Shown in pieces: positions 1-64,000 of a DNA stretch of 64,000 nucleotides (position 1 is its first letter; each line of letters starts with the position of its first letter). Origin of the DNA: Nostocoides sp. Soil756. GTDB taxonomy: Bacteria > Actinomycetota > Actinomycetes > Actinomycetales > Dermatophilaceae. The notes beneath the pieces were generated by a model. That model searched no databases. It was given only the letters and a program-made list of their open reading frames with translations, and was not told the DNA's origin. The stretch covers positions 258,924 to 322,923 of the forward strand of contig NZ_LMSE01000002.1 of the NCBI RefSeq assembly GCF_001428065.1. Direction: 5' to 3'. Made by a program: the position numbers and the translations under genes.

Positions 1-1454
1 CGGTCACCGCCCTCGAGCAGGTCGTCGACCCCGTCGGCGTCGCCGTACACGTAGTCGCCGACGGCGATGGCCGTGCCCTCGGCCTGGTCGCGCAGCTCGC
101 GCGGGGCGATGACGCGGGCCAGGTGCCAGCCCGCCACCGTGACGATGGTGCCGAGGGCGATGCCGCCGAGCGAGAAGGTGTCGGTGACCTTGAGCTCGAC
201 GTTGCCGATGCCGATGATGATGCCCGCGGCGACCGGGACCAGGTTGATCGGGTTGGCGAAGTCGACCCCGTTCTCTTTCCAGATCTTGGCGCCGAGGAGG
301 CCGATCATCCCGTAGAGGACCACGGTGATGCCGCCCAGGACGCCGCCGGGGACCGACGCCACCAGGGCGCCGAACTTGGGCGAGAGGCCGAAGAGGAGCG
401 CGACCACCGCCGCCACGTAGTACGCGGCCGTGGAGTAGACCCGGGTGGCCGCCATCACCCCGATGTTCTCGGCGTAGGTGGTGGTGGGCGAGCCGCCGAC
501 CGAGGTGGCGATGACGGTGCCGATGCCGTCGGCCGCGATGGCCCGGCCCATCACCGGGTTCAGGTCGTGGCCGGTCATCTCGGCGACGGCCTTGACGTGG
601 CCGGTGTTCTCGGCGATGAGGGCGATGACGGCCGGGAGGACCAGCAGGATCGCGGCGGCGGAGAAGCTCGGCAGGTGCCAGCCCACGACCTCCTTGCCGT
701 CGGCGGCGATCATCGTCTGGTTCGGGAAGCCGAACCACGAGGCCGCGCCGACACCCGAGGTGTCCCAGCGGAGGTGGTCGGTGGCCTGCGTGGCGCCGCC
801 CAGCACGGAGTTGATCTGCCCCACGGTGAGGTCGAGCACCCACGAGAGCAGGGTGCCGAAGACCAGCGCCAGGAAGATCGCGATGCGGCTGACGAAGCCC
901 TTGAACGCGACCGCCACGACGATGGTGAAGAGCATGGTGAGGAGGGCGACCCACTGGTCCTGCGGCCAGTAGATGCCGGCGACCACCGGGGCGAGGTTGA
1001 AGCCGATGAGCATGACCACGGCGCCGGTGACGACCGGCGGCAGCACCGCGTGCACCACGTGCGAGCCGAGGACGTGGATGACGACGCCGACCGCCACCAG
1101 CACCAGGCCGGCCACGAGGATGGCGCCGGTGACGGTGGGGGAGTCCCCGCCCTGGGCGCGGATGGCCGCGACCCCGCCGACGAAGGAGGCCGAAGTGCCG
1201 AGGTAGCTCGGGACCCGGCCCGAGACGATGAGCAGGAACGCGATGGTCGCGACACCGCTCATCATGATCGCCAGCTGGGGGTTCAGGCCCATGACCAGCG
1301 GGAAGACGAACGTGGCACCGAACATCGCGACGACGTGCTGGGCGCCGAGGCCCACGGTGCGACCCCACGACAGGCGCTCGTCGGGGGCGACGACCTCACC
1401 GGGCGCGAGCGACCGGCCGTCGCCCTTGAGCTTCCAACCGAGACCGAGGGACAT
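1..1454 (-). CDS. uraA: NCS2 family uracil/xanthine permease, partial (C-terminus off the window)
   Basis: Inner-membrane symporter for a nucleobase, most likely uracil or a xanthine-type purine. The minus-strand frame opens at an ATG at 1452-1454 and stays open to the window edge, so about 484 residues are visible and the stop is missing. The protein begins MSLGLGWKLKGD and has a hydrophobic multi-helix core. Typical NCS2 segments are visible: VGLGAQHVVAMFGATFVFP near residue 35, then VPSYLGTSASF, and an AENTGH stretch in the second half followed by GGSPTTTYAENIG, which is the conserved substrate-site region of UraA/PbuG-like carriers. Length and order fit the family. Nearby PucR and AllFGH-like genes suggest a purine or pyrimidine degradation context, but the exact substrate cannot be read from the sequence. 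Confidence 0.85.
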   Translation of the reverse strand, partial: MSLGLGWKLKGDGRSLAPGEVVAPDERLSWGRTVGLGAQHVVAMFGATFVFPLVMGLNPQLAIMMSGVATIAFLLIVSGRVPSYLGTSASFVGGVAAIRAQGGDSPTVTGAILVAGLVLVAVGVVIHVLGSHVVHAVLPPVVTGAVVMLIGFNLAPVVAGIYWPQDQWVALLTMLFTIVVAVAFKGFVSRIAIFLALVFGTLLSWVLDLTVGQINSVLGGATQATDHLRWDTSGVGAASWFGFPNQTMIAADGKEVVGWHLPSFSAAAILLVLPAVIALIAENTGHVKAVAEMTGHDLNPVMGRAIAADGIGTVIATSVGGSPTTTYAENIGVMAATRVYSTAAYYVAAVVALLFGLSPKFGALVASVPGGVLGGITVVLYGMIGLLGAKIWKENGVDFANPINLVPVAAGIIIGIGNVELKVTDTFSLGGIALGTIVTVAGWHLARVIAPRELRDQAEGTAIAVGDYVYGDADGVDDLLEGGD

Positions 1455-1651
1455 CCGCTGACCTCATTCCGAGAGGGTCCACGCCGACGGTGACGCGGCT
1501 CACAGGACCGTGATACCGGGAACCTAGTGACGGCGTCCCGCGACACCCTCAGCAATGGTTGACAGCCGGATGCCGGTTCGGTTGGCAACGCTGCCGCCGG
1601 AGGCATCCCGCGTCACGGGCGTGGGTCGGGCGTGTGTCGTGACGGTGTCCG

Positions 1652-1670
1652 GGGCGGCTGCGGGCCGCCC
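1652..1670 (-). terminator. Hairpin just downstream of the SRPBCC gene
   Basis: A 7-bp perfect stem (GGGCGGC / GCCGCCC) with a 5-nt loop starts 6 bp past the SRPBCC stop codon. There is no T-run, which is common for high-GC actinobacterial terminators. It would end transcription of the arsR-SRPBCC operon before the permease promoter region. The gap up to the permease start at 1454 has no gene. Confidence 0.4.
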
Positions 1671-1675
1671 TCTCG

Positions 1676-2248
1676 TCAGCGGGGCTCGACGGCCAGCTCC
1701 TGGTAGGCCGGGTTCAGCTCCTGCCAGCGGGCGCGGGCGTCGCAGCGCTCGTTCCCGGCCAGGACCGCGCGGAGGTCTTCGAGGTGGATCTGGTCGCCGG
1801 CGCCGTAGGCCGGGAGCTGGTCGAGCGGCATCCCGCGGTCCTCGACCACCAGCCGGGTGCCGTCGCCGTCGGGGGTCAGCACGGCCTCGATGACGCCCTC
1901 GGGCTGGTCGGGGGAGGAGGTGTGCACCACGAGCCGGCGGGGCGGCTCGCAGACCTCCACCCGGCCGGTGCCCTCCCAGCCGCTGGCGAAGAAGTGGGCC
2001 GTGAAGCCGCCGCCCGGGCGCAGGTCGCCCTCGACCTCGCCGAGCCAGCGGCGCAGCCGGTCGGGGTCGGTGAGCGCCGACCACAGGTCGTCGGGTCCGG
2101 TGGCGTAGCGGTCCTCGAGGTGCACGACGCCGGTGCCGTCGGCGGTGCGCAGGGTGCCGAGCACGCGGACGCCGCCGCTGCCGGTCTCCGCGGCGGGGGA
2201 GGTGCCGTCGGAGGTGTGGTCGCTGGGGGTGCTGTTCGTGGTGGTCAC
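1676..2248 (-). CDS. SRPBCC (AHSA1-like) domain protein
   Basis: A 190-residue protein of the START/Bet v1-like SRPBCC superfamily, AHSA1 subgroup, with a hydrophobic ligand cavity. The first ~30 residues are a Ser/Thr-rich tail. The domain follows: an EDRYATGPDDLWSALTDPDRL stretch near residues 45-65, then RLRRWLGEVEGDLRPGG, typical of this group. The GTG start at 2246-2248 is chosen because it overlaps the arsR stop by 4 bp (GTGA), which gives translational coupling. ArsR-SRPBCC pairs are common in actinobacteria; the SRPBCC partner is thought to bind or sense a small molecule, but no substrate is known. The upstream open frame is only absence of stop codons. Confidence 0.85.
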   Translation of the reverse strand: MTTTNSTPSDHTSDGTSPAAETGSGGVRVLGTLRTADGTGVVHLEDRYATGPDDLWSALTDPDRLRRWLGEVEGDLRPGGGFTAHFFASGWEGTGRVEVCEPPRRLVVHTSSPDQPEGVIEAVLTPDGDGTRLVVEDRGMPLDQLPAYGAGDQIHLEDLRAVLAGNERCDARARWQELNPAYQELAVEPR

Positions 2249-2571
2249 GGGGTGTCCTTCCGGGCACGCGTGCCGCGCGCGATCTCGGTGTGGAGGGCGT
2301 CCAGGCGGTGCTCCCACATCGCCAGGTGCCGGGTGAGCCAGTCGTCGACCTCGGCCAGGGGCTGGGGCCGCAGCGAGTAGACCCGCCGCTGCGCCTCCTG
2401 CCGGACCTCGACGAGACCGGCCTCGCGCAGCACCCGCAGGTGGCGCGAGACGCCCGGCCGGGCGATCGGCAGCAGGGCCGCCAGCTCGCCGGCGGTGGCC
2501 GGGCCGGACGCGAGGGCCTCGAGCATCGTACGCCGGCTGTCGTCGGCGATGGCTCTGAGCGCTGCGTCCAT
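2245..2571 (-). CDS. ArsR-family winged-helix repressor
   Basis: A 108-residue DNA-binding repressor, first gene of a two-gene operon with the SRPBCC protein. The sequence MDAALRAIADDSRR at the N-terminus and the helix-turn-helix PGVSRHLRVLREAGLVEVR near residues 40-60 are typical of ArsR regulators of the type paired with AHSA1 proteins. No cysteine metal site is present, so metal sensing is unlikely. I chose the ATG at 2569-2571. A TTG six codons upstream is possible, but it has no ribosome binding site and would sit against the operator. Autoregulation is likely because a perfect inverted repeat lies about 20 bp upstream. Confidence 0.87.
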   Translation of the reverse strand: MDAALRAIADDSRRTMLEALASGPATAGELAALLPIARPGVSRHLRVLREAGLVEVRQEAQRRVYSLRPQPLAEVDDWLTRHLAMWEHRLDALHTEIARGTRARKDTP

Positions 2572-2591
2572 GCCTCTTGTGTACCCCAACA

Positions 2592-2617
2592 GTTACGTAC
2601 CCGTCAAGGTACGTAAC
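2592..2617. promoter_or_regulatory. Probable ArsR operator: perfect 10-bp inverted repeat
   Basis: The arms GTTACGTACC and GGTACGTAAC are perfect reverse complements separated by 6 bp (CGTCAA). The palindrome sits 21 bp upstream of the arsR start, where an autorepressor would block RNA polymerase. The arms are AT-richer than the surroundings. Confidence 0.7.
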
Positions 2618-2654
2618 CACTTTTCCGCCCGATGTCGGAACCTTCACGTTCGCG

Positions 2655-2669
2655 CCGGAACGGTTCAGG
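2655..2669. repeat. Left target-site duplication of the IS481 element
   Basis: The 15-mer CCGGAACGGTTCAGG directly abuts the left end and recurs exactly at 3996-4010. Fifteen base pairs is at the long end of the range known for IS481-family duplications. Confidence 0.85.
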
Positions 2670-3995
2670 TGTGATGTGCCATGACATCGCTGACACAAGT
2701 GTCATGACATCGCTGACGGTACTGCGGTGCGTGGGGGTCGTCCCGGTGTCAGGCCGCTGGGCTGGATCTTGGTGTCAGGGTTGATCCGGACCCGGCGGAT
2801 GAGGTCGGGTCCGTGGAAGATCACTGCGTCCAGGTCGTGGCGTAGGACGGTGAGGGTGGCGCCGGTCCAGGCGTGGCCCAGGGTGATGGAGTAGCCGCCC
2901 GGGCCCAGGCCGACGCGGCCGGTGCGCCCGGCGATGACGTCGCCGTGGAAGGTCAACGGGGGCAGGTCCTGGCTGGGGTCGGGCTCGGCCTTGGCGGTGG
3001 CTTGGTAGCGCTGTTCGGGGGTGACCCGGCCGATGCCTTGGTGGGGGCGTTGCGTGTTGAACACCGCGTCGTAGGCATCGACCAGGCGTTGCAGCTCGGC
3101 GATGCTGTCGGGGGCGGGGTGGGCGTCGAGCCAGCGGTGCAGCGGCTGCCAGTCGCGTTCCTTCTTGCCGCAGGTTTGCGGGTGGTGCGGCGAGGACACG
3201 ACCTGGTGGATCCCCAGCCGGCGCAGCTGCCATTGCAGGTCGGTGACCTGTCCGCGGCCCTGGCGGACCCCGCTGAACGCGATCGACCCGTCGTGCAGCA
3301 GCAGCGCGGGCCGGCCGTGCAGGTCCATCGCGGTTTGAAGCAGCGCCCAGGTGTCGGCCATGTTCTCGCTGGGTGCGGCCCGGGTGGCCAGCAGCAACCT
3401 GGAGTGGTCATCGATCACCCGCAGGATGCACACCACGGTGCCGTCGGCCAGGGCACGTTTGGTCCCATCCAGCTGCCACATCCCGTTCGGTGCGGCGGCC
3501 TCGAACCGCCGGTAGCTGTCCCGGCGGCGCTTCTTCGGTGACGCCTTGACCCGCTCGTGCGCGATCAGGATCCGGTGGATGGTCCGGTCGCTGGGCGCGG
3601 CCACGCCCTGGCACCGCATCCGGTCGCGCACGCTGCGCGCTCCGGCATCCCAACCCTGCCCGAGCAGCTCGTCGTGCACCGCCACGACCGCCTCAGCCAC
3701 CGCTGCGGCCGTCCTCGACGGTGAGCGCGCCGGCCGCCGCGACCGCGGCAACAGCCCCTGCAAACCCTCGGCCTGGAACCGGCGCCGGTACACATAGAAC
3801 GTCTGACGCGAGATCCCGTGCTCGGCGCAGAACGCCGTCACGTTCACCGGACCGTCCGCGCACGCGGCGAACGCCACCGCCATCCGCTGCTCCATCGAAA
3901 CCACCAGCTCCGCCATGGTCGATCATCGACCGCGACTGATCAGGTGTCAGCGATGTCCTGGCACATCACTGTCAGGCATGTCCTGGCACAGGACA
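2670..3995 (-). mobile_element. Complete IS481-family insertion sequence
   Basis: A 1,326-bp element with 5'-TGT...ACA-3' ends and one transposase gene. Each end carries two copies of a motif of the form TGTGCCANGACAT..CTGACA. The inner left copy TGATGTGCCATGACATCGCT (from 2672) matches the complement of 3944-3968 with one mismatch over 25 bp. The outermost right repeat is more diverged. A perfect 15-bp target duplication flanks it, so the insertion appears young and is potentially active. Confidence 0.85.
2702..3916 (-). CDS. IS481-family transposase (DDE integrase fold)
   Basis: A 404-residue intact transposase. The N-terminal third holds two helix-turn-helix segments (HGISRQTFYVYRRRF near residue 33). 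The rve/DDE core follows: the first Asp in GMWQLDGTK near residue 148, an IDDHSR block, a second acidic site at LLHDGS, and the Glu in CGKKERDWQPLHRWL about 35 residues later. The C-terminal part carries the RPHQG motif usual in this family. It is longer than the classical IS481 enzyme and belongs to the longer actinobacterial subgroup. The gene nearly fills the element, and no frameshift is visible. Confidence 0.9.
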   Translation of the reverse strand: MAELVVSMEQRMAVAFAACADGPVNVTAFCAEHGISRQTFYVYRRRFQAEGLQGLLPRSRRPARSPSRTAAAVAEAVVAVHDELLGQGWDAGARSVRDRMRCQGVAAPSDRTIHRILIAHERVKASPKKRRRDSYRRFEAAAPNGMWQLDGTKRALADGTVVCILRVIDDHSRLLLATRAAPSENMADTWALLQTAMDLHGRPALLLHDGSIAFSGVRQGRGQVTDLQWQLRRLGIHQVVSSPHHPQTCGKKERDWQPLHRWLDAHPAPDSIAELQRLVDAYDAVFNTQRPHQGIGRVTPEQRYQATAKAEPDPSQDLPPLTFHGDVIAGRTGRVGLGPGGYSITLGHAWTGATLTVLRHDLDAVIFHGPDLIRRVRINPDTKIQPSGLTPGRPPRTAVPSAMS

Positions 3996-4010
3996 CCGGA
4001 ACGGTTCAGG
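3996..4010. repeat. Right target-site duplication of the IS481 element
   Basis: Exact copy of the 15-mer at 2655-2669. It is followed by the right half of palindromic repeat A. Confidence 0.85.
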
Positions 4011-4146
4011 GGCGTACGTGAAGGTTCCGGTGTGCGGGCCCGCCTGGAGCGCCGGCCCGCCTGGGGCGCCGGCCCAACGCTCGACGAGGGGCCTCCGCCC
4101 CGGTGACCTCGCCCTGCGGGTCGGCTGCGACCCGTAGCGTCGAGGG

Positions 4147-4536
4147 ATGACGACCCGCCGCTTCGACTTCGCCTTCACCGCGCCCTACCGCATCGCCGGC
4201 CTGCCCTTCGGGGTGCTGCCGGCGACCACCTGGGTCGAGGTGGGCGACGGCCGGCTGCGCGCACGGTTCGGCTGGTGGACCCTCGACACCGCGCTCGACA
4301 ACGTCACCGACGTCGCGACCTCGGGCGACTACGCCTTCGTCAAGACCGCGGGCCCTCCGCACCTCTCGCTGACCGACCGCGGCGTCACGTTCGCCACCAA
4401 CGGCGACCAGGGGGTGTGCGCGTCCTTCGCCCGACCGGTGCGCGCCATCGACCCCACCGGCCGCATCACCCATCCCGGCGCCACCTTCACCGTCGCCGAC
4501 GTCGACGGCTTGGCCACCGCCCTGCGCGAGGGCTGA
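4147..4536 (+). CDS. Conserved hypothetical protein (129 aa)
   Basis: A 129-residue soluble protein without signal peptide or membrane helix. It starts MTTRRFDFAF and contains a pair of tryptophans (GWWTLDTALDNV) and a beta-rich pattern. I recognise it as the sort of short actinobacterial conserved protein seen without assigned function. Codon use is that of a real gene (strong G/C in third positions), and no competing frame is credible. It lies between the IS-split repeat and the PucR gene, tail-to-tail with pucR with 38 bp between. No function can be proposed. Confidence 0.75.
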   Translation: MTTRRFDFAFTAPYRIAGLPFGVLPATTWVEVGDGRLRARFGWWTLDTALDNVTDVATSGDYAFVKTAGPPHLSLTDRGVTFATNGDQGVCASFARPVRAIDPTGRITHPGATFTVADVDGLATALREG

Positions 4537-4574
4537 CCCGGCGGTCGTCCCGGCCCGCGGGGTGGGGCGCGGCC

Positions 4575-5924
4575 TCAGATGCCCTTCATGCGGTGCACCC
4601 GCAGGGCCAGCGCCAGGGTCAGGCGCAGCTGGGGGTCGGTGGTGAACGGCCCGAGCATCCGCTCGAGCTTCGCGATGCGGTAGCGCAGCGTGTTGTAGTG
4701 GAAGAACAGCCGGCGTGCGGTCTCGGCGACGTTGAGGTTGGTGTCGAGCAGCACCGAGAGGGTGTTGCGCAGGTCGGCGTTCTCGGGCACGTCGTCGGTG
4801 GCGAGCTCGCCGAGGCTCTCGACGACGAACCGCCGCAGGTCGCCCGAGTCGGGCACCAGCGCCAGCAGCCGGTAGATGCCGAGCCGGTCGAAGTGCGACA
4901 GCCCCGAGCCGCCGTCGACCTGGCGCCCCACCTGGACGGCGGTGAGCGCCTCGTCGTACGCCCGGGGCAGGTCGGCGACCGAGGTGACCAGCCGCGACAC
5001 CCCGGCGGTGAAGGTGCGCCGCCCGCCGCCGCCGTCGCCACGCACCACCCGCGCCAGGTCGCCGACGGGCCGCAGGACGGCGTCGGTGTCGGCGTCCTCG
5101 GGGACCGGCAGCAGGACGACGACCTCCTGGCTGAAGCCGGCGACGGCCACCGAGGTGTCGCGCGCGCGCACCGCCTGCGTCCAGGCGCGCACGAACCGGT
5201 CCTGGAGGCTGTGCACCTCCTCGGCCGTGCGGGTGGTCTCGGCGTCGTTCTCGTCGGTCTCGGCGACCACCACCACCAGCGGCCGGTCGATGTCCCAGCC
5301 GAGGGAGGCGGCGTGCGCCGCGGCCTCGGTGGCATCGCCGGCGCGGCCCGCGAGCACGTCGCGCAGGAACTCGGCGCGGTACTTGCCCTCGACGGCCGCG
5401 ACCGCCTGCTGCTTGGTGACGGCCAGCGCCGCGACGGTGGCGGCCCGCTCGAGCATGTGCACGTCGGTGGCGCTGAGGGCGGGGCCGGGCGAGAACGCCC
5501 CGAGGACGCCCAGCTCGGAGGCCCCCGCGACGATGCGCACGAACGCGCGCGCCGGGTCGGCCGGGCCCCCGGGCGCCCGCAGCCCCACGGGCTCGTCCTC
5601 GACCAGGAGCCGCCCGGTGCGGTCGAAGCAGGCCAGGGCGGACGGCGGCCCGACCTCCGGGAGGGTGCCGGCGCTGGCGAGCACCCGGCCGTCGGTGGTC
5701 GTGACGACCGCCGCGCCGCCGAAGAAGCCCGCCACGGCGTGCGCGATCTCGCCGAGGCCGCCGCCGTCGAGGACCACGCGCACCAGAACGCGGTGCACCT
5801 CGTCCTCCCGCTCGAGGAGGGCCCGCTGGTGCTCGACCAGGGCGGTGAGGTCGCGCAGGTCGGCCGCCGCACGTGCTGGCAAGGTCTGTGCGTCGTCCCG
5901 ACCATCGTTGGCAACTCTGACCAT
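4575..5924 (-). CDS. PucR-family transcriptional regulator
   Basis: A 449-residue regulator of the PucR/CdaR type, often controlling purine or other nitrogen-compound catabolism. Residues ~20-150 form a GAF-like sensory region (VLDGGGLGEIAHAVAGFFGG), the middle is a GGDEF-like module, and the C-terminus carries the PucR helix-turn-helix (LNVAETARRLFFHYNTLRYR near residue 405). It is divergent from the DUF2877-FdrA-DUF1116 operon with only 34 bp between starts, so it very probably controls that operon and itself. The start is the ATG at 5922-5924; a slightly shorter product is possible. The inducer is unknown. By analogy with allantoin genes a purine-derived compound is plausible. Confidence 0.85.
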   Translation of the reverse strand: MVRVANDGRDDAQTLPARAAADLRDLTALVEHQRALLEREDEVHRVLVRVVLDGGGLGEIAHAVAGFFGGAAVVTTTDGRVLASAGTLPEVGPPSALACFDRTGRLLVEDEPVGLRAPGGPADPARAFVRIVAGASELGVLGAFSPGPALSATDVHMLERAATVAALAVTKQQAVAAVEGKYRAEFLRDVLAGRAGDATEAAAHAASLGWDIDRPLVVVVAETDENDAETTRTAEEVHSLQDRFVRAWTQAVRARDTSVAVAGFSQEVVVLLPVPEDADTDAVLRPVGDLARVVRGDGGGGRRTFTAGVSRLVTSVADLPRAYDEALTAVQVGRQVDGGSGLSHFDRLGIYRLLALVPDSGDLRRFVVESLGELATDDVPENADLRNTLSVLLDTNLNVAETARRLFFHYNTLRYRIAKLERMLGPFTTDPQLRLTLALALRVHRMKGI

Positions 5925-5958
5925 CCGCCTACTGTATCGGCGTCACTAGCGTCGCCGT

Positions 5959-6798
5959 ATGCGCTCGCCCGCCGTGGTCCCGTCCCCCGGGCCCCGAGTG
6001 CTCCCCGGCGCCCTCTCGCCGCTGACCGCCGACCTGGTCCGCTGCCCTCGGCGCCCGGCCGTGGTGCTGGCCGCCGGCCGCTTCGGCGCGTATCTCGGAG
6101 CACACGGACGGGTGCTCCCGGTGCTGAGCCGGGATGCCGTCGCGCTGCCGGGTGCCCTCCGCCTCGCCGAGCCCTCCGCCACCCTCGGCCTCGGCCTCGT
6201 CGCGGGGGACATGGTGGTCATCGGGGGCGGATGCGTGCGCACCGCGGAGGTCACGATCCGCGGGGTGCGCACCTGGCGCCCGGCCCGGGTACGGCCCGGC
6301 TCGGCCTGCAGCACCTCGCTCCCACGGGCCCGCCTGCTGCTGGCCGCCGCCGTGGGGGACCTCGACCCGTGGCTGGCCGCCGGCGTCGACGGCTGCCTGC
6401 GGGCCACCGACCCGTACGCCGCGGTGGCCGGACTCGTCGGCCGCGGCGAGGGGCTCACCCCGGCGGGTGACGACGCCCTGGCCGGTGCCCTGCTGCTGCG
6501 GCGCGCCCTCGGCCTCGCGCCGCCCGCCCGCGCCGACGACGCCCTCGTGGCCGCCGTCCGGACCCGGCTGCCGGCCACCACCGCGGTGTCGGCCTCCCTG
6601 CTCGACGCCGCCGCCGGTGGCTGGGCCGCCCGTGAGGTCGTCGAGCTGGTGGACGCCGTGGTGCACGGCGGTGGGCGCGGGGTCCGGGCCGCGCTGCCCG
6701 CCGTGCTGGCCATCGGCCACACCTCGGGCCGCGACCTCGTCACCGGGCTGCTGGCCGCGCTCGACGCCCTCGTCCCCTCCGGAAGGATCGCCGCATGA
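5959..6798 (+). CDS. DUF2877 protein, AllH/YlbF-like subunit of a carbamoyltransferase
   Basis: A 279-residue cytosolic protein of the DUF2877 family. The hallmark motif GRGEGLTPAGDDALAG lies near residue 160. E. coli YlbF (AllH) of this family is one of three subunits of oxamate carbamoyltransferase AllFGH, which transfers carbamoyl between oxamate and phosphate late in anaerobic allantoin breakdown. Here it is the first gene of a three-gene operon and overlaps fdrA by 4 bp. The gene starts 34 bp from divergent pucR. The assignment as a carbamoyltransferase subunit rests on family membership and on all three partners being together; the true substrate in this organism may differ. Confidence 0.82.
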   Translation: MRSPAVVPSPGPRVLPGALSPLTADLVRCPRRPAVVLAAGRFGAYLGAHGRVLPVLSRDAVALPGALRLAEPSATLGLGLVAGDMVVIGGGCVRTAEVTIRGVRTWRPARVRPGSACSTSLPRARLLLAAAVGDLDPWLAAGVDGCLRATDPYAAVAGLVGRGEGLTPAGDDALAGALLLRRALGLAPPARADDALVAAVRTRLPATTAVSASLLDAAAGGWAAREVVELVDAVVHGGGRGVRAALPAVLAIGHTSGRDLVTGLLAALDALVPSGRIAA

Positions 6799-8312
6799 GC
6801 GTCCACGTCGAGCTCCGCCGCGGGGCCTACCACGACTCGGTCAGCCTCCTCCAGGTCTCGCGCGCCGTCGCGGGGGCGCCCGGGGTCGAGGCCGCCCAGG
6901 TCGCCATGGCCACCGAGCTCAACGTCGACGTCCTGCGCGGGATGGGTTTCGCGGTGCCCGAGGAGGCCGGCCCCAACGACCTCCTGGTCGCGCTGCGGGC
7001 CGCCGACGACGACGGGCTGGCCGCCGGGCTGGCCGCGGTCGAGGACGCCCTGGCCGCGCTGAGTGCCACGGCGAGCTCCACCGGCGCCGACGACGAGGTC
7101 CCTCCCGCCACCCTCGGCTCGGCCGTGCGCCGCTCCGGCGCCGGCCTGGCCCTGGTCTCCGTCCCGGGGGCCCACGCCGTCACCGAGACCTACGACGCGA
7201 TCGCCGCCGGCGCCTCGGTGATGCTGTTCTCCGACAACGTGTCCGTCGCCGACGAGGTGGCGCTCAAGGACGCCGCGGCCGCCGCCGACGTCCTGGTCAT
7301 GGGTCCCGACTGCGGCACCGCGCTGGTGGGCGGGGTGGCCCTGGGTTTCGCCGACGTCGTCCGGCCCGGGCCCGTCGGCATCGTCGCCGCCTCCGGCACC
7401 GGGGCGCAGCAGGCCATGTGCCTGCTCGACGCGGCCGGGGTCGGCGTCAGCCACTGCCTGGGCGTCGGAGGCCGCGACCTCTCCGCCGCGGTGGGCGGAC
7501 GCTCGACCCGCCAGGCGCTGCGAGCGCTGGCCGTCGACGACGCGACCGACTGGGTGCTGGTGGTGTCGAAGCCGCCGGACCCGGACGTGCTGGCCGCCAT
7601 GGAGCGCGAGGTCGAGGCGCTCGGTCTCCGGGCGCACTGGGCCATCCTCGGCGCCGGCCGGCCCGACCTCACCGCGGCCGTCGAGCAGGCCCTGGCGGCC
7701 GAGGGGGTCGCCGTCCCCGACTGGCCGGCCGTCCTCGTCGCGACCGACGCGCCGCCGCGGCCCGCCGACGCCCCGACCACGACCACGACGGGCTCGTTGC
7801 GCGGGCTCTTCTGCGGCGGCACCCTCGCCGAGGAGGCCGTCCTCGTCGCCGGCGCCGTCCTCGGCCCGGTCAGCAGCAACCTCGGCCACGACCCCGAGCA
7901 CGCCCTCGGCCGCGGCCTGCGCGCCGCGGGCCACGCCGTCATCGACTTCGGCGCCGACGAGCTCACCCGCGGCCGCGCGCACCCGATGATCGACCCCACG
8001 CTGCGGATGGAGCGGATCGCCGCCGAGGCCGCCGACCCCACGTGCGGGGTCCTGCTCCTCGACCTCGTGCTGGGCCACGGCGCGCATCCCGACCCGGGCC
8101 CCGAGCTGGCCGAGGCCGTGCGGGCGGCCCGCGCCACCGCCCGCGCCGCCGGCCGCGAGCTCCCCGTCGTCGTCTCGCTCTGCGGCACCGACGCCGACCC
8201 CCAGGACCGCCGGCGCACCGAAGCCACCCTGGCCGAGGCCGGAGCCTCGGTGTTCCTGTCCAACGCGGCCGCCGCCCGGCACGCGGCCGGCATCCTCGGA
8301 GGTGCCCGATGA
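6795..8312 (+). CDS. fdrA: FdrA-family protein, AllF-like subunit
   Basis: A 505-residue protein related to succinyl-CoA synthetase-type ligase domains. The CoA-ligase-like motifs are clear: VMGPDCGTALVGGVALGF near residue 168, then a GIVAASGTGAQQ loop and GVGGRDLSAAVGG, closely matching the E. coli FdrA pattern. In E. coli FdrA (AllF) forms a hetero-oligomer with AllG and AllH. The start ATG at 6795 overlaps the DUF2877 stop and its stop overlaps the next start, both by 4 bp (ATGA), so the three products are made together. No carbamate kinase (AllK/ArcC) gene lies in the window; one elsewhere would be needed to make ATP from carbamoyl phosphate. Confidence 0.87.
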   Translation: MSVHVELRRGAYHDSVSLLQVSRAVAGAPGVEAAQVAMATELNVDVLRGMGFAVPEEAGPNDLLVALRAADDDGLAAGLAAVEDALAALSATASSTGADDEVPPATLGSAVRRSGAGLALVSVPGAHAVTETYDAIAAGASVMLFSDNVSVADEVALKDAAAAADVLVMGPDCGTALVGGVALGFADVVRPGPVGIVAASGTGAQQAMCLLDAAGVGVSHCLGVGGRDLSAAVGGRSTRQALRALAVDDATDWVLVVSKPPDPDVLAAMEREVEALGLRAHWAILGAGRPDLTAAVEQALAAEGVAVPDWPAVLVATDAPPRPADAPTTTTTGSLRGLFCGGTLAEEAVLVAGAVLGPVSSNLGHDPEHALGRGLRAAGHAVIDFGADELTRGRAHPMIDPTLRMERIAAEAADPTCGVLLLDLVLGHGAHPDPGPELAEAVRAARATARAAGRELPVVVSLCGTDADPQDRRRTEATLAEAGASVFLSNAAAARHAAGILGGAR

Positions 8313-9715
8313 CCACCCCGCTGCGCGGCCTGCTCACCACCGACCCGGTCGTCGCCACCTCGGGGGTGGCCCTCTTCGCCGACGCCCTGCGCGACCAGGC
8401 CGTCCCCGTGCTGGATGCCGGCTGGCACCCGCCGCCGCCCGGCACCGAGGGCGACCTCGCCATCGTGATGGCCGACCCGCGCCGGGTCTCCGCCAACGCC
8501 GCGGCGCTGGCCCGGATGACCGCGGCCGAGGCCCTCCTGGTCGACGTCCTGCCGGCGTCTCAGGCCCTCGGCCTCGAGCGCGGCACCTTCCTGCACGCCG
8601 GCCCGCCCATCGAGTGGGAGCGCGCGTCGGGGCCCCTGCGCGGCGCCCTCGTCGGGGCCGTGCTCCTCGAGGGCCTGGCCGACACCCCCGAGGAGGCCGA
8701 GCGCCGGCTCGCGGCGGGTGCGTTCGACCTCGAGCCGTGCCACCACCGTGGCGCCGTCGGCCCGATGGCGGGAGTCGTCAGCCCCTCGATGTGGGTCTAC
8801 GCCGTGCGCGACGACGTGCACGGCAACACCTCGTGGTGCTCGCTCAACGAGGGCCTGGGCAAGGTGCTGCGCTACGGCGCGTACGGCCCCGAGGTGATCG
8901 ACCGGCTGCGCTGGATGGGCGCGGTCCTGGGCCCGATCCTGCGCCAGGCCGTCCGCAGCACGGGGCCGGTCGACATCCGCGCGATCATCGCCCAGATGCT
9001 CCAGATGGGCGACGAGGGGCACAACCGCAACCGGGCCGGCTCGCTGATGCTGCTGCGCGAGCTGCTCCCGGGGATGATCACGGCCGACGCCCCGGCCTCC
9101 GACGTCGCCGAGGCGGTGCGCTTCTCGGGCGCCAACGAGCACTTCTTCCTCAACCTCGGGATGCCCGCCTGCAAGCTGGCCACCCGCGCGGCCGAGGGCA
9201 TCCCGGGCTCGACCGTCGTCACGACCATGGCCCGCAACGGCACCGACTTCGGCATCCGCGTCTCCGGCACCGGCGAGCAGTGGTTCACCGGGCCGGCCAA
9301 CACCCCGCAGGGCCTCTTCCTCGGCGACTACGGCCCGGAGGACGCCAACCCCGACATCGGCGACTCCGCCATCACCGAGACCGCCGGCATCGGCGGCTTC
9401 GCGATGGCCGCCGCCCCCGCCATCGTGCGGTTCGTGGGCGGCGACGTCCCGTTCGCGCTCGCGGCCACGCGCCGGATGTACGAGGTCACGGTGGGCGAGC
9501 ACCCCCTCTACCAGGTGCCGGTCCTGGGCTTCCGCGGGACGCCGGTCGGCATCGACGTCGCGCTGGTCGTGCGGACCGGTGACCTGCCCCAGATCAATAC
9601 CGGGATGGCGGGCCGGGTCGCCGGTACCGGGCAGGTGGGCGCCGGCCTCGTGACGCCCCCGGCCGAGTGCTTCACCGCCGCGCTCACCGCTCTCGCGCGG
9701 GCCGCGGGCTCCTGA
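8309..9715 (+). CDS. DUF1116 protein, AllG/YlbE-like subunit
   Basis: A 468-residue protein of the DUF1116 (YlbE) family and the third subunit partner in the AllFGH-like set. Conserved stretches include AVGPMAGVVSPSMWV near residue 151, QMGDEGHNRN near residue 232, and SGANEHFFLNLGM near residue 273. The start ATG at 8309 overlaps the fdrA stop by 4 bp. A long open frame upstream in the same phase is only GC-driven lack of stops inside the previous genes. The 3' end overlaps the convergent membrane-protein gene by 32 bp. The product is probably cytosolic and works with FdrA and the DUF2877 protein in carbamoyl transfer. Confidence 0.85.
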   Translation: MTTPLRGLLTTDPVVATSGVALFADALRDQAVPVLDAGWHPPPPGTEGDLAIVMADPRRVSANAAALARMTAAEALLVDVLPASQALGLERGTFLHAGPPIEWERASGPLRGALVGAVLLEGLADTPEEAERRLAAGAFDLEPCHHRGAVGPMAGVVSPSMWVYAVRDDVHGNTSWCSLNEGLGKVLRYGAYGPEVIDRLRWMGAVLGPILRQAVRSTGPVDIRAIIAQMLQMGDEGHNRNRAGSLMLLRELLPGMITADAPASDVAEAVRFSGANEHFFLNLGMPACKLATRAAEGIPGSTVVTTMARNGTDFGIRVSGTGEQWFTGPANTPQGLFLGDYGPEDANPDIGDSAITETAGIGGFAMAAAPAIVRFVGGDVPFALAATRRMYEVTVGEHPLYQVPVLGFRGTPVGIDVALVVRTGDLPQINTGMAGRVAGTGQVGAGLVTPPAECFTAALTALARAAGS

Positions 9716-10817
9716 CCGGGACGCCGTGCCGGCCGCGTGAGGGCAGACGCACGACCCGCACCAGCACCTCGAGCGGGCCGGTGCCGAAGCGCCGGTCGAG
9801 GCCCCAGCAGGCGCCCACCACGACCACGGTGGTGACCAGCAGGACCGGCCAGGTGTCGTCGGGCGCGCCGTCCCGGGCCAGGGACAGTAGTGCGAGCACC
9901 AGGATCAGCAGGGTGTAGGCGGTCAGGGTCAGCCGGCCGACGGCCAGCAGGACGTGCAGCGCGGGCTCGAGCACCGTGGCCCGGCCGCGCACCAGCAGCA
10001 CCAGCGCGAACGACGCCACGACCGCCCCCGCGGCCAGGAAGGTGACGGCCACGACCTCGGCCGTGGTGCCCGAGGACGGGCCCGCGCCGTCGGCGGTGCC
10101 GTCGCCGATGACCTTGACCACGCCACCCGCGCCGAGCAGGACGGCCGCGATGCCCACGGTCGGGACGAGCCGGGTGAGGTGCGGCAGGAGCAGGGCCAGG
10201 ACGAGCCCGGCCAGGGCCATCGGGAGGAAGGACACCAGCCGGTGGTCGGACCCGGTGGCGAGCCAGCGCAGGAGGTGGCCGGTGACCCCCGCGGCGGCCG
10301 ACGGGTCGGCGAGCACGTGGTCGCGCACCCGCTCGGTGACCAGCGGGCCGAGGACCGCACCGCCGACCACCAGGCCCAGGGTGAGCACGGGGACGGGGCG
10401 CAGCACCAGGGCCAGCGGGGCCAGCACGACGACGAGCACACCGAGGTAGGGGAGCACGACGTCGACCTGCCCGTAGGCCGCCTGGAGCACGACGCCGAGG
10501 AGCACCAGCAGGATGCCGCGCACGACCTCGTCGGCGACGAAGCGGGGGCGGTCGGGACGGGCGCGGGTCATCCGCAGGACGACGCCGACGCCGAGGACGA
10601 CGACGAAGAGTGGGGCGGCCAGGTACTGCGCGACGTCGAGCGCGCCGCCGACGGGGCTGAGGTAGGCCACCAGCATCACGAGCACCGCGAGGCCGCGGGC
10701 GGCGTCGAGTCCGTCGAGCCGCGGGCCGGTGGCGCCGGGGCGGGTGGCCACCGGGGCGCGACCGCGCGGGCCGGCGGCGCGGTGCCGGCCGCCGGAGGGG
10801 GTGAGGTCGGTCGCCAT
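9684..10817 (-). CDS. Multi-pass membrane protein, heparan-alpha-glucosaminide N-acetyltransferase/DUF418-like
   Basis: A 377-residue integral membrane protein with about ten hydrophobic helices. A basic 40-residue cytosolic N-terminus precedes RLDGLDAARGLAVLVMLVAY, the signature opening of DUF1624/HGSNAT-like and DUF418 proteins, which are predicted membrane acyltransferases. The ATG at 10815-10817 is chosen; upstream codons in frame are Arg/Pro-rich and unlike coding sequence. The 3' end overlaps the DUF1116 gene by 32 bp, tail to tail. The acceptor substrate is unknown. The nearby 116-residue gene on the same strand ends 11 bp upstream and may be cotranscribed. Confidence 0.7.
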   Translation of the reverse strand: MATDLTPSGGRHRAAGPRGRAPVATRPGATGPRLDGLDAARGLAVLVMLVAYLSPVGGALDVAQYLAAPLFVVVLGVGVVLRMTRARPDRPRFVADEVVRGILLVLLGVVLQAAYGQVDVVLPYLGVLVVVLAPLALVLRPVPVLTLGLVVGGAVLGPLVTERVRDHVLADPSAAAGVTGHLLRWLATGSDHRLVSFLPMALAGLVLALLLPHLTRLVPTVGIAAVLLGAGGVVKVIGDGTADGAGPSSGTTAEVVAVTFLAAGAVVASFALVLLVRGRATVLEPALHVLLAVGRLTLTAYTLLILVLALLSLARDGAPDDTWPVLLVTTVVVVGACWGLDRRFGTGPLEVLVRVVRLPSRGRHGVPVRSPRPARER

Positions 10818-10828
10818 CGGGCCGCGGG

Positions 10829-11179
10829 TCAGGAGCTGGTCGCGTCGAGGTGCTGGAGGAGCTCGTGGGCCGCGAGCTCGACGTCCTTGTGGCGCCACTC
10901 CGAGGCCCGGTAGACGCAGGCGATGAGGGCGCTGCGATGCACCCGGCGCAGGTCGCCGGCCGCGAAGGCGTAGCGGGCCTTGGTGCCGTCGGTCGCGCCC
11001 TCGGTGAGGCCGAGGTGCCAGGCGGCGTACTCGTCCCAGGAGTGCCGCTCGAGGTAGGCGTTCTGAGCCTCGGCGTCGGGCTGCACCTGGCCCCAGTCGC
11101 TGTCGAGGACGTACTGGCGGGCGTCGATGAGGGCCCGCACGTGCTCAACCGCTGCCTGGTTCACCGCGTACTTCGCCAC
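10829..11179 (-). CDS. Conserved actinobacterial hypothetical protein (116 aa)
   Basis: A 116-residue soluble protein rich in charged and aromatic residues. It starts [22 protein letters not shown] at the GTG at 11177-11179 and ends in [13 protein letters not shown] recall close relatives with the same YVLDSDWG and [13 protein letters not shown] blocks annotated only as hypothetical in many actinobacteria, so the family is conserved. The upstream frame extension to 11431 has unnatural composition and is not used. It lies 11 bp from the following membrane-protein gene. No catalytic motif is seen and no function is proposed. Confidence 0.78.
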
Positions 11180-11570
11180 AGGGGCCACGCTAGTCACTCC
11201 AGCGTCGGCGCGGGGGGTGAGGGGGTCACGATCCGGCGACGAGGCTGCGTATCGGCTGAGAACGGCCCGTGGTCGCGTCCGGCCGTCGGGCCTGCGACGA
11301 GCGCTCAGGGTGCAGCGTGGACGCGAGAAGGCAGGGACCTGGTCGCCGATCCCATCCGAGCAGGTGGTCGGCACCGAACCAGCAGTCAGCCCTGTGCGTG
11401 CGTCGTCGGGTCGGACACCGAGACGGCGCACGGCCGCTCCGGTGGCGCGGTGTTTTCAGAGGGCATCGCGCCGCCGGTGGGGGGCCGCCTCCCGTACGCC
11501 GGCGCCTTTCCTCCTGGGCCCGGTGTGCGGGACGGTCGGGGGGCCGCGCGGCCGATGGAAGAATGGCACG
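11180..11570. other. Intergenic region between the hypothetical gene and folD (391 bp)
   Basis: This is a divergent promoter region without a convincing gene. Open frames run through it only because stops are rare at this GC. I looked for a ZTP riboswitch, which often precedes folD, but the conserved CCGCCTGGGC-type core is absent. No clear hairpin or operator was found. Confidence 0.5.
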
Positions 11571-12431
11571 GTGACCGCGACGACTCTCGACGGCAAGGCC
11601 ATCCTCTCCACGATCAAGGACGAGCTGCGCGCCCGCGTGGCCGCGCTCGCCGAACGCGGGGTCGTGCCGGGTCTCGGCACGGTGCTCGTGGGGGACGACC
11701 CGGGCAGCCGCTGGTACGTGGGCGCCAAGCACAAGGACTGCGCCGAGATCGGCATCACGAGCATCCGGCGCGACCTGCCGGCGGGCACGAGCCTGGATGA
11801 GGTGCTCTCCGTCGTGCGCGAGCTCAACGACGACCCCGCGTGCACCGGCTTCATCGTCCAGCAGCCCACCGGGCTCGACGAGTTCGCCATCCTCTCCGCG
11901 GTCGACCCCGCCAAGGACGTCGACGGGCTGCACCCGACCAACCTCGGCTGGCTGGTCCTCGGGCGCCCGGCCCCGCTGCCGTGCACCCCGGTCGGCTGTG
12001 TCGAGCTGCTGCGGCGCTACGACGTGCCGGTCGCCGGCGCCAAGGTCGTGGTCGTGGGCCGCGGCATCACGGTGGGCCGGCCGCTGGGGCTCATCCTCGC
12101 CCGCCGCTCCGAGAATGCCACCGTCACCCTCTGCCACACCGGCACCCGCGACCTCGCCGCCGAGGTGCGCCAGGCCGACATCGTGGTCGCGGCCGCGGGC
12201 GTCCCCGGCATCATCACCGGCGACATGGTCAAGCCCGGCGCGGCCGTCCTCGACGTCGGCGTCTCGCGCGTCGACGACGGCTCGGGCAAGGGCCGCGTCG
12301 CGGGCGACGTCGCCGACGACGTCTGGGACGTCGCCGGGTACGTCTCGCCCAACCCGGGCGGGGTCGGCCCGATGACGCGCGCCCTGCTGCTGAGCAACGT
12401 CGTGGAGGCTGCCGAGCGCGGGGCCCCCTGA
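11571..12431 (+). CDS. folD: Bifunctional methylenetetrahydrofolate dehydrogenase/methenyltetrahydrofolate cyclohydrolase
   Basis: A 286-residue cytosolic enzyme interconverting methylene-, methenyl- and 10-formyl-tetrahydrofolate with NADP. The catalytic Lys lies in the [14 protein letters not shown] block near residue 46-58. [12 protein letters not shown] and [12 protein letters not shown] follow, then the NADP-binding [15 protein letters not shown] near residue 163, and the C-terminal [15 protein letters not shown]. Length matches the family. Translation starts at a GTG at 11571. The stop overlaps the next gene's ATG by 1 bp (TGATG). Confidence 0.96.
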
Positions 12432-13531
12432 TGGCGGACGCCGCCGGCCCACGCACCACGCTGATGTGGCGGGCCATGCCCGTCGTCGCCCTCGTGGCCC
12501 TGGTCGCCAGCTGGGGCCGAGACATCGGCCTCGCGGTGGTCGTCCTCGTGGCCCTTCTGCTCGCCGGGGCGGTCCTCGCGGCGGTGCACCACGCCGAGGT
12601 CGTCGCGCACCGGGTGGGGGAGCCGTTCGGCTCGCTGGTGCTCGCGGTGGCCGTGACCGTCATCGAGGTCTCGCTCATCGTGACCCTGATGCTGTCCGGG
12701 GGCGCCGAGGCGGCCACCCTCGCGCGCGACACCGTCTTCGCGGCCGTGATGATCACCGTCAACGGCATCCTCGGGCTCTCGCTGCTGCTCGGGGCGCGCA
12801 GCTTCGGCACGGTGCGCTTCAACGCCGAGGGCACCGGCGGCGCGCTGGCGACCGTCGCCACCCTGGCCACGGTCTGCCTGGTGCTGCCCACCGTCACCGA
12901 GGGCGAGCCGGGGCCGGAGTTCACGCCCGGGCAGCTGGCCTTCGCGGCGGTCGCGTCCCTCGCGCTGTACCTCGCGTTCGTCGTCACCCAGACGGTGCGC
13001 CACCGCGACTTCTTCCTGCCGGTCACGCGGAAGGGGGCCGTGCTCACCGAGGACGAGCACGCCGACCCGCCCACCGCGCGTGAGGCCCTGGTGTCGCTGG
13101 GCTTCCTGCTGCTGTCGCTGGTGGCCGTCGTCGGGCTGGCCAAGGTGGAGTCGCCGGCCATCGAGTCGGGGGTGCTGGCCGTCGGGCTGCCGGTGTCGTT
13201 CGTCGGGGTGGTGATCGCGCTGCTGGTGCTGCTGCCGGAGACCCTGGCGGCCGCCAACGCCGCGCGCCGTGACCGGGTGCAGACCTCGCTGAACCTCGCG
13301 ATGGGATCGGCCATGGCCTCGATCGGGCTCACCATCCCGACGCTGGCCGTCGCCTCGATCTGGATCCCGACGCCGCTGAAGCTCGGGCTCGGCACGGTGC
13401 AGATCGTGCTGCTGGCGATCACGGTGGTGTCGGCGGTGCTGACGGTGGTGCCGGGGCGGGCGACGCGGCTGCAGGCCAGCGTGCACCTGACGCTCTTCGC
13501 GGCGTTCCTCTTCCTCGCGATGTCCCCCTGA
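12431..13531 (+). CDS. chaA: ChaA-type calcium/sodium:proton antiporter
   Basis: A 366-residue membrane protein with about eleven hydrophobic helices. Two repeated acidic helices typical of the CaCA superfamily are visible: FGSLVLAVAVTVIEVSLIVTL near residue 65 and the second-half VIALLVLLPETLAAANAARR near residue 261. This matches ChaA, which exports Ca2+ or Na+/K+ in exchange for protons. Its ATG overlaps the folD stop by 1 bp, so the two are likely cotranscribed, though a functional link is not obvious. A palindromic repeat (copy B) starts 7 bp after its stop and may end transcription. Confidence 0.85.
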   Translation: MADAAGPRTTLMWRAMPVVALVALVASWGRDIGLAVVVLVALLLAGAVLAAVHHAEVVAHRVGEPFGSLVLAVAVTVIEVSLIVTLMLSGGAEAATLARDTVFAAVMITVNGILGLSLLLGARSFGTVRFNAEGTGGALATVATLATVCLVLPTVTEGEPGPEFTPGQLAFAAVASLALYLAFVVTQTVRHRDFFLPVTRKGAVLTEDEHADPPTAREALVSLGFLLLSLVAVVGLAKVESPAIESGVLAVGLPVSFVGVVIALLVLLPETLAAANAARRDRVQTSLNLAMGSAMASIGLTIPTLAVASIWIPTPLKLGLGTVQIVLLAITVVSAVLTVVPGRATRLQASVHLTLFAAFLFLAMSP

Positions 13532-13537
13532 CCCCCC

Positions 13538-13610
13538 GGCAACTTTTTCGCCCCATGCGGGAACCTTCACCTGGACACCCCTTTCGTTCCGGTGCCCTCG
13601 TGAAGGTCCC
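13538..13610. repeat. Palindromic intergenic repeat, copy B
   Basis: Arms GGAACCTTCAC (13560-13570) and GTGAAGGTCCC (13600-13610) flank a core containing CGTTCCGGTGCC. The left outer block GGCAACTTTTTCGCCCCATG (13538-13557) also occurs, inverted, at the end of copy C. The stem could act as a terminator for chaA. Confidence 0.75.
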
Positions 13611-13738
13611 GGTGCCTAGGGGCTCGGCGCGCCATCCGCGCTCACCGTCGTCCACAGCCGGCCGCCCGGGGCCCGCCCGTCCACAGATCGCCAGACGTGG
13701 TGGCGACCGCCCGGATGCGCGGACCAGCGTGCGTAGGC

Positions 13739-14848
13739 ATGACGACGAACCCGGACGACGACCCCTCGATCCCGCCGGCTGCTGCCGCGCTCACGCCTGC
13801 TGCCGCGCTCACGCCTGCTGCCCCGCTCGCGGCGGGTGCCCCGCTCATGCCTGCTGCCCCGCTCACAGCGGCTGCCCCGCCGGCGGCGGTTGCCCCGCTC
13901 CCGGCGGCGCGCGCGCTGCCTGCCACGCCGCCGCTCGCGTCCCTCGACCCCGTGCTGCTGGCGACGGCCCACGGCCAGCACGGGATGCTGACGACCGCGC
14001 AGATCCTGGCGACCGGCATCTCCGCGCCCCGGCTCGTGGCGCTGGTGAAGGCGGGCGTGCTGCGGCATCCGGGCCGGGGCCTGTACGCGGTGGAGGCGCT
14101 CGTCGACCCCGAGCCGGAGGCGTGGCACCGCCAGCTGTGTGCCGGGGCGTTCCTGCTCTACCCGGATGCCGTGCTCACCGGGACCTCGGCCGTGCTGGCC
14201 CACGGCGTCCCGGTGTGGGGCGCCCCCCTGGCGGCTCCGAGCATCCGGCGGCCCGTGCGGCGGGCCGGGGGTATGCGGTCGTTCTGGGTGCGCCCGAGTC
14301 CCGGCGAGGGGGTGACGACCACGGGCTGGGGGCCGGCCTGCCCGCTCGCGGACGCGCTGGTGCAGCACGCCGTCGACCGCGGCATCGTCCCCGGCGTGGT
14401 GAGCGCGGATGCCGCGCTGCGGGAGAGGGCCGTGTCCGAGGCCGAGCTGGCGGCGGCCGCCGAGTCGGTGGCGACGTGGCCGCACGTGAGCCGGGCGGCC
14501 GCCATGCTCCGGCTGGCTGACGGGCGTCGAGAGTCCGTCGGGGAGTCACGGTGCGGCGTGGCGCTCGCGATGGCCGGCATCGCGGTCACCCCGCAGGTGC
14601 GCGTGTACGACACCGACGGGGGCCTCGTGGCGAGGGTCGACTTCCTCGTCGACGGGACGCGGGTCGTCGTGGAGTTCGACGGCAAGGTCAAGTACGCGGA
14701 CGGGGACCCGTCGGTGCTGTGGGCCGAGAAGCGACGGGAGGACCGGCTGCGACGGCTGGGCTACGTCGTGGTCCGGGTCACCTGGGCCGACCTCGAGCGC
14801 CCCGGCGGCGTCGCGGAGAAGGTGCGGGCGGCACTCCAGTCCGTGTGA
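13739..14848 (+). CDS. AbiEi-type antitoxin-domain protein with C-terminal DUF559 endonuclease-like domain
   Basis: A 369-residue protein in three parts. Residues ~10-65 are a low-complexity Ala/Pro/Leu stretch coded by imperfect 15-18 bp DNA repeats (13783-13910). Next is an AbiEi-like winged-helix region (HGMLTTAQILATGISAPRLV near residue 83). The C-terminus is a DUF559/Vsr-like PD-(D/E)XK nuclease fold, with VDFLVDGTRVVVEFDGKVKY near residue 302 giving the D...ExK active-site pattern. Such stand-alone proteins are abundant in actinobacteria and their role (defence or DNA repair) is unproven. No AbiEii toxin gene is adjacent. The ATG at 13739 is preferred over a GTG 14 codons upstream. The gene sits alone between inverted repeats B and C. 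Confidence 0.75.
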   Translation: MTTNPDDDPSIPPAAAALTPAAALTPAAPLAAGAPLMPAAPLTAAAPPAAVAPLPAARALPATPPLASLDPVLLATAHGQHGMLTTAQILATGISAPRLVALVKAGVLRHPGRGLYAVEALVDPEPEAWHRQLCAGAFLLYPDAVLTGTSAVLAHGVPVWGAPLAAPSIRRPVRRAGGMRSFWVRPSPGEGVTTTGWGPACPLADALVQHAVDRGIVPGVVSADAALRERAVSEAELAAAAESVATWPHVSRAAAMLRLADGRRESVGESRCGVALAMAGIAVTPQVRVYDTDGGLVARVDFLVDGTRVVVEFDGKVKYADGDPSVLWAEKRREDRLRRLGYVVVRVTWADLERPGGVAEKVRAALQSV

Positions 14849-14865
14849 GGGGCCCGTCACGCGCA

Positions 14866-14938
14866 GGAACCTTCACGTCGACAGCGCAACGGTTCCGGTG
14901 CCGACGTGAAGGTCCCCGCATGGGGCGAAAAAGTTGCC
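14866..14938. repeat. Palindromic intergenic repeat, copy C (inverted relative to A and B)
   Basis: Arms GGAACCTTCACGT (14866-14878) and ACGTGAAGGT (14904-14913) flank a core with AACGGTTCCGGTGCC. The right outer block at 14906-14938 is the reverse complement of 13538-13570 with one mismatch in 33 bp. It ends 10 bp from the mdh stop codon. Confidence 0.78.
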
Positions 14939-14947
14939 CGCGGGGGG

Positions 14948-16075
<1,128 letters not shown>

Positions 16076-16093
16076 TCACCGCCCCGATCGGGT

Positions 16094-16915
16094 CTATGGC
16101 CGGCGCGGGGCGTCGGGGTCGACGCCCTCGGCCACGGCGACGTCCTCGGGGGCGATCTCGCCGGTGATGTCGCGGTCGCGCCGGTCGACGCCGGTGATGA
16201 GGTGGAAGGTCGCCCCGGCGATGGCGGCGCCGGCGATGGGGGCCAGCCAGAAGAGCCAGAGCTGACCCGGCGCGCCGTCACCGTTGAAGAACGCGACCCC
16301 GGTGGAGCGGGCCGGGTTGACCGAGGTGTTCGAGATCGGGATCGAGACCAGGTGGATGAGGGTGAGGGTCAGGCCGATGGCGAGCGGTGCGAAACCGTCG
16401 GGGGCCCGCGAGTCGGTGACACCGAGGATGACGTACACGAACACCGCCGTCAGCAGGATCTCGGTGCAGAGGACGGCGACCAGCGAGTAGCCGCCGGGGG
16501 AGTGCTCGCCGAAGCCGTTGGCCGCGAGGTGGCCGGTGGCGTCGAAGCCGGGCTTGCCGCGCGCGATCGCCCACAGGGCGAAGCCGGCGAACAGGCCGCC
16601 GGCCACCTGGGACACCACGTAGCCGGGCACGTCGCGCCACTCGAAGCGCCGCGCCACGGCGACCCCGATGGTGACGGCGGGGTTGAAGTGCGCGCCGGAC
16701 ACGTGCCCGACCGCGTAGGCCATGGTCACGACGGACAGGCCGAAGGCCAGCGCCACCCCGAGGAAGCCGATGCCGAGGTGGAGGCTGCCGCCCGAGAGGA
16801 CGTTGGGGGCGAGGAAGCCCGCGGCGAAGACGGCCGACCCGCAGCCGGCGAAGACGAGCCAGAAGGTGCCGAGGAACTCGGCCGCGAGGCGCTGCGGCAT
16901 CGAAGGGGTTCTCAT
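16094..16915 (-). CDS. aqpZ: Aquaporin Z family water channel
   Basis: A 273-residue inner-membrane channel of the MIP family. Six membrane helices plus two half-helices carry the paired NPA motifs: GAHFNPAVT near residue 75 and NTSVNPARS near residue 198. The pattern resembles AqpZ rather than GlpF, which would have an Asp after the second NPA box. An arginine directly follows the second NPA (NPAR), as in water-selective filters. The C-terminal 35 residues are acidic and cytosolic. It lies between icd and mdh on the same strand with spacings of about 160 bp, so it is probably transcribed separately. Confidence 0.92.
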
Positions 16916-17083
16916 GGGCCGTCAGTCTGGTGCTCCGTGGCCCTCGGGGTACAGCGGCCACGCGGGGAGTGGGGACGGCGAACGCGTCAGGCGCCCCACA
17001 CCGCACCGCCGGGCCCGGATGCCGACAGGGCCACGGCGCACCTCGTCGGTACGTCCGTGGCCCCGTCGGGCGTCAGCGGATGC

Positions 17084-19345
<2,262 letters not shown>

Positions 19346-20031
19346 CAAATCCTACCGGAGTTGCCCCTGCGGTGACGTACTGTCAGGGTCTGAAGTCATC
19401 GCACGGCCGTTGGCGACTAGCGTTCAGGGGTGCTCTTGATGCCTCCTGGCGTCGTTGGTCCCAGGCCGCCACGTGGGCCTGTTTCAGAGACGGTGTCTGA
19501 CGAGTCGTGGTCCAGGCGCGCGGCGGGACGTTCCAATGGCTAGCCCCGCCGCGTGACCGCTATGGCTCTTCTTCGATGTGCAGCCGCGGAGCGGATACAC
19601 CAGGCATCGCCGATGAAGGATCTTCCTTTCTCGCAGCGGCGCTGCCCCCTTCGCCAGCCAGAGCAGGGAGGTAGCACATAGAGCACCAACATTTGGACGA
19701 GCACGACCTGGAGCTGGTCATCATGGGGGGTCGACTCACACAAGTCGGCGGTAGTCCGTCGAGGTTGTCAACGACCCGAACGTAAGTTCCGACTGTTCAC
19801 CAGCGACCGCGTCGCTCAGCAGCGACCGCGCCGCGGCCACGAGGACGCATATCTACGCGGAGGCGGGCTGCACCGGAGTGGCGGACAATGGCTCCGAGTC
19901 GGGCTATTCAGCACCACCGCACAACCGCACGACCGACGCGCATGACGCGTACTGGCGGGAAATGCCACGCGGGCCCTCTTGCGTTGCGACCGCGGCAGCC
20001 CCATGAGGGTGGGCTGTTATCGTTTACCGCC
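19346..20031. other. Gene-poor left border of the polysaccharide locus (686 bp)
   Basis: No recognisable gene. The sequence is less GC-rich than the flanks and has no consistent codon-position bias. A near-duplicate CAGCGACCGCG occurs at 19801 and 19820. Short open frames here do not look like proteins. It may hold the promoter of the epimerase-like gene and the remains of older insertions. Confidence 0.5.
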
Positions 20032-20970
20032 GTGTGGGGGAACCGAGTACTCGTCGCGGCCGCTGCCGCCGGTCTGGTCGCGGCGCCGATGCTGGCCCCG
20101 GCGGCGCGCAGCAGCGAAGACCGCCCCATAAACGCACCCAGAGCCGCCTACGTCAACGGGTGGCCCTTGCGCACCCCCTCGGACGGGGTGGACCTCGACG
20201 CGCAGGGCGTCAGAGTTGTCCGTGCCCAGGGGAAATCGGATCTGCACAACGCCGTGTCGATAGCGCAGTACGGCCTGGGTTCGCTCGACGCCTACCGCAA
20301 GGATCGCGCACCAGCTCGCCTGGCCACGGCGGCCACCCAAGCAGACTGGCTCCTCCAGAACGGACAGCATGCCCGGGGCGGCCTGTACTTCCCGTACCGC
20401 TTCGCGTTCGACCTCGGCTATAGGGGGAGTGGCAAGACGATTCGCCCACCCTGGTACTCCGCGATGGCACAAGGGATGGCACTGTCGCTGCTCACGCAGC
20501 TTTGGCAGGCGACGGGGGACCGTAAGTGGCGCACCGCCGCCACTGACGTGTTCGACACCCTCGATGACGAGGGGCCCACGGAGGGCCCGTGGACGAACTT
20601 CATCGACCCCTATGGGTACAGGTGGTTCGAGGAGTACGCGTCGCCCTCCGGGGCCACCCCCCCGATGCGCGTGCTGAACGGGCACATCTTCGCCATGCTC
20701 GGGCTCTACGACTATTGGCGGGCCACCGGCAGTGAGGCGGCGGCGCAGCTGTTCGCCGAGGGCGCTCAGACGGTGAAGTCCTACCTTCCCCAGTTCCGGG
20801 TGCCGGGTCACTCGTCCCGGTACATGCTGGGCATCCCGGGCCTGCAGGTGCCCAGCTACCATGCGATCCACGTCGCGCAGCTCCGGGCGCTTCAAGAGAT
20901 CACGGGCGACGAGTGGTTCGGCGTGGAAGCCGACCGGTGGGCGTCGGATCCGCCCACACGCGGGCGTTAG
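20032..20970 (+). CDS. D-glucuronyl C5-epimerase C-terminal domain-like secreted protein
   Basis: About 312 residues. A signal-peptide-like N-terminus (VWGNRVLVAAAAAGLVAAPM) is followed by an alpha/alpha-barrel domain of the glucuronyl C5-epimerase C-terminal family. Family blocks are clear: PPWYSAMAQGMALSLLTQLW near residue 140, a WFEEYA block near 200, VLNGHIFAMLGLYDYW near 217, and PSYHAIHVAQLRAL near 275. Eukaryotic members convert glucuronate to iduronate in heparan chains; bacterial members are mostly uncharacterised and may be epimerases or lyases of uronate polymers. The GTG start at 20032 is chosen to place the signal sequence first; the longer frame from 19888 is unlikely. It opens the polysaccharide locus. 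Confidence 0.7.
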   Translation: MWGNRVLVAAAAAGLVAAPMLAPAARSSEDRPINAPRAAYVNGWPLRTPSDGVDLDAQGVRVVRAQGKSDLHNAVSIAQYGLGSLDAYRKDRAPARLATAATQADWLLQNGQHARGGLYFPYRFAFDLGYRGSGKTIRPPWYSAMAQGMALSLLTQLWQATGDRKWRTAATDVFDTLDDEGPTEGPWTNFIDPYGYRWFEEYASPSGATPPMRVLNGHIFAMLGLYDYWRATGSEAAAQLFAEGAQTVKSYLPQFRVPGHSSRYMLGIPGLQVPSYHAIHVAQLRALQEITGDEWFGVEADRWASDPPTRGR

Positions 20971-21188
20971 TTGGAAACGCGCAGCGCGCGATAGCCGACG
21001 CCTCCTCGCAGGTCCTCCTCGGCACGCTGGCCTGCCCGAGTTGGCCGCGCCCCTTCCCGAGGTCTTGACGGAGGTGGTCAAGCTGGTGAGCACCTGGTTG
21101 GCGAAGCCTGCACGAACCCCGGGACGGTTCAGCAGTCCCATGACCGCGTTGCCTACGTCAGAGCTGGGAGCCGATACCCTTCCCATCC

Positions 21189-22292
21189 ATGCAGGCCGAA
21201 CGCATGAGATCACTCGACGGCCTTCGAGGTCTCGCGGTGCTGGTCGTCGTCCTAGGGCACTCGGCCGTTCCGCATGCCCGGCACGGCGGCGGTGTCGGTG
21301 TCACGGTGTTCTTCGCGCTGTCGGGCTATCTGATCACTGGGATCCTCCTGCGTGAAGTGCGTCGCACCGGCACAGTCCGGTTTGGCGGGTTCTACGCGAA
21401 ACGTGCGCTGCGTCTCGCGCCCGCGCTGCTCCTGTTACTCGCGCTACTACCGGTCCTGATCCCCTACTCGCCCGGATGGGGTTCCCATTACTGGCGCAAC
21501 GCCTTTGCTGCCGCCGGGTACTTCGCCAACTGGGCCCAGGTCGGCGGGTGGAACCTGATGTTGCTCAATCACACGTGGTCGTTGTCTGTGGAGGAGCACT
21601 TCTACCTTCTCTGGCCCGCCCTTTTGCTGCTTGGGTGCCGCCGACTATCGCCGCGCCGGTTCGCGGTCGTGGTGAGTCTCGGGGCGGTCGTGTTTCTCGC
21701 GTGGCGGGTTGGCTACTACCAAGCCGGGGCGAGCTCGGCGCGGATCTACTACGGCACCGACACCAACGCGGGGGCGCTGATGTCGGGAGCCGCCGTGGCT
21801 GCTTGGCATCAGGCCGGGGTCAGGCCGCGGCTGCCAGGTTGGCTACCGTCATTGGCTGTCCTCGGGATCCTGTGTGCGGTCGCGATGCCCGGTCGCGTAA
21901 CCAGCCTCGGGGCGATCGCGTCTCAACTGCCCGCGCTCGTCGCGGTGGGTTGCGCTGCACTTATCGTCGCCGCATCCGGGCAACCAGTCCGGGGGTTGAC
22001 GTGGCGACCGCTCCGGTACCTAGGCGCGGTGTCCTACGGGTGGTACTTGTGGCACGTCCCGCTGGTGTCCTTGACGCTGTACCGCTGGCAGGCTGTACCG
22101 ATCCCTTGGCGAGGCCTCCTCGCCTCGCTTGTCGCACTGGGCATCGCCTCAGCGTCTTACCACCTGTTCGAGGTAAGATTCCTGGCCTTGAAGCGGCACT
22201 TCCCCTCGGCCACGCGAGAGGATGTTCCCGAGGGCGAGAATGCGGGTACCGCGGAAGGCGCTATGGCGCAGCATCGCATCACCTCTACGTGA
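21189..22292 (+). CDS. Acyltransferase 3 (OafA/YrhL-type) membrane protein
   Basis: A 367-residue integral membrane O-acyltransferase with about ten helices. Family motifs are present: RSLDGLRGLAVLVVVLGHS at the start, GVGVTVFFALSGYLITGILL near residue 36, an FYAKRALRLAPALLL region (the R-X10-H type neighbourhood), and the SVEEHFYLLWPALLL block near residue 132. It probably O-acetylates sugars of the surface polysaccharide made by this locus. Two in-frame ATGs five codons apart are possible. It is followed by a decayed transposase region before the flippase gene. Confidence 0.88.
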   Translation: MQAERMRSLDGLRGLAVLVVVLGHSAVPHARHGGGVGVTVFFALSGYLITGILLREVRRTGTVRFGGFYAKRALRLAPALLLLLALLPVLIPYSPGWGSHYWRNAFAAAGYFANWAQVGGWNLMLLNHTWSLSVEEHFYLLWPALLLLGCRRLSPRRFAVVVSLGAVVFLAWRVGYYQAGASSARIYYGTDTNAGALMSGAAVAAWHQAGVRPRLPGWLPSLAVLGILCAVAMPGRVTSLGAIASQLPALVAVGCAALIVAASGQPVRGLTWRPLRYLGAVSYGWYLWHVPLVSLTLYRWQAVPIPWRGLLASLVALGIASASYHLFEVRFLALKRHFPSATREDVPEGENAGTAEGAMAQHRITST

Positions 22293-22429
22293 ACGGGCGC
22301 CGGAACCGTGCGCGAGGGCCGCACGAAACTCCGGCGAGCGGGGGAAAGTGCAGGTAGTTGCTTAGAAATCCCTTGTCGAACAGCAACACTCGAGACACAG
22401 GTGAATCGGGAATCGCTGGCGTGTCGGAT

Positions 22430-22790
22430 GCTGGGCTTGACGGGTCAATGCGGAGACTGGGCGACTTCAGCATGCGGTCGACGAGGTCGCGCGCACCTGG
22501 TCGTGGACGAGCCGGGCAGTGCGTCGGTGTCGGCCGGTCTCCACGTGCCTCGATCGCGACCGCCGCAGTCAGCACCAGGGGTTCGCGGGTACTCACGGTG
22601 GACAGCAAGCTCTGAACGCGCCGGATGCTTGTCGACTGCCCCTCATCACGGAGCACGCCGGGTCCAGACCGTCAACCGGCTCCATGGGTTGCTGGCCGAA
22701 TCCCTTCTCGGGTATGCACGAGGGGCATCACCACAGGTCAGGCCAAGAAGATGCTCGCTAGGGACTCTCAGATGAGCGTCATCCACGCCG
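22430..22790 (+). pseudogene. Degraded IS110-family transposase remnant
   Basis: Translated pieces in different frames match conserved IS110-type segments: RRVQTVNRLHGLLAE (from about 22659) in one frame and TTGQAKKMLARDSQM (22730-22774) in the next. In intact IS110 transposases a VQTxNRLHxLL block is followed some 15 residues later by such a T-x-QAKxLLA block. The order and spacing fit, but a frameshift separates them and no start or full DEDD domain remains. No terminal repeats were found. The assignment is from memory of the family and is moderate. Confidence 0.5.
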
Positions 22791-22837
22791 CCGTGCCGAC
22801 CGCCCTCCTGACGTGGATGCCCGGTAGCCTCGGACGC

Positions 22838-24082
22838 ATGCCGCGACGACGGGAATCCGCCGCGGGGGAGCACCCGGGGCTACGAGCCAAGTCGGCCACC
22901 ATCCTTCTCGGCAGCGCGGGTGGCATGGGCGTGGCCCTGCTGCTCACTCCCGTCCTGACCCGGCTATACACCACGGAAACCTACGGGATGTTCGCAACCG
23001 TCACAGCCGTGGTTTCGGTCGTGGTCGCCATGTCCACGCTCCGCCTTGAGGTGGCGGCGGCGGCCCTGGCGGACCGCGCACGGAGCGACCAGGTCCTGGC
23101 CGCGTCGGTGTGGGCGGCGATGGTCTTCGGAGCGGTGTGCCTGGTCGTGGCAGCCGTCGTTGTCGCGGTCGCGGGCGTGAGCCCTTGGTGGCTGATGGTC
23201 GGGCCCCTGGTCGTGCTGGCTTCCTGGCAGCTGACCGGGTCGGCGCGGCTCTCGCGTGACCATCTCAGCGCGCGTCTGGCCCGCCAGACCTTCCTACAGG
23301 GCGCCGGTACCCCGCTCATCCAGGTGGTGGCAGGCGCCGTCTCGCCCACCGCGGGCGGCCTCCTGCTCGGCTTCGGGGGGTCGCGGCTCGGGTGGCTGCG
23401 CGCCATCCCCTGGGTAGGCCCGCGCCGGGCCGCGTCCGCCATGAGCGGCCTCCGTCGCTACGCCGTCATCGCCACCACGAGTGCCGGCGTCAACAGCCTG
23501 GCCGGACAGGTGCCGGTCCTGGCCGCCGGAGCCGTCTACGGGGCCGGCGGCGCGGCCGTGGTGGCCATGACGTTCCGGCTCCTCGTCACCCCCCTCGGGC
23601 TGGTCGGACAGTCCGTGGCGCTGGCCGCCCTCGGGGAGGTGGGCGGCGCACTCCACGAGCGGCCCCACCAGGTCAGGGGCATCCTCACTGCGGGGATGCG
23701 GGACCTGCTCGTCCTCGGCATTTTCCCGTGTGTGGTCGCGGCAGTCGCCGCACCCTTCGTCGCCGGGCTGGTCCTGGGAGCCGAGTGGGCCTCGACGGGT
23801 ACGGCCATCTCCGCGCTGGCACCGGGTGCGCTCGCCCAGTTCGTTGTCGCACCCTTCTCGCAGGTCCTCAACCTCACCCGGTCGAACCGGGCCCTCCTCG
23901 GGTGGGACGTGTCGAGGTTAGCCGTGGTCTGTGCAGCAGTCGGGCTCCCGACCGTCTTCGGGGGCGGCCTCCTGGTCTCGCTGGTCGCACTGTCGGCGGG
24001 ACAGGTACTCCTGTACGCGGTCCTGGCGGTGTTGTGCTTGCGCGCGGTGCGACCTCAGGGGGCCGCGGCCGTCGACCGGTAA
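22838..24082 (+). CDS. Polysaccharide flippase, Wzx/MATE-like
   Basis: A 414-residue membrane protein with about 12 helices, of the polysaccharide transporter (PST/MOP) type. The N-terminal AKSATILLGSAGGMGVALLL followed by TPVLTRLYTTETYGMFATV is characteristic of O-antigen flippases, with the charged LTRLY block after helix 1. It would move undecaprenyl-linked repeat units across the membrane. The ATG at 22838 is selected because upstream in-frame codons are the IS110 remnant. The 3' end overlaps the convergent GT2 gene by 28 bp. It is somewhat shorter than many Wzx proteins, but no internal frameshift is apparent. Confidence 0.8.
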   Translation: MPRRRESAAGEHPGLRAKSATILLGSAGGMGVALLLTPVLTRLYTTETYGMFATVTAVVSVVVAMSTLRLEVAAAALADRARSDQVLAASVWAAMVFGAVCLVVAAVVVAVAGVSPWWLMVGPLVVLASWQLTGSARLSRDHLSARLARQTFLQGAGTPLIQVVAGAVSPTAGGLLLGFGGSRLGWLRAIPWVGPRRAASAMSGLRRYAVIATTSAGVNSLAGQVPVLAAGAVYGAGGAAVVAMTFRLLVTPLGLVGQSVALAALGEVGGALHERPHQVRGILTAGMRDLLVLGIFPCVVAAVAAPFVAGLVLGAEWASTGTAISALAPGALAQFVVAPFSQVLNLTRSNRALLGWDVSRLAVVCAAVGLPTVFGGGLLVSLVALSAGQVLLYAVLAVLCLRAVRPQGAAAVDR

Positions 24083-24822
24083 CGCAGAGTGGCCAGGGCC
24101 GCGTACTGTGCGGTCAGGGCCGTACTGGTCGGCACCGAGTATCCGAGCCGGTCGCGGTAGATCCGGTATAGGAAACCGGCGTTCCGACGACGGCTGGAGG
24201 AGGCCGAGCCCGGCGTGTCCTGATACACCGCCAGGACCTCGCGAACACCGAGCACCCGGTGCCCGCGGCGCAGCAGGTCGAGCCACAGGGCGTAGTCCTC
24301 GTGGCCGCACAGTGGGAACTGCACCGCACCGACCAGTGCCCGGTCGATGACGGCGGTCGAACACCCGATGGGGTTCTGCCGCAGGGCCTGCCGGTACCCG
24401 GCGTCGGCCGGCGGCAGGAAGGCGCCGATGCGTTCGCCCAAGGGAGATCTCACTTCGTAGCCGGTCGCCGAGATGGCCGCATCGGACCTGCGCATCGCGT
24501 CGACCTGAGCGGTCAGCTTGCCAGGGAGCCAGTGGTCGTCCGCGTCGAGCAGGGCGACCACAGTGCCCCGCGCCTCGACCAGGCCACGGTTCCGGGGGTG
24601 GGCCGGGCGCCCACTGTTGTGCTCCATCCTGACCAGACGCACGCGCGGATCGTCGGCTGCCAATGAGGTCACGACGGCGGCGGTGTCGTCGGTGGAGGCG
24701 TCGTCGACGACAAGCACCTCCAGGTCTTGGACCTCCTGGTCCAGGACCGATCGCACGGCACGAGCGATGACGTCTGCGGCGTTGTAAGCCGGGATGACCA
24801 CGCTGACATCGGGAGCGGTCAC
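24055..24822 (-). CDS. Family 2 glycosyltransferase
   Basis: A 255-residue inverting glycosyltransferase with the GT-A fold. The N-terminus VSVVIPAYNAADVIARAVRS is followed by LEVLVVDDASTDDT near residue 35. The metal-binding DADDHW motif (LLDADDHWLPGK) is near residue 93, and an acceptor-site region CGHEDYALWLDLLRRGHRV is near residue 178 (the E-D-Y in place of the usual ED). There is no transmembrane helix, so it acts at the cytosolic membrane face. It is the last gene of the minus-strand polysaccharide operon, and its GTG start overlaps the Wzy stop by 4 bp. Donor and acceptor sugars cannot be deduced. Confidence 0.88.
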   Translation of the reverse strand: MTAPDVSVVIPAYNAADVIARAVRSVLDQEVQDLEVLVVDDASTDDTAAVVTSLAADDPRVRLVRMEHNSGRPAHPRNRGLVEARGTVVALLDADDHWLPGKLTAQVDAMRRSDAAISATGYEVRSPLGERIGAFLPPADAGYRQALRQNPIGCSTAVIDRALVGAVQFPLCGHEDYALWLDLLRRGHRVLGVREVLAVYQDTPGSASSSRRRNAGFLYRIYRDRLGYSVPTSTALTAQYAALATLRYRSTAAAP

Positions 24823-26180
24823 GGCACGTACTCCACGGCCGTCGGCTCCGTGCGGCTGCCGCGGCCGGCGCGAGGTACCCGGTGCCGTGCGACCGCGAGG
24901 AGGGCCACCAGCAGGGCGCCCCCCCCGGTGAGCGCCAAGGTGAGGGGCGACATGTTGCAGAGGCTGATGAGCAGCGTGGCGATGGCGGGGAAGGTCACAG
25001 CCCGGGGGAGCCCGCGCGAGCAGACGCCGACCGCAACGACCAGCATGGCCACCGCCACGAGCAGGAGGAAGCTCCCGGTGAAACCAAGATTGGCGTAGCC
25101 ATCGGCCAGGAAGTTCGCGTTGGCGTTGTCGCCGCTCTTGAAGTATGCCTCGCCCACGACCCGGGCAGGGTTGGCGACCGGTATGTCAGCCGTGAAGCGG
25201 AGAAAGGCGTGCTGCCACAGAGCCGGCCGGGCGTGGGAGTAGTAGTCGACGTAGAGGCTGTCGAGCAGGGCTGGGGCCACGATGGTCCGGTCGACCGCCA
25301 GCGCGGAGACGTACGGGGTGCGGGTGACCGCGTCGACAACACCGGCGCCGACCATCCCGACCACCAGAACGGCCGGCACCCACTCGAGTCGCGGACGGCC
25401 GCGGGCAACGAGCACGAGCAAACCCACCGCCACGACCCCGAGCACCGCGCTGCGGTTGCCGGCCGTGAGGAACACCAGGAGGTAACCCACGGTAGGAGCG
25501 ACGACGAGCGGCCACCATCGCCAGTGGATCCCAAGAGCAAGGCTCAGGGGGGCGACCGCACCGGTGAACATGCCCACCGCGTAACCCCAGCCCGGAGGGG
25601 CGGCGAGGCGGCTCGCAGCACGCAGCTCGTACACCTGGTCGGGACTGACCAAGCGGATAGTGCTGCCCATCGTGACCAGCAGTGCGACCGTGAACGCGAC
25701 GGACGCACCGGCCAGGGTCCACGCCAGAGCGCGGTCGTAGGGGAGCCGGACCAGTTCGCGGTGCGGGGGGACGAGGCGGCGGGCCAGCACTGCGATCAGC
25801 AGCGCGCACACCCAGGCGACGACCACGAGCGACCAGGACGTGCGCGGTCGGTGCAGGGCGACGAGCCCCACGGGCAGGATCGCGAGATAGAGCAGTCCGA
25901 CGAGCAGGAGACGGGGCGCGGTCTCGACGCGCGAAGGGAGTGCGGCGGCCGGAGCGGCGGACACCAGGATCACCAGGAGTTCGGCGATGAGGGGCGGGTG
26001 GGCGGTGAGCCGTGAGGCGAAGTAGAGGCCTTCCGGGCGCAGCACGGCGTCGATGGCGACCGAGAGGACCACCAGGTAGACCACCGTCGCCCCGTAGCGG
26101 ACGAGGGGTCCGCCGCGCCGGACAACCTGGCCCACGAGCGCGGGCAACGTCGACGACGTGTCACCCCGCACTTCCTTCAT
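24819..26180 (-). CDS. Wzy/O-antigen polymerase-like membrane protein
   Basis: A 453-residue membrane protein with around eleven helices and few conserved residues, as is normal for polysaccharide polymerases. A periplasmic loop of mixed polarity follows residue ~290 (YYSHARPALWQHAFLRF), and an FLTAGNRSAVLG segment sits in the middle, similar to Wzy_C or oligosaccharide repeat unit polymerases of the O-antigen polysaccharide polymerase group. Position between the SDR-GT4 gene and the GT2, with 4-bp overlaps at both ends, supports the role. The start ATG at 26178-26180 is fixed by the ATGA overlap. The function is inferred from topology and context rather than from a motif. Confidence 0.7.
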   Translation of the reverse strand: MKEVRGDTSSTLPALVGQVVRRGGPLVRYGATVVYLVVLSVAIDAVLRPEGLYFASRLTAHPPLIAELLVILVSAAPAAALPSRVETAPRLLLVGLLYLAILPVGLVALHRPRTSWSLVVVAWVCALLIAVLARRLVPPHRELVRLPYDRALAWTLAGASVAFTVALLVTMGSTIRLVSPDQVYELRAASRLAAPPGWGYAVGMFTGAVAPLSLALGIHWRWWPLVVAPTVGYLLVFLTAGNRSAVLGVVAVGLLVLVARGRPRLEWVPAVLVVGMVGAGVVDAVTRTPYVSALAVDRTIVAPALLDSLYVDYYSHARPALWQHAFLRFTADIPVANPARVVGEAYFKSGDNANANFLADGYANLGFTGSFLLLVAVAMLVVAVGVCSRGLPRAVTFPAIATLLISLCNMSPLTLALTGGGALLVALLAVARHRVPRAGRGSRTEPTAVEYVP

Positions 26181-28252
26181 CGCTTGCCTCTGTTGTCCGC
26201 CAGCCGGGCGTAGAGAGCGGTAAGCGCGGTTGACTCGACGTCCCAGTTGTACGTCTCCTCGATGGCGCGGCGACCGTTGCGTCCGAGACGAGCGGATCGT
26301 TCGGGGTCGTCCAGCAGTTCGACGACCGCCGTTGCGACCGATACCGGATCGGTGGGGTCGACGAGCAGGCCGCAGTCGACCGCCTCGATCAGTTCGCGCC
26401 ACCGGGGGAAATCTGAGGCGACGACCGCGCGACCGGCGGCGAGGTACTCGAACAGCTTGTTGGGCTGCGCGTCGATGTGGTTGTGGGCCGGTAGGAAGGT
26501 CACCGCACCGGCCACCGCACCATCGAACACGCGGTCGAGATCGCTGCGCCCGACGACACCCAGAGCGTCGACGTACCGCCAACCGGGGCGGGAACGCAGC
26601 ACGGCTTCGAAGGGAGGCGGGGTGAAGGGGCCCGCTAGGCGCAGCCGGCATGGGTGGGTGCGGTTGACGATCGCGATCGCGTCTACTAGCACGACGAGAC
26701 CGCGGATCTCGTTCATCGCTCCCAGGTAGACGACGGACGGTGTCACGCCGGCGTCTGTGGTCCGCGTCGGCACGGGGAACTCGTCCAAGCGGGGGAAGTT
26801 CTGCACGAGCGTCGTGGTCCGGGGGTCGAAGCGGGTGGCGATGCTGGGCGTGGCCGCCACCACGGCGCTCAGCCCCCCGGCGGCGCCGCGCTCGACCCGA
26901 TCGACGAGCCAGGAGACCACCGGCCGGACGCGGGGATGGATCCAGTGCTTGTCGAGGATGTCCTTCGGCACGTCCTCGTGCACGTCGTACACGACTTGCA
27001 CCCCCGTGCGGGCTAGGAGCCATCCCACCGGTAGCAGCTCGGGGTCGTGGAGGTGGAAGACGTCGGGGCGCACACCGAGCGCGTGCCGGAGGACGCGCAG
27101 AGGCGAGAAGGTCATCCGGCCCAAGCGCCCGGCCGGTGGGGCGCCTACGTCGTGCACCTGCACCGGGGCGGCGAGATCTCCACCGCCGTCGGCGACGACC
27201 ACCCGGAAGTCGACCCCGTCGGCCCGGGCCAGGTCAGCGGCCATCTTGTGGAACACCCGTGTGTCGTGGCGTTCGTGGACCGTCGTGGCCATGATCGCGC
27301 GCAGCGGCCGCTCGGGCACGGTGGCCAGCGCGCGCCACCCTTCCGGGCCTACCACGGGCTGCCATCCAGACTGGGTGAGCCAGGAAGGTGCCTGCGGCTG
27401 CCCGGCGAGCAGGATCCGCACCCGAGAGGCGTGCCCGCCCAATCGGGGCACAACCCGGGCGGCGAGGTCTGCTCCACGGATCAGGGCCGCCCCCAGCGGG
27501 CGCGGCAACAGGTGCGGCGGGTGTCCACCCAGGTCTAGGAGGAGCCCGGCGGTGCTCACTCCCTCGGAGGGGTGGTGGACCACGGGAGGGGGGTCGTCGT
27601 GTCGCGTCAGGTACGCCACGGCGTCCGCGACGTTGGCTACCAGCGACTGCGGGCTGCCTGCCGTCCCCGGTGCGGTGGTCCACGACCAACGGCCGGCGGC
27701 GAGGGCGCGGATCGACCGGGTGACCGCCCGGTCCGGGCTGTGGACCCCGGGGGGCCGATAGATGACGATGTCGAGGGAGCCGGGGCGGGACCGTTCGAGC
27801 GCCTCCTCGCCCAGAGCTTTGCTCCGGGCATAGGCGTTCTCGGGTCGTCGACGGCTTGAGGAGTCGAGCAGGTGGGAGGTTCCCTGCACCGCGGCGCTGC
27901 TGACATGGACCAAGCGCTGGACCCCGCTGCGGGCAGCGGCCGCTGCCAGGACTGCTGGGAGCAGAGCATTGGCACCGACCAGGTCGCTGCCGCCGGGGTG
28001 CGTCGCGGCGGACATCCCTGCCGCGTTCACCAGGACGTCGATGCCGCTGGGGACGACGTCAGGTGCGAGGTGGTCGAGGACCCCCCCGACCTCGGCGAGG
28101 AGGGTGGCGACGTCGCGCCCGCTAGAGCGTAGACGGGGTGCGGGCACGGCAACGACGTCGTCGCCCCGAGCGCGCAGCGCCTCAACGACGTGTCGTCCCA
28201 CGAATCCGCTCGCCCCGACCACGCCGACCCGGAGAGGGCCCCCGCCCCTCAT
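26177..28252 (-). CDS. Fusion protein: NAD-dependent sugar epimerase/reductase (SDR) + family 4-like glycosyltransferase
   Basis: A 691-residue two-domain protein. Residues ~7-300 are an extended SDR: GVVGASGFVGRHVVEAL gives the GxxGxxG motif, VHVSSAAVQG holds the Ser, and YARSK near residue 141 is the catalytic YxxxK. Residues ~318-690 are a GT-B glycosyltransferase (HERHDTRVFHKMAADL, then DVFHLHDPELLPVGWLL, and NKLFEYLAAGRAVVASDFP near residue 604, the usual nucleotide-sugar loop). By analogy with WbpV-like reductases the first domain may reduce a 4-keto-6-deoxy-UDP-HexNAc made by the CapD-like enzyme, and the second may transfer a sugar in repeat-unit assembly. One continuous frame covers both, with no start or stop signal between them. 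It overlaps wzy by 4 bp. Confidence 0.82.
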   Translation of the reverse strand: MRGGGPLRVGVVGASGFVGRHVVEALRARGDDVVAVPAPRLRSSGRDVATLLAEVGGVLDHLAPDVVPSGIDVLVNAAGMSAATHPGGSDLVGANALLPAVLAAAAARSGVQRLVHVSSAAVQGTSHLLDSSSRRRPENAYARSKALGEEALERSRPGSLDIVIYRPPGVHSPDRAVTRSIRALAAGRWSWTTAPGTAGSPQSLVANVADAVAYLTRHDDPPPVVHHPSEGVSTAGLLLDLGGHPPHLLPRPLGAALIRGADLAARVVPRLGGHASRVRILLAGQPQAPSWLTQSGWQPVVGPEGWRALATVPERPLRAIMATTVHERHDTRVFHKMAADLARADGVDFRVVVADGGGDLAAPVQVHDVGAPPAGRLGRMTFSPLRVLRHALGVRPDVFHLHDPELLPVGWLLARTGVQVVYDVHEDVPKDILDKHWIHPRVRPVVSWLVDRVERGAAGGLSAVVAATPSIATRFDPRTTTLVQNFPRLDEFPVPTRTTDAGVTPSVVYLGAMNEIRGLVVLVDAIAIVNRTHPCRLRLAGPFTPPPFEAVLRSRPGWRYVDALGVVGRSDLDRVFDGAVAGAVTFLPAHNHIDAQPNKLFEYLAAGRAVVASDFPRWRELIEAVDCGLLVDPTDPVSVATAVVELLDDPERSARLGRNGRRAIEETYNWDVESTALTALYARLADNRGKR

Positions 28253-28506
28253 GCCGTCCGTCTCGCGAGATACCGACTGGACACGTATCCAGCCCAGGGA
28301 ACCGCCACCACGCTCACCCGAGCCCGCAGCCCGACAGGCTGGGCCATGCCGGCCAGGATCGCGGGCCCAGCCAGTCCGACCGCCCGGCCCCCGGCGGAGG
28401 AACGACTCCGTGCGGCCTGTTGGACGATGCGTTGGCAGGTGTGTGCAGGGTTGGCGCGGAGGAGCCGTTCATGCCGCCGTCCCCGGCGTCCGAGCGTCCT
28501 CGAGGG
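28249..28506 (-). pseudogene. 3' fragment of a decayed gene upstream of the SDR-GT4 fusion
   Basis: An 85-codon minus-strand stretch with good third-position GC and no start codon ends in TGA overlapping the next ATG by 4 bp, the spacing used throughout this operon. It contains HERLLRANPAHTCQRIVQQA and ends GYVSSRYLARRTA, hydrophobic in the middle. It has no upstream start in frame, so I read it as the end of a broken operon gene, perhaps a glycosyltransferase. The family is not recognised. Confidence 0.35.
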
Positions 28507-29014
28507 TCAGCCGTCCGGTGGCAAGGATGAGTTCAAACAGCTCCTTGACCGACGCCGTCAGCCGGGAGGCCGACTGGACTCCGGCTATCGCTGCGAACAC
28601 GATCGGCCCCGGGGTTGCCGTGCAGGCGGGGGGAGCCGTCGTCACGCGAGGCGTCCGGTCAACGTGGTGTCCGAAGCGGAGCGGCAGGCAAGGTCGACGA
28701 CGGCGACGGCGATCGAGGTGTCGCCGATGGGCCGGGCGGCGCGCGCCGCCACGGATCTTGCACCGCCGCGATGACATACCTCTCCTTTCACCCCCCGAAT
28801 GGACCAGAAACCGGGGTCTGGAGTCCAGTCTCAGAGCCCCGGTCAGGGTACCCGAGCAGGCGCCTGGAGCGGCGCACCCTAGCGCCGGGGACACCTGCAC
28901 TTGAACGCCACCGTGCCCAGCAGCGTGTCGGAGGCAATGTGCCCACTGGTGGCGACATGACGGCAGCTGGCCGTGTTGCGGCACCAGTGATGCAGAAGGC
29001 CCCCCCTGGAGTCC
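28507..29014. other. Non-coding or decayed stretch inside the polysaccharide operon (508 bp)
   Basis: All other genes of the minus-strand operon overlap by 4 bp, but here the chain is interrupted. Short minus-strand frames (for example 28469-28645, ending GRLTLEDARTPGTAA) have plausible codon use but no recognisable domain. An imperfect hairpin CCGGGG...CCCCGG lies at 28811-28842. A deletion or frameshifts in a former gene explain it best. Confidence 0.4.
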
Positions 29015-29986
29015 TCACGCGGCCGTTCGCGCACACGTCATGCGAGGCGAGTTGAGGTAAAGGACGGCCACGATCATTGCTGCGGTGAGGCCCATCACCC
29101 ACCCCCTGAGCGCAGCCAACGTGACCAGAAGCGAGGCTGCGGAGACGGCCAGGGACACCAACCAGTGGGGCATGCCGCCCTCGTTGGTGAGGCGCTGGTA
29201 GATGTGGCTGCGATGGGCATCGAGGAGCGGCTCTCCGGCGCGCGCCCGGCGGACGATCGTGGTCGCCGTGTCGAGTGCGAAGAGCAGGTAGGGGGCGCAC
29301 ACCATCCCCAGCACGAGGCCGATGTCGGCACCAGTGGTGTGCGTGGCGCCGAGAGCGGCCAGGATGCCCAGCCCCGCGAGCCCGCCGATCAGGTAGCTGC
29401 CCACGTCGCCGAGGAAGAGCCGCGCTTGCGGGACGTTGTACGGCAGGAAGCCCAGGCCTCCACCCAGGGACACTGCACCCAGGATGCCCAGCGTCGTCCC
29501 CCCGCCGTGCTGGGAGGCCAGCAACGCCGCTGCACCCCAGACGGCGGCATGACCCGCGCAGATGCCGTTGATCCCGTCCATGAAGTTCACCATGTTCACG
29601 GCGGCCGGCACCACGACGAGTCCGATCACGGCGCCGGCGACTCCGCCCAGGGCGAAACCACAGACGACACCCACCACGACCTGCGCCACGAGCCGGGGGA
29701 GCGCGGCGAGGCCCCGGGTGTCGTCGATGAAGCCCACGCACGCCAGCACGGAGCATCCAGCCAGTGCCCACCAGGTCGCCGCAGACCAGGATCCGACTCC
29801 GAGGCCGAAGACCGCGGCGACGACCGCCAGCCCTGCGAGAACGGCCAAGCCCCCGCCACGAGGCGTCGGCGCCGTGTGTGACGAGCGGGCGTTCGGCTGG
29901 TCCAGACGGCCCGCACGCCGCAGAGCGCGCACGACCAGGGGCGCCGCGACCGCTGTGACGACCAGGGTGACGAGCGCGATGGTCAC
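29015..29986 (-). CDS. WecA/MraY-family undecaprenyl-phosphate sugar-1-phosphate transferase
   Basis: A 323-residue membrane enzyme with about ten helices that starts lipid-linked repeat units by transferring a HexNAc-1-phosphate to undecaprenyl phosphate. Polyprenyl-transferase motifs are visible: HTAPTPRGGG near residue 37, GFIDDTRGL near residue 84 (the DD pair), AVNMVNFMDGINGICAG near residue 131, and ARLFLGDVGSYLIGG near residue 189. The C-terminal HRSHIYQRLTN carries the HxH-type loop of this family. The GTG at 29984-29986 overlaps the CapD-like stop by 4 bp and is preferred to an ATG 15 codons upstream. It resembles WbpL/WecA rather than MraY because it sits with sugar-modifying genes. 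Confidence 0.9.
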   Translation of the reverse strand: MTIALVTLVVTAVAAPLVVRALRRAGRLDQPNARSSHTAPTPRGGGLAVLAGLAVVAAVFGLGVGSWSAATWWALAGCSVLACVGFIDDTRGLAALPRLVAQVVVGVVCGFALGGVAGAVIGLVVVPAAVNMVNFMDGINGICAGHAAVWGAAALLASQHGGGTTLGILGAVSLGGGLGFLPYNVPQARLFLGDVGSYLIGGLAGLGILAALGATHTTGADIGLVLGMVCAPYLLFALDTATTIVRRARAGEPLLDAHRSHIYQRLTNEGGMPHWLVSLAVSAASLLVTLAALRGWVMGLTAAMIVAVLYLNSPRMTCARTAA

Positions 29987-31800
29987 GACGCGTGGTGCAT
30001 CGTGTCGACGGCCGCGGTTCGGGCCATCCACCGGCGCACGGCTTCCCCGTCACCGCGGGACGAGGGAGCGTGGGACAGCTCACGCGGCGCCAGCCCTGGC
30101 ACCGAGACCTGGGTGATCATCGGGTGCTCGGAACGGACGATCTCCTCCCCGGGCGTGAAGAGCTCCTCGCTCAGCTTCTCGCCCGGCCGCAGACCGGTGT
30201 ACACGATCTCGACCTCCGGCCGGCCGGCGATGTGGATCATCGTGCGGGCGACGTCGACGATCTTCACCGGCGTACCCATGTCGAGCACCATGACTTCGCC
30301 ACCGGCGCCGATGGTGCCCGCCTGCAGCACGAGCTGACAGGCCTCCGGGATCAGCATGAAGTAGCGCTCGACGTCGGGGTGGGTGACCGTGACCGGGCCG
30401 CCGTTACGGATCTGCTCGGTGAACCCCACCACCACCGAGCCCCGGGACCCCAGCACGTTGCCGAAACGGACGCTGACGTACCGCGCCGCGGGCTCGAGCT
30501 GGTCGGCGGCCGCGGTGAGGCGCTCGGCCACGCGCTTGGAGTACCCCAGCACGCAGGACGGGTTGGCCGCCTTGTCCGTGGAGATGTTGACGAACGTCGT
30601 GACGCCGACCTCGCGGGCGGCCGCCAGGACGTTCTGGGTGCCGATGATGTTGGTCTTCATGGCCTCCGCGGGGTGCCGCTCGAGGAGGGTGAGGTGCTTC
30701 AGTGCGGCGGCGTGGAAGACGATCTCGGGGCGCGTGCGGCGGAAGGCGTCGAGCACGTCCTCGGGGTCACGGATGTCGCACAGGACCAGAGACTCGGACT
30801 CGAGCAGCGCGTGTCCCTCGATCGACATCTGGGTGCCGTGCAGGCCGGACTCGTCGCGGTCGAGCATGTACAGCTCGGCCGGGAAGAACCGCGCGATCTG
30901 GCGGCACAGCTCGGAGCCGATGGAGCCGCCGGCCCCGGTGACGAGCACGCGCCGACCGGACAGGTGCTCGGAGATCGCGGCCATGTCGAGGTCGATCCGC
31001 TGCCGGCCGAGGAGGTCGGCCACGTCGAGGTCGTGCAGGTCGGAGGCCCGGGGCCGGTTGCCGAAGAGATCCCTGACGGGCGGTAGGACCAGGACCGAGA
31101 GGCCGGCCGAAGTGGCGAGGGCGGAGACCTTCCGTACCGTCTCGGCGCTGGCGCTGGGCGTGGCGATGATCAGGGTGTCGGCCTCGTACTTGGCCGCGAC
31201 GGCCGCGATGGCACTGGACTTGCCCCGGACCCGGCTGCCCGCGATGCGTAGGCGCTGCTTCATGGGGTCGTCGTCGATCATGGCGACGGCGAGGAGCCCG
31301 CTCTCAGGGTCGCGGGCCAGGCTCTCCACCAGAATGCGGCCGCCGGACCCAGCGCCGAAGACGACCGCGCGCCGCATGTCCTCGAGGTGGTGGCGCTTGC
31401 GCGCGCGACGGGACCGGACGACGAACCGCGCGGCGAACATGAAGGCGAGGGCGAGCACGGTGCCCGTCACCGGAACGCTGCGGGGGAGGACCACGTAGGG
31501 GGTGGCCGCCACGAGGACGGCGACGGCTGCTCCGACGAGGATGGTCGTTCGAGCCAGGTCGCCGGTCTCCTCGAACGACCCCAGTTCGTGGTTGATCCCG
31601 TAGGGACCGGTGAGCCACCCCAGCACGAGCTGGAGCGCGGCCGCCAGGATCGCCGCCGTGAGGAGGCCCTGGCTGTACTCGCGAGGGAGCCCGAAATCCA
31701 GCCGCAGCACGGTCGCCGCTCCGAGGGCCGCAGGCCACAGCACGATGTCGAACAGGGTCCAGCGCACCCGGGTGAGGATCGATTGGACCCTGGGCCTCAT
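29983..31800 (-). CDS. CapD/WbpM-type membrane-bound nucleotide-sugar 4,6-dehydratase
   Basis: A 605-residue enzyme. Four N-terminal membrane helices (residues ~12-125) precede a CoA-binding-like region, then an SDR domain with VLVTGAGGSIGSELCRQI near residue 280 and the active-site block NISTDKAANPSCVLGYSKRVAE near residue 405. It is expected to remove water from UDP-GlcNAc to give a 4-keto-6-deoxy sugar at the inner membrane. In the large WbpM-like class the residue four before the catalytic Lys is usually Met (VMGATK); here it is Leu. The 3' end overlaps the WecA-type gene, and the two are likely the first steps of one pathway. It is the first gene of the operon. Confidence 0.9.
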   Translation of the reverse strand: MRPRVQSILTRVRWTLFDIVLWPAALGAATVLRLDFGLPREYSQGLLTAAILAAALQLVLGWLTGPYGINHELGSFEETGDLARTTILVGAAVAVLVAATPYVVLPRSVPVTGTVLALAFMFAARFVVRSRRARKRHHLEDMRRAVVFGAGSGGRILVESLARDPESGLLAVAMIDDDPMKQRLRIAGSRVRGKSSAIAAVAAKYEADTLIIATPSASAETVRKVSALATSAGLSVLVLPPVRDLFGNRPRASDLHDLDVADLLGRQRIDLDMAAISEHLSGRRVLVTGAGGSIGSELCRQIARFFPAELYMLDRDESGLHGTQMSIEGHALLESESLVLCDIRDPEDVLDAFRRTRPEIVFHAAALKHLTLLERHPAEAMKTNIIGTQNVLAAAREVGVTTFVNISTDKAANPSCVLGYSKRVAERLTAAADQLEPAARYVSVRFGNVLGSRGSVVVGFTEQIRNGGPVTVTHPDVERYFMLIPEACQLVLQAGTIGAGGEVMVLDMGTPVKIVDVARTMIHIAGRPEVEIVYTGLRPGEKLSEELFTPGEEIVRSEHPMITQVSVPGLAPRELSHAPSSRGDGEAVRRWMARTAAVDTMHHAS

Positions 31801-31956
31801 GCTCGACCGCCCTCCCTGGCTGTCACTTGCTCACTGTCGGGCCGGCACTCCGAGATCGTCGGCGAGGTGTCCAGACCCGTCCCCTGGCCCGGGCATCCTA
31901 CCCGGAGGTCGCACCGGATCCCGGGACCCCCATGCGGGTCGGACACGGCTGCCGGC

Positions 31957-32718
31957 TCACAGGGTGCCCAGGTCGTCGAGCGCGCGCCGGACGACGCCCA
32001 GGACCTCGGGCCGGGCCACCACGAGGTCGGGCAGCCAGGGGTTGTCGCGGTTGTACTCCAACGCCGAGCCGTCGACACGGGTCGGAGCCAGCCCGTGACC
32101 GATCGCGACGGCCACCGGGGCGGCCGAGTCCCACTCGTACTGTCCTCCGGCGTGGACGTACGCGTCGACGGTGCCGTCGAGGACGGCCATCGCCTTCACG
32201 CCGGCCGAGCCCATCGGCACCAGCTCGGCGCCCAGGCGTTCCGCGAGCTCGACGACGAAGGCGGGCGGTCGGCTGCGACTCACCGCGAGGCGCACCGGCC
32301 CGTCCGGGCGGGGCGGAAGGGGGACGGGGCGGTCCATCCGGTGCACGAGCTCTCGGGCGGGCAGCCCGACGACACCGGCGACGAGATCCCCGTCCTCCCA
32401 GAGGGCGACGTGCACGGCCCAGTCGTCGCGGGGGCGCTCGGAGAACTCGCGGGTGCCATCGAGGGGGTCGACGATCCACACCCGGCGGGCGGCGAGCCGA
32501 GCCTTGTCGTCGGCGCCCTCCTCGCTGAGCACGGCGTCGTCGGGCCGGCGCTCGGCGAGCAGCCGGGTGATGAGCTCGTGCGAGATGCGGTCGCCGAGGT
32601 CCTTCAGAGCCGGACCGTCGAGGTCAGTCCGCTCGGCGCGCACCGCGAGCAGCGCCCGCCCCGCCTCGGCGGCCACCGCTGCGGCCACCTCATGGTCGTT
32701 GGCCGGAGGCACGGTCAT
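31957..32718 (-). CDS. cysQ: 3'(2'),5'-bisphosphate nucleotidase, CysQ-like
   Basis: A 253-residue inositol-monophosphatase-fold enzyme that removes the 3' phosphate of PAP (or PAPS). The metal-binding site is clear: VLSEEGADD near residue 64, then VWIVDPLDGTREFSERP near residue 80, and the second site GGQYEWDSAAPVAVAIGHG near residue 191. Length fits CysQ. It is the last gene of the operon with the TauE-like permease and CysC, overlapping the permease stop by 4 bp. The neighbourhood with sulfate-activation genes supports PAP rather than inositol phosphate as substrate. Confidence 0.88.
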   Translation of the reverse strand: MTVPPANDHEVAAAVAAEAGRALLAVRAERTDLDGPALKDLGDRISHELITRLLAERRPDDAVLSEEGADDKARLAARRVWIVDPLDGTREFSERPRDDWAVHVALWEDGDLVAGVVGLPARELVHRMDRPVPLPPRPDGPVRLAVSRSRPPAFVVELAERLGAELVPMGSAGVKAMAVLDGTVDAYVHAGGQYEWDSAAPVAVAIGHGLAPTRVDGSALEYNRDNPWLPDLVVARPEVLGVVRRALDDLGTL

Positions 32719-33674
32719 CGGGTGGCCCTTCTGTCGGGGTCGGATGGGTCAGGCAGGTCACCGAGATCGGGGTCGCCGCGGTGCGGGGTGAAGGCGGGGA
32801 GCCCGTGGGCGCGCCGGAGCAGTGCCCAGGCCAGCGGGCCGAGCACGAGGAGCGCGGCACCGATGGCCCCCACGGCCGGCGGCGGCACCTTGAGCAGGCT
32901 GAGCCCGGTGAGGGTCAGAACGATGACGATGCCGCGCCGGATCGCCGTACCGGGCACCCACGCCGCGAGCCGGGCGCCGACGAAGGTGCCCGGGGTGCCG
33001 CCGAGGACCAGCGGGATCAGCACCGTCCAGGTGACGCCCGAGACGATGACGTGGGACACGGCGGCCGACAGCACGAGGGGGACGGCCTGGACGAGGTCGG
33101 TCCCCACGAGCCGTCGCGCGGCGAGCCCCGGGTGGAGCAACAGGAGCGCGACCATGATGATCGACCCCGACCCGACGCTCGTCAGCCCCACCAGCAGGCC
33201 ACCGATCGCTCCGACGAGAATGGTGGGGACCACCCGGACCTGCACGTCGTCGCCGCCCGTGCCCCACCGTCGGAAGACCGTGCCGTAGATGCGCACGGTG
33301 TAGGTCGTCGCCGCCAGCAGAAGCGCGAGGCCGATCACGAAGCGGAGGAAGACTTCCCGCTCGGCCGCGGTGCCGACGGCATCGACGATGAAGGCGCCGG
33401 CGAAGGCGAACGGCACCGAGCCGAGCATGAGCAGCCGCGCAAGGCGCCAGTCGGGCGAGCCCTGCCGGGAGTGCACCGCGGCGCCGACGGTCTTGTTGAT
33501 GGCCGCGGCGACCAGGTCGTTGGCGACGGCCGCCGTGGGCGGGATGCCGAGGAAGACCAGCGCCGGAGTCATCAAGGCGCCCCCGCCCATCCCGGTGAGG
33601 CCCACGACGATGCCGACGAGGAAGCTCACGGCGAGCAGGGCCAGCACCGCGCCGGAGAAGAGGTCGTCAGGCAC
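32715..33674 (-). CDS. TauE/SafE-family membrane permease (likely sulfate/sulfite)
   Basis: A 319-residue protein with eight to nine membrane helices of the TauE/SafE (DUF81) family. The N-terminal VGIVVGLTGMGGGALMTPAL near residue 20 and the second-half repeat VGLTSVGSGSIIMVALLLLHPG near residue 160 are the duplicated family motifs. Members export sulfite, sulfoacetate or other small anions, and some are thought to import sulfate. Its position between cysC and cysQ makes an inorganic sulfur anion the probable substrate. It overlaps cysC by 8 bp at its GTG start and cysQ by 4 bp at its stop. The C-terminal 30 residues are charged and cytosolic. Confidence 0.85.
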   Translation of the reverse strand: MPDDLFSGAVLALLAVSFLVGIVVGLTGMGGGALMTPALVFLGIPPTAAVANDLVAAAINKTVGAAVHSRQGSPDWRLARLLMLGSVPFAFAGAFIVDAVGTAAEREVFLRFVIGLALLLAATTYTVRIYGTVFRRWGTGGDDVQVRVVPTILVGAIGGLLVGLTSVGSGSIIMVALLLLHPGLAARRLVGTDLVQAVPLVLSAAVSHVIVSGVTWTVLIPLVLGGTPGTFVGARLAAWVPGTAIRRGIVIVLTLTGLSLLKVPPPAVGAIGAALLVLGPLAWALLRRAHGLPAFTPHRGDPDLGDLPDPSDPDRRATR

Positions 33675-34911
33675 GGTCGGCCCTTTGGTGGGAGACGCGA
33701 AGGACGGTCAGCACCTCGTCGGCGCACTCGGTGAGGTCGCGACCGGTGGTGTCGAGGCGCAGGTCGGGGTCGTCGGGGACGTCGTAGGGCGCCGAGATGC
33801 CGGTGAAGTCGGGGATCTCACCGCGCCGGGCGGCCGCGTAGAGGCCTTTGCGGTCGCGGCGCTCGCACTCCGCCAGGGGGGTGGCGACGTGGACCAGGAC
33901 GAAGCGGCCGCCCCGGTCGGTGACCATGGCGGCGACCTCGCGGCGCACGGCGGCCTCGGGGGCGATGGGGCTGCAGATCGCGACACCGCCGTGGTGGGCG
34001 ACCTCGGCGGCGACCCAGCCGATGCGCCGGACGTTGGTGCGCCGGTCGGCGGCCGAGAAGCCCAGTCCGGCGGTGAGGTGGCGCCGGACGACATCGCCAT
34101 CGAGCAGCGTCACCGGGGTGCCCTCCTCGACCAACCGGGTGGCCACGGCCCGGGCCACCGTCGACTTGCCCGAGCCCGAGAGCCCGGTGAGCAGCACGAC
34201 GACCCCGCGCGCGCGGTGTCCTTCGACGGTGGCGACGGCCTGCTCGGAGGTTCGCCGGTGGGGATGCGGCTGCAGGGCAGCGTCGAGGCCCAGGGTGTCG
34301 AGCAGGGCGGCGCGGCGTTCGGGCGCATCGGGCGGCAGAGGGACGACGACGACCCTCGCCCCGGACGCCGCCGTCGCGGCGGCGGCGGCCGCCCGGACGA
34401 CGTCGTTGCCGGCGGTCGAGCCGTCGAGCGCGGTGGACGCCAGGACGAGGAGGCACGCGCCGTCCTGCACTGCGGAGGGGACGTCGGCGAGGCTCTCGAC
34501 CAACACGACGGGCTCGTCCGCGAGTGGTTCGGGGGCGAGCGGGTGGAGATCCTGGAAGGGGCGCGCCGACGGCTCAGACAGCCAGACCGGGCGGCCCGTG
34601 ACGAGGATGGGCGCGGCTCCGGCCTCCGGCGAGGCGATCCCGTGGGTGCCGTGACGCCCGACCGGTTGAAGGTCCTCGACCCGCGCAATCGGCACACCCT
34701 CGGCGTCCTCGACGACCAGGGCACCGGCGTCGAGGGCCGCGGCGGCGGAGGCGGCCGGGACGGCGAGTGGCCGCATCACGGCGTCCGGGCCGTAGAGGCC
34801 GCGCCGCAGGAGTTCGAGGTCGTCGAGGGAGGACCTCGAGGGATGTACGGGCGGGGGAGCGGCGACCACCGGCACAGTGTGCCAAGAGTGCTCGCCCATT
34901 GTGCTGGACAT
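33667..34911 (-). CDS. cysC: Adenylylsulfate (APS) kinase with ATP-sulfurylase-like N-terminal region
   Basis: A 414-residue protein. The C-terminal ~185 residues are APS kinase: P-loop LTGLSGSGKSTVA near residues 241-253, LLDGDVVRRHLTAGLGFSA near 272, and FVLVHVATPLAECERRDRKG near 340, followed by a YAAARRGEIPDFTG lid. It phosphorylates APS to PAPS. The N-terminal ~220 residues weakly resemble the PUA-like N-terminal domain of ATP sulfurylase (DLELLRRGLYGP near residue 31), but the ATP-sulfurylase HxGH active site is absent, so it is probably regulatory or structural. Two in-frame ATGs (34911 and 34899) are possible. It is divergent from cysD with about 63 bp between starts. Confidence 0.87.
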   Translation of the reverse strand: MSSTMGEHSWHTVPVVAAPPPVHPSRSSLDDLELLRRGLYGPDAVMRPLAVPAASAAAALDAGALVVEDAEGVPIARVEDLQPVGRHGTHGIASPEAGAAPILVTGRPVWLSEPSARPFQDLHPLAPEPLADEPVVLVESLADVPSAVQDGACLLVLASTALDGSTAGNDVVRAAAAAATAASGARVVVVPLPPDAPERRAALLDTLGLDAALQPHPHRRTSEQAVATVEGHRARGVVVLLTGLSGSGKSTVARAVATRLVEEGTPVTLLDGDVVRRHLTAGLGFSAADRRTNVRRIGWVAAEVAHHGGVAICSPIAPEAAVRREVAAMVTDRGGRFVLVHVATPLAECERRDRKGLYAAARRGEIPDFTGISAPYDVPDDPDLRLDTTGRDLTECADEVLTVLRVSHQRADRA

Positions 34912-34974
34912 GGCAGAACCGGACGTCGGCCGCCGGTAGGGTCGTGCCAAATGCCAGGGACACGAGGTGAACAC

Positions 34975-35886
34975 GTGAAGAGCGCCGCCGACTACCGGCT
35001 CTCCCAGCTCGACGAGCTGGAGTCCGAGTCGATCCACATCTTCCGCGAGGTCGTGGCCGAGCTGGAGAGGCCCGTCCTGATGTTCTCGGGCGGCAAGGAC
35101 TCCATCGTCATGCTCCGGCTGGCCGAGAAGGCGTTCCACCCGGCGCGGCTGCCGTTCCCGCTGCTCCAGGTCGACACCGGACTCGACTTCCCCGAGGTCC
35201 TCGCGACGCGTGACGCCTGGGTCGATCGCCTCGGCGTCAACCTGGTGGTGGCCTCGGTCGACCAGGCCATCGCCGACGGCATCCTGGTCGACGACGGCCG
35301 GACCAGCCGCAACCGGATGCAGATCGCGACCCTGCTGGAGGCCCTCGAGTCCGGCGGCTTCACGGCGGCGTTCGGCGGGGGCCGGCGCGACGAGGAGAAG
35401 GCGCGCGCCAAGGAGCGCGTCTACTCCCACCGCGACGAGTTCGGCCAGTGGGACCCCAAGAACCAGCGCCCCGAGCTGTGGTCGCTCTACAACGGGCGGC
35501 TCCACGAGGGCGAGCACCTGCGGATCTTCCCGCTGTCGAACTGGACCGAGCTCGACATCTGGCACTACATCGCCCGCGAGCGCATCGAGATCCCCTCCAT
35601 CTACTTCTCGCACCGACGGCGGGTCTTCGAGCGCGACGGGATGCTGCTCAGCGAGCACCCGGCCAACCCGTGCCGCGAGGGCGAGGTCGTGACCGAGCGC
35701 ACCGTGCGGTTCCGCACCGTGGGCGACCTGTCGCTCACCGGCTGCGTCGAGAGCACGGCCGCGACGCTCGACGAGATCGTCGAGGAGGTCGCCGTCGCTC
35801 GGGTCACCGAGCGCGGCGCGACCCGCGGCGACGACCGGTTCTCCGAGGCCGCCATGGAGGACCGCAAGAAGGAGGGCTACTTCTGA
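34975..35886 (+). CDS. cysD: Sulfate adenylyltransferase subunit 2
   Basis: A 303-residue PP-loop ATPase subunit that makes APS from sulfate and ATP with CysN. The PP-loop LMFSGGKDSIVMLRL is near residue 35, followed by FPLLQVDTGLDFPEV near residue 59 and AFGGGRRDEEKARAKERVYS near residue 124, all strictly conserved in CysD. The GTG at 34975 has an AGGTG ribosome site 6 bp upstream; an ATG eight codons earlier is the alternative. It overlaps cysN by 1 bp. No cysH (PAPS reductase) or sulfite reductase is in the window, so the reduction steps must be elsewhere. Confidence 0.95.
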   Translation: MKSAADYRLSQLDELESESIHIFREVVAELERPVLMFSGGKDSIVMLRLAEKAFHPARLPFPLLQVDTGLDFPEVLATRDAWVDRLGVNLVVASVDQAIADGILVDDGRTSRNRMQIATLLEALESGGFTAAFGGGRRDEEKARAKERVYSHRDEFGQWDPKNQRPELWSLYNGRLHEGEHLRIFPLSNWTELDIWHYIARERIEIPSIYFSHRRRVFERDGMLLSEHPANPCREGEVVTERTVRFRTVGDLSLTGCVESTAATLDEIVEEVAVARVTERGATRGDDRFSEAAMEDRKKEGYF

Positions 35887-37127
35887 TGGACCTGCTCCGT
35901 TTCGCCACGGCCGGCTCGGTCGACGACGGGAAGTCCACCCTCATCGGGCGGCTCCTCCTGGACTCCAAGGCGATCTTCGAGGACCAGCTCGAAGCCGTCG
36001 AGGCGACGTCGAAGACCAAGGGCTACGACTACACCGACCTCGCGCTGCTCACCGACGGCCTGCGCTCCGAGAGGGAGCAGGGCATCACGATCGATGTCGC
36101 CTACCGCTACTTCGCCACTCCGCGAAGGAAGTTCATCATCGCCGACACCCCGGGGCACGTGCAGTACACGCGCAACATGGTGACCGGCGCCTCCACGGCC
36201 GACCTCGGGCTGGTGCTGGTCGACGCCCGGCAGGGCCTCACCGAGCAGTCGCGCCGGCACGCGGTCATCCTGTCGCTGCTGCGGGTGCCGCACCTGGTGC
36301 TGGCCGTGAACAAGATGGACCTCGTCGGCTACGACCAGGAGGTCTTCGAGCGCATCCGCGCCGAGTTCGTCACCTTCACCCAGCGGCTCAACGTGCCCGA
36401 CCTCGCCGTCATCCCGATCTCCGCCCTCCAGGGCGACAACGTCGTGACACGCAGCGAGAACATGACCTGGTACGACGGGTCCTCGCTGATGCACCACCTC
36501 GAGAACGTGCACATCGCCTCCGACCGTGACCTGCGCGACGTCCGCTTCCCGGTGCAGTACGTCGTGCGCCCGAAGTCCGACGAGTACCACGACTACCGGG
36601 GCTACGCCGGGCGGGTGGCGAGCGGGGTCATGAAGCCGGGCGACGAGGTCATGGTCCTGCCCAGCGGCCTCACGTCGCGGATCGCCGGGATCGACCTGTT
36701 CGAGGACGAGATCGCGGAGGCGTTCCCCCCGATGTCGGTCGTCGTCCGGCTCGAGGACGACCTCGACGTCTCGCGCGGCGACATGATCTGCCGCGTCAAG
36801 AACGCGCCCGAGCCCACCCAGGACCTCGACGCGATGATCTGCTGGATGACGCGTGAGCCGCTGCGGCCGCGGCAGAAGCTGGCCATCAAGCACACGACGC
36901 GCTCGGCCCGGGCGGTCGTGAAGGACATCCAGTACCGGCTCGACATCAACTCGCTGCACCGCGACACCGAGGCCCGCGAGCTGGGGCTCAACGAGATCGG
37001 CCGCGTGACGCTGCGGACGACCCAGCAGCTGCTCGTCGACCCGTACGAGCAGAACCGCACCACCGGCTCGTTCATCCTCATCGACGAGGCCACCGGCAAC
37101 ACCGTCGGCGCCGGGATGATCAACTAG
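35886..37127 (+). CDS. cysN: Sulfate adenylyltransferase subunit 1 (GTPase)
   Basis: A 413-residue EF-Tu-like GTPase that drives sulfate adenylylation by CysD. G1 is AGSVDDGKSTLIGRLLLDSK near residue 8, G3 is ADTPGHVQYTRNMVTGAS near residue 84, and G4 is LAVNKMDLVGYD near residue 140. Two C-terminal beta-barrel domains follow. There is no fused APS kinase domain as found in NodQ-type or mycobacterial CysNC proteins; here CysC is coded separately on the other strand. The ATG overlaps the cysD stop by 1 bp (TGATG). Confidence 0.95.
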   Translation: MDLLRFATAGSVDDGKSTLIGRLLLDSKAIFEDQLEAVEATSKTKGYDYTDLALLTDGLRSEREQGITIDVAYRYFATPRRKFIIADTPGHVQYTRNMVTGASTADLGLVLVDARQGLTEQSRRHAVILSLLRVPHLVLAVNKMDLVGYDQEVFERIRAEFVTFTQRLNVPDLAVIPISALQGDNVVTRSENMTWYDGSSLMHHLENVHIASDRDLRDVRFPVQYVVRPKSDEYHDYRGYAGRVASGVMKPGDEVMVLPSGLTSRIAGIDLFEDEIAEAFPPMSVVVRLEDDLDVSRGDMICRVKNAPEPTQDLDAMICWMTREPLRPRQKLAIKHTTRSARAVVKDIQYRLDINSLHRDTEARELGLNEIGRVTLRTTQQLLVDPYEQNRTTGSFILIDEATGNTVGAGMIN

Positions 37128-37131
37128 GGGC

Positions 37132-37941
37132 GTGCTGCTCGCGTCCGCCAACGTCAACGGGATCCGGGCCGCCGAGCGGCGAGGAGGCATCGCCTGGCTG
37201 GCGGCGTGCGGTGCCGATGTCGTGGCCCTGCAGGAGGTGCGGGCGTCCGACGACCAGCTGCGGGGCGCCCTGGCGGGCACCGTGTTCGAGTCGTGGGAGG
37301 TCGTGCCCGCGGCCAGCGAGGCCAAGGGGCGCGCCGGCGTGGCGGTGCTGTCGCGGCATCCGGTCAAGGAGGTCCGCACCGAGGTGGGCGGGGCCACCGG
37401 GGCGGAGTTCGCGGGGCAGGGGCGCTGGGTCGAGGCCGACGTGCTCGTGGGCGGCGCGGTGGTGACGGTGGCCTCGGCGTACGTGCACACGGGGGAGGCC
37501 GGGACGCCGCGTCAGGAGGAGAAGCAGCGGTTCCTGGCGGCGCTCGGGGAACGGGTCGAGGCGTGGTCCGCCGAGGGGCGGCTGGCGGTGCTGACGGGCG
37601 ACCTGAACATCGCGCACACCCAGGACGACCTGAAGAACTGGAAGGGCAACCGGGGGAAGTCGGGGTTCCTGCCCGCCGAGCAGGAGCATCTGGACCGCTG
37701 GGGCGCCGAGCACGGGCTGGTCGACGTGCACCGGCGGCTGCACGGGCCGGGGCCGGGGCCGTACACGTGGTGGTCGTGGCGGGGGCAGGCCTTCGACAAC
37801 GACGCGGGCTGGCGGATCGACTACCAGCTGGCCACGGCGCCGTTGGCTCGGGCGGCGGTGTCGGCGTCCGTGGGACGGGCGGCGACGTACGCCGAGCGGT
37901 GGAGCGACCACGCTCCGGTGCTGGTCGAGTACGCGGTCTGA
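37132..37941 (+). CDS. xth: Exodeoxyribonuclease III / AP endonuclease family protein
   Basis: A 269-residue cytosolic DNA-repair nuclease. The fold signatures are ASANVNGIRAAERRGGIAWL at the N-terminus, DVVALQEVRASDDQL near residue 28 (metal-binding Glu in LQEVR), LTGDLNIAHTQDDLKNW near residue 156 (Asp and Asn), and the C-terminal RIDYQL and WSDHAPVLVEY with the catalytic Asp-His. It starts at a GTG only 4 bp after cysN stops, so it may be cotranscribed with cysDN. The physiological link is unclear. Confidence 0.92.
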   Translation: MLLASANVNGIRAAERRGGIAWLAACGADVVALQEVRASDDQLRGALAGTVFESWEVVPAASEAKGRAGVAVLSRHPVKEVRTEVGGATGAEFAGQGRWVEADVLVGGAVVTVASAYVHTGEAGTPRQEEKQRFLAALGERVEAWSAEGRLAVLTGDLNIAHTQDDLKNWKGNRGKSGFLPAEQEHLDRWGAEHGLVDVHRRLHGPGPGPYTWWSWRGQAFDNDAGWRIDYQLATAPLARAAVSASVGRAATYAERWSDHAPVLVEYAV

Positions 37942-38090
37942 CGGTCGCGTCTCAGGGGGAGCGCACCATCGGCGGCAGATAGGTGTTTCGCACTCGTCAG
38001 CGCATCGCCCTTCGAAGGGTGTCCGTAGGAGGCGCACGAAGCGCGTCCGGTGCGCGGGTCAGGTGCGTCCTCAGGCGAGGGCCGGGAAGG

Positions 38091-38331
38091 TGGGAGCGAG
38101 TGTCCAGCCTGCCGCGTTCGATGAGATCGACGATCCCGGCGAACCCACCGAGAGCGGCTGGATCTTCATCGGCGACCCGAAGCGCTCCTTGGGGCCGTCG
38201 TCATGCTGCTCACCGCCCGGGGCGACGACGCGTGGGGCGCCCGGGTCCACTGGGCGAAGAACCGCTGGTACCACGCGCAGAACCGCTGGTGCGCGAGTGC
38301 CTCATCACCAGGTCCAAGGCCCCGCGCTGAG
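38091..38331 (+). pseudogene. Frameshifted remnant of a small gene
   Basis: A plausible protein stretch (PAAFDEIDDPGEPTESGWIF then IGDPKRS) runs to about 38190, where a run of four G marks the loss of one base. With a 1-bp shift the reading continues LGAVVMLLTARGDDAWGARV and then HWAKNRWYHAQNRW. Both halves have real-gene codon bias. I do not recognise the family. It lies in a 540-bp gap between xth and the toxin-like gene that otherwise shows nothing except the operators described. Confidence 0.35.
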
Positions 38332-38430
38332 CAACTGGGCCATGAGATCCCGCGCTACGCGACCGCCTCGTGAGCTGTTCTTCGGCCGCGATCGCGACGG
38401 GACCGCCTCGCTGCCGGCGGACGATCGTAC

Positions 38431-38476
38431 GTCAACGTTCTCTTGACATTCCACGACCTGTCAATGCATCCTTGAC
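38431..38476. promoter_or_regulatory. Two copies of an inverted repeat GTCAA-N7-TTGAC before the toxin-antitoxin-like pair
   Basis: The first site is at 38431-38447 and the second at 38460-38476. Both have perfect 5-bp arms, identical 7-bp spacing and centres 29 bp apart, roughly three helical turns. The second ends 8 bp before the first start codon. This is the layout expected for cooperative autorepression of a toxin-antitoxin operon. Confidence 0.65.
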
Positions 38477-38484
38477 GTGTTGAG

Positions 38485-38715
38485 GTGACGGCCTCGGCAC
38501 TCAAGCACGGCATCGACGATGCCGACATCCAGCACGTGTGGACCAACGCCATCCGGCTCGTCGAATACGACGACGCGGGTGAGGAACGACTCTTGGCGAT
38601 CGGACCTGACCGGCACGGTCGGATGCTCGAGCTCGTCGCGGTCCCGGTCAGTGAGCCGACCCGGATCGTCCCTGCCGACCGACTTCGGCCGACGTTCTAC
38701 GACTACCTGAGATGA
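38485..38715 (+). CDS. Small toxin-like protein of a predicted toxin-antitoxin pair
   Basis: A 76-residue protein starting at a GTG. It reads TASALKHGIDDADIQHVWTN, then IRLVEYDDAGEERLLAIGPD and ends RIVPADRLRPTFYDYLR. The HGI..ADI.HaW opening, the central GPDRHGRMLELVAV strand and the end resemble short actinobacterial proteins annotated as toxins, of a BrnT/DUF4258-like RelE fold. Actual toxicity is inferred. It is followed 10 bp later by a small helix-turn-helix protein and preceded by duplicated operators, which supports a two-gene module. Confidence 0.6.
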   Translation: MTASALKHGIDDADIQHVWTNAIRLVEYDDAGEERLLAIGPDRHGRMLELVAVPVSEPTRIVPADRLRPTFYDYLR

Positions 38716-38725
38716 GGTGACAACC

Positions 38726-38968
38726 ATGACCAAGCTCAAGGCGGGCCACGACCACACCGGCCTCGACCAGCTCGACGTCGCCACGCACCCAGCCCGTGAC
38801 GCCGCGCACTTCCGACGCATCCTTGCGGCGCGGCAGACACTTGCCGCGGCAGAACAGGAACTGAACGACGCGGTACGGGCGGCGCGTGAGGCCGGAGACT
38901 CCTGGACGATCATCGGCGCCGCGATGGACACCAGTCGGCAAGCCGCACAGCAGCGCTTCGGCAGTTGA
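38726..38968 (+). CDS. Small helix-turn-helix antitoxin-like protein
   Basis: An 80-residue, largely helical and charged protein. The C-terminal block DSWTIIGAAMDTSRQAAQQRF is a compact helix-turn-helix of a type common in actinobacteria (W..IG..M..SRQAA..RF). A GAGGTG ribosome site lies 6-7 bp before the ATG at 38726. A GTG three codons upstream is the alternative. It is the second gene of the pair, as in the toxin-first arrangement of brnTA-like systems, and could bind the duplicated GTCAA-N7-TTGAC sites. The antitoxin role is inferred. Confidence 0.6.
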   Translation: MTKLKAGHDHTGLDQLDVATHPARDAAHFRRILAARQTLAAAEQELNDAVRAAREAGDSWTIIGAAMDTSRQAAQQRFGS

Positions 38969-39072
38969 CGCTCTCCGGCATGACCGGTCATCGGCTCCAG
39001 GGATGGCGGGCAGGCGGCATCCTTCGCCCGGCTCCGCTGGATGACCAGATGGACGCGTCGGCCGCACGCAGA

Positions 39073-39114
39073 AGTTCGGGTGGCACCCAGCGATTGCCGG
39101 GTGCCACCCGAACT
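39073..39114. terminator. Long perfect hairpin between the toxin-antitoxin pair and galK
   Basis: Arms AGTTCGGGTGGCACCC (39073-39088) and GGGTGCCACCCGAACT (39099-39114) pair perfectly over 16 bp with a 10-nt loop. An outer CGCAG/CTGCG pair extends it. It sits between convergent genes and is a good candidate for a bidirectional terminator, though it lacks a T-run. The rest of the 217-bp gap has no gene. Confidence 0.65.
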
Positions 39115-39185
39115 CCTGCGTCAGCGGGTCGCGCCGCGGCGGCGACGGGGAGGCGCGACTCAGCGCGTCGCGCCCTCGCCGCACC

Positions 39186-40352
39186 TCAGGCGTCGCGGGC
39201 GGCGGGCGGCCCGGCCGTGACCGCGAACGACCGCGGCTCCCGCCATCCCCGCGCGGCGAACGCCGCCGCGATCGCATCCCGAGCCGCCTCCACCGACCCC
39301 GACGGCAGGAGCGCGATGGACGACCCGCCGAACCCGCCGCCGGTCATCCGCGCGCCGAGGGCGCCCGCCCCCACCGCCGCATCCACCGACACGTCGAGCT
39401 CGTCGCAGCTGACCTCGTAGTCGTCGCGCAGGGAGGCGTGCGAGGCCAGGAAGAGCCGCCCCACCTCCTCGAGGTCGCCGGCCCGCAACGCCGCCACCGT
39501 CGCCTCCACCCGGGCGATCTCGGTGACCACGTGACGCGTCCGCCGACGCTGCTCGTCGTCGCCCAGCCGGTCCAGCGCCGCGTCCAGCCCCTCGACCGGC
39601 ACCTCGCGCAACGACGCGACCCCCAGCGCGGATGCCGCCGCCTCACACGCACGCCGCCGACTCTCGTACTGCCCGTCGTTGAGGGCGTGCGTGGCCCGGG
39701 TGTCGGTGACGAGCAGCACGTGGTCGACGGCCGCGAGGTCGAAGGGCACCTGCTCGGTGGCGCCGTCGCGGCAGTCGAGCAGCAGGGCCGCGCCCTCGCC
39801 GCACAGCAGCGCGGCCGACTGGTCCATCCCGCCGGTGGCCGCCCCCGCGACCTCGTTCTCGGCCCGCACGCACGCCGCGGCCAGCCGCGCCCGGCCCTCG
39901 GCATCCGCCAGCAGCCCGAGCCCGAACAGGTCGCTGGCCGCCGCGCCGACCGCGCACTCCAGCGCCGCCGAGCTCGACAGCCCGGCCCCGACCGGCACCT
40001 CGCTGTCGACGCTGACGTCCATCCCGCGCACCGCGAAGCCGTCTTCGCGCAGGGCCCAGAGGACCCCCGCGACGTACGCGGTCCAGCCCTCGGGCGAGCC
40101 CGGACCGACGTCCCCGATCCGCACCTCGACCACCTCCGGGCCTGCCCCACCCTGGGCCGAGTGCATCCGCAGCAGGTCGTCGTCGCGGGCCGTACAGGCA
40201 GCGGTCGTGCGCTGCCGCAAGGCGATCGGCAGGACCAGCCCCTGGTTGTAGTCGGTGTGCTCCCCGATGAGGTTGACCCGCCCGGGCGCCGACCACACGC
40301 CGTCCGGGGGCGCGCCGAAGACGTCGCGGTGGGTCTGCTCGGGGCTCGTCAT
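39186..40352 (-). CDS. galK: Galactokinase
   Basis: A 388-residue GHMP kinase phosphorylating galactose to galactose-1-phosphate. The galactokinase signature [19 protein letters not shown] is near residue 24, the ATP-binding [18 protein letters not shown] is near residue 122, and the third GHMP motif [17 protein letters not shown] is near residue 338. Length fits. It starts at the ATG at 40350-40352, 33 bp from divergent trpS. No galT or galE lies beside it, so it is a stand-alone gene here. Confidence 0.94.
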
Positions 40353-40385
40353 GCGGGTGAGTCTAGGGACGGCAGGCAGGGCACA

Positions 40386-41420
40386 ATGGAGGCCATGCCC
40401 GCTCACCCCACCTCCGATGGCGTACGCCCTCGCATCCTGTCCGGGATGCAGCCGACGAGCGACTCGCTCCACCTCGGCAACTACCTCGGGGCGCTGGTCA
40501 ACTGGGTGGGCCTCCAGGCCGAGTTCGACGCCTACTACTTCGTGGCCGACCTGCACGCGCTCACCGTGCCCACCGCCCCCGAGGTCCTGCGCCGCCGCAC
40601 CCGCGTCACCGCCGCCCAGTTCATCGCCGGCGGGGTCGACCCCGAGGCCTCGGCGATCTTCTGCCAGAGCCACGTGCAGGAGCACGCCGAGCTCGCCTGG
40701 GTCCTGGCGTGCCAGACGGCCATGGGCGAGATGAACCGGATGACGCAGTACAAGGACAAGACCAGCAAGGGGCACAACGCCAACGTCGGGCTCTTCACCT
40801 ACCCGGTGCTCATGGCGGCCGACATCCTGCTCTACGACGCCGCCTTCGTGCCGGTGGGCGAGGACCAGCGCCAGCACCTCGAGATCACCCGCGACCTGGC
40901 GGAGCGGATGAACGCCCGCTTCGGCGAGGTGCTGACCGTCCCCGAGCCGTACATCCTCAAGGAGTCGGCCAAGATCATGGACCTGCAGGACCCCACGTCG
41001 AAGATGAGCGGGTCCATCTCGTCCGACAAGGGCCTGGTCCTGCTGAGCGACGAGCCGAACCGCATCGCCAAGAAGATCCGCTCGGCCGTCACCGACACCG
41101 AGGCCGAGGTCCGCTACGACCCCGAGACCAAGGCCGGCGTCTCGAACCTGCTGGTCATCCACTCGGTCCTGTCGGGCACCCCGATCGCCGAGGTGGAGGC
41201 CGAGTTCGCGGGTCGCGGCTACGGCGACCTCAAGAAGGCGGTGGCGGAGGTCGTCGTCGACGCCGTCACGCCGTTCCGGACCCGGATGGCCGAGCTGCTC
41301 GACGACCCCGCCGAGCTCGACCGCATCCTCGCCCGGGGCGCCGAGCGGGCCGCCGCGGTCGCCGCGACGACGATGTCCCGGGTCCGTGACGCCGTCGGCC
41401 TGCTGCCGGCCGCCCGCTGA
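40386..41420 (+). CDS. trpS: Tryptophan--tRNA ligase
   Basis: A 344-residue class I aminoacyl-tRNA synthetase charging tRNA-Trp. The HIGH-equivalent is [16 protein letters not shown] near residue 25, [20 protein letters not shown] near residue 119 and [19 protein letters not shown] near residue 157 follow, and the KMSKS-equivalent is [15 protein letters not shown] near residue 202. Two in-frame ATGs (40386, 40395) are possible; the first is used. Length and motifs leave little doubt. It is followed by a 2'-5' RNA ligase-like gene 11 bp downstream. Confidence 0.96.
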
Positions 41421-41431
41421 GAGGCCCGCGC

Positions 41432-41956
41432 ATGCCGCTGCACGGAGTCGCCGTCACCGTCCCCGAACCCTGGGGGACCCAGCTGCAGTCCGCCCGTGAG
41501 GAGTTCGGCGACCCGATGGCTTCGGCCATCCCGCCGCACGTGACGCTGCTGCCCCCCACGGCGGTGGACCCCGACGACCTCGAGCCCTTCGTGGCCCACC
41601 TGCAGCGGGTGTGCGCCGACGTCGCGCCGTTCGAGATGGTGCTCTCGGGCACCGGCACCTTCCGGCCGGTCTCGCCGGTGGTCTTCGTCCAGGTCTCGAG
41701 CGGCATCGCCCCGTGCGAGCAGCTCGAGCGGGCCGTCCGCTCCGGCCCGGTCGAGCGGGTGCTCGAGTTCCCGTACCACCCGCACGTGACGATCGCCCAT
41801 CACCTCGGCGAGCCCGAGCTCGACCGGGCCTTCGAGGGGATGGCCGGCTTCCGCTGCGAGTTCCCGGTGACCAGCGTCGAGCTCTACCAGCACGACCCCG
41901 ACGGGGTCTGGCGCGTGGTGCGCTCGTTCGACCTCGAGGGGACTCCCGAGGCCTGA
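41432..41956 (+). CDS. 2'-5' RNA ligase / cyclic phosphodiesterase family protein
   Basis: A 174-residue protein of the 2H phosphoesterase superfamily. The two catalytic HxT motifs are present: IPPHVTLLPPT near residue 35 and YHPHVTIAHHLGE near residue 114. Members hydrolyse or form 2'-5' or cyclic phosphate linkages in RNA or small nucleotides. The usual short length and paired histidines make the assignment secure, but the substrate is unknown. It follows trpS by 11 bp and probably shares its transcript. The downstream convergent glycosyltransferase gene is only 18 bp away. Confidence 0.88.
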   Translation: MPLHGVAVTVPEPWGTQLQSAREEFGDPMASAIPPHVTLLPPTAVDPDDLEPFVAHLQRVCADVAPFEMVLSGTGTFRPVSPVVFVQVSSGIAPCEQLERAVRSGPVERVLEFPYHPHVTIAHHLGEPELDRAFEGMAGFRCEFPVTSVELYQHDPDGVWRVVRSFDLEGTPEA

Positions 41957-41974
41957 GGTCGCGGCGACCACCGG

Positions 41975-43144
41975 TCAGGCCACCGGCAGCGACCGCCGGG
42001 CGTGCAGGGTCATCGCCGCGCGGTAGTGCTCGACCAGCTCGTCGACCACCCCGGGCCAGGTGCGGTCCTCGACGGCGACGCGACCCGCCGTCCCCATCAG
42101 GGCCCGGCGCTCGGGGTCGGCGACGAGGGCACGCACCCGGTGGGCGAGGTCGCCCGGGACGTCGGGGTCGAAGAGCAGCCCGGTCCGGTCGTGCTCCACG
42201 AGGTCGAGCGGGCCGCCGCGGGCCGGTGCCACCACGGGCAACCCGCTGGCCGCGGCCTCCTGGAGGGTCTGCCCGAAGGTCTCGCGGGTCCCGGTGTGGA
42301 CGAACACGTCGAGCGCGGCGTAGGCGTCGGCCAGCGCCTCGCCGCTGCGCTGCCCCAGCAGCACCGGGGGCCGGTTGGGCCGGCCCGGCATCGAGGCCAC
42401 CGCCTCAGCCAGCCGGATGCCGGTGCGCACCCGGCCGGGCCCGTCGCCGACGACGACCAGCCGGGTCTCCGGCACCCGCGCCACGTCCTCCAGGCGCCAC
42501 AGCTCCTTCTCGGGCGCGAGCCGGCCGACGTACCCGACCAGGACCTCGCCCCCGGGGGCCAGCCCGGCGCGCAGCGCCTCCACCCCGACCCGCCGGGACG
42601 GGTGGTAGAGCGCGGTGTCGACGCCGCGGCCCCATCGCGCCGTGTCGCGCACCCCGTGCGCGGCCAGCTCGGCCAGGGTCGGGGTCGACGGCGCCAGGGT
42701 CAGGGTGGCCAGCCCGTGCACGCGCCGGATCCAGCGCCAGGCGGCGCCCGCGGCCCCCGTCCCGACCGCCCCGGGGCCGTGCTGCGCGAGGTAGCTCGGC
42801 ATGTCGGTCTGGTACACCGCGACCGCCGGGATGCCGAGCTGTTCGGCGAGCGACAGCGCCCGCGCCCCGAGGACGAAGGGCGAGGCGACGTGGACCACGT
42901 CGGGTGCGAAGTCGGTGAGGACGTCGCGCACCGCCCGGGTAGGGACGCCCAGCGGGAAGGCCCGCACCGAGACGGACGGCACGGCGACCACCGGCACGCC
43001 GGCGTGCTCGGTGGGGGCCGGCCCGGGGCACATGACGACGACGTCGTGGCCCCCGGCGGCCAGGCACTCGACGACCCGGCAGGCGCTGGTGGTGACGCCG
43101 TTGAGCGTCGGCAGGAAGGACTCGGTGACGACCGCGATGCGCAC
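41975..43144 (-). CDS. Family 4 glycosyltransferase, mannosyltransferase-like
   Basis: A 389-residue GT-B retaining glycosyltransferase. The start is the GTG at 43142-43144, giving RIAVVTESFLPTLNGVTTSA, typical of GDP-mannose-dependent alpha-mannosyltransferases (MgtA/PimB' group). Further motifs are PDVVHVASPFVLGARAL near residue 84, the donor-binding VGYVGRLAPEKELWRLED near residue 208, and ETFGQTLQEAAASGLPVVAP near residue 289. It is divergent from a mannose-1-phosphate guanylyltransferase with 88 bp between starts, which fits GDP-mannose as donor. The acceptor is likely a membrane lipid or lipomannan, but this is inference. Confidence 0.87.
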   Translation of the reverse strand: MRIAVVTESFLPTLNGVTTSACRVVECLAAGGHDVVVMCPGPAPTEHAGVPVVAVPSVSVRAFPLGVPTRAVRDVLTDFAPDVVHVASPFVLGARALSLAEQLGIPAVAVYQTDMPSYLAQHGPGAVGTGAAGAAWRWIRRVHGLATLTLAPSTPTLAELAAHGVRDTARWGRGVDTALYHPSRRVGVEALRAGLAPGGEVLVGYVGRLAPEKELWRLEDVARVPETRLVVVGDGPGRVRTGIRLAEAVASMPGRPNRPPVLLGQRSGEALADAYAALDVFVHTGTRETFGQTLQEAAASGLPVVAPARGGPLDLVEHDRTGLLFDPDVPGDLAHRVRALVADPERRALMGTAGRVAVEDRTWPGVVDELVEHYRAAMTLHARRSLPVA

Positions 43145-43232
43145 GCTCCGAGGCTGGCGGGGCCGGGCGACCGGAGCACGACGTCCGGATGGGTGTCGGA
43201 TGAAGCCCCGGTGACCGGCTAGCCTCGCAGCC

Positions 43233-44312
43233 ATGCTGGAGGTCGACGGGTTCTGGGGGGTCGTGCCCGCCGGGGGAGCGGGCACCCGGCTGTGGCCGCT
43301 GAGCCGCGCCGCCCGGCCGAAGTTCCTCCTCGACCTCACCGGCAGCGGTCGCACCCTGCTCCAGGGCACCGTCGACCGGCTCGCCCCCCTGACCGGCGAG
43401 CGCGTCGTCGTCGTCACCGGCGCCGCCCACGCCGAGGCGGTCGCGGCGCAGCTGCCGCAGCTCGGCGCCGACCGGGTCCTGGCCGAGCCCGCCCCCCGCG
43501 ACTCGATGGCCGCCATCGGGCTGGCCGCCGCGGTCGTCGAGCGCGCCGACCCCGGGGCCGTCATCGGGTCCTTCGCGGCCGACCACGTCATCCCCGACGC
43601 CGAGGCCTTCCGCACCGCCGTCCGCGAGGCCGTCGAGGTCGCGCGCGACGGGCACCTCGTCACCCTCGGCGTCGAGCCCACGCACCCGGCCACCGGCTTC
43701 GGCTACATCCGCGCCGGCGACGCGCTGGAGGGCTTCCCCACCGCGCGGCGCGCCAGGGAGTTCGTCGAGAAGCCCGACCTCGAGCGGGCCACCGCCTACC
43801 TGGCGTCGGGTGAGTATCGCTGGAACGCTGGGATGTTCGTGGTCCGTGCCGGGGTGCTGCTCGATCTCCTGGCGCAGTGGCATCCCGAGCTGGCGGCCGG
43901 CGTTCGCGCCCTCGCCGCCGACCCTGCGCGGCTCGACGACATCTGGCCGGGGCTCGAGAAGATCGCCATCGACCACGCCGTCGCCGAGCCCGCCGCCGCG
44001 GCCGGTCGCGTCGTGGTGGTGCCCGCGCCCTTCGCCTGGGACGACGTGGGCGACTTCGCCGGCCTCTCGGGCCTGCTGCCGGCGGCCGACGGCCCGGTGA
44101 CCGTGGTCGGCGACCCCGCCGACGTGACCGCCGTGGACGCCGAAGGCATGGTCGTCGCGGCCGGGGGCCGCCGGGTGGCGGTCGTGGGGCTCGACGACGT
44201 GGTCGTGGTCGACACCCCGGATGCCGTGCTGGTCACCACCCGGGCCCGCGCGCAGGACGTCAAGCAGGTCGTCGACGCCCTCAAGGCCTCGGGCCGCTCC
44301 GACCTCACCTGA
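43233..44312 (+). CDS. manC: Mannose-1-phosphate guanylyltransferase
   Basis: A 359-residue nucleotidyltransferase making GDP-mannose. The pyrophosphorylase signature VVPAGGAGTRLWPLSRAARP is near residue 10, followed by EPAPRDSMAAIGLAAAVV near residue 86, SFAADHVIPD near residue 111, GFGYIRAGD near residue 152 and REFVEKPDLERA near residue 172. The C-terminal cupin-type isomerase domain of bifunctional enzymes is absent, so this is the short monofunctional form. It faces the mannosyltransferase gene and would supply its donor. Confidence 0.92.
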   Translation: MLEVDGFWGVVPAGGAGTRLWPLSRAARPKFLLDLTGSGRTLLQGTVDRLAPLTGERVVVVTGAAHAEAVAAQLPQLGADRVLAEPAPRDSMAAIGLAAAVVERADPGAVIGSFAADHVIPDAEAFRTAVREAVEVARDGHLVTLGVEPTHPATGFGYIRAGDALEGFPTARRAREFVEKPDLERATAYLASGEYRWNAGMFVVRAGVLLDLLAQWHPELAAGVRALAADPARLDDIWPGLEKIAIDHAVAEPAAAAGRVVVVPAPFAWDDVGDFAGLSGLLPAADGPVTVVGDPADVTAVDAEGMVVAAGGRRVAVVGLDDVVVVDTPDAVLVTTRARAQDVKQVVDALKASGRSDLT

Positions 44313-44356
44313 GGTGGCCTGGTCCCCCTGGTGGGGTCCGTTCGCCCTCCGGAGCG

Positions 44357-44420
44357 CGTCGAGAGGAGGTGACACGCCGACGTCGGACCCCGCGCGCCTG
44401 CGTGTCGCCTCCTCTCGACG
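44357..44420. terminator. Long hairpin between manC and the ABC permease gene
   Basis: Arms of 21 bp (44357-44377 and 44400-44420), with GTCGAGAGGAGG paired to CCTCCTCTCGAC, contain one G-T mismatch and a 22-nt loop. It lies between convergent genes and is a likely bidirectional terminator. Confidence 0.6.
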
Positions 44421-44476
44421 GATGCCGGGGCCGCCCGACGGCGTCCGGCGTGCCGGGGGCCGCCCCGCTGGGCTGC

Positions 44477-46126
44477 TCAGGCCGCGTCGCGGCGCCGGTA
44501 GGCCAGGACGCCGAGGGCCACGAGCGCGGCCGCCACGGCGGTGAGCACGACCGCCGGCAGCACCTCGAACGACCCCGCGGGCAGTGACGACGGGTGGGTG
44601 AACGGCGACAGGTCGAGCAGCCACGTCGGCAGGTCGATGAGCGGACCGACCTCGCTGACCAGGAAGGTCACGAGCAGCACGCCCCACGCGAAGGGTGCCA
44701 GCCGGGGCCGGGCACCGGCCAGGAGTGTGGCAACGCCCACGACGACCCACACCGCCGGCAGCACGGCGAGGCAGGCGCCGACACACGCCCCCACCCCCGG
44801 GGCGGCCGGCGCCACGGTCGGCCCCACGAGGCCGATGGCCAGCCCCAGGACCGCCATCAGGCCGGCCGAGAGCACGACCGGCAGGATGACGTGCGCCCCG
44901 AACCAGCGGGCGCGCGCGGTGGGTGCGGCCAGGACGAGCTCGCCGAGCCCGGTGCGCTCGGCGGAGACCAGCCGCAGCACCAGGGCCACGCCCATCCCCG
45001 CCACCGCGGCGCCCACGACGTGGACCTCGGCCGCCACGTACACGTCCTCGAACGCCCCGGTCGTGCCGCCGAGCTTCTCGAGCAGGTCGCGCACGGCCGG
45101 GTCCCTGCCCATGTCGGCCACCGCACCGAGGAGCGAGCCGATGAGGACCCCGCCCAGCACCATCCCCACCCCCCAGCCGATCACGGTGCCCCGGGCGAGC
45201 CGCACGACGAGCGAGAGCGGTCCCCGCAGTGCCGGCGCCGCTCGGCGCGGCCCGACGCGGACCGGCAGCAGCCCCGCCCCGAGGTCGCGGCGGTCGAGGA
45301 GGGCCACCCCCGCGGCCACGCCGCCCACCAGGGTGGCCAGGCCCATGCCCAGCACCCACAGCCGGTCGGCGCCGTACGGCTCGACGCGCCCGGCCCAGCC
45401 CAGCGGTGACACCCAGCCGAGGGCGTGGGTCCAGGTGCCGGATGCTGCCGAGTCGGCCGCCGCCCGCACCGCGAACGCGGCCGCCAGGAAGCCGAACCCG
45501 AGACCCGCCGCGCCGCGCGAGGTGGACGCCAGCTGGACGACGACCGCCGACACCCCGACCGTGGCGAGGCCGGCCGTCAGCCAGGCGATGGCGAACGCGG
45601 CGCTGCCCGTGGGGTCCATCCCCAGGGCGGCCAGCCCGAGGCCGGAGAGCACCCCCGCCGCCAGCACGGCTGCGCTCGCCAGCGCCACCGCGGCCACGAG
45701 CGGGGCCCAGCGCCCGACCACGCCCGACCCCAGCAGCTCGAACCGGCCCTCGTCCTCCTCGGTGCGGGTGTGCCGCCGCACCACGACGAACCCCAGCACC
45801 GCGGTGAGGAAGGCGCCCATCATCACGGTCTTGACGACGGCCAGCGCGTCGGCGGTGGGGGAGGGGAGTGGCCCGTAGAGCGCGACCACCGACGGGTTGG
45901 CGAGGAGGGCACCCAGGCCCTGTGAGGCGGCGGCGTCGGTGGGGTACAGGGCCAGCGTCGCCTGCGCGGAGCCCACGGCCAGGACGACCAGCCCCAGGAC
46001 GCTGCTCGGCACCAGCATGCGGTCCCGCCGCCCGGCCAGCCGCAGCAGCGACGCAGTGCCCGCGAGCCGGCTCACCCAGGGCGCCGGCCGGGACGTCTCG
46101 GCGACGGGAGCGGCTCCGGTCGTCAT
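44477..46126 (-). CDS. ABC-2 type transporter permease (exporter)
   Basis: A 549-residue integral membrane protein with about 12 helices in two similar halves, as in actinobacterial antibiotic/polyketide exporter permeases. Segments such as [25 protein letters not shown] near residues 100-120 and [19 protein letters not shown] in the second half show the duplicated arrangement, each with a cytosolic RTEE/RT-G-LE..LA type motif. It overlaps the ATPase stop by 4 bp. It would form a transporter with the ATP-binding subunit, and its substrate is unknown but probably a hydrophobic compound or drug. Confidence 0.82.
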
Positions 46127-47055
46127 GCCGGCTGCTCCGCCACCGCCCGCGCCGGGCCCACCGACTGGTAGCGGGCCAGGAACAGCTCCTCCAGGGTCGG
46201 CGGCCGGCACGTCAGGCCGGTGACCCCGCGTCGACCGAGGGCGGCGACGAGGTCGCCGAGGTGCTCGGCGTCGACGGCGCAGGAGAGCGCGTCGCCGTCG
46301 AGCACGACCTCGTGGACGCCGGCCCACGCGGACGCTTCGGCGGCGGTCGGCGGCCGCCGGAGCACGGCGTGCACCCGCGTGCGGGTGAGGTGGCGCAGGT
46401 CGTCGAGGCTACCGGTGTCGACCACGCGACCCGAGCGCACGATGCTCACCCGGTCGCACGCGCGCTCGACCTCGCTGAGGATGTGGCTCGAGAGCAGGGT
46501 CGTTCGCCCCGCCGCCCGCAGGGCCGACAGTTCCCGCTGGAACACCTCCTCCATGAGGGGGTCCAGGCCCGCGGTCGGCTCGTCGAGCACCAGCAGCGGG
46601 GCCTCGCTGGCGAGGGCGGCCACCAGGGCCACCTTCTGCCGGTTCCCCTTGCTGTAGGCCTTGCCCTTCTTGGTCTCGTCGAGCTCGAAGCGCTCGACCA
46701 GGTCGCGGCGACGGCCCTCGTCGATGCCGCCGCGCAGCCGGCCCAGCAGGTCGATGGTCTCGCCGCCGGAGAGGGTGGGCCACAGCACGACGTCCCCCGG
46801 CACGTAGGCGAGGTGCCGATGCAGCTCGGTGGCGTCCCGCCACGGGTCGCGCCCCAGCACGGTGACGCGGCCCGCGTCGGGCCGCAGCAGGCCGAGGAGG
46901 ATGCGCAGGGTCGTCGACTTCCCGGCGCCGTTGGGCCCGAGGAAACCGTGCACCTCGCCGGCCCGCACGGTCAGGTCGAGCCCGTCGAGGGCGGCGGTGC
47001 GGCCGAAGCTCTTGCGCAGGCCGGTGACGGTGATGGCGTCGTTCACGGACATCAC
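46123..47055 (-). CDS. ABC transporter ATP-binding protein (exporter type)
   Basis: A 310-residue ATPase. Walker A is [20 protein letters not shown] near residue 38, the Q-loop and [20 protein letters not shown] follow, a signature-like [17 protein letters not shown] is near residue 133, and Walker B is [20 protein letters not shown] near residue 154 with the [14 protein letters not shown] switch. The signature is YSKGNRQK rather than LSGGQ, as in the drug-exporter DrrA-like group. It is transcribed divergently from a GbsR/MarR-like regulator, with 45 bp between them, so that protein probably represses it. Confidence 0.9.
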
Positions 47056-47066
47056 ACTACGCGGGT

Positions 47067-47082
47067 TTCAGAACTTTGTGAA
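47067..47082. promoter_or_regulatory. Candidate operator between the ABC exporter and GbsR-like genes
   Basis: TTCAGAACTTTGTGAA has TTCA/TGAA arms around an 8-bp centre, in an AT-rich patch of the 45-bp divergent spacer. This fits a GbsR/MarR-type site that would shut off both genes. Confidence 0.4.
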
Positions 47083-47100
47083 TGTTGTAATGTACCGCCC

Positions 47101-47601
47101 ATGGCACGCTCCGCACCGGCGCCCTCGGCCGCACCCGACGACCCGCACGTCGAGGCCGTCGAGTCGCTCGGCGCCGGGCTGGCCGCCGCCGGCTTCCCGC
47201 TCCTGCCGGCCCGCGTCTTCGCCGCCCTGCTCACCACCGAGGAGGGCCGGTTGACCTCGGCCGAGCTGGTGGCCCTGCTGCACGTCAGCCCGGCCGCGGT
47301 GTCGGGGGCGGTGCGCTACCTCGGACAGGTCCGGATGATCCGCCGCGAGCGTGAGCGGGGTTCGCGCCGGGACGTCTACGTGGTGATGGACGACGCGTGG
47401 CACGACGTCCTGATGCAGCGCGACCAGCTGTACGCGCCCATCCTCTCGGCCCTGGTGGCCGCCCGCGAGGTGGTCGGGGAGTCCTCGCGCGCGGGGGAGC
47501 GGGTGCAGCTCTCGGTCGAGTTCCTCGAGTTCGTCCAGCGCGAGATGGGCCACCTGGCGCAGCGGTGGGAGGAGTACAAAGCGGACCGCCGCCCCGGCTG
47601 A
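47101..47601 (+). CDS. GbsR/MarR-family transcriptional regulator
   Basis: A 166-residue winged-helix regulator. The recognition region is LTSAELVALLHVSPAAVSGA followed by VRYLGQVRMIRRERERGSRRD (residues ~57-97), a pattern typical of the GbsR-like MarR subgroup found next to drug exporters. The C-terminal region is helical and probably dimerises. It is divergent from the ABC exporter and likely controls it. The ATG at 47101 is used; the long upstream open frame lies over the ABC genes and is not coding. Inducer unknown. Confidence 0.85.
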   Translation: MARSAPAPSAAPDDPHVEAVESLGAGLAAAGFPLLPARVFAALLTTEEGRLTSAELVALLHVSPAAVSGAVRYLGQVRMIRRERERGSRRDVYVVMDDAWHDVLMQRDQLYAPILSALVAAREVVGESSRAGERVQLSVEFLEFVQREMGHLAQRWEEYKADRRPG

Positions 47602-47746
47602 CCCCGACGCTCCCCAGCCGCGGGACGCGCCGCGCTCCCGGTCAGGTGCCGTCGGGCATCGTGAGGGTGCCGCCCCCGCCGCGGACGCGCCGCGCTCCCG
47701 GACTCGCCGGTGCCGGAGGAGGACCCCGGCGTAGACTCGCCCCCTC

Positions 47747-48967
47747 ATGAACGACGACGCCCTCCTCGCTGCCCTCGGCGAGCGCATCGCGTCGCTGGCG
47801 CCCGAGCTCGTCGAGCTCCGGAGGGACCTGCACGCCCATCCCGAGCTGTCCCGCGACGAGACGCGCACGACCGCGGAGGTCGCGCGCACCCTCCAGGCCG
47901 CCGGGGTGGCCGTCCGCCGGTTGCCCGGCACCGGGCTCGTCGCCGACGTCGGGGCCCCCGAGCCCGCCTACCGCGTGGCGCTGCGCGCCGACATGGACGC
48001 CCTGCCGGTGCGCGAGCGCTCCGGGCTGGAGTTCGCGTCCACCCACCAAGGCGTCTGCCACGCCTGCGGTCACGACGTGCACACCACCGCCCTGGTCGGG
48101 GCCGTGGTCGCGCTGCAGGCGGTCGCGCACGCCCTCGTCGAGCGCGGCATCGCCGTCCGCGCTGTCTTCCAGGCCGCCGAGGAGGTCATGCCCGGCGGCG
48201 CCCTCGACGCCATCGCCGCCGGGGTCCTCGACGGGGTCGACAGCATCTTCGCCGTGCACTGCGACCCCAGCATCGACGTCGGCCAGGTGGGGCTGCGCGA
48301 GGGCGCCCTCACCGCGGCCTGCGACCAGATCGCCGTGGCGCTGCACGGGCGCGGCGGCCACACCTCGCGCCCTCAGCTCACCGAGGACCTGGTCTTCGCC
48401 CTCGCCAAGGTGGTCACCGACGTCCCGGCCGCGCTCGGGCGCCGGCTCGACCCGCGCACCGGCGCCGCGCTGGTCTGGGGCCAGATCAACGCCGGCCGGG
48501 TCGCCAACGTCATCCCGTCCACCGGCGAGTGCCGCGGCACCCTGCGGATGCTCGACGCCGAGTCCTGGCTCACCGTGGGGCCGCTGCTCGACGAGATCGT
48601 CCACGGCGTGGTCTCGCCCTACGGCGCGCAGGCCAAGATCGAGCGCCTCAAGGGCGTGCCCCCGGTGGTCAACACCAGCGACGGCATCTCGGCCTTCCGC
48701 CGGGCGGCGCTCGCCAGCGTCCTGACCCCCGTGCCCACCAGCCAGTCCCTCGGCGGCGAGGACTTCTCGTGGTACCTCGCCCAGTGCCCCGGGGCCATGG
48801 CCCGCCTCGGGACCCGCACGCCGGGCGGCCCCACCTACGACCTGCACCAGGGCGACCTCGTCGTCGACGAGCGCGCGGTCGCCCTCGGCGCCCGCCTCAT
48901 GGCGACCGTCGCCGTCGTCCGCGGGCTCGACGCCCGGCGGGCCGAGATCCCGGAGGGACACCGATGA
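47747..48967 (+). CDS. M20-family amidohydrolase / peptidase
   Basis: A 406-residue di-metal hydrolase of the M20D (IAA-amino acid/hippurate hydrolase) type. The N-terminal LRRDLHAHPELSRDE is followed by ALRADMDALPVRE near residue 82, the metal-binding GVCHACGHDVHTTALVG near residue 104 and the catalytic AVFQAAEEVMPGGAL near residue 142. It cleaves N-acyl or amide bonds of small compounds. It overlaps the cytidine deaminase start by 4 bp, so it is transcribed with the nucleoside genes. The physiological substrate is not known; an amide from nucleobase breakdown is possible. Confidence 0.87.
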   Translation: MNDDALLAALGERIASLAPELVELRRDLHAHPELSRDETRTTAEVARTLQAAGVAVRRLPGTGLVADVGAPEPAYRVALRADMDALPVRERSGLEFASTHQGVCHACGHDVHTTALVGAVVALQAVAHALVERGIAVRAVFQAAEEVMPGGALDAIAAGVLDGVDSIFAVHCDPSIDVGQVGLREGALTAACDQIAVALHGRGGHTSRPQLTEDLVFALAKVVTDVPAALGRRLDPRTGAALVWGQINAGRVANVIPSTGECRGTLRMLDAESWLTVGPLLDEIVHGVVSPYGAQAKIERLKGVPPVVNTSDGISAFRRAALASVLTPVPTSQSLGGEDFSWYLAQCPGAMARLGTRTPGGPTYDLHQGDLVVDERAVALGARLMATVAVVRGLDARRAEIPEGHR

Positions 48968-49395
48968 CCGACCCTGCCAACACCGCCGGCGCCACCAGCG
49001 ACGTCGACTGGGAGGCCCTGCGGGTCGAGGCCGTCCGGATGACCGGGCTCGCCTACTGCCCCTACAGCGGCTTCCCCGTGGGGGTCGCGGGGCTGGTCGA
49101 CGATGGCCGGATGGTCTCGGGCTGCAACGTCGAGAACGCCGGCTACGGCGTCACGCTGTGCGCCGAGTGCGGGATGGTGTCGACCCTGCACGCCACCGGC
49201 GGAGGCAAGCTCGTCGCGGTCTGGTGCGTCGACGGGCACGGCGACACCCTCATGCCGTGTGGCCGCTGCCGGCAGCTGTTGTGGGAGAACGGGACCCCCG
49301 CAACCCTGCTGCAGACCCCCGAGGGCGTGCTGACCATGCGTGAGGTCCTGCCGCAGGCGTTCGGGCCCGCCGACCTCGAGTCCCGCCGCCCCTGA
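48964..49395 (+). CDS. cdd: Cytidine deaminase
   Basis: A 143-residue zinc enzyme converting cytidine and deoxycytidine to uridine and deoxyuridine. The N-terminal YCPYSGFPVGVAGLV, the catalytic CNVENAGYGVTLCAECG with the zinc-binding Cys and Glu (near residue 56), and MPCGRCRQLLWE near residue 97 with the second Cys pair match the tetrameric family. CAECG stands where CAERV-like sequences are usual, and the key Cys and Glu are kept. Its ATG overlaps the amidohydrolase stop. Confidence 0.93.
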   Translation: MTDPANTAGATSDVDWEALRVEAVRMTGLAYCPYSGFPVGVAGLVDDGRMVSGCNVENAGYGVTLCAECGMVSTLHATGGGKLVAVWCVDGHGDTLMPCGRCRQLLWENGTPATLLQTPEGVLTMREVLPQAFGPADLESRRP

Positions 49396-49450
49396 CCGTG
49401 CTCGCCGCGCCCCGGCACGGGCGCCCGGCCACGGCTGCCATGATGAGCCG

Positions 49451-50740
49451 ATGAGCGAGTCCTTCGACGCCGTCGACGTCATCAGCCACAAGCGCGACCA
49501 CCACGAGCTCTCCGACGACGAGATCCGCTGGGTCGTCGACGCGTACACCCGCGGCGCCGTCGCCGAGGAGCAGATGAGCGCGCTCGCCATGGCCATCCTG
49601 CTCAACGGGATGACCCGCCGCGAGATCTCCTCGTGGACCGCGGCGATGATCGCCAGCGGCGAGCGGATGGACTTCTCGGGGCTGTCGCGCCCCACCGCCG
49701 ACAAGCACTCCACCGGCGGCGTGGGCGACAAGATCACCCTCCCGCTGGCGCCGCTCGTGGCCGTCTTCGGCGTGGCGGTGCCGCAGCTGAGCGGGCGCGG
49801 GCTCGGCCACACCGGGGGCACCCTCGACAAGCTCGAGTCGGTCACCGGCTGGCAGGCGTCGCTGAGCAACGAGGCGATGATGCGCCAGCTCGAGGAGGTG
49901 GGCGCCGTCGTCTGCGCGGCCGGCTCGGGCCTGGCGCCCGCCGACAAGAAGCTCTACGCCCTGCGCGACGTCACCGGCACCGTCGAGGCCATCCCGCTCA
50001 TCGCGAGCTCGATCATGAGCAAGAAGATCGCCGAGGGCACCGGGGCGCTCGTGCTCGACGTCAAGGTCGGCAGCGGGGCGTTCATGAAGACCCGCGAGGA
50101 CGCCACCGAGCTGGCGCGCACCATGGTCGACCTCGGCACCGACGCCGGCGTCACCACCGTGGCGCTGCTCACCGACATGTCCACCCCGCTCGGGCTGACC
50201 GCCGGCAACGCCCTCGAGGTCCGCGAGTCGGTCGAGGTGCTGGCCGGCGGCGGCCCCCAGGACGTCGTCGAGCTGACCGTGCGCCTGGCCGAGGAGATGC
50301 TCGAGGCGGCCGGCCGCGGAGGCCAGGACGTGCGGGCCGCGCTCACCGACGGGCGGGCCATGGACGTCTGGCGCGCCATGGTCTCCGCCCAGGGCGGTGA
50401 CCCCGACGCCCCCCTCCCGGTCGCCCGGCACACCCAGGACGTGCTCGCTCCCGCCGACGGCGTCGTGACACGGCTCGACGCCTACGGCGTGGGCGTCGCG
50501 GCGTGGCGGCTCGGAGCCGGCCGCGCCCGCAAGGAGGACCCGGTGCAGGCGGGCGCCGGGGTCGAGCTGCACGTCAAGCCGGGCGCCACCGTGCGCGCCG
50601 GCGAGCGGCTGATGACCCTGCACACCGACACCCCGGAGCGCTTCGCGCGGGCCGAGGAGGCCCTCGACGGTGCGGTGACCATCGCGCCGGCGGGCTCGCG
50701 CACCGACATCGGGCCGGTCGTCATCGACCGCATCGCCTGA
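49451..50740 (+). CDS. deoA: Thymidine phosphorylase
   Basis: A 429-residue enzyme that phosphorolyses thymidine or deoxyuridine to deoxyribose-1-phosphate. The N-terminal FDAVDVISHKRDHHELSDDE and the signature SGRGLGHTGGTLDKLESVTG near residue 116 identify the pyrimidine phosphorylase family, with RPTADKHSTGGVGDKITLP near residue 81 and SSIMSKKIAEGTGALVLDVK near residue 181. The ATG at 49451 gives the standard length. It lies 55 bp after cdd and works with it, and its product feeds the phosphomutase and DeoC whose genes lie 13 kb downstream. Confidence 0.95.
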   Translation: MSESFDAVDVISHKRDHHELSDDEIRWVVDAYTRGAVAEEQMSALAMAILLNGMTRREISSWTAAMIASGERMDFSGLSRPTADKHSTGGVGDKITLPLAPLVAVFGVAVPQLSGRGLGHTGGTLDKLESVTGWQASLSNEAMMRQLEEVGAVVCAAGSGLAPADKKLYALRDVTGTVEAIPLIASSIMSKKIAEGTGALVLDVKVGSGAFMKTREDATELARTMVDLGTDAGVTTVALLTDMSTPLGLTAGNALEVRESVEVLAGGGPQDVVELTVRLAEEMLEAAGRGGQDVRAALTDGRAMDVWRAMVSAQGGDPDAPLPVARHTQDVLAPADGVVTRLDAYGVGVAAWRLGAGRARKEDPVQAGAGVELHVKPGATVRAGERLMTLHTDTPERFARAEEALDGAVTIAPAGSRTDIGPVVIDRIA

Positions 50741-50751
50741 CCCCCTGACGA

Positions 50752-50789
50752 CGAAGGCCGCACCCGGGATGTCCCGGGTGCGGCCTTCG
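50752..50789. terminator. Strong hairpin downstream of deoA
   Basis: Perfect 18-bp arms (CGAAGGCCGCACCCGGGA and its complement) with a 2-nt turn begin 11 bp after the deoA stop and end before the convergent small gene. It can serve both directions. Confidence 0.8.
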
Positions 50790-50803
50790 AGCGCCGGACG
50801 GGC

Positions 50804-50962
50804 TCAGTACCAGTGGTTCCGGCCGCCGATGGCCCGGCCGCTGCGGCCGAGGATCAGCAGGACCACGCCGACGATGATGAGGATGATTCCGATCCAGGTG
50901 AGGAAAGCCAACGCCTTAACGAGTAGGCCGATGATGAGAAGGATGACACCGAGGATGATCAC
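50804..50962 (-). CDS. DUF6131-like small hydrophobic protein (52 aa)
   Basis: A 52-residue membrane protein with two hydrophobic helices, starting [20 protein letters not shown] and ending [14 protein letters not shown]. It matches small actinobacterial proteins annotated DUF6131. The GTG start at 50960-50962 has an AAAGGAG ribosome site about 8 bp upstream. The sequence is less GC-rich than its neighbours, which is usual for this family. The function is unknown; such proteins are often stress-induced envelope components. The deoA terminator hairpin also covers its 3' end. Confidence 0.8.
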
Positions 50963-51186
50963 GGCTGGGGCTCCTTTCGAGGGTCCACCGCAACGGTAGC
51001 GGTGCAGAGGGCGCCACGAGCCCCTCTCGGTGCACGAATCTGCAGGTCACCCCGGGCGCGGGGGCCAGGGCGCGGCGACCGGCCCGGGGGCGGCCCGGCG
51101 AGCGGCTCGCGTCTCGCTACGCTGGGGCGCGTGGCGGACCTGTGGACGACGATGACCGGCTCGAGCGTCGACGGGCGGGTGCGGTC

Positions 51187-52287
51187 GTGAGCGAACCCTC
51201 CAGCCCCACCGCCCAGGTGGTGCGACGCGCCCCCAAGGCCCTCCTGCACGACCACCTCGACGGCGGACTGCGGCCGGCCACGATGGTCGAGCTGGCCGAG
51301 GCGTCCGGCTACGACGGCCTCCCGACCACGGACCCCGCGGCCCTCGGCGAGTGGTTCCGCGACGCGGCCGACTCGGGGTCGCTGGTGCGCTATCTCGAGA
51401 CGTTCTCGCACACGGTCGCGGTGATGCAGACCGAGGACCAGCTGCGCCGGGTGGCCCGTGAGTGCGCGCTCGACCTCGCGGCCGACGGGGTCGTCTACGC
51501 CGAGTCGCGTTTCGCGCCCGAGCAGCACCTCGAGGGCGGGCTCGAGCTCGAGGCCGTCGTCGAGGCCGTGCTGGCCGGTTTCCGCGAGGGCGAGGACGAG
51601 GCGGCGGCGGCCGGCACCCCCATCCGGATGCGCGGGCTGCTCATCGCGATGCGGCACGCGGCGCGCTCGCGCGAGATCGCCGAGCTGGCCGTGGCCTACC
51701 GCGACCGCGGCGTCGGCGGCTTCGACATCGCGGGCGCCGAGGCCGGGTTCCCGCCCACCCGGCACCTCGACGCCTTCGAGTACCTGCGCCGCGAGAACGC
51801 GCACTTCACCATCCACGCCGGTGAGGCCTTCGGTCTGCCGAGCATCTGGGAGGCCATCCAGTGGTGCGGCGCGGCCCGCCTCGGCCACGGCGTGCGGATC
51901 GTCGACGACATCGAGGTGGGTGCGCGCGGGGGAGCGGTCCTCGGCCGGCTCGCGGCCTTCGTGCGCGACCGGCGCATCCCCCTCGAGATGTGCCCCAGCT
52001 CGAACGTGCAGACCGGGGCGGCCGACTCGGTGGCCACGCACCCCATCACGCTGCTCAAGGACCTGCGCTTCCGGGTGACGGTGAACACCGACAACCGGCT
52101 GATGAGCGGCACCTCGATGTCGCGCGAGATGGGTCTGCTGGTCGACGAGGCCGGCTGGGACCTCGAGGACCTGCGCTGGGTCACCATCAACGCGATGAAG
52201 TCGGCGTTCCTGCCCTTCGACGAGCGCCTCGAGCTGATCGAGCACGTCGTCAAGCCCGGCTACGCCGCCCTGGGCTCGGTGCGCTGA
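51187..52287 (+). CDS. add: Adenosine deaminase
   Basis: A 366-residue zinc TIM-barrel enzyme converting adenosine and deoxyadenosine to inosine forms. The metal motif [14 protein letters not shown] (HxH) is near residue 20, the [13 protein letters not shown] block with the catalytic His-Ala-Gly-Glu is near residue 200, and the [10 protein letters not shown] block is near residue 271 followed by [14 protein letters not shown]. The GTG at 51187 puts the usual short tail before the HxH motif. It joins cdd and deoA in a nucleoside-salvage group, though it has its own promoter region. Confidence 0.93.
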
Positions 52288-52304
52288 GCCCGCTCGGCCC
52301 GCTC

Positions 52305-52326
52305 GACCCGCTCAGCGGAGCGGGTC
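52305..52326. terminator. Hairpin between add and the convergent RDD gene
   Basis: A 9-bp perfect stem GACCCGCTC / GAGCGGGTC with a 4-nt AGCG loop. It overlaps the RDD stop codon and is preceded by a tandem CCCGCTCGG-type repeat (52289-52313). Confidence 0.5.
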
Positions 52327-53145
52327 CGCGCCGACCACGCGGTCGCGCAGCGCCTGCTCGCGCGCGAGCCGGTCGGCGTCGCGACGGCGGCGCTCGGCGA
52401 TGACGGCGGCCAGCACGTACTCGCCGTGGTACCCCGGCGGGGGCGCGGGTGCGACGTAGCGCAGCACCTCCACGAGCAGCTCGGCGCCGAGGGGCTCACG
52501 CGAGGCGGGGCTGAGCGCGCCCGCCCGGGAGAGGAACTGGCGCACCGCCACCGTGAGCCCCGACGGCAGGGCCGCCACGTCGGCGGTGTGGGCCCAGGCG
52601 GCCAGCGGCGCCGGCATCTGCGGCGGCGCCGTGAGCCGCATCCGCGAGCGTTGCGTGACGACGTAGGTACCGGCCGCGAGGTCCCCGAGCCGCTTGCAGC
52701 GCGGGTTGACGACGGAGGTGACGAGCGAGGGGATGCCGGACAGCACGTAGATCTCGACGAACCCGACCAGGGCGCGGGTGATGGCGTGCCGCGAGGTGAT
52801 GGGGCCGCCGTCGTCGCGCACGACGCGCAGCCCCATGACCAGCTTGCCGAGGGTGCGGCCCCGGGTCAGGGTCTCGACGGTGGCGGGGAGGCCGACGGTG
52901 ACCACGACCACGCCGACGAGCTGCATCGCGGTGGCGACCGCATCGGAGGTCTCGGCCACGAGGACGCCCACACCCCAGACGACCGCGACGAGCAGCACCA
53001 CGGCCACGACGAGGTCGATGAGGCCGCTGACAGCCCGCACCATGGTGCTGGCCACGGGCAGCTCGATGGCCACGCCCTCGCCGGTGACGACGTCCTCGGA
53101 CGCGTACGCGCGGTAGCCCGGCCCCTGGGCCCCGTTGTCGCTCAC
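52312..53145 (-). CDS. RDD-family membrane protein
   Basis: A 277-residue protein with the RDD domain: RAVSGLIDLVVAVVLLVAVV near residue 37 and GRTLGKLVMGLRVVRDDGGP near residue 95, together with three hydrophobic helices. The C-terminal ~120 residues are cytosolic and charged. The ortholog position corresponds to mycobacterial Rv3695, next to the SpoIIM-like, DUF58 and MoxR genes. The function is not known; RDD proteins are membrane proteins linked to ion or osmotic stress. It is divergent from the SpoIIM gene, with 52 bp between starts. Confidence 0.85.
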   Translation of the reverse strand: MSDNGAQGPGYRAYASEDVVTGEGVAIELPVASTMVRAVSGLIDLVVAVVLLVAVVWGVGVLVAETSDAVATAMQLVGVVVVTVGLPATVETLTRGRTLGKLVMGLRVVRDDGGPITSRHAITRALVGFVEIYVLSGIPSLVTSVVNPRCKRLGDLAAGTYVVTQRSRMRLTAPPQMPAPLAAWAHTADVAALPSGLTVAVRQFLSRAGALSPASREPLGAELLVEVLRYVAPAPPPGYHGEYVLAAVIAERRRRDADRLAREQALRDRVVGADPLR

Positions 53146-53197
53146 CGGCCCAGGCTAACCGGGGTCGCAGGCAGCCCGGGTCGCCTAGGCTGAACCG

Positions 53198-54193
53198 GTG
53201 GACCTGGACGCGTACGTCGCCGCGCACCATGCGCAGTGGCACCGGCTCGAGCAGCTGGTCGGGCAGCGTCGCCTCACCGGCGCCGAGGCCGACGAGCTCC
53301 TCGACCTCTACCAGCGGGTCTCGACCCACCTGTCGGTCGTACGGTCCTCGAGCCCCGACCCGTCGGTGGTGGCGCACCTGTCGTCGCTGCTGGCGCGGGC
53401 CCGGCTCGCGACCGCGGGGCGGCGCACCGGCTCGTGGCGCGGGCTGCTGACGTTCTTCACCGCGACCTTCCCCGGCGCGCTGTACCGGCTGCGCTGGTGG
53501 TGGGTCAGCACCGCGCTGGTCAACGTCGCCATCGCGTTCGGGGTGGGCTGGTACGCGGTGCGCCACCCCCGTGTCTACACCTCGCAGATGACGCCCGAGG
53601 AGATCCGCCAGTTCGTCGGCACCGACTTCGAGCAGTACTACTCCGAGTACGCGCACCTCGACTTCACCGGGCTGGTCTGGACCAACAACGCGTGGGTGTC
53701 GGCCCAGGTCATCGCGCTCGGCGTGCTGGGGCTGCCGGTGCTCTACATCCTGGCCACCAACGTCCTGAACGTCGGCGTCGCGGGGGCGCTGATGGCCTCC
53801 CACGACCGGCTGGGGCTGTTCTTCGGGCTGATCCTGCCGCACGGGCTGCTCGAGCTGACGGCGATCTTCGTGGCCGGGGCCGTCGGCCTGCGGATCTTCT
53901 GGTCGTGGGTCAGCCCGGGGGCGCTGCCGCGCGGGCAGTCGCTGGCGCGCGAGGCTCGTACGGCGGTGGCCGTCGCGCTCGGACTGGTGGCGGTGCTGCT
54001 GGTCAGTGGCGTCATCGAGGGCTTCGTCACGCCGTCCGGGCTGCCCACGTGGGCGCGCATCGGCATCGGCATCGTGGCCGAGACCGCGTTCCTCCTCTAC
54101 GTCTTCGTGGTGGGCCGCGCCGCGGTCGGGCGCGGCGTCACCGGCGACATCACCGAGCGCGAGGCGGGCGACGTCCTGCCCGTCGCCGCCTGA
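53198..54193 (+). CDS. Stage II sporulation protein M (SpoIIM) domain membrane protein
   Basis: A 331-residue protein. Residues ~1-80 are soluble and helical (RLEQLVGQRRLTGAEADELL), and the rest has six to seven helices with the SpoIIM/UPF0055 pattern: FFTATFPGALYRLRWWWVST near residue 86 and LGLFFGLILPHGLLELTAIF near residue 206. The organism need not sporulate; the family is broad. It corresponds to mycobacterial Rv3694c in the conserved MoxR-DUF58 neighbourhood and is convergent with the DUF58 gene at 22 bp spacing. It may help insert or fold membrane proteins with MoxR, but the role is untested. Confidence 0.85.
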   Translation: MDLDAYVAAHHAQWHRLEQLVGQRRLTGAEADELLDLYQRVSTHLSVVRSSSPDPSVVAHLSSLLARARLATAGRRTGSWRGLLTFFTATFPGALYRLRWWWVSTALVNVAIAFGVGWYAVRHPRVYTSQMTPEEIRQFVGTDFEQYYSEYAHLDFTGLVWTNNAWVSAQVIALGVLGLPVLYILATNVLNVGVAGALMASHDRLGLFFGLILPHGLLELTAIFVAGAVGLRIFWSWVSPGALPRGQSLAREARTAVAVALGLVAVLLVSGVIEGFVTPSGLPTWARIGIGIVAETAFLLYVFVVGRAAVGRGVTGDITEREAGDVLPVAA

Positions 54194-54214
54194 CCGCGCG
54201 ACCGCGGTCGACCG

Positions 54215-55503
54215 TCAGAGCAGGCCCTGGCGCTTGAGCGCGAGGTAGTGGTCGGCCAGCCGTACCGCCAGGTCGTCGGGGGGGGCGTCGATGACGTCGA
54301 CCCCCAGCCGCCCGAGCGCCTCGGCCGCGACGCCGCGCAGCGCGATGGTGCGCTCGGCCGCGGCCGCCCCCCACACCTCGACGGACCCGTCGCGCGCGGT
54401 GCGCATCCGCTCCAGGGCCGGGTCGGAGACCGACGCGACGACCACCCGGTGGTGGGCGACGAGGGCGGGCAGCACCGGCAGCAGCCCCTCCTCCACGGCC
54501 GCCGGCTCCAGCGGCGTCAGCAGCACGACGAGGGCGCGATGGGTCGAGCGCGCCACCTCACCGGCGAGGGCGCCCCAGTCGGTCTCGACCACCTGCGGGT
54601 CGACCGGCGCCAGGCGGCTGATGACCTCGTGCAGCAGCGAGGCGCGGTCGGCCCCCGAGATGCGGGTGTGCACCCGCCGGTCGCCCGCCACGACCTGCAC
54701 CCGGTCGCGGGCGTGCCCGGCCAGCGCGGTCAGCAGGAGGGCGGCATCCATGGCGGCGTCGAGGCGCGGGGCGTCACCGACCCGGCCGGCAGTGGTGCGC
54801 CCGGTGTCGATGACGATGACGATGCGACGGTGCTGCTCGGGCTGCCAGGTGCGCACCACCAGGTGCTGCCGGCGCGCGGTGGCCCGCCAGTCGATGGAGC
54901 GCACGTCGTCGCCGTCGACGTAGTCGCGCAGGCTGTCGAACTCGGTGCCCTGCCCCCGGGTGCGCACGGCGGCGCGGCCGTCGAGCTCGCGCAGGACGGC
55001 CAGGCGGCTCGGGAGGTGCTTGCGCGACGGGAACGCGTGCAGCACCCGCACCCGGCCCGGGACCTCGACCGAGCGCTGCCGCGCGGCCAGGCCGAGCGGC
55101 CCGACGAGGCGGGTGGTGACGCGGTCGGCGAGGCGGTCGCCGCGCCGGGTCGGGACCAGGGTCGTCACGACACGGCGGCGCTCGCCCGCGGGGACGTCGA
55201 GGGGATGCCGTCCGGGGGTGGCCCCGGCCGAGGGGGGCCAGCCGTCGCGCAGCAGCCCCCGGGCCCGGCGCCCACCGGTGTTCTCGACGACCAGCCCGGT
55301 GGTGAGCGACTCGCCGAGCCGCACCTGGCCGTCGCCGTCGCGGGCCAGCCGCAGGGCACTGGGCGAGGCGGCCAGCAGCAGGTCGGCGCCGACCACCAGC
55401 AGCCACACCAGCGCCCACGCCCAGACCGTCGAGCCCGCCGGTCGCAGCACGACCGGGACGATCCCGAGCAGGAGGAGCGCCGCGGCGCGGGTGGTCAGGG
55501 CCA

Positions 55504-55504
<1 letters not shown>
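54215..55504 (-). CDS. DUF58 domain protein
   Basis: A 429-residue protein. Two N-terminal hydrophobic helices (ALLLLGIVPVVLRP and WALVWLLVVGADLLLAA) are followed by a beta-rich region and the DUF58 core RTRGQGTEFDSLRDYVDGDD near residue 187, then SIDWRATARRQHLVVRTWQP near residue 208. This core and the downstream vWA-like part (IVIVIDTGRTTAG) match MoxR partner proteins. It corresponds to mycobacterial Rv3693. Its ATG overlaps the moxR stop by 1 bp (TGATG). Confidence 0.88.
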
Positions 55505-56479
<975 letters not shown>

Positions 56480-56487
<8 letters not shown>

Positions 56488-57715
56488 GTCGGGCGACCTT
56501 CTCCTCGAGATGGGCGAGCTGCTGGGCGAGGGCGACGAGGCCGGCCTCGTCGGGGGTGGGGCCGTCACGCAGGACGGCGTCGATCTGGGCGGGGGGGAGC
56601 GCGGTGGCGCGGGCCACTGCGTCGACGAGCGCGTCGAGCGGCGTCGCGGGACCCAGGCCGAGGCGGTGGGCCAGCCGGCCGGTGGTGGCGTGCCGGAGGA
56701 TGCGGGCCGCGCGGCCGCGGTCGTCGGCCGCCCGGTAGAGCTCGGCGCGGCTCTCGGTGGTCTCGCTCGCGCGGACGACGACGGGGAGCGGCTCGGGGAC
56801 GAGCCGACCGAGCCGACGCCCGCGCGCCAGGGCGAAGGCCACGAAGGCGATCCCGACGAGCACCAGGGCCGGGCCGGCCCACGCCGGCCACGGCGACCCC
56901 GTGGGCCGTTGCGAGGGGTTGGCCGTGACGTCGTCGACGCCCGGGTGGTACCAGACCAGCCGGGGCGACGCGCCGAGCAGGCGCACCATCAGCCCGGCGT
57001 TCTGGGCCTCGGTGACGAAACGGTTGGTGGCGGCGTCGGGGAAGCCGACGAGGGTCATCGCGGGGTGCGTGCCGTCGGCGGGGAGCTCGAGGGCGGCGTA
57101 GCCGGTGGGCGCCAGCGCGTCGGGGCCGTCGCCGGCGCCGGGCGCGGAGGCGGGGTAGCAGCCGGTGGTGTCGCGCACGAGGCCGTCGGGGACGAGCAGC
57201 CAGCTGACCCGGCTGACCCGGTCGTCGGGGCGGACCCAGGGGCTCGAGCACTCGGGGGCGGTGGGCTCCTGGTCGACACCGCGGACCGAGACGTCGAGGC
57301 CGAGCAGCTCGACGGTACGGGGGGAGGCGTCGAGGACGACGATGCGGTCGACGCCTCGGGCGCCGTGCAGCAGCCGCCGGGCGGCGGTGTCGGTGAGCAG
57401 GTCGGCGTTGCCGATGACGATGGTGGTGCCCGTCCCCTCGCCCGCCGCGCGGACGGCGTCGGCCGAGGTCTCGACGACGCGGACGTCGATGCCCCGCTCG
57501 CCCAGGACCGAGACCAGCGCGAGCGTGCCGCCCTGGCCGGTGCCGTCGGGGTGCAGATACTCCTCGGGCGACGGCGAGCCCGCGGCGAACGCGATGACGG
57601 CCCCCCCGACCAGGAGCAGCAGCACCCACAGCAGCACGCCTCGGCCCCGGCGGACGACCGCAGCCAGCTCGGTGCCGGCCGGGGCGACGGTGCGGTCGGT
57701 GACGGTGGCGCTCAT
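56480..57715 (-). CDS. DUF4350 domain membrane protein
   Basis: A 411-residue protein. One N-terminal helix (GVLLWVLLLLVGGAVIAFA near residue 27) and one near residue 285 (GPALVLVGIAFVAFALARG) bracket an extracytosolic DUF4350 region, with GTLALVSVLGERGIDVRVVE near residue 63 as in the family. The C-terminal ~110 residues are cytosolic and helical. It corresponds to mycobacterial Rv3691. It is coupled to moxR and to the DUF4129 gene by 8- and 4-bp overlaps. The DUF4350 module resembles a GATase-like fold, but no catalytic residue can be confirmed here. Confidence 0.85.
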
Positions 57716-58365
57716 CCGGCCGCCTCGGCGACCAGGCGCTGCGGGCGGGCCGCGACCATCCGGTCGTCGAGGGCCACGACGGCGCGGGCCTGGTCCTCGG
57801 TGGCGCGGCGACGGCCGTAGCGCACGGCGTCGAAGGCGTCGGCGGCCGCGAGCAACGCGGTGGCCTCGGTGGGGAAGCGCGGAGCGACGGCCAGGGCGAC
57901 CTCGTGGGCGGTGCGGCCGGGGGCGTCGTCGATCACGACCCGCTCGACGGCGGCCCGGGCGACCGAGCGCATCCCGTCGACGACGGCGGTGTCCCAGTCA
58001 CCGCGAGCGACGGCGTCCCGGGCCTGGCGGCGCAGCACCTCGGCCGGCACGTCGGGCACGTCGAGGACCCCGGAGGGCCGCCCGCGCCCGCTGCGACCGA
58101 CGTCGCGGCGCAGCACCCGCACCAGCACCAGCACGAGCACGGCCAGCACCAGCCCGACCGCGATGGGCAGGAACACCGACGGCAGACCGCTGGACGGGGC
58201 GGAGGACAGGAGCCGGCCGAGCCACTCCTGGAGCCGTTCGAGCAGGCCGGGCTGGGCGTGGTAGCGCGGGCTCGAGAGCTCGTCCTGCAGCCAGCGTCGT
58301 GCCTCGGCCGACGTGGGGCCCAGCGGAGCGTCGAAGGGTGCGGTCGAACGGAGCAGGGCGAGCAC
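57712..58365 (-). CDS. DUF4129 domain protein
   Basis: A 217-residue protein. One membrane helix (SVFLPIAVGLVLAVLVLVLV near residue 66) precedes a cytosolic DUF4129 domain (RQARDAVARGDWDTAVVDGM near residue 115), typically paired with transglutaminase-like or MoxR-associated genes. It corresponds to the mycobacterial Rv3690 position. A GTG at 58363-58365, 8 bp after the upstream stop, is the best start. The longer open frame upstream covers the previous gene in another phase. The stop overlaps the DUF4350 start by 4 bp. Confidence 0.83.
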   Translation of the reverse strand: MLALLRSTAPFDAPLGPTSAEARRWLQDELSSPRYHAQPGLLERLQEWLGRLLSSAPSSGLPSVFLPIAVGLVLAVLVLVLVRVLRRDVGRSGRGRPSGVLDVPDVPAEVLRRQARDAVARGDWDTAVVDGMRSVARAAVERVVIDDAPGRTAHEVALAVAPRFPTEATALLAAADAFDAVRYGRRRATEDQARAVVALDDRMVAARPQRLVAEAAG

Positions 58366-58373
58366 GGTGGGCG

Positions 58374-59600
58374 TCAGGGGACGGTGGGCCAGGGCGCGGG
58401 GGCCGCGCCCTGGGCGGCCTGGATGAGCTGCACGTCGAGGCCCTCGTCGCGGATGCGGGCGTCGACGTAGAGGAGGGAGTCGACCCCGGCGCTGAACGGG
58501 GTGGTCAACGCCCCGGTGATGAGCCCGGCCACCCCCGCGAGGACGGTGTTGAGGACCAGGAAGGTGCTGCCCTGCGGGTCCTCGCCCAGGGTCGCGACCA
58601 GGACGATGACGAAGATGATGGTCAGCGGCACCGTGACCACCGAGGACGCGAAGCCGACGACCACGGCGGTGAGCAGGCGGAGGCCGAAGATGCGCCAGAA
58701 GGGCTGCGCGGCCGGGCTCCCGACGAGCCGGGCGGAGCGGGCCAGCCCGGCGAAGACCCCCAGGCGCTCGATGACGATGGACGGGGTGGCGAAGGCCCAC
58801 GCAGTGCTCAGGTAGATCGCCGCGGCGAGCAGCAGCAGCCCGCCGACCGCGAACAGCAGCACGTACAGCCCGACACTGCCGCCGCCGGCCGTCTCGGCGT
58901 AGGCGACGATGCCGAGCGGGATGCCGAGGGTGACCGCGACGACCAGCACGATGGCGACGAGCGTGACCAGGACAGCCCCGACCATGGCGGGGACCCGGCC
59001 GGCGGTGGCACGCCAGGTCTGCCCCATCGAGACCTTGCGCCCGAGCACGGCCTGGGCGACGACCTGCGCCAGGAAGCCCGCCAGGAGGATGGCCGAGAGC
59101 GTCTGGCCGATGGCCGGCAGGTAGGAGCCCAGGAGGCCGATGCCGAGGTCGTCGGGGAGGGTGTCGGAGGCGGCGCCGGAGCTGTCGGGCAGCAGGGAGA
59201 ACGACGACCGCCCGGCCAGCCACGCACCGAGAGCGGTCGTGGGCAGCAGGAAGACGAAGGTGGTGAGGGCGGCGAGTCCGATGGTGGCGCCCGGGTTGCC
59301 GCGGATGGCCTTCAGGGTCGCGCCGTACAGGTCACCGATGGTGAGCGGGCGCAGCGGGATGATCCCGGGGCGGTGCTCGAAGCGACCGTAGGGCACGGGA
59401 GCGCCCGAGGGTCCGGCGCCCGGGGGCGGCGGGTACCACGCGGGCGGCGGCGTCGAGCCGGGCGGCGGCGTCGAGCCGGGGGGCGGCGTCGCGCCGGGCG
59501 GGGGCATGGAGCCCGGGGGCGGCATGGAGCCCGGGGGCGGCGCGGAGCCGGGGGGTGTCGACGCTCCCGTTCCGGGAGCCACCCACGGCTGGTCGGTCAT
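58374..59600 (-). CDS. Multi-pass membrane protein with Pro-rich N-terminal repeats (glycerophosphoryl diester phosphodiesterase-membrane-domain-like)
   Basis: A 408-residue protein. Residues ~15-60 are a proline-rich tail of six-residue repeats (TPPPGS, MPPPGS and the like), followed by LRPLTIGDLYGATLKAIRGN near residue 84 and about six membrane helices. The layout matches actinobacterial proteins related to mycobacterial Rv3689, at the end of the same conserved cluster. No enzyme motif is present, so the label is by fold only. It is the first gene of the minus-strand set that continues to the DUF4129 gene 8 bp later. Confidence 0.75.
   Translation of the reverse strand: MTDQPWVAPGTGASTPPGSAPPPGSMPPPGSMPPPGATPPPGSTPPPGSTPPPAWYPPPPGAGPSGAPVPYGRFEHRPGIIPLRPLTIGDLYGATLKAIRGNPGATIGLAALTTFVFLLPTTALGAWLAGRSSFSLLPDSSGAASDTLPDDLGIGLLGSYLPAIGQTLSAILLAGFLAQVVAQAVLGRKVSMGQTWRATAGRVPAMVGAVLVTLVAIVLVVAVTLGIPLGIVAYAETAGGGSVGLYVLLFAVGGLLLLAAAIYLSTAWAFATPSIVIERLGVFAGLARSARLVGSPAAQPFWRIFGLRLLTAVVVGFASSVVTVPLTIIFVIVLVATLGEDPQGSTFLVLNTVLAGVAGLITGALTTPFSAGVDSLLYVDARIRDEGLDVQLIQAAQGAAPAPWPTVP
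59439..59558. repeat. In-frame 18-bp minisatellite
   Basis: About six and a half tandem 18-bp units (GGCGGCGGCGTCGAGCCG-type on the plus strand) code the (T/M/A)PPPGS repeats of the membrane protein. Unit number may vary between strains by slippage. Confidence 0.7.
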
Positions 59601-59633
59601 CGGAGATCCCCCTCGTGCGCCACGGCGCCAACC

Positions 59634-60275
59634 CTAACCGAGCAGGCCTCGCTCCACGGCGGCGGCGCGGGAACCGGTGGCGCCGAGCGCCGTCTGGCGC
59701 GCGATGATCCCCGGCTCGTCGCGCATCAGACGCCAGCCGCGGCGCACCAGGACCAGCGGGGGCTTGCGGCGCTCCTTCAGGTCACGGGCCAGTCGCCGGG
59801 CGAACGTGACGGCGGGGCGGTGGTGCACGCACCAGGCGCTGTGCAGCACCCCCTCGGCGTCGAGCCGGGCCACGACCTCGGCGGCGAAGATGCCCTCGGC
59901 CAGGACGAGGTCGTCGGGGCCGGCGGTGACCTCGTGGCTGCCGTGGGCGCGGCTGGTGGCGATGTCGTAGACGGGCAGGGTGGTGCGCCCGGCGTCGACG
60001 AGCTCGCACAGGGCTGCCACCGCGCGGTCGGCATCCCAGCTGTCGGGATGGTCCCAGTCGACGATGCCCAGCTCGGCCTGGCGCGGCATCGCGGGGTCGT
60101 CCTCGTCGCGGTAGAAGTCGTCGAGGCGGAAGACCGGCCAGCCGCGAGCGGCGTGGAGGCGCTGGGCCAGGCGTGACTTGCCGGCCCCGCTCGGGCCCGC
60201 CAGGACGACCACCCGCCGGCGACCGTGGCCCGGGGCGGCGGAGCCCGCGCTTCCGGTCCCCTCCGCCTCACTCAC
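59634..60275 (-). CDS. Uridine kinase-like P-loop protein
   Basis: A 213-residue P-loop kinase-like protein. Walker A is VVVLAGPSGAGKSRLAQRLH near residue 25, a PVFRLDDFYRDEDDPAMP block follows near residue 47 (the acceptor-binding DDFY of uridine kinases), and LGIVDWDHPDSWD comes next. The GTG at 60273-60275 gives the usual start just before the P-loop. It would phosphorylate uridine or cytidine to the monophosphate, linking to the salvage genes nearby. The family also contains phosphoribulokinase-like and pantothenate kinases, so the substrate is probable, not certain. Confidence 0.8.
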   Translation of the reverse strand: MSEAEGTGSAGSAAPGHGRRRVVVLAGPSGAGKSRLAQRLHAARGWPVFRLDDFYRDEDDPAMPRQAELGIVDWDHPDSWDADRAVAALCELVDAGRTTLPVYDIATSRAHGSHEVTAGPDDLVLAEGIFAAEVVARLDAEGVLHSAWCVHHRPAVTFARRLARDLKERRKPPLVLVRRGWRLMRDEPGIIARQTALGATGSRAAAVERGLLG

Positions 60276-60310
60276 GGGGCGCCAGTCTAGAGGGGGCGCG
60301 CACCCGACCA

Positions 60311-60359
60311 GAACGTGTGTGTACACGCCGGTGGATCAGCGGCGTTTTCACACACGTTC
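60311..60359. repeat. Palindrome upstream of the uridine kinase gene
   Basis: Arms GAACGTGTGTG (60311-60321) and CACACACGTTC (60349-60359) are perfect complements, with a second inner pair CGCCG/CGGCG and a 9-nt loop. It lies 31 bp past the aldehyde dehydrogenase stop, between two same-strand genes, and may be a terminator or an operator. Confidence 0.55.
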
Positions 60360-60390
60360 CGGGGTGGGTCCGGGGTGGGGCCGGGGTGGC

Positions 60391-61299
60391 TCAGCGGCCC
60401 TTGGGGTGCCAGACGGTCTTGGTCTCGAGGAACGCCGCGAGCCGGGTCAGGTCGGGGGTCGCCTCGAAGTCGGGCTCGACGGCCTCGGCCCCGGAACCTC
60501 CCGGCCGCAGCACCCGCTTGAGGTTCTCGGCGGCGGCCAGCTCGAGGTCGCCCCACACCACGCCCTCGGCATCCGCGGCGCCGGTGAGGTCGATGGCGTT
60601 GACGTCGCGGTGCGACGCCAGCCACGGCGCGACCTCGGCGGTGTCGCCGGTGATGACGTTGAGCACGCCACCGGGCACGTCGGAGGTGGCGAGGCACTCG
60701 GCCAGGTCGATGGCGGGCAGCGGGCGCTCGCGCGAGGCCAGCACCACGCAGGTGTTGCCCGACACCACGACCGGCGCGACCACCGAGACCAGCCCGAGCA
60801 GCGAGGACGCCTGGGGGGCCAGCACGGCCACGACGCCGGTCGGCTCCGGGGCCGAGATGTCGAAGTACGGGCCGGCCACGGGGTTCAGCCCGCCGAGGAC
60901 CTGTGGGTACTTGTCGGCCCAGCCGGCGTACCAGACCCAGCGGTCGACCGCCGCGGACACCACGGTCTCCGCCCGGACGGCCGTGAGGCCCTCGGCGTCG
61001 CGGACCTCCTGGACGAGCTGCGCGCGGCGCCCCTCCATCACCTCGGCCACCCGGTAGAGCACCTGCCCGCGGTTGTACGCGGTCGCCCCCGCCCATCCGG
61101 GCTGGGCCTTGCGGGCAGCCACCACGGCCTCGCGGGCGTCCTTGCGCGAGCCCAGCGCGGCGTTGGCCAGGAAGCGGGGGCTCGAGCGCCGACCCGTCGG
61201 CGCGGCCATCACCTCGTAGGAGCGGCCGCTCTCGCTGCGGGGGAACGCCCCTCCGATGTAGAGCTTGTACGTCTTTCGGACGTCGACGCGCGCGCTCAC
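60391..61299 (-). CDS. Truncated aldehyde dehydrogenase family protein (N-terminal domain only)
   Basis: A 302-residue protein related to the N-terminal, NAD-binding half of aldehyde dehydrogenases (KLYIGGAFPRSESGRSYEV near residue 12, PGWAGATAYNRGQVLYRVAE near residue 67). It ends about 40 residues after the region equivalent to ELGGK and lacks the catalytic domain with the active-site Cys. The GTG start overlaps the full-length enzyme's stop by 4 bp. Such a full plus short pair next to deoC is a recurring actinobacterial arrangement; the short protein may be a regulatory or structural partner. It is not a simple pseudogene: it has no frameshift and has its own start. Confidence 0.75.
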   Translation of the reverse strand: MSARVDVRKTYKLYIGGAFPRSESGRSYEVMAAPTGRRSSPRFLANAALGSRKDAREAVVAARKAQPGWAGATAYNRGQVLYRVAEVMEGRRAQLVQEVRDAEGLTAVRAETVVSAAVDRWVWYAGWADKYPQVLGGLNPVAGPYFDISAPEPTGVVAVLAPQASSLLGLVSVVAPVVVSGNTCVVLASRERPLPAIDLAECLATSDVPGGVLNVITGDTAEVAPWLASHRDVNAIDLTGAADAEGVVWGDLELAAAENLKRVLRPGGSGAEAVEPDFEATPDLTRLAAFLETKTVWHPKGR

Positions 61300-62744
61300 T
61301 GCTCGCTCCCGGTCTTCACGTAGGCCTCGAGCCCGTGGCGTCCGCCCTCGCGGCCGTACCCGGACTCCTTGTACCCGCCGAACGGCGAGGTGGGGTCGAA
61401 CTTGTTGAACGTGTTGGCCCACACCACGCCCGCGCGCAGCTGGTCGGCCATCCACAGGATCCGGCTGCCCTTCTCGGTCCACACCCCGGCCGAGAGGCCG
61501 TACGGGGTGTTGTTGGCCTTGGCCACCGCCTCCCCGGGGGTGCGGAAGGTCAGCACCGAGACCACCGGCCCGAAGATCTCCTCCTGGGCGATGCGATGCG
61601 ACTGCGCGACGTCGGTGAAGACGGTGGGGCGGAACCAGTAGCCGGCCGTGGGCAGCTCGCAGCCGGAGTCCCAGCGCTGCGCCCCCTCGGCCTCGCCGGC
61701 CTCGGTGAGCGCAGCGATGCGGTCGAGCTGGGCCTTGCTGTTGATGGCGCCGACGTCGGTGTTCTTGTCCATCGGGTCGCCGACGCGCAGGGTCCCCAGG
61801 CGGCGCTTGAGCCGGCGCACGACCTCGTCGGCGACGTTCTCCTGCACCAGGAGCCGGCTGCCGGCGCAGCACACGTGCCCCTGGTTGAAGAAGATGCCGG
61901 TGACGATGCCCTCGACGGCCTGGTCGAGCGGGGCGTCGTCGAACACGATGTTCGCGCCCTTGCCGCCGAGCTCGAGGGTGGCCTTCTTGCGGGTGCCGGC
62001 GATCGAGCGGGCGATCATCTTGCCGACGGCGGTCGAGCCGGTGAACGCCAGCTTGTCGATGCCCGGGTGGTCGACGATGGCCTGCCCGGTGGCCCCGGCG
62101 CCGGTGACGATGTTGACCACGCCCGGGGGCAGCTCGGCCTGGCGGCAGATCTCGGCGAACAGCAACGCCGTCAGCGGGGTGGTCTCGGCCGGCTTGAGCA
62201 CGACGGTGTTGCCGCAGGCCAGCGCGGGCGCGACCTTCCACGCAAGCATCAGCAGCGGGAAGTTCCAGGGGATGACCTGGCCCACGACCCCGAGCGGGCG
62301 CGGGTCGGCACCGAGCGAGGCGTAGCCCAGCTTGTCGGCCCATCCGGCGTGGTAGAAGAAGTGCGCCGCGGCCAGGGGCACGTCGACGTCGCGGCTCTCC
62401 TTGATGGGCTTGCCGTTGTCGAGGGTCTCGAGCACGGCGAGCTCGCGGGCGCGCTCCTGGATGATGCGGGCGATGCGGTAGAGGTACTTGCCGCGGTCGG
62501 CGCCGCTCATCCGCGACCACACCCGGGTGTAGGCGGTGCGGGCGGCCCGGACGGCGGCGTCGACGTCGTCGGCGCTCGCCTCGGAGACCTCGGCGAGGAC
62601 CTCCTCGGTGGCGGGGTTGACGGTCTTGAACGGCGTGCCGCCGGTGGCCGCGACGAACTCGCCGCCGATGAACAGCCCGTAGCTGCTGGCGATGTCGACG
62701 ACGGCCCGGGACTCGGGGGCCGGTGCGTACTCGAAGGGGGGCAT
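61296..62744 (-). CDS. Aldehyde dehydrogenase (NAD(P)+)
   Basis: A 482-residue complete aldehyde dehydrogenase. The cofactor region is GQVIPWNFPLLMLAWKVAPA near residue 155 and KLAFTGSTAVGKMIARSIAG near residue 230, the general base Glu is in ATLELGGKGANIVFDD near residue 255, and the nucleophilic Cys lies in FFNQGHVCCAGSRLLVQE near residue 287. It would oxidise a small aldehyde to an acid. Its position directly downstream of deoC suggests the acetaldehyde made by DeoC as substrate, which is inference. Confidence 0.9.
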   Translation of the reverse strand: MPPFEYAPAPESRAVVDIASSYGLFIGGEFVAATGGTPFKTVNPATEEVLAEVSEASADDVDAAVRAARTAYTRVWSRMSGADRGKYLYRIARIIQERARELAVLETLDNGKPIKESRDVDVPLAAAHFFYHAGWADKLGYASLGADPRPLGVVGQVIPWNFPLLMLAWKVAPALACGNTVVLKPAETTPLTALLFAEICRQAELPPGVVNIVTGAGATGQAIVDHPGIDKLAFTGSTAVGKMIARSIAGTRKKATLELGGKGANIVFDDAPLDQAVEGIVTGIFFNQGHVCCAGSRLLVQENVADEVVRRLKRRLGTLRVGDPMDKNTDVGAINSKAQLDRIAALTEAGEAEGAQRWDSGCELPTAGYWFRPTVFTDVAQSHRIAQEEIFGPVVSVLTFRTPGEAVAKANNTPYGLSAGVWTEKGSRILWMADQLRAGVVWANTFNKFDPTSPFGGYKESGYGREGGRHGLEAYVKTGSEQ

Positions 62745-62770
62745 CCGCTGCTGTCCTTGCGTGGTGGGGG

Positions 62771-63760
62771 TCAGTAGCCGCTGGGGGCGTCGTCGGCGAC
62801 GTAGTCGGCGCCGGAGTAGGCGCCGGTGGCCATCCGCTGGCGCTGGAGGACGAGGTCGTTGAGCAGGCTCGAGGCGCCGAAGCGGAACCAGTGGTTGTCG
62901 AGCCAGTCCTCGCCGGCGACCTCGCTGACGGTGACGAGGTAGCGGATGGCGTCCTTGCTGGTGCGGATGCCGCCGGCCGGCTTCACGCCCACCTGGACGC
63001 CGGTGGCCTCACGCCAGTCGCGGACGGCCTCGAGCATCGTCAGCGTCACCGGCAGGGTGGCGGCGGGGGAGATCTTGCCGGTGGAGGTCTTGATGAAGTC
63101 GCCGCCGGCCAGCATCGAGAGCCACGAGGCGCGGCGCACGTTGTCGTACGTGGCGAGCTCGCCGGTCTCCATGATGACCTTCAGGCGCGCGTCGCCGCAG
63201 GCCTCCTTGGTCTCGACGATCTCGCGGAAGACGGTGAGGTAGTCGCCGGCCAGGAAGGCGCCGCGGTCGATGACCATGTCGATCTCGTCGGCGCCGTTGC
63301 CCACGGCGTCGCGGACGTCGGCGAGCTTGACGGCCCGGCTGGCCCGCCCGCTGGGGAACGCGGTGGCGACGGCCGCGACCTTGACCCCGGACCCGCCGAG
63401 GGTCTCCTTGGCCAGGGCCGCCATGTCGCCGTAGACGCAGACGGCGGCCGGGCTCGGGGTGGAGAGGTCGCTGGGGTCGGGTACCAGCGCGCGGGTGGCC
63501 AGGCCCCGGACCTTGCCGGGGGTGTCGGCGCCCTCGAGGGTCGTCAGGTCGATCATCGAGATGGCGAGGTCGATGGCCCAGGCCTTGCTCGTGGTCTTGA
63601 TCGACCGGGTCGACAGCGTGGCGGCACGGGCCTCGCAGCCGACCTGGTCGACGCCCGGCAGGCCGTGCAGCCAGCCGGTGAGGGCCGAGTTCGTCAGGCG
63701 CGAGACCCCGAGGAGGTCGCGGGCGCGGGCCGCGGGGTCGACGTCGGTGGCGGTACTCAC
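62771..63760 (-). CDS. deoC: Deoxyribose-phosphate aldolase
   Basis: A 329-residue class I aldolase splitting 2-deoxyribose-5-phosphate into acetaldehyde and glyceraldehyde-3-phosphate. The family features are VAAVATAFPSGRASRAVKLA near residue 126, DEIDMVIDRGAFLAGDY near residue 155, LKVIMETGELATYDNVRRAS near residue 193 with the Schiff-base-side block, and GGDFIKTSTGKISPAATLP near residue 217 with the catalytic Lys. The length is that of the long actinobacterial form. Coupled with the aldehyde dehydrogenase pair and a phospho-sugar mutase, it completes deoxyribose catabolism started by DeoA. Confidence 0.93.
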   Translation of the reverse strand: MSTATDVDPAARARDLLGVSRLTNSALTGWLHGLPGVDQVGCEARAATLSTRSIKTTSKAWAIDLAISMIDLTTLEGADTPGKVRGLATRALVPDPSDLSTPSPAAVCVYGDMAALAKETLGGSGVKVAAVATAFPSGRASRAVKLADVRDAVGNGADEIDMVIDRGAFLAGDYLTVFREIVETKEACGDARLKVIMETGELATYDNVRRASWLSMLAGGDFIKTSTGKISPAATLPVTLTMLEAVRDWREATGVQVGVKPAGGIRTSKDAIRYLVTVSEVAGEDWLDNHWFRFGASSLLNDLVLQRQRMATGAYSGADYVADDAPSGY

Positions 63761-63887
63761 CCCGGGAGTCTACGGGCGCCCCGGCATCGAGGCCGCCGTC
63801 GTCGGGGGCAGGACCGCACGATCCTGACCCCCTCGGATGGGCACGTCCTGCCGGTCCCGGCGCGACGTGGCGCCCCGGCCACGACGG

Positions 63888-64000
63888 TCACGGGGCGGTC
63901 GCAGCCTCCAGGGCGGAGCGCAGGGCAGCCAGCCGAGCGCCCGCCCGGCGTCGGGCGCCCGCCAGGTCGGCGTCGTCGGCGACGGGCTCCACGGCCTCCA
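63888..64000 (-). CDS. Partial phospho-sugar mutase (C-terminal end only)
   Basis: Only the last 36 residues lie in the window: a minus-strand frame ending in a TGA at 63888-63890 and reading EAVEPVADDADLAGARRRAG, then ARLAALRSALEAATAP. This matches the C-terminal tail of phosphomannomutase/phosphoglucomutase-family proteins, often found beside deoC and nucleoside phosphorylase genes in actinobacteria. It would interconvert 1- and 5- (or 6-) phosphates of sugars, including deoxyribose. Assignment from a short tail and context is moderate. The 127-bp gap to deoC shows nothing. Confidence 0.5.
   Translation of the reverse strand, partial: EAVEPVADDADLAGARRRAGARLAALRSALEAATAP

What the first reader, a model, noticed from the sequence alone, without database searches (positions are those of the whole stretch)
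38431..38968. Small toxin-antitoxin-like pair with duplicated operators
Two GTCAA-N7-TTGAC inverted repeats with centres 29 bp apart precede a 76-residue and an 80-residue protein in toxin-first order. The second has a compact W..IG..M..SRQAA..RF helix-turn-helix. I do not know a named system with exactly this combination.
Basis: partly seen in the sequence, partly recalled or inferred. Interest (0 to 1): 0.6.

Follow-up and report, generated by a model that had tools for sequence, protein, structure and literature searches.

The report
RelS–RelI toxin–antitoxin pair with operators
This is an actinobacterial copy of the recently described RelS–RelI toxin–antitoxin pair; its paired DNA repeats, shared by many relatives, look like landing sites of the antitoxin, which would let the system switch itself off, and this copy's toxin has probably been weakened.

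Summary
In detail: two GTCAA-N7-TTGAC palindromes (38431-38447, 38460-38476) precede a 76-codon and an 80-codon ORF, and are the only exact copies in the 3.47-Mb genome.

The pair is RelS-RelI, described in M. tuberculosis in 2026: a BrnT/RelE-fold RNase that cuts the anti-Shine-Dalgarno of 16S rRNA, and a non-BrnA antitoxin. So it is a new member of a known kind.

What is new is the operator. The RelSI paper saw no inverted repeats upstream in M. tuberculosis and no evidence of DNA binding. Here 55 of 92 relS-relI loci carry both sites and 25 more carry one, against 1 of 15,795 random anchors with both. The sites overlap the inferred -35 and -10. Base 3 of the half-site covaries with one RelI recognition-helix residue: aromatic in 28 of 28 A-type and 3 of 36 C-type loci. 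ClpC2, which shares RelI's HTH region, binds the same operator in gel shifts. RelI most likely autorepresses.

This copy's toxin has Pro for the essential His64 and GTT for the relatives' start codon, so it is probably attenuated. Binding and toxicity are untested.

The parts
38431..38447 (.). Distal operator GTCAA-N7-TTGAC; its right half is part of the inferred -35
   Evidence: counterpart in 65 of 92 relatives at 8 or more of 10 letters
38460..38476 (.). Proximal operator GTCAA-N7-TTGAC; contains the inferred -10
   Evidence: counterpart in 70 of 92 relatives at 8 or more of 10 letters
38443..38448 (+). Inferred -35 TTGACA
   Evidence: read from the sequence; the generic promoter scan, which needs 9 of 12 matches, reported none
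38467..38472 (+). Inferred -10 CATCCT, 18 nt behind the -35; relatives mostly have TAnnnT at this place
38479..38481 (+). GTT at the place of the relatives' relS start codon (GTG or ATG)
38485..38715 (+). relS-like toxin gene, 76 aa from GTG; K7 and H8 kept, P63 at the place of RelS H64
   Evidence: 9SDC chain C, E 3.8e-21; Pfam BrnT_toxin 34.6 bits, cut-off 34.5
38714..38720 (+). Shine-Dalgarno GAGGTGA of relI, overlapping the toxin stop codon
38726..38968 (+). relI-like antitoxin gene, 80 aa from ATG
   Evidence: 9SDC chain A (RelI), E 5.4e-16
38936..38959 (+). Codons of the predicted recognition helix, residues 71-78; Q75 (38948-38950) is the residue that covaries with operator base 3

Best explanation
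The locus is a chromosomal RelS-RelI (type II) toxin-antitoxin operon lying between an exonuclease III-like gene and galactokinase. Shown by sequence homology: the first gene encodes a RelS homologue and the second a RelI homologue. Inferred from comparison of many loci: RelI, probably as a dimer, binds the two palindromes through its C-terminal helix-turn-helix, one site over the -35 and one over the -10, and so represses its own operon. Inferred from the tested family member: free RelS cuts the anti-Shine-Dalgarno end of 16S rRNA and stops translation, and RelI blocks it by laying its N-terminal part over the active site. Inferred for this copy only: toxicity is reduced, because the His64 equivalent is Pro and the usual start codon is GTT, while the antitoxin gene, its ribosome-binding site and both operators look intact.
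For: Identity: (RelI profile against 9SDC, E 6.9e-34); toxicity and neutralisation of the M. tuberculosis pair. Operators: of 92 relS loci with a relI partner, 55 have both sites at 8 or more of 10 letters and 25 have one; random anchors in the same loci gave 1 of 15,795 with both. Covariation: of 76 RelI and 76 RelS columns, the recognition-helix residue (window Q75) has the highest mutual information with the operator class (0.77; next 0.55); after thinning RelI at about 95 percent identity it is aromatic in 24 of 24 A-type and 3 of 32 C-type loci. In the reverse scan of 75 promoter columns the two dyad-related bases 3 and 15 rank first (0.73, 0.58; next 0.16). On new loci the rule held in 7 of 7 scorable. 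Precedent: ClpC2 binds CGTCAAC-n5-GTTGACG in gel shifts, often two sites over -35 and -10, and its N-terminal region resembles RelI (8ADA, E 0.0021). Attenuation: H64 is H in 78 of 82 aligned homologues and P in the window; H64A severely affected RelS toxicity.
Against: The RelSI paper found no inverted repeats in 1000 bp upstream of M. tuberculosis relS, and its structure shows the RelI HTH contacting RelS, which might not permit DNA binding. The ClpC2 paper assigns DNA contact to the C-terminal domain (R185, R189), which RelI lacks, though dimerisation-deficient and C-terminal-domain-only variants also bound less well. 12 of 92 loci have neither site. Descent is not excluded as a cause of the covariation: 9 class changes on the best tree, only 2 of them forced by well-supported branches. 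Exceptions: three C-type loci with an aromatic residue, L211 and L246. Structure searches with the predicted models gave no significant match.
Confidence: 0.85

Rival explanations
1. The pair is a RelS-RelI system, but the operators are read by another regulator (for example a ClpC2-like protein or another HTH repressor), and RelI only neutralises the toxin.
For: In the RelSI crystal the RelI HTH is engaged with RelS, and the authors found no evidence of DNA binding. The same operator sequence serves ClpC2 and other HTH operons in relatives.
Against: The operator base follows RelI's own recognition-helix residue across loci and in 7 of 7 scorable new loci. The palindrome occurs nowhere else in the window's genome, and at E 0.001 that genome has one RelI-type HTH match, RelI itself.
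Confidence: 0.1
2. It is a degenerate remnant: toxin dead, antitoxin kept only as a leftover or as a neutraliser of incoming relS genes.
For: P63 for H64, T70 for K71, T2 for R4 and GTT for the usual start codon. Relatives with broken or missing relS but a kept relI exist, for example L016.
Against: Both ORFs are open without stops; toxin and antitoxin are about equally similar to the nearest relatives (75-81 percent); operators and Shine-Dalgarno are intact. R4 and K71 vary widely in the family (R in 23, K in 52 of 82).
Confidence: 0.35
3. It is a BrnT-BrnA system with an unusual antitoxin.
For: Pfam BrnT_toxin just above its cut-off; toxin-first order as in brnTA.
Against: The antitoxin is HTH, not the ribbon-helix-helix BrnA, and both proteins match RelS-RelI far better.
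Confidence: 0.03

Closest known systems
RelS-RelI (Rv2663-Rv2664) of Mycobacterium tuberculosis, PMC13284704, PDB 9SDC
   Same: Toxin homologous over residues 2-76 and antitoxin over 13-79; toxin first; similar sizes (78 and 85 aa there)
   Different: Tandem operators here, no inverted repeats reported there; the window toxin lacks the H64 equivalent and the relatives' start codon
ClpC2 and its operator, PMC10030653
   Same: Operator CGTCAAC-n5-GTTGACG, doubled over -35 and -10 in many organisms, leaderless transcript suggested (passages); N-terminal region resembles RelI
   Different: ClpC2 is a cyclomarin-binding Clp-related protein with a C-terminal domain that RelI lacks; its authors place DNA contact in that domain
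BrnT-BrnA of Brucella abortus
   Same: BrnT-type toxin fold family and toxin-first order
   Different: BrnA is a ribbon-helix-helix antitoxin (passages of PMC11980606)
RelE1 and MazF11 toxins of M. tuberculosis
   Same: Cut 16S rRNA at the anti-Shine-Dalgarno end
   Different: Cut between C1517 and A1518, 3 nt upstream of the RelS site

Membership tests
RelS-RelI | Toxin homologous to RelS | tested here: met
   9SDC chain C, E 3.8e-21, residues 2-76
RelS-RelI | Antitoxin homologous to RelI and to no other known antitoxin family | tested here: met
   9SDC chain A, E 5.4e-16; no antitoxin model in Pfam, NCBIfam or PADLOC
RelS-RelI | Toxin gene first, antitoxin gene directly behind it | tested here: met
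   10 nt between the stop codon ending at 38715 and ATG 38726
RelS-RelI | Residues whose loss severely affects toxicity: K9, H10, H64 | tested here: not met
   K7 and H8 are present but P63 stands for H64. This is a requirement for activity, not for descent: it lowers the claim that this copy is toxic, not that the pair belongs to the family
RelS-RelI | Cleavage of 16S rRNA between C1520 and U1521 and neutralisation by RelI | not testable with these tools
   needs the bench
ClpC2-type operator control | Two GTCAA-N7-TTGAC palindromes over -35 and -10 | tested here: met
   the -35 and -10 are inferred by eye and by comparison
ClpC2-type operator control | The encoded HTH protein binds the sites | tested here: inconclusive
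   covariation supports it; no binding assay
BrnT-BrnA | BrnT-family toxin | tested here: met
   34.6 bits, cut-off 34.5; 16 of 16 members of A1 match the model at E 0.01
BrnT-BrnA | BrnA ribbon-helix-helix antitoxin | tested here: not met
   no BrnA match for the window protein or the 43 members of A2; all-helical HTH model

The most novel reading that the evidence does not exclude
RelSI is wired as a self-reinforcing switch. relS starts 7-8 nt behind the inferred -10 in 54 of 70 loci, so its mRNA should be leaderless, whereas relI has a Shine-Dalgarno match of 7 nt or more in 43 of 70. A toxin that removes the anti-Shine-Dalgarno would then spare its own synthesis and shut off that of its antitoxin and repressor, so that once triggered the system runs to completion. 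The window copy would be an exception whose leaderless toxin start has been lost.
Probability: 0.2. Interest if true: 0.8.

Novelty: new member of a known kind. Interest (0 to 1): 0.55.

Why it matters
The one paper found on RelSI reports no sign of transcriptional control and asks for it to be characterised. The conserved tandem operators and the residue-to-base rule make this directly testable: RelI-type antitoxins would be autorepressors whose operator can be predicted from one residue. Because RelI shares an operator with ClpC2 but only its N-terminal HTH region, the finding also suggests that this region, not the C-terminal domain named in the ClpC2 paper, reads the operator there. The rule predicts A-type sites (GTAAA...) where RelI carries F or Y: M. 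tuberculosis RelI carries F, and M. gastri and M. simulans, also F, do have them.

Tried and rejected
Rejected: a nameless system (RelSI exists); BrnTA (wrong antitoxin); chance palindromes; a catalogued phage-defence gene (no PADLOC match). NCBIfam gave nothing; PHROGs gave a generic toxin and a generic HTH protein.

Led nowhere: Foldseek of the two predicted models against the PDB (best E 0.24 and 2.7; a Salmonella toxin-antitoxin chain came third for the toxin, E 0.76). The generic promoter scan reported no promoter. Tree support was too weak for a firm phylogenetic test. One script returned nothing because of a wrong BLAST option and one because of a too strict pattern; both were redone. 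A regex count of catalytic residues missed rows and is replaced by the alignment count.

Searches behind 'not reported'. The library lacks most subscription papers and all preprints. Of PMC13284704 I read the abstract, sections 21 to 24 and 26, part 1 of 27, and term passages; of PMC10030653, PMC12274833 and PMC11980606 passages only; of PMC8485053 the abstract; other papers only as listings.

Full report
What is there. Two exact palindromes GTCAA-N7-TTGAC lie at 38431-38447 and 38460-38476, 29 bp apart, upstream of a 76-codon ORF (38485-38715) and an 80-codon ORF (38726-38968). The pattern has 2 matches in the window with 0.00 expected in 100 shuffles; the same two are the only exact matches in the 3,470,999-base genome.

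What it is. The first protein matches the toxin chain of PDB 9SDC (E 3.8e-21) and Pfam BrnT_toxin at 34.6 bits, cut-off 34.5. The second matches RelI of the same entry (E 5.4e-16). 9SDC is RelS-RelI (Rv2663-Rv2664) of Mycobacterium tuberculosis (PMC13284704). There RelS is toxic and RelI neutralises it; RelS cuts 16S rRNA between C1520 and U1521 in the anti-Shine-Dalgarno region, and RelI covers the active site. [quoted passage not shown]

Distribution and context. Counts include the window's own genome: RelS matches in 47 of 186 genomes of the family at E 0.001, 32 of 396 drawn across the phylum at E 1e-6, 12 of 394 across the class and 15 of 396 across the order at E 1e-14. A scan of genome contigs found 90 relatives and kept 80 named loci, in genera such as Terrabacter, Knoellia, Nocardia, Rhodococcus, Gordonia and Mycobacterium. 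Relatives also lie on 6 Rhodococcus plasmid records and in 4 phage records, three Gordonia and one Mycobacterium. In 6 congeners whose interval between the exonuclease and galactokinase genes I fetched (of 10 other genomes with an exonuclease match), both flanks are conserved and no relSI is present; the best matches were 14 residues at E 0.38 and 25 residues at E 0.053. So the pair is accessory here.

Operators in relatives. From 127 non-redundant toxin loci I kept 95 with at least 60 bits; 92 have a RelI-like partner, the window included, and these form about 83 groups at 95 percent RelI similarity. Allowing C or A at base 3, 55 of 92 have both sites at 8 or more of 10 letters, 10 only the distal, 15 only the proximal and 12 neither. 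Random anchors in the same loci gave 1 of 15,795 with both. Spacing is 26-30 bp, most often 28. The 12 without sites include truncated toxins, a misplaced start (L021) and mycobacterial loci with GCAAG half-sites. The motif was found in these loci, so this measures enrichment and is not an independent discovery test.

Operator and recognition helix covary. By the proximal site, 36 loci are C-type (GTCAA/TTGAC), 28 A-type (GTAAA/TTTAC) and 6 mixed; 22 have no scorable proximal site. The residue x in [RK]Q-A-A-x-Q-R-F is F or Y in 28 of 28 A-type and 3 of 36 C-type loci; the other C-type loci have Q (25), H (7) or S (1). The six mixed sites go with F or Y. After thinning, the figures are 24 of 24 and 3 of 32. 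Of 76 RelI and 76 RelS columns this one has the highest mutual information with the class (0.77; next 0.55). In the reverse scan of 75 promoter columns in 69 loci, bases 3 and 15 rank first (0.73 and 0.58; next 0.16). With an aromatic residue, base 15 of the distal site is still G in 28 of 30, as expected if that half doubles as the -35. On the best tree of 59 loci the class changes 9 times, the residue 10 times and the two together need 11 steps; 200 random sets of independent pairs contained no opposite change. But only 2 class changes are forced by well-supported branches, so shared descent may contribute.

New loci. With the rule noted beforehand I scored L202-L231: 8 of 30 repeated earlier toxins, 22 were new, 11 of these gave a prediction and 7 had a scorable proximal site; 7 of 7 agreed (L202 and L204 look like near copies). 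Not scored: L205 (a GTAAA...TTTAC site one base shorter), L210, L225, and L211, whose aromatic residue stands with a C-type distal site, against the rule. I also read 15 of the weaker HTH matches: 10 with Q have two C-type sites, 2 with Q have none, 2 with F have mixed A and C sites, and 1 with F (L246) has a C-type site, an exception.

Precedent and a tension. Passages of PMC10030653 report that ClpC2 represses itself through CGTCAAC-n5-GTTGACG, in many organisms present twice over -35 and -10, and binds it in gel shifts. The RelSI paper reports that RelI resembles the HTH region of ClpC2; here a RelI profile matches residues 35-72 of 8ADA at E 0.0021, and 8ADA is ClpC2 residues 4-72, the dimerising N-terminal domain. 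The ClpC2 authors place DNA contact in the C-terminal domain, because an R185A/R189A variant bound less well; C-terminal-domain-only and dimerisation-deficient variants supported a need for the dimer. RelI has no such C-terminal domain. That is my inference.

Translation signals. In 70 loci with a proximal site, the relS start lies 7-8 nt behind the inferred -10 in 54 and 5-9 nt in 60; 7 had no start found, and the window, L135 and L086 stand at 13, 15 and 20. relI has a Shine-Dalgarno match of 7 nt or more in 43 of 70; 10 of 70 showed none, some perhaps from wrongly chosen starts. For relS 20 of 70 have a match of 5-6 nt, mostly AAAGG inside the operator. M. tuberculosis toxin-antitoxin transcripts are predominantly leaderless (abstract of PMC8485053). 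The earlier claim that E. coli MazF makes ribosomes selective for leaderless mRNA has not been supported by follow-up, according to PMC12274833. So the switch reading stays a speculation, given as the novel case.

The window's toxin. K9 and H10 equivalents are present; H64 is P63, K71 is T70 and R4 is T2. Of 82 aligned homologues, H64 is H in 78, P in the window and L028, and other letters in two genes whose ends look frameshifted. H64A severely affected RelS toxicity; R4A and K71A reduced it slightly. R4 and K71 vary in the family (R in 23 and K in 52 of 82), so they weigh little. The relatives' start codon is GTT here. I expect weak or no toxicity from this copy; this is untested.

Verdict. 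New, as far as searches show, are the operators of this family and the residue rule, which bear on a question that the RelSI authors left open.

Noticed in passing
L232-L234, L236-L239, L241, L244, L245: A different operon in relatives has two GTCAA-N7-TTGAC sites followed within a few bases by ATG; a short first ORF is followed by a longer frame with a RelI-like recognition helix. The first ORF looks like a small membrane protein by eye.
   Followed up: partly
window 39073-39088 and 39099-39114: Perfect 16-bp inverted repeat with a 10-nt loop between relI and the convergent galactokinase gene; the 56 nt around it fold at -47.8 kcal/mol, z-score -10.7.
   Followed up: partly
L016: relI and two operator-like sites kept beside a tRNA-Thr gene while only a short toxin remnant is left between them.
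   Followed up: partly
L143-L170: More distant BrnT-like loci show other palindromes just before the toxin, in forms like TTCGTAnTACGA and ACAAGnnnnCTTGT.
   Followed up: no
L218, L228: RelI relatives with R at the reading residue (QAARQRF) stand behind GACAA...TTGTC sites, possibly a third operator class.
   Followed up: no
L114, L119, L140: Mycobacterial relSI loci with Q at the reading residue have GCAAG/CTTGAC-type repeats at the usual places.
   Followed up: no
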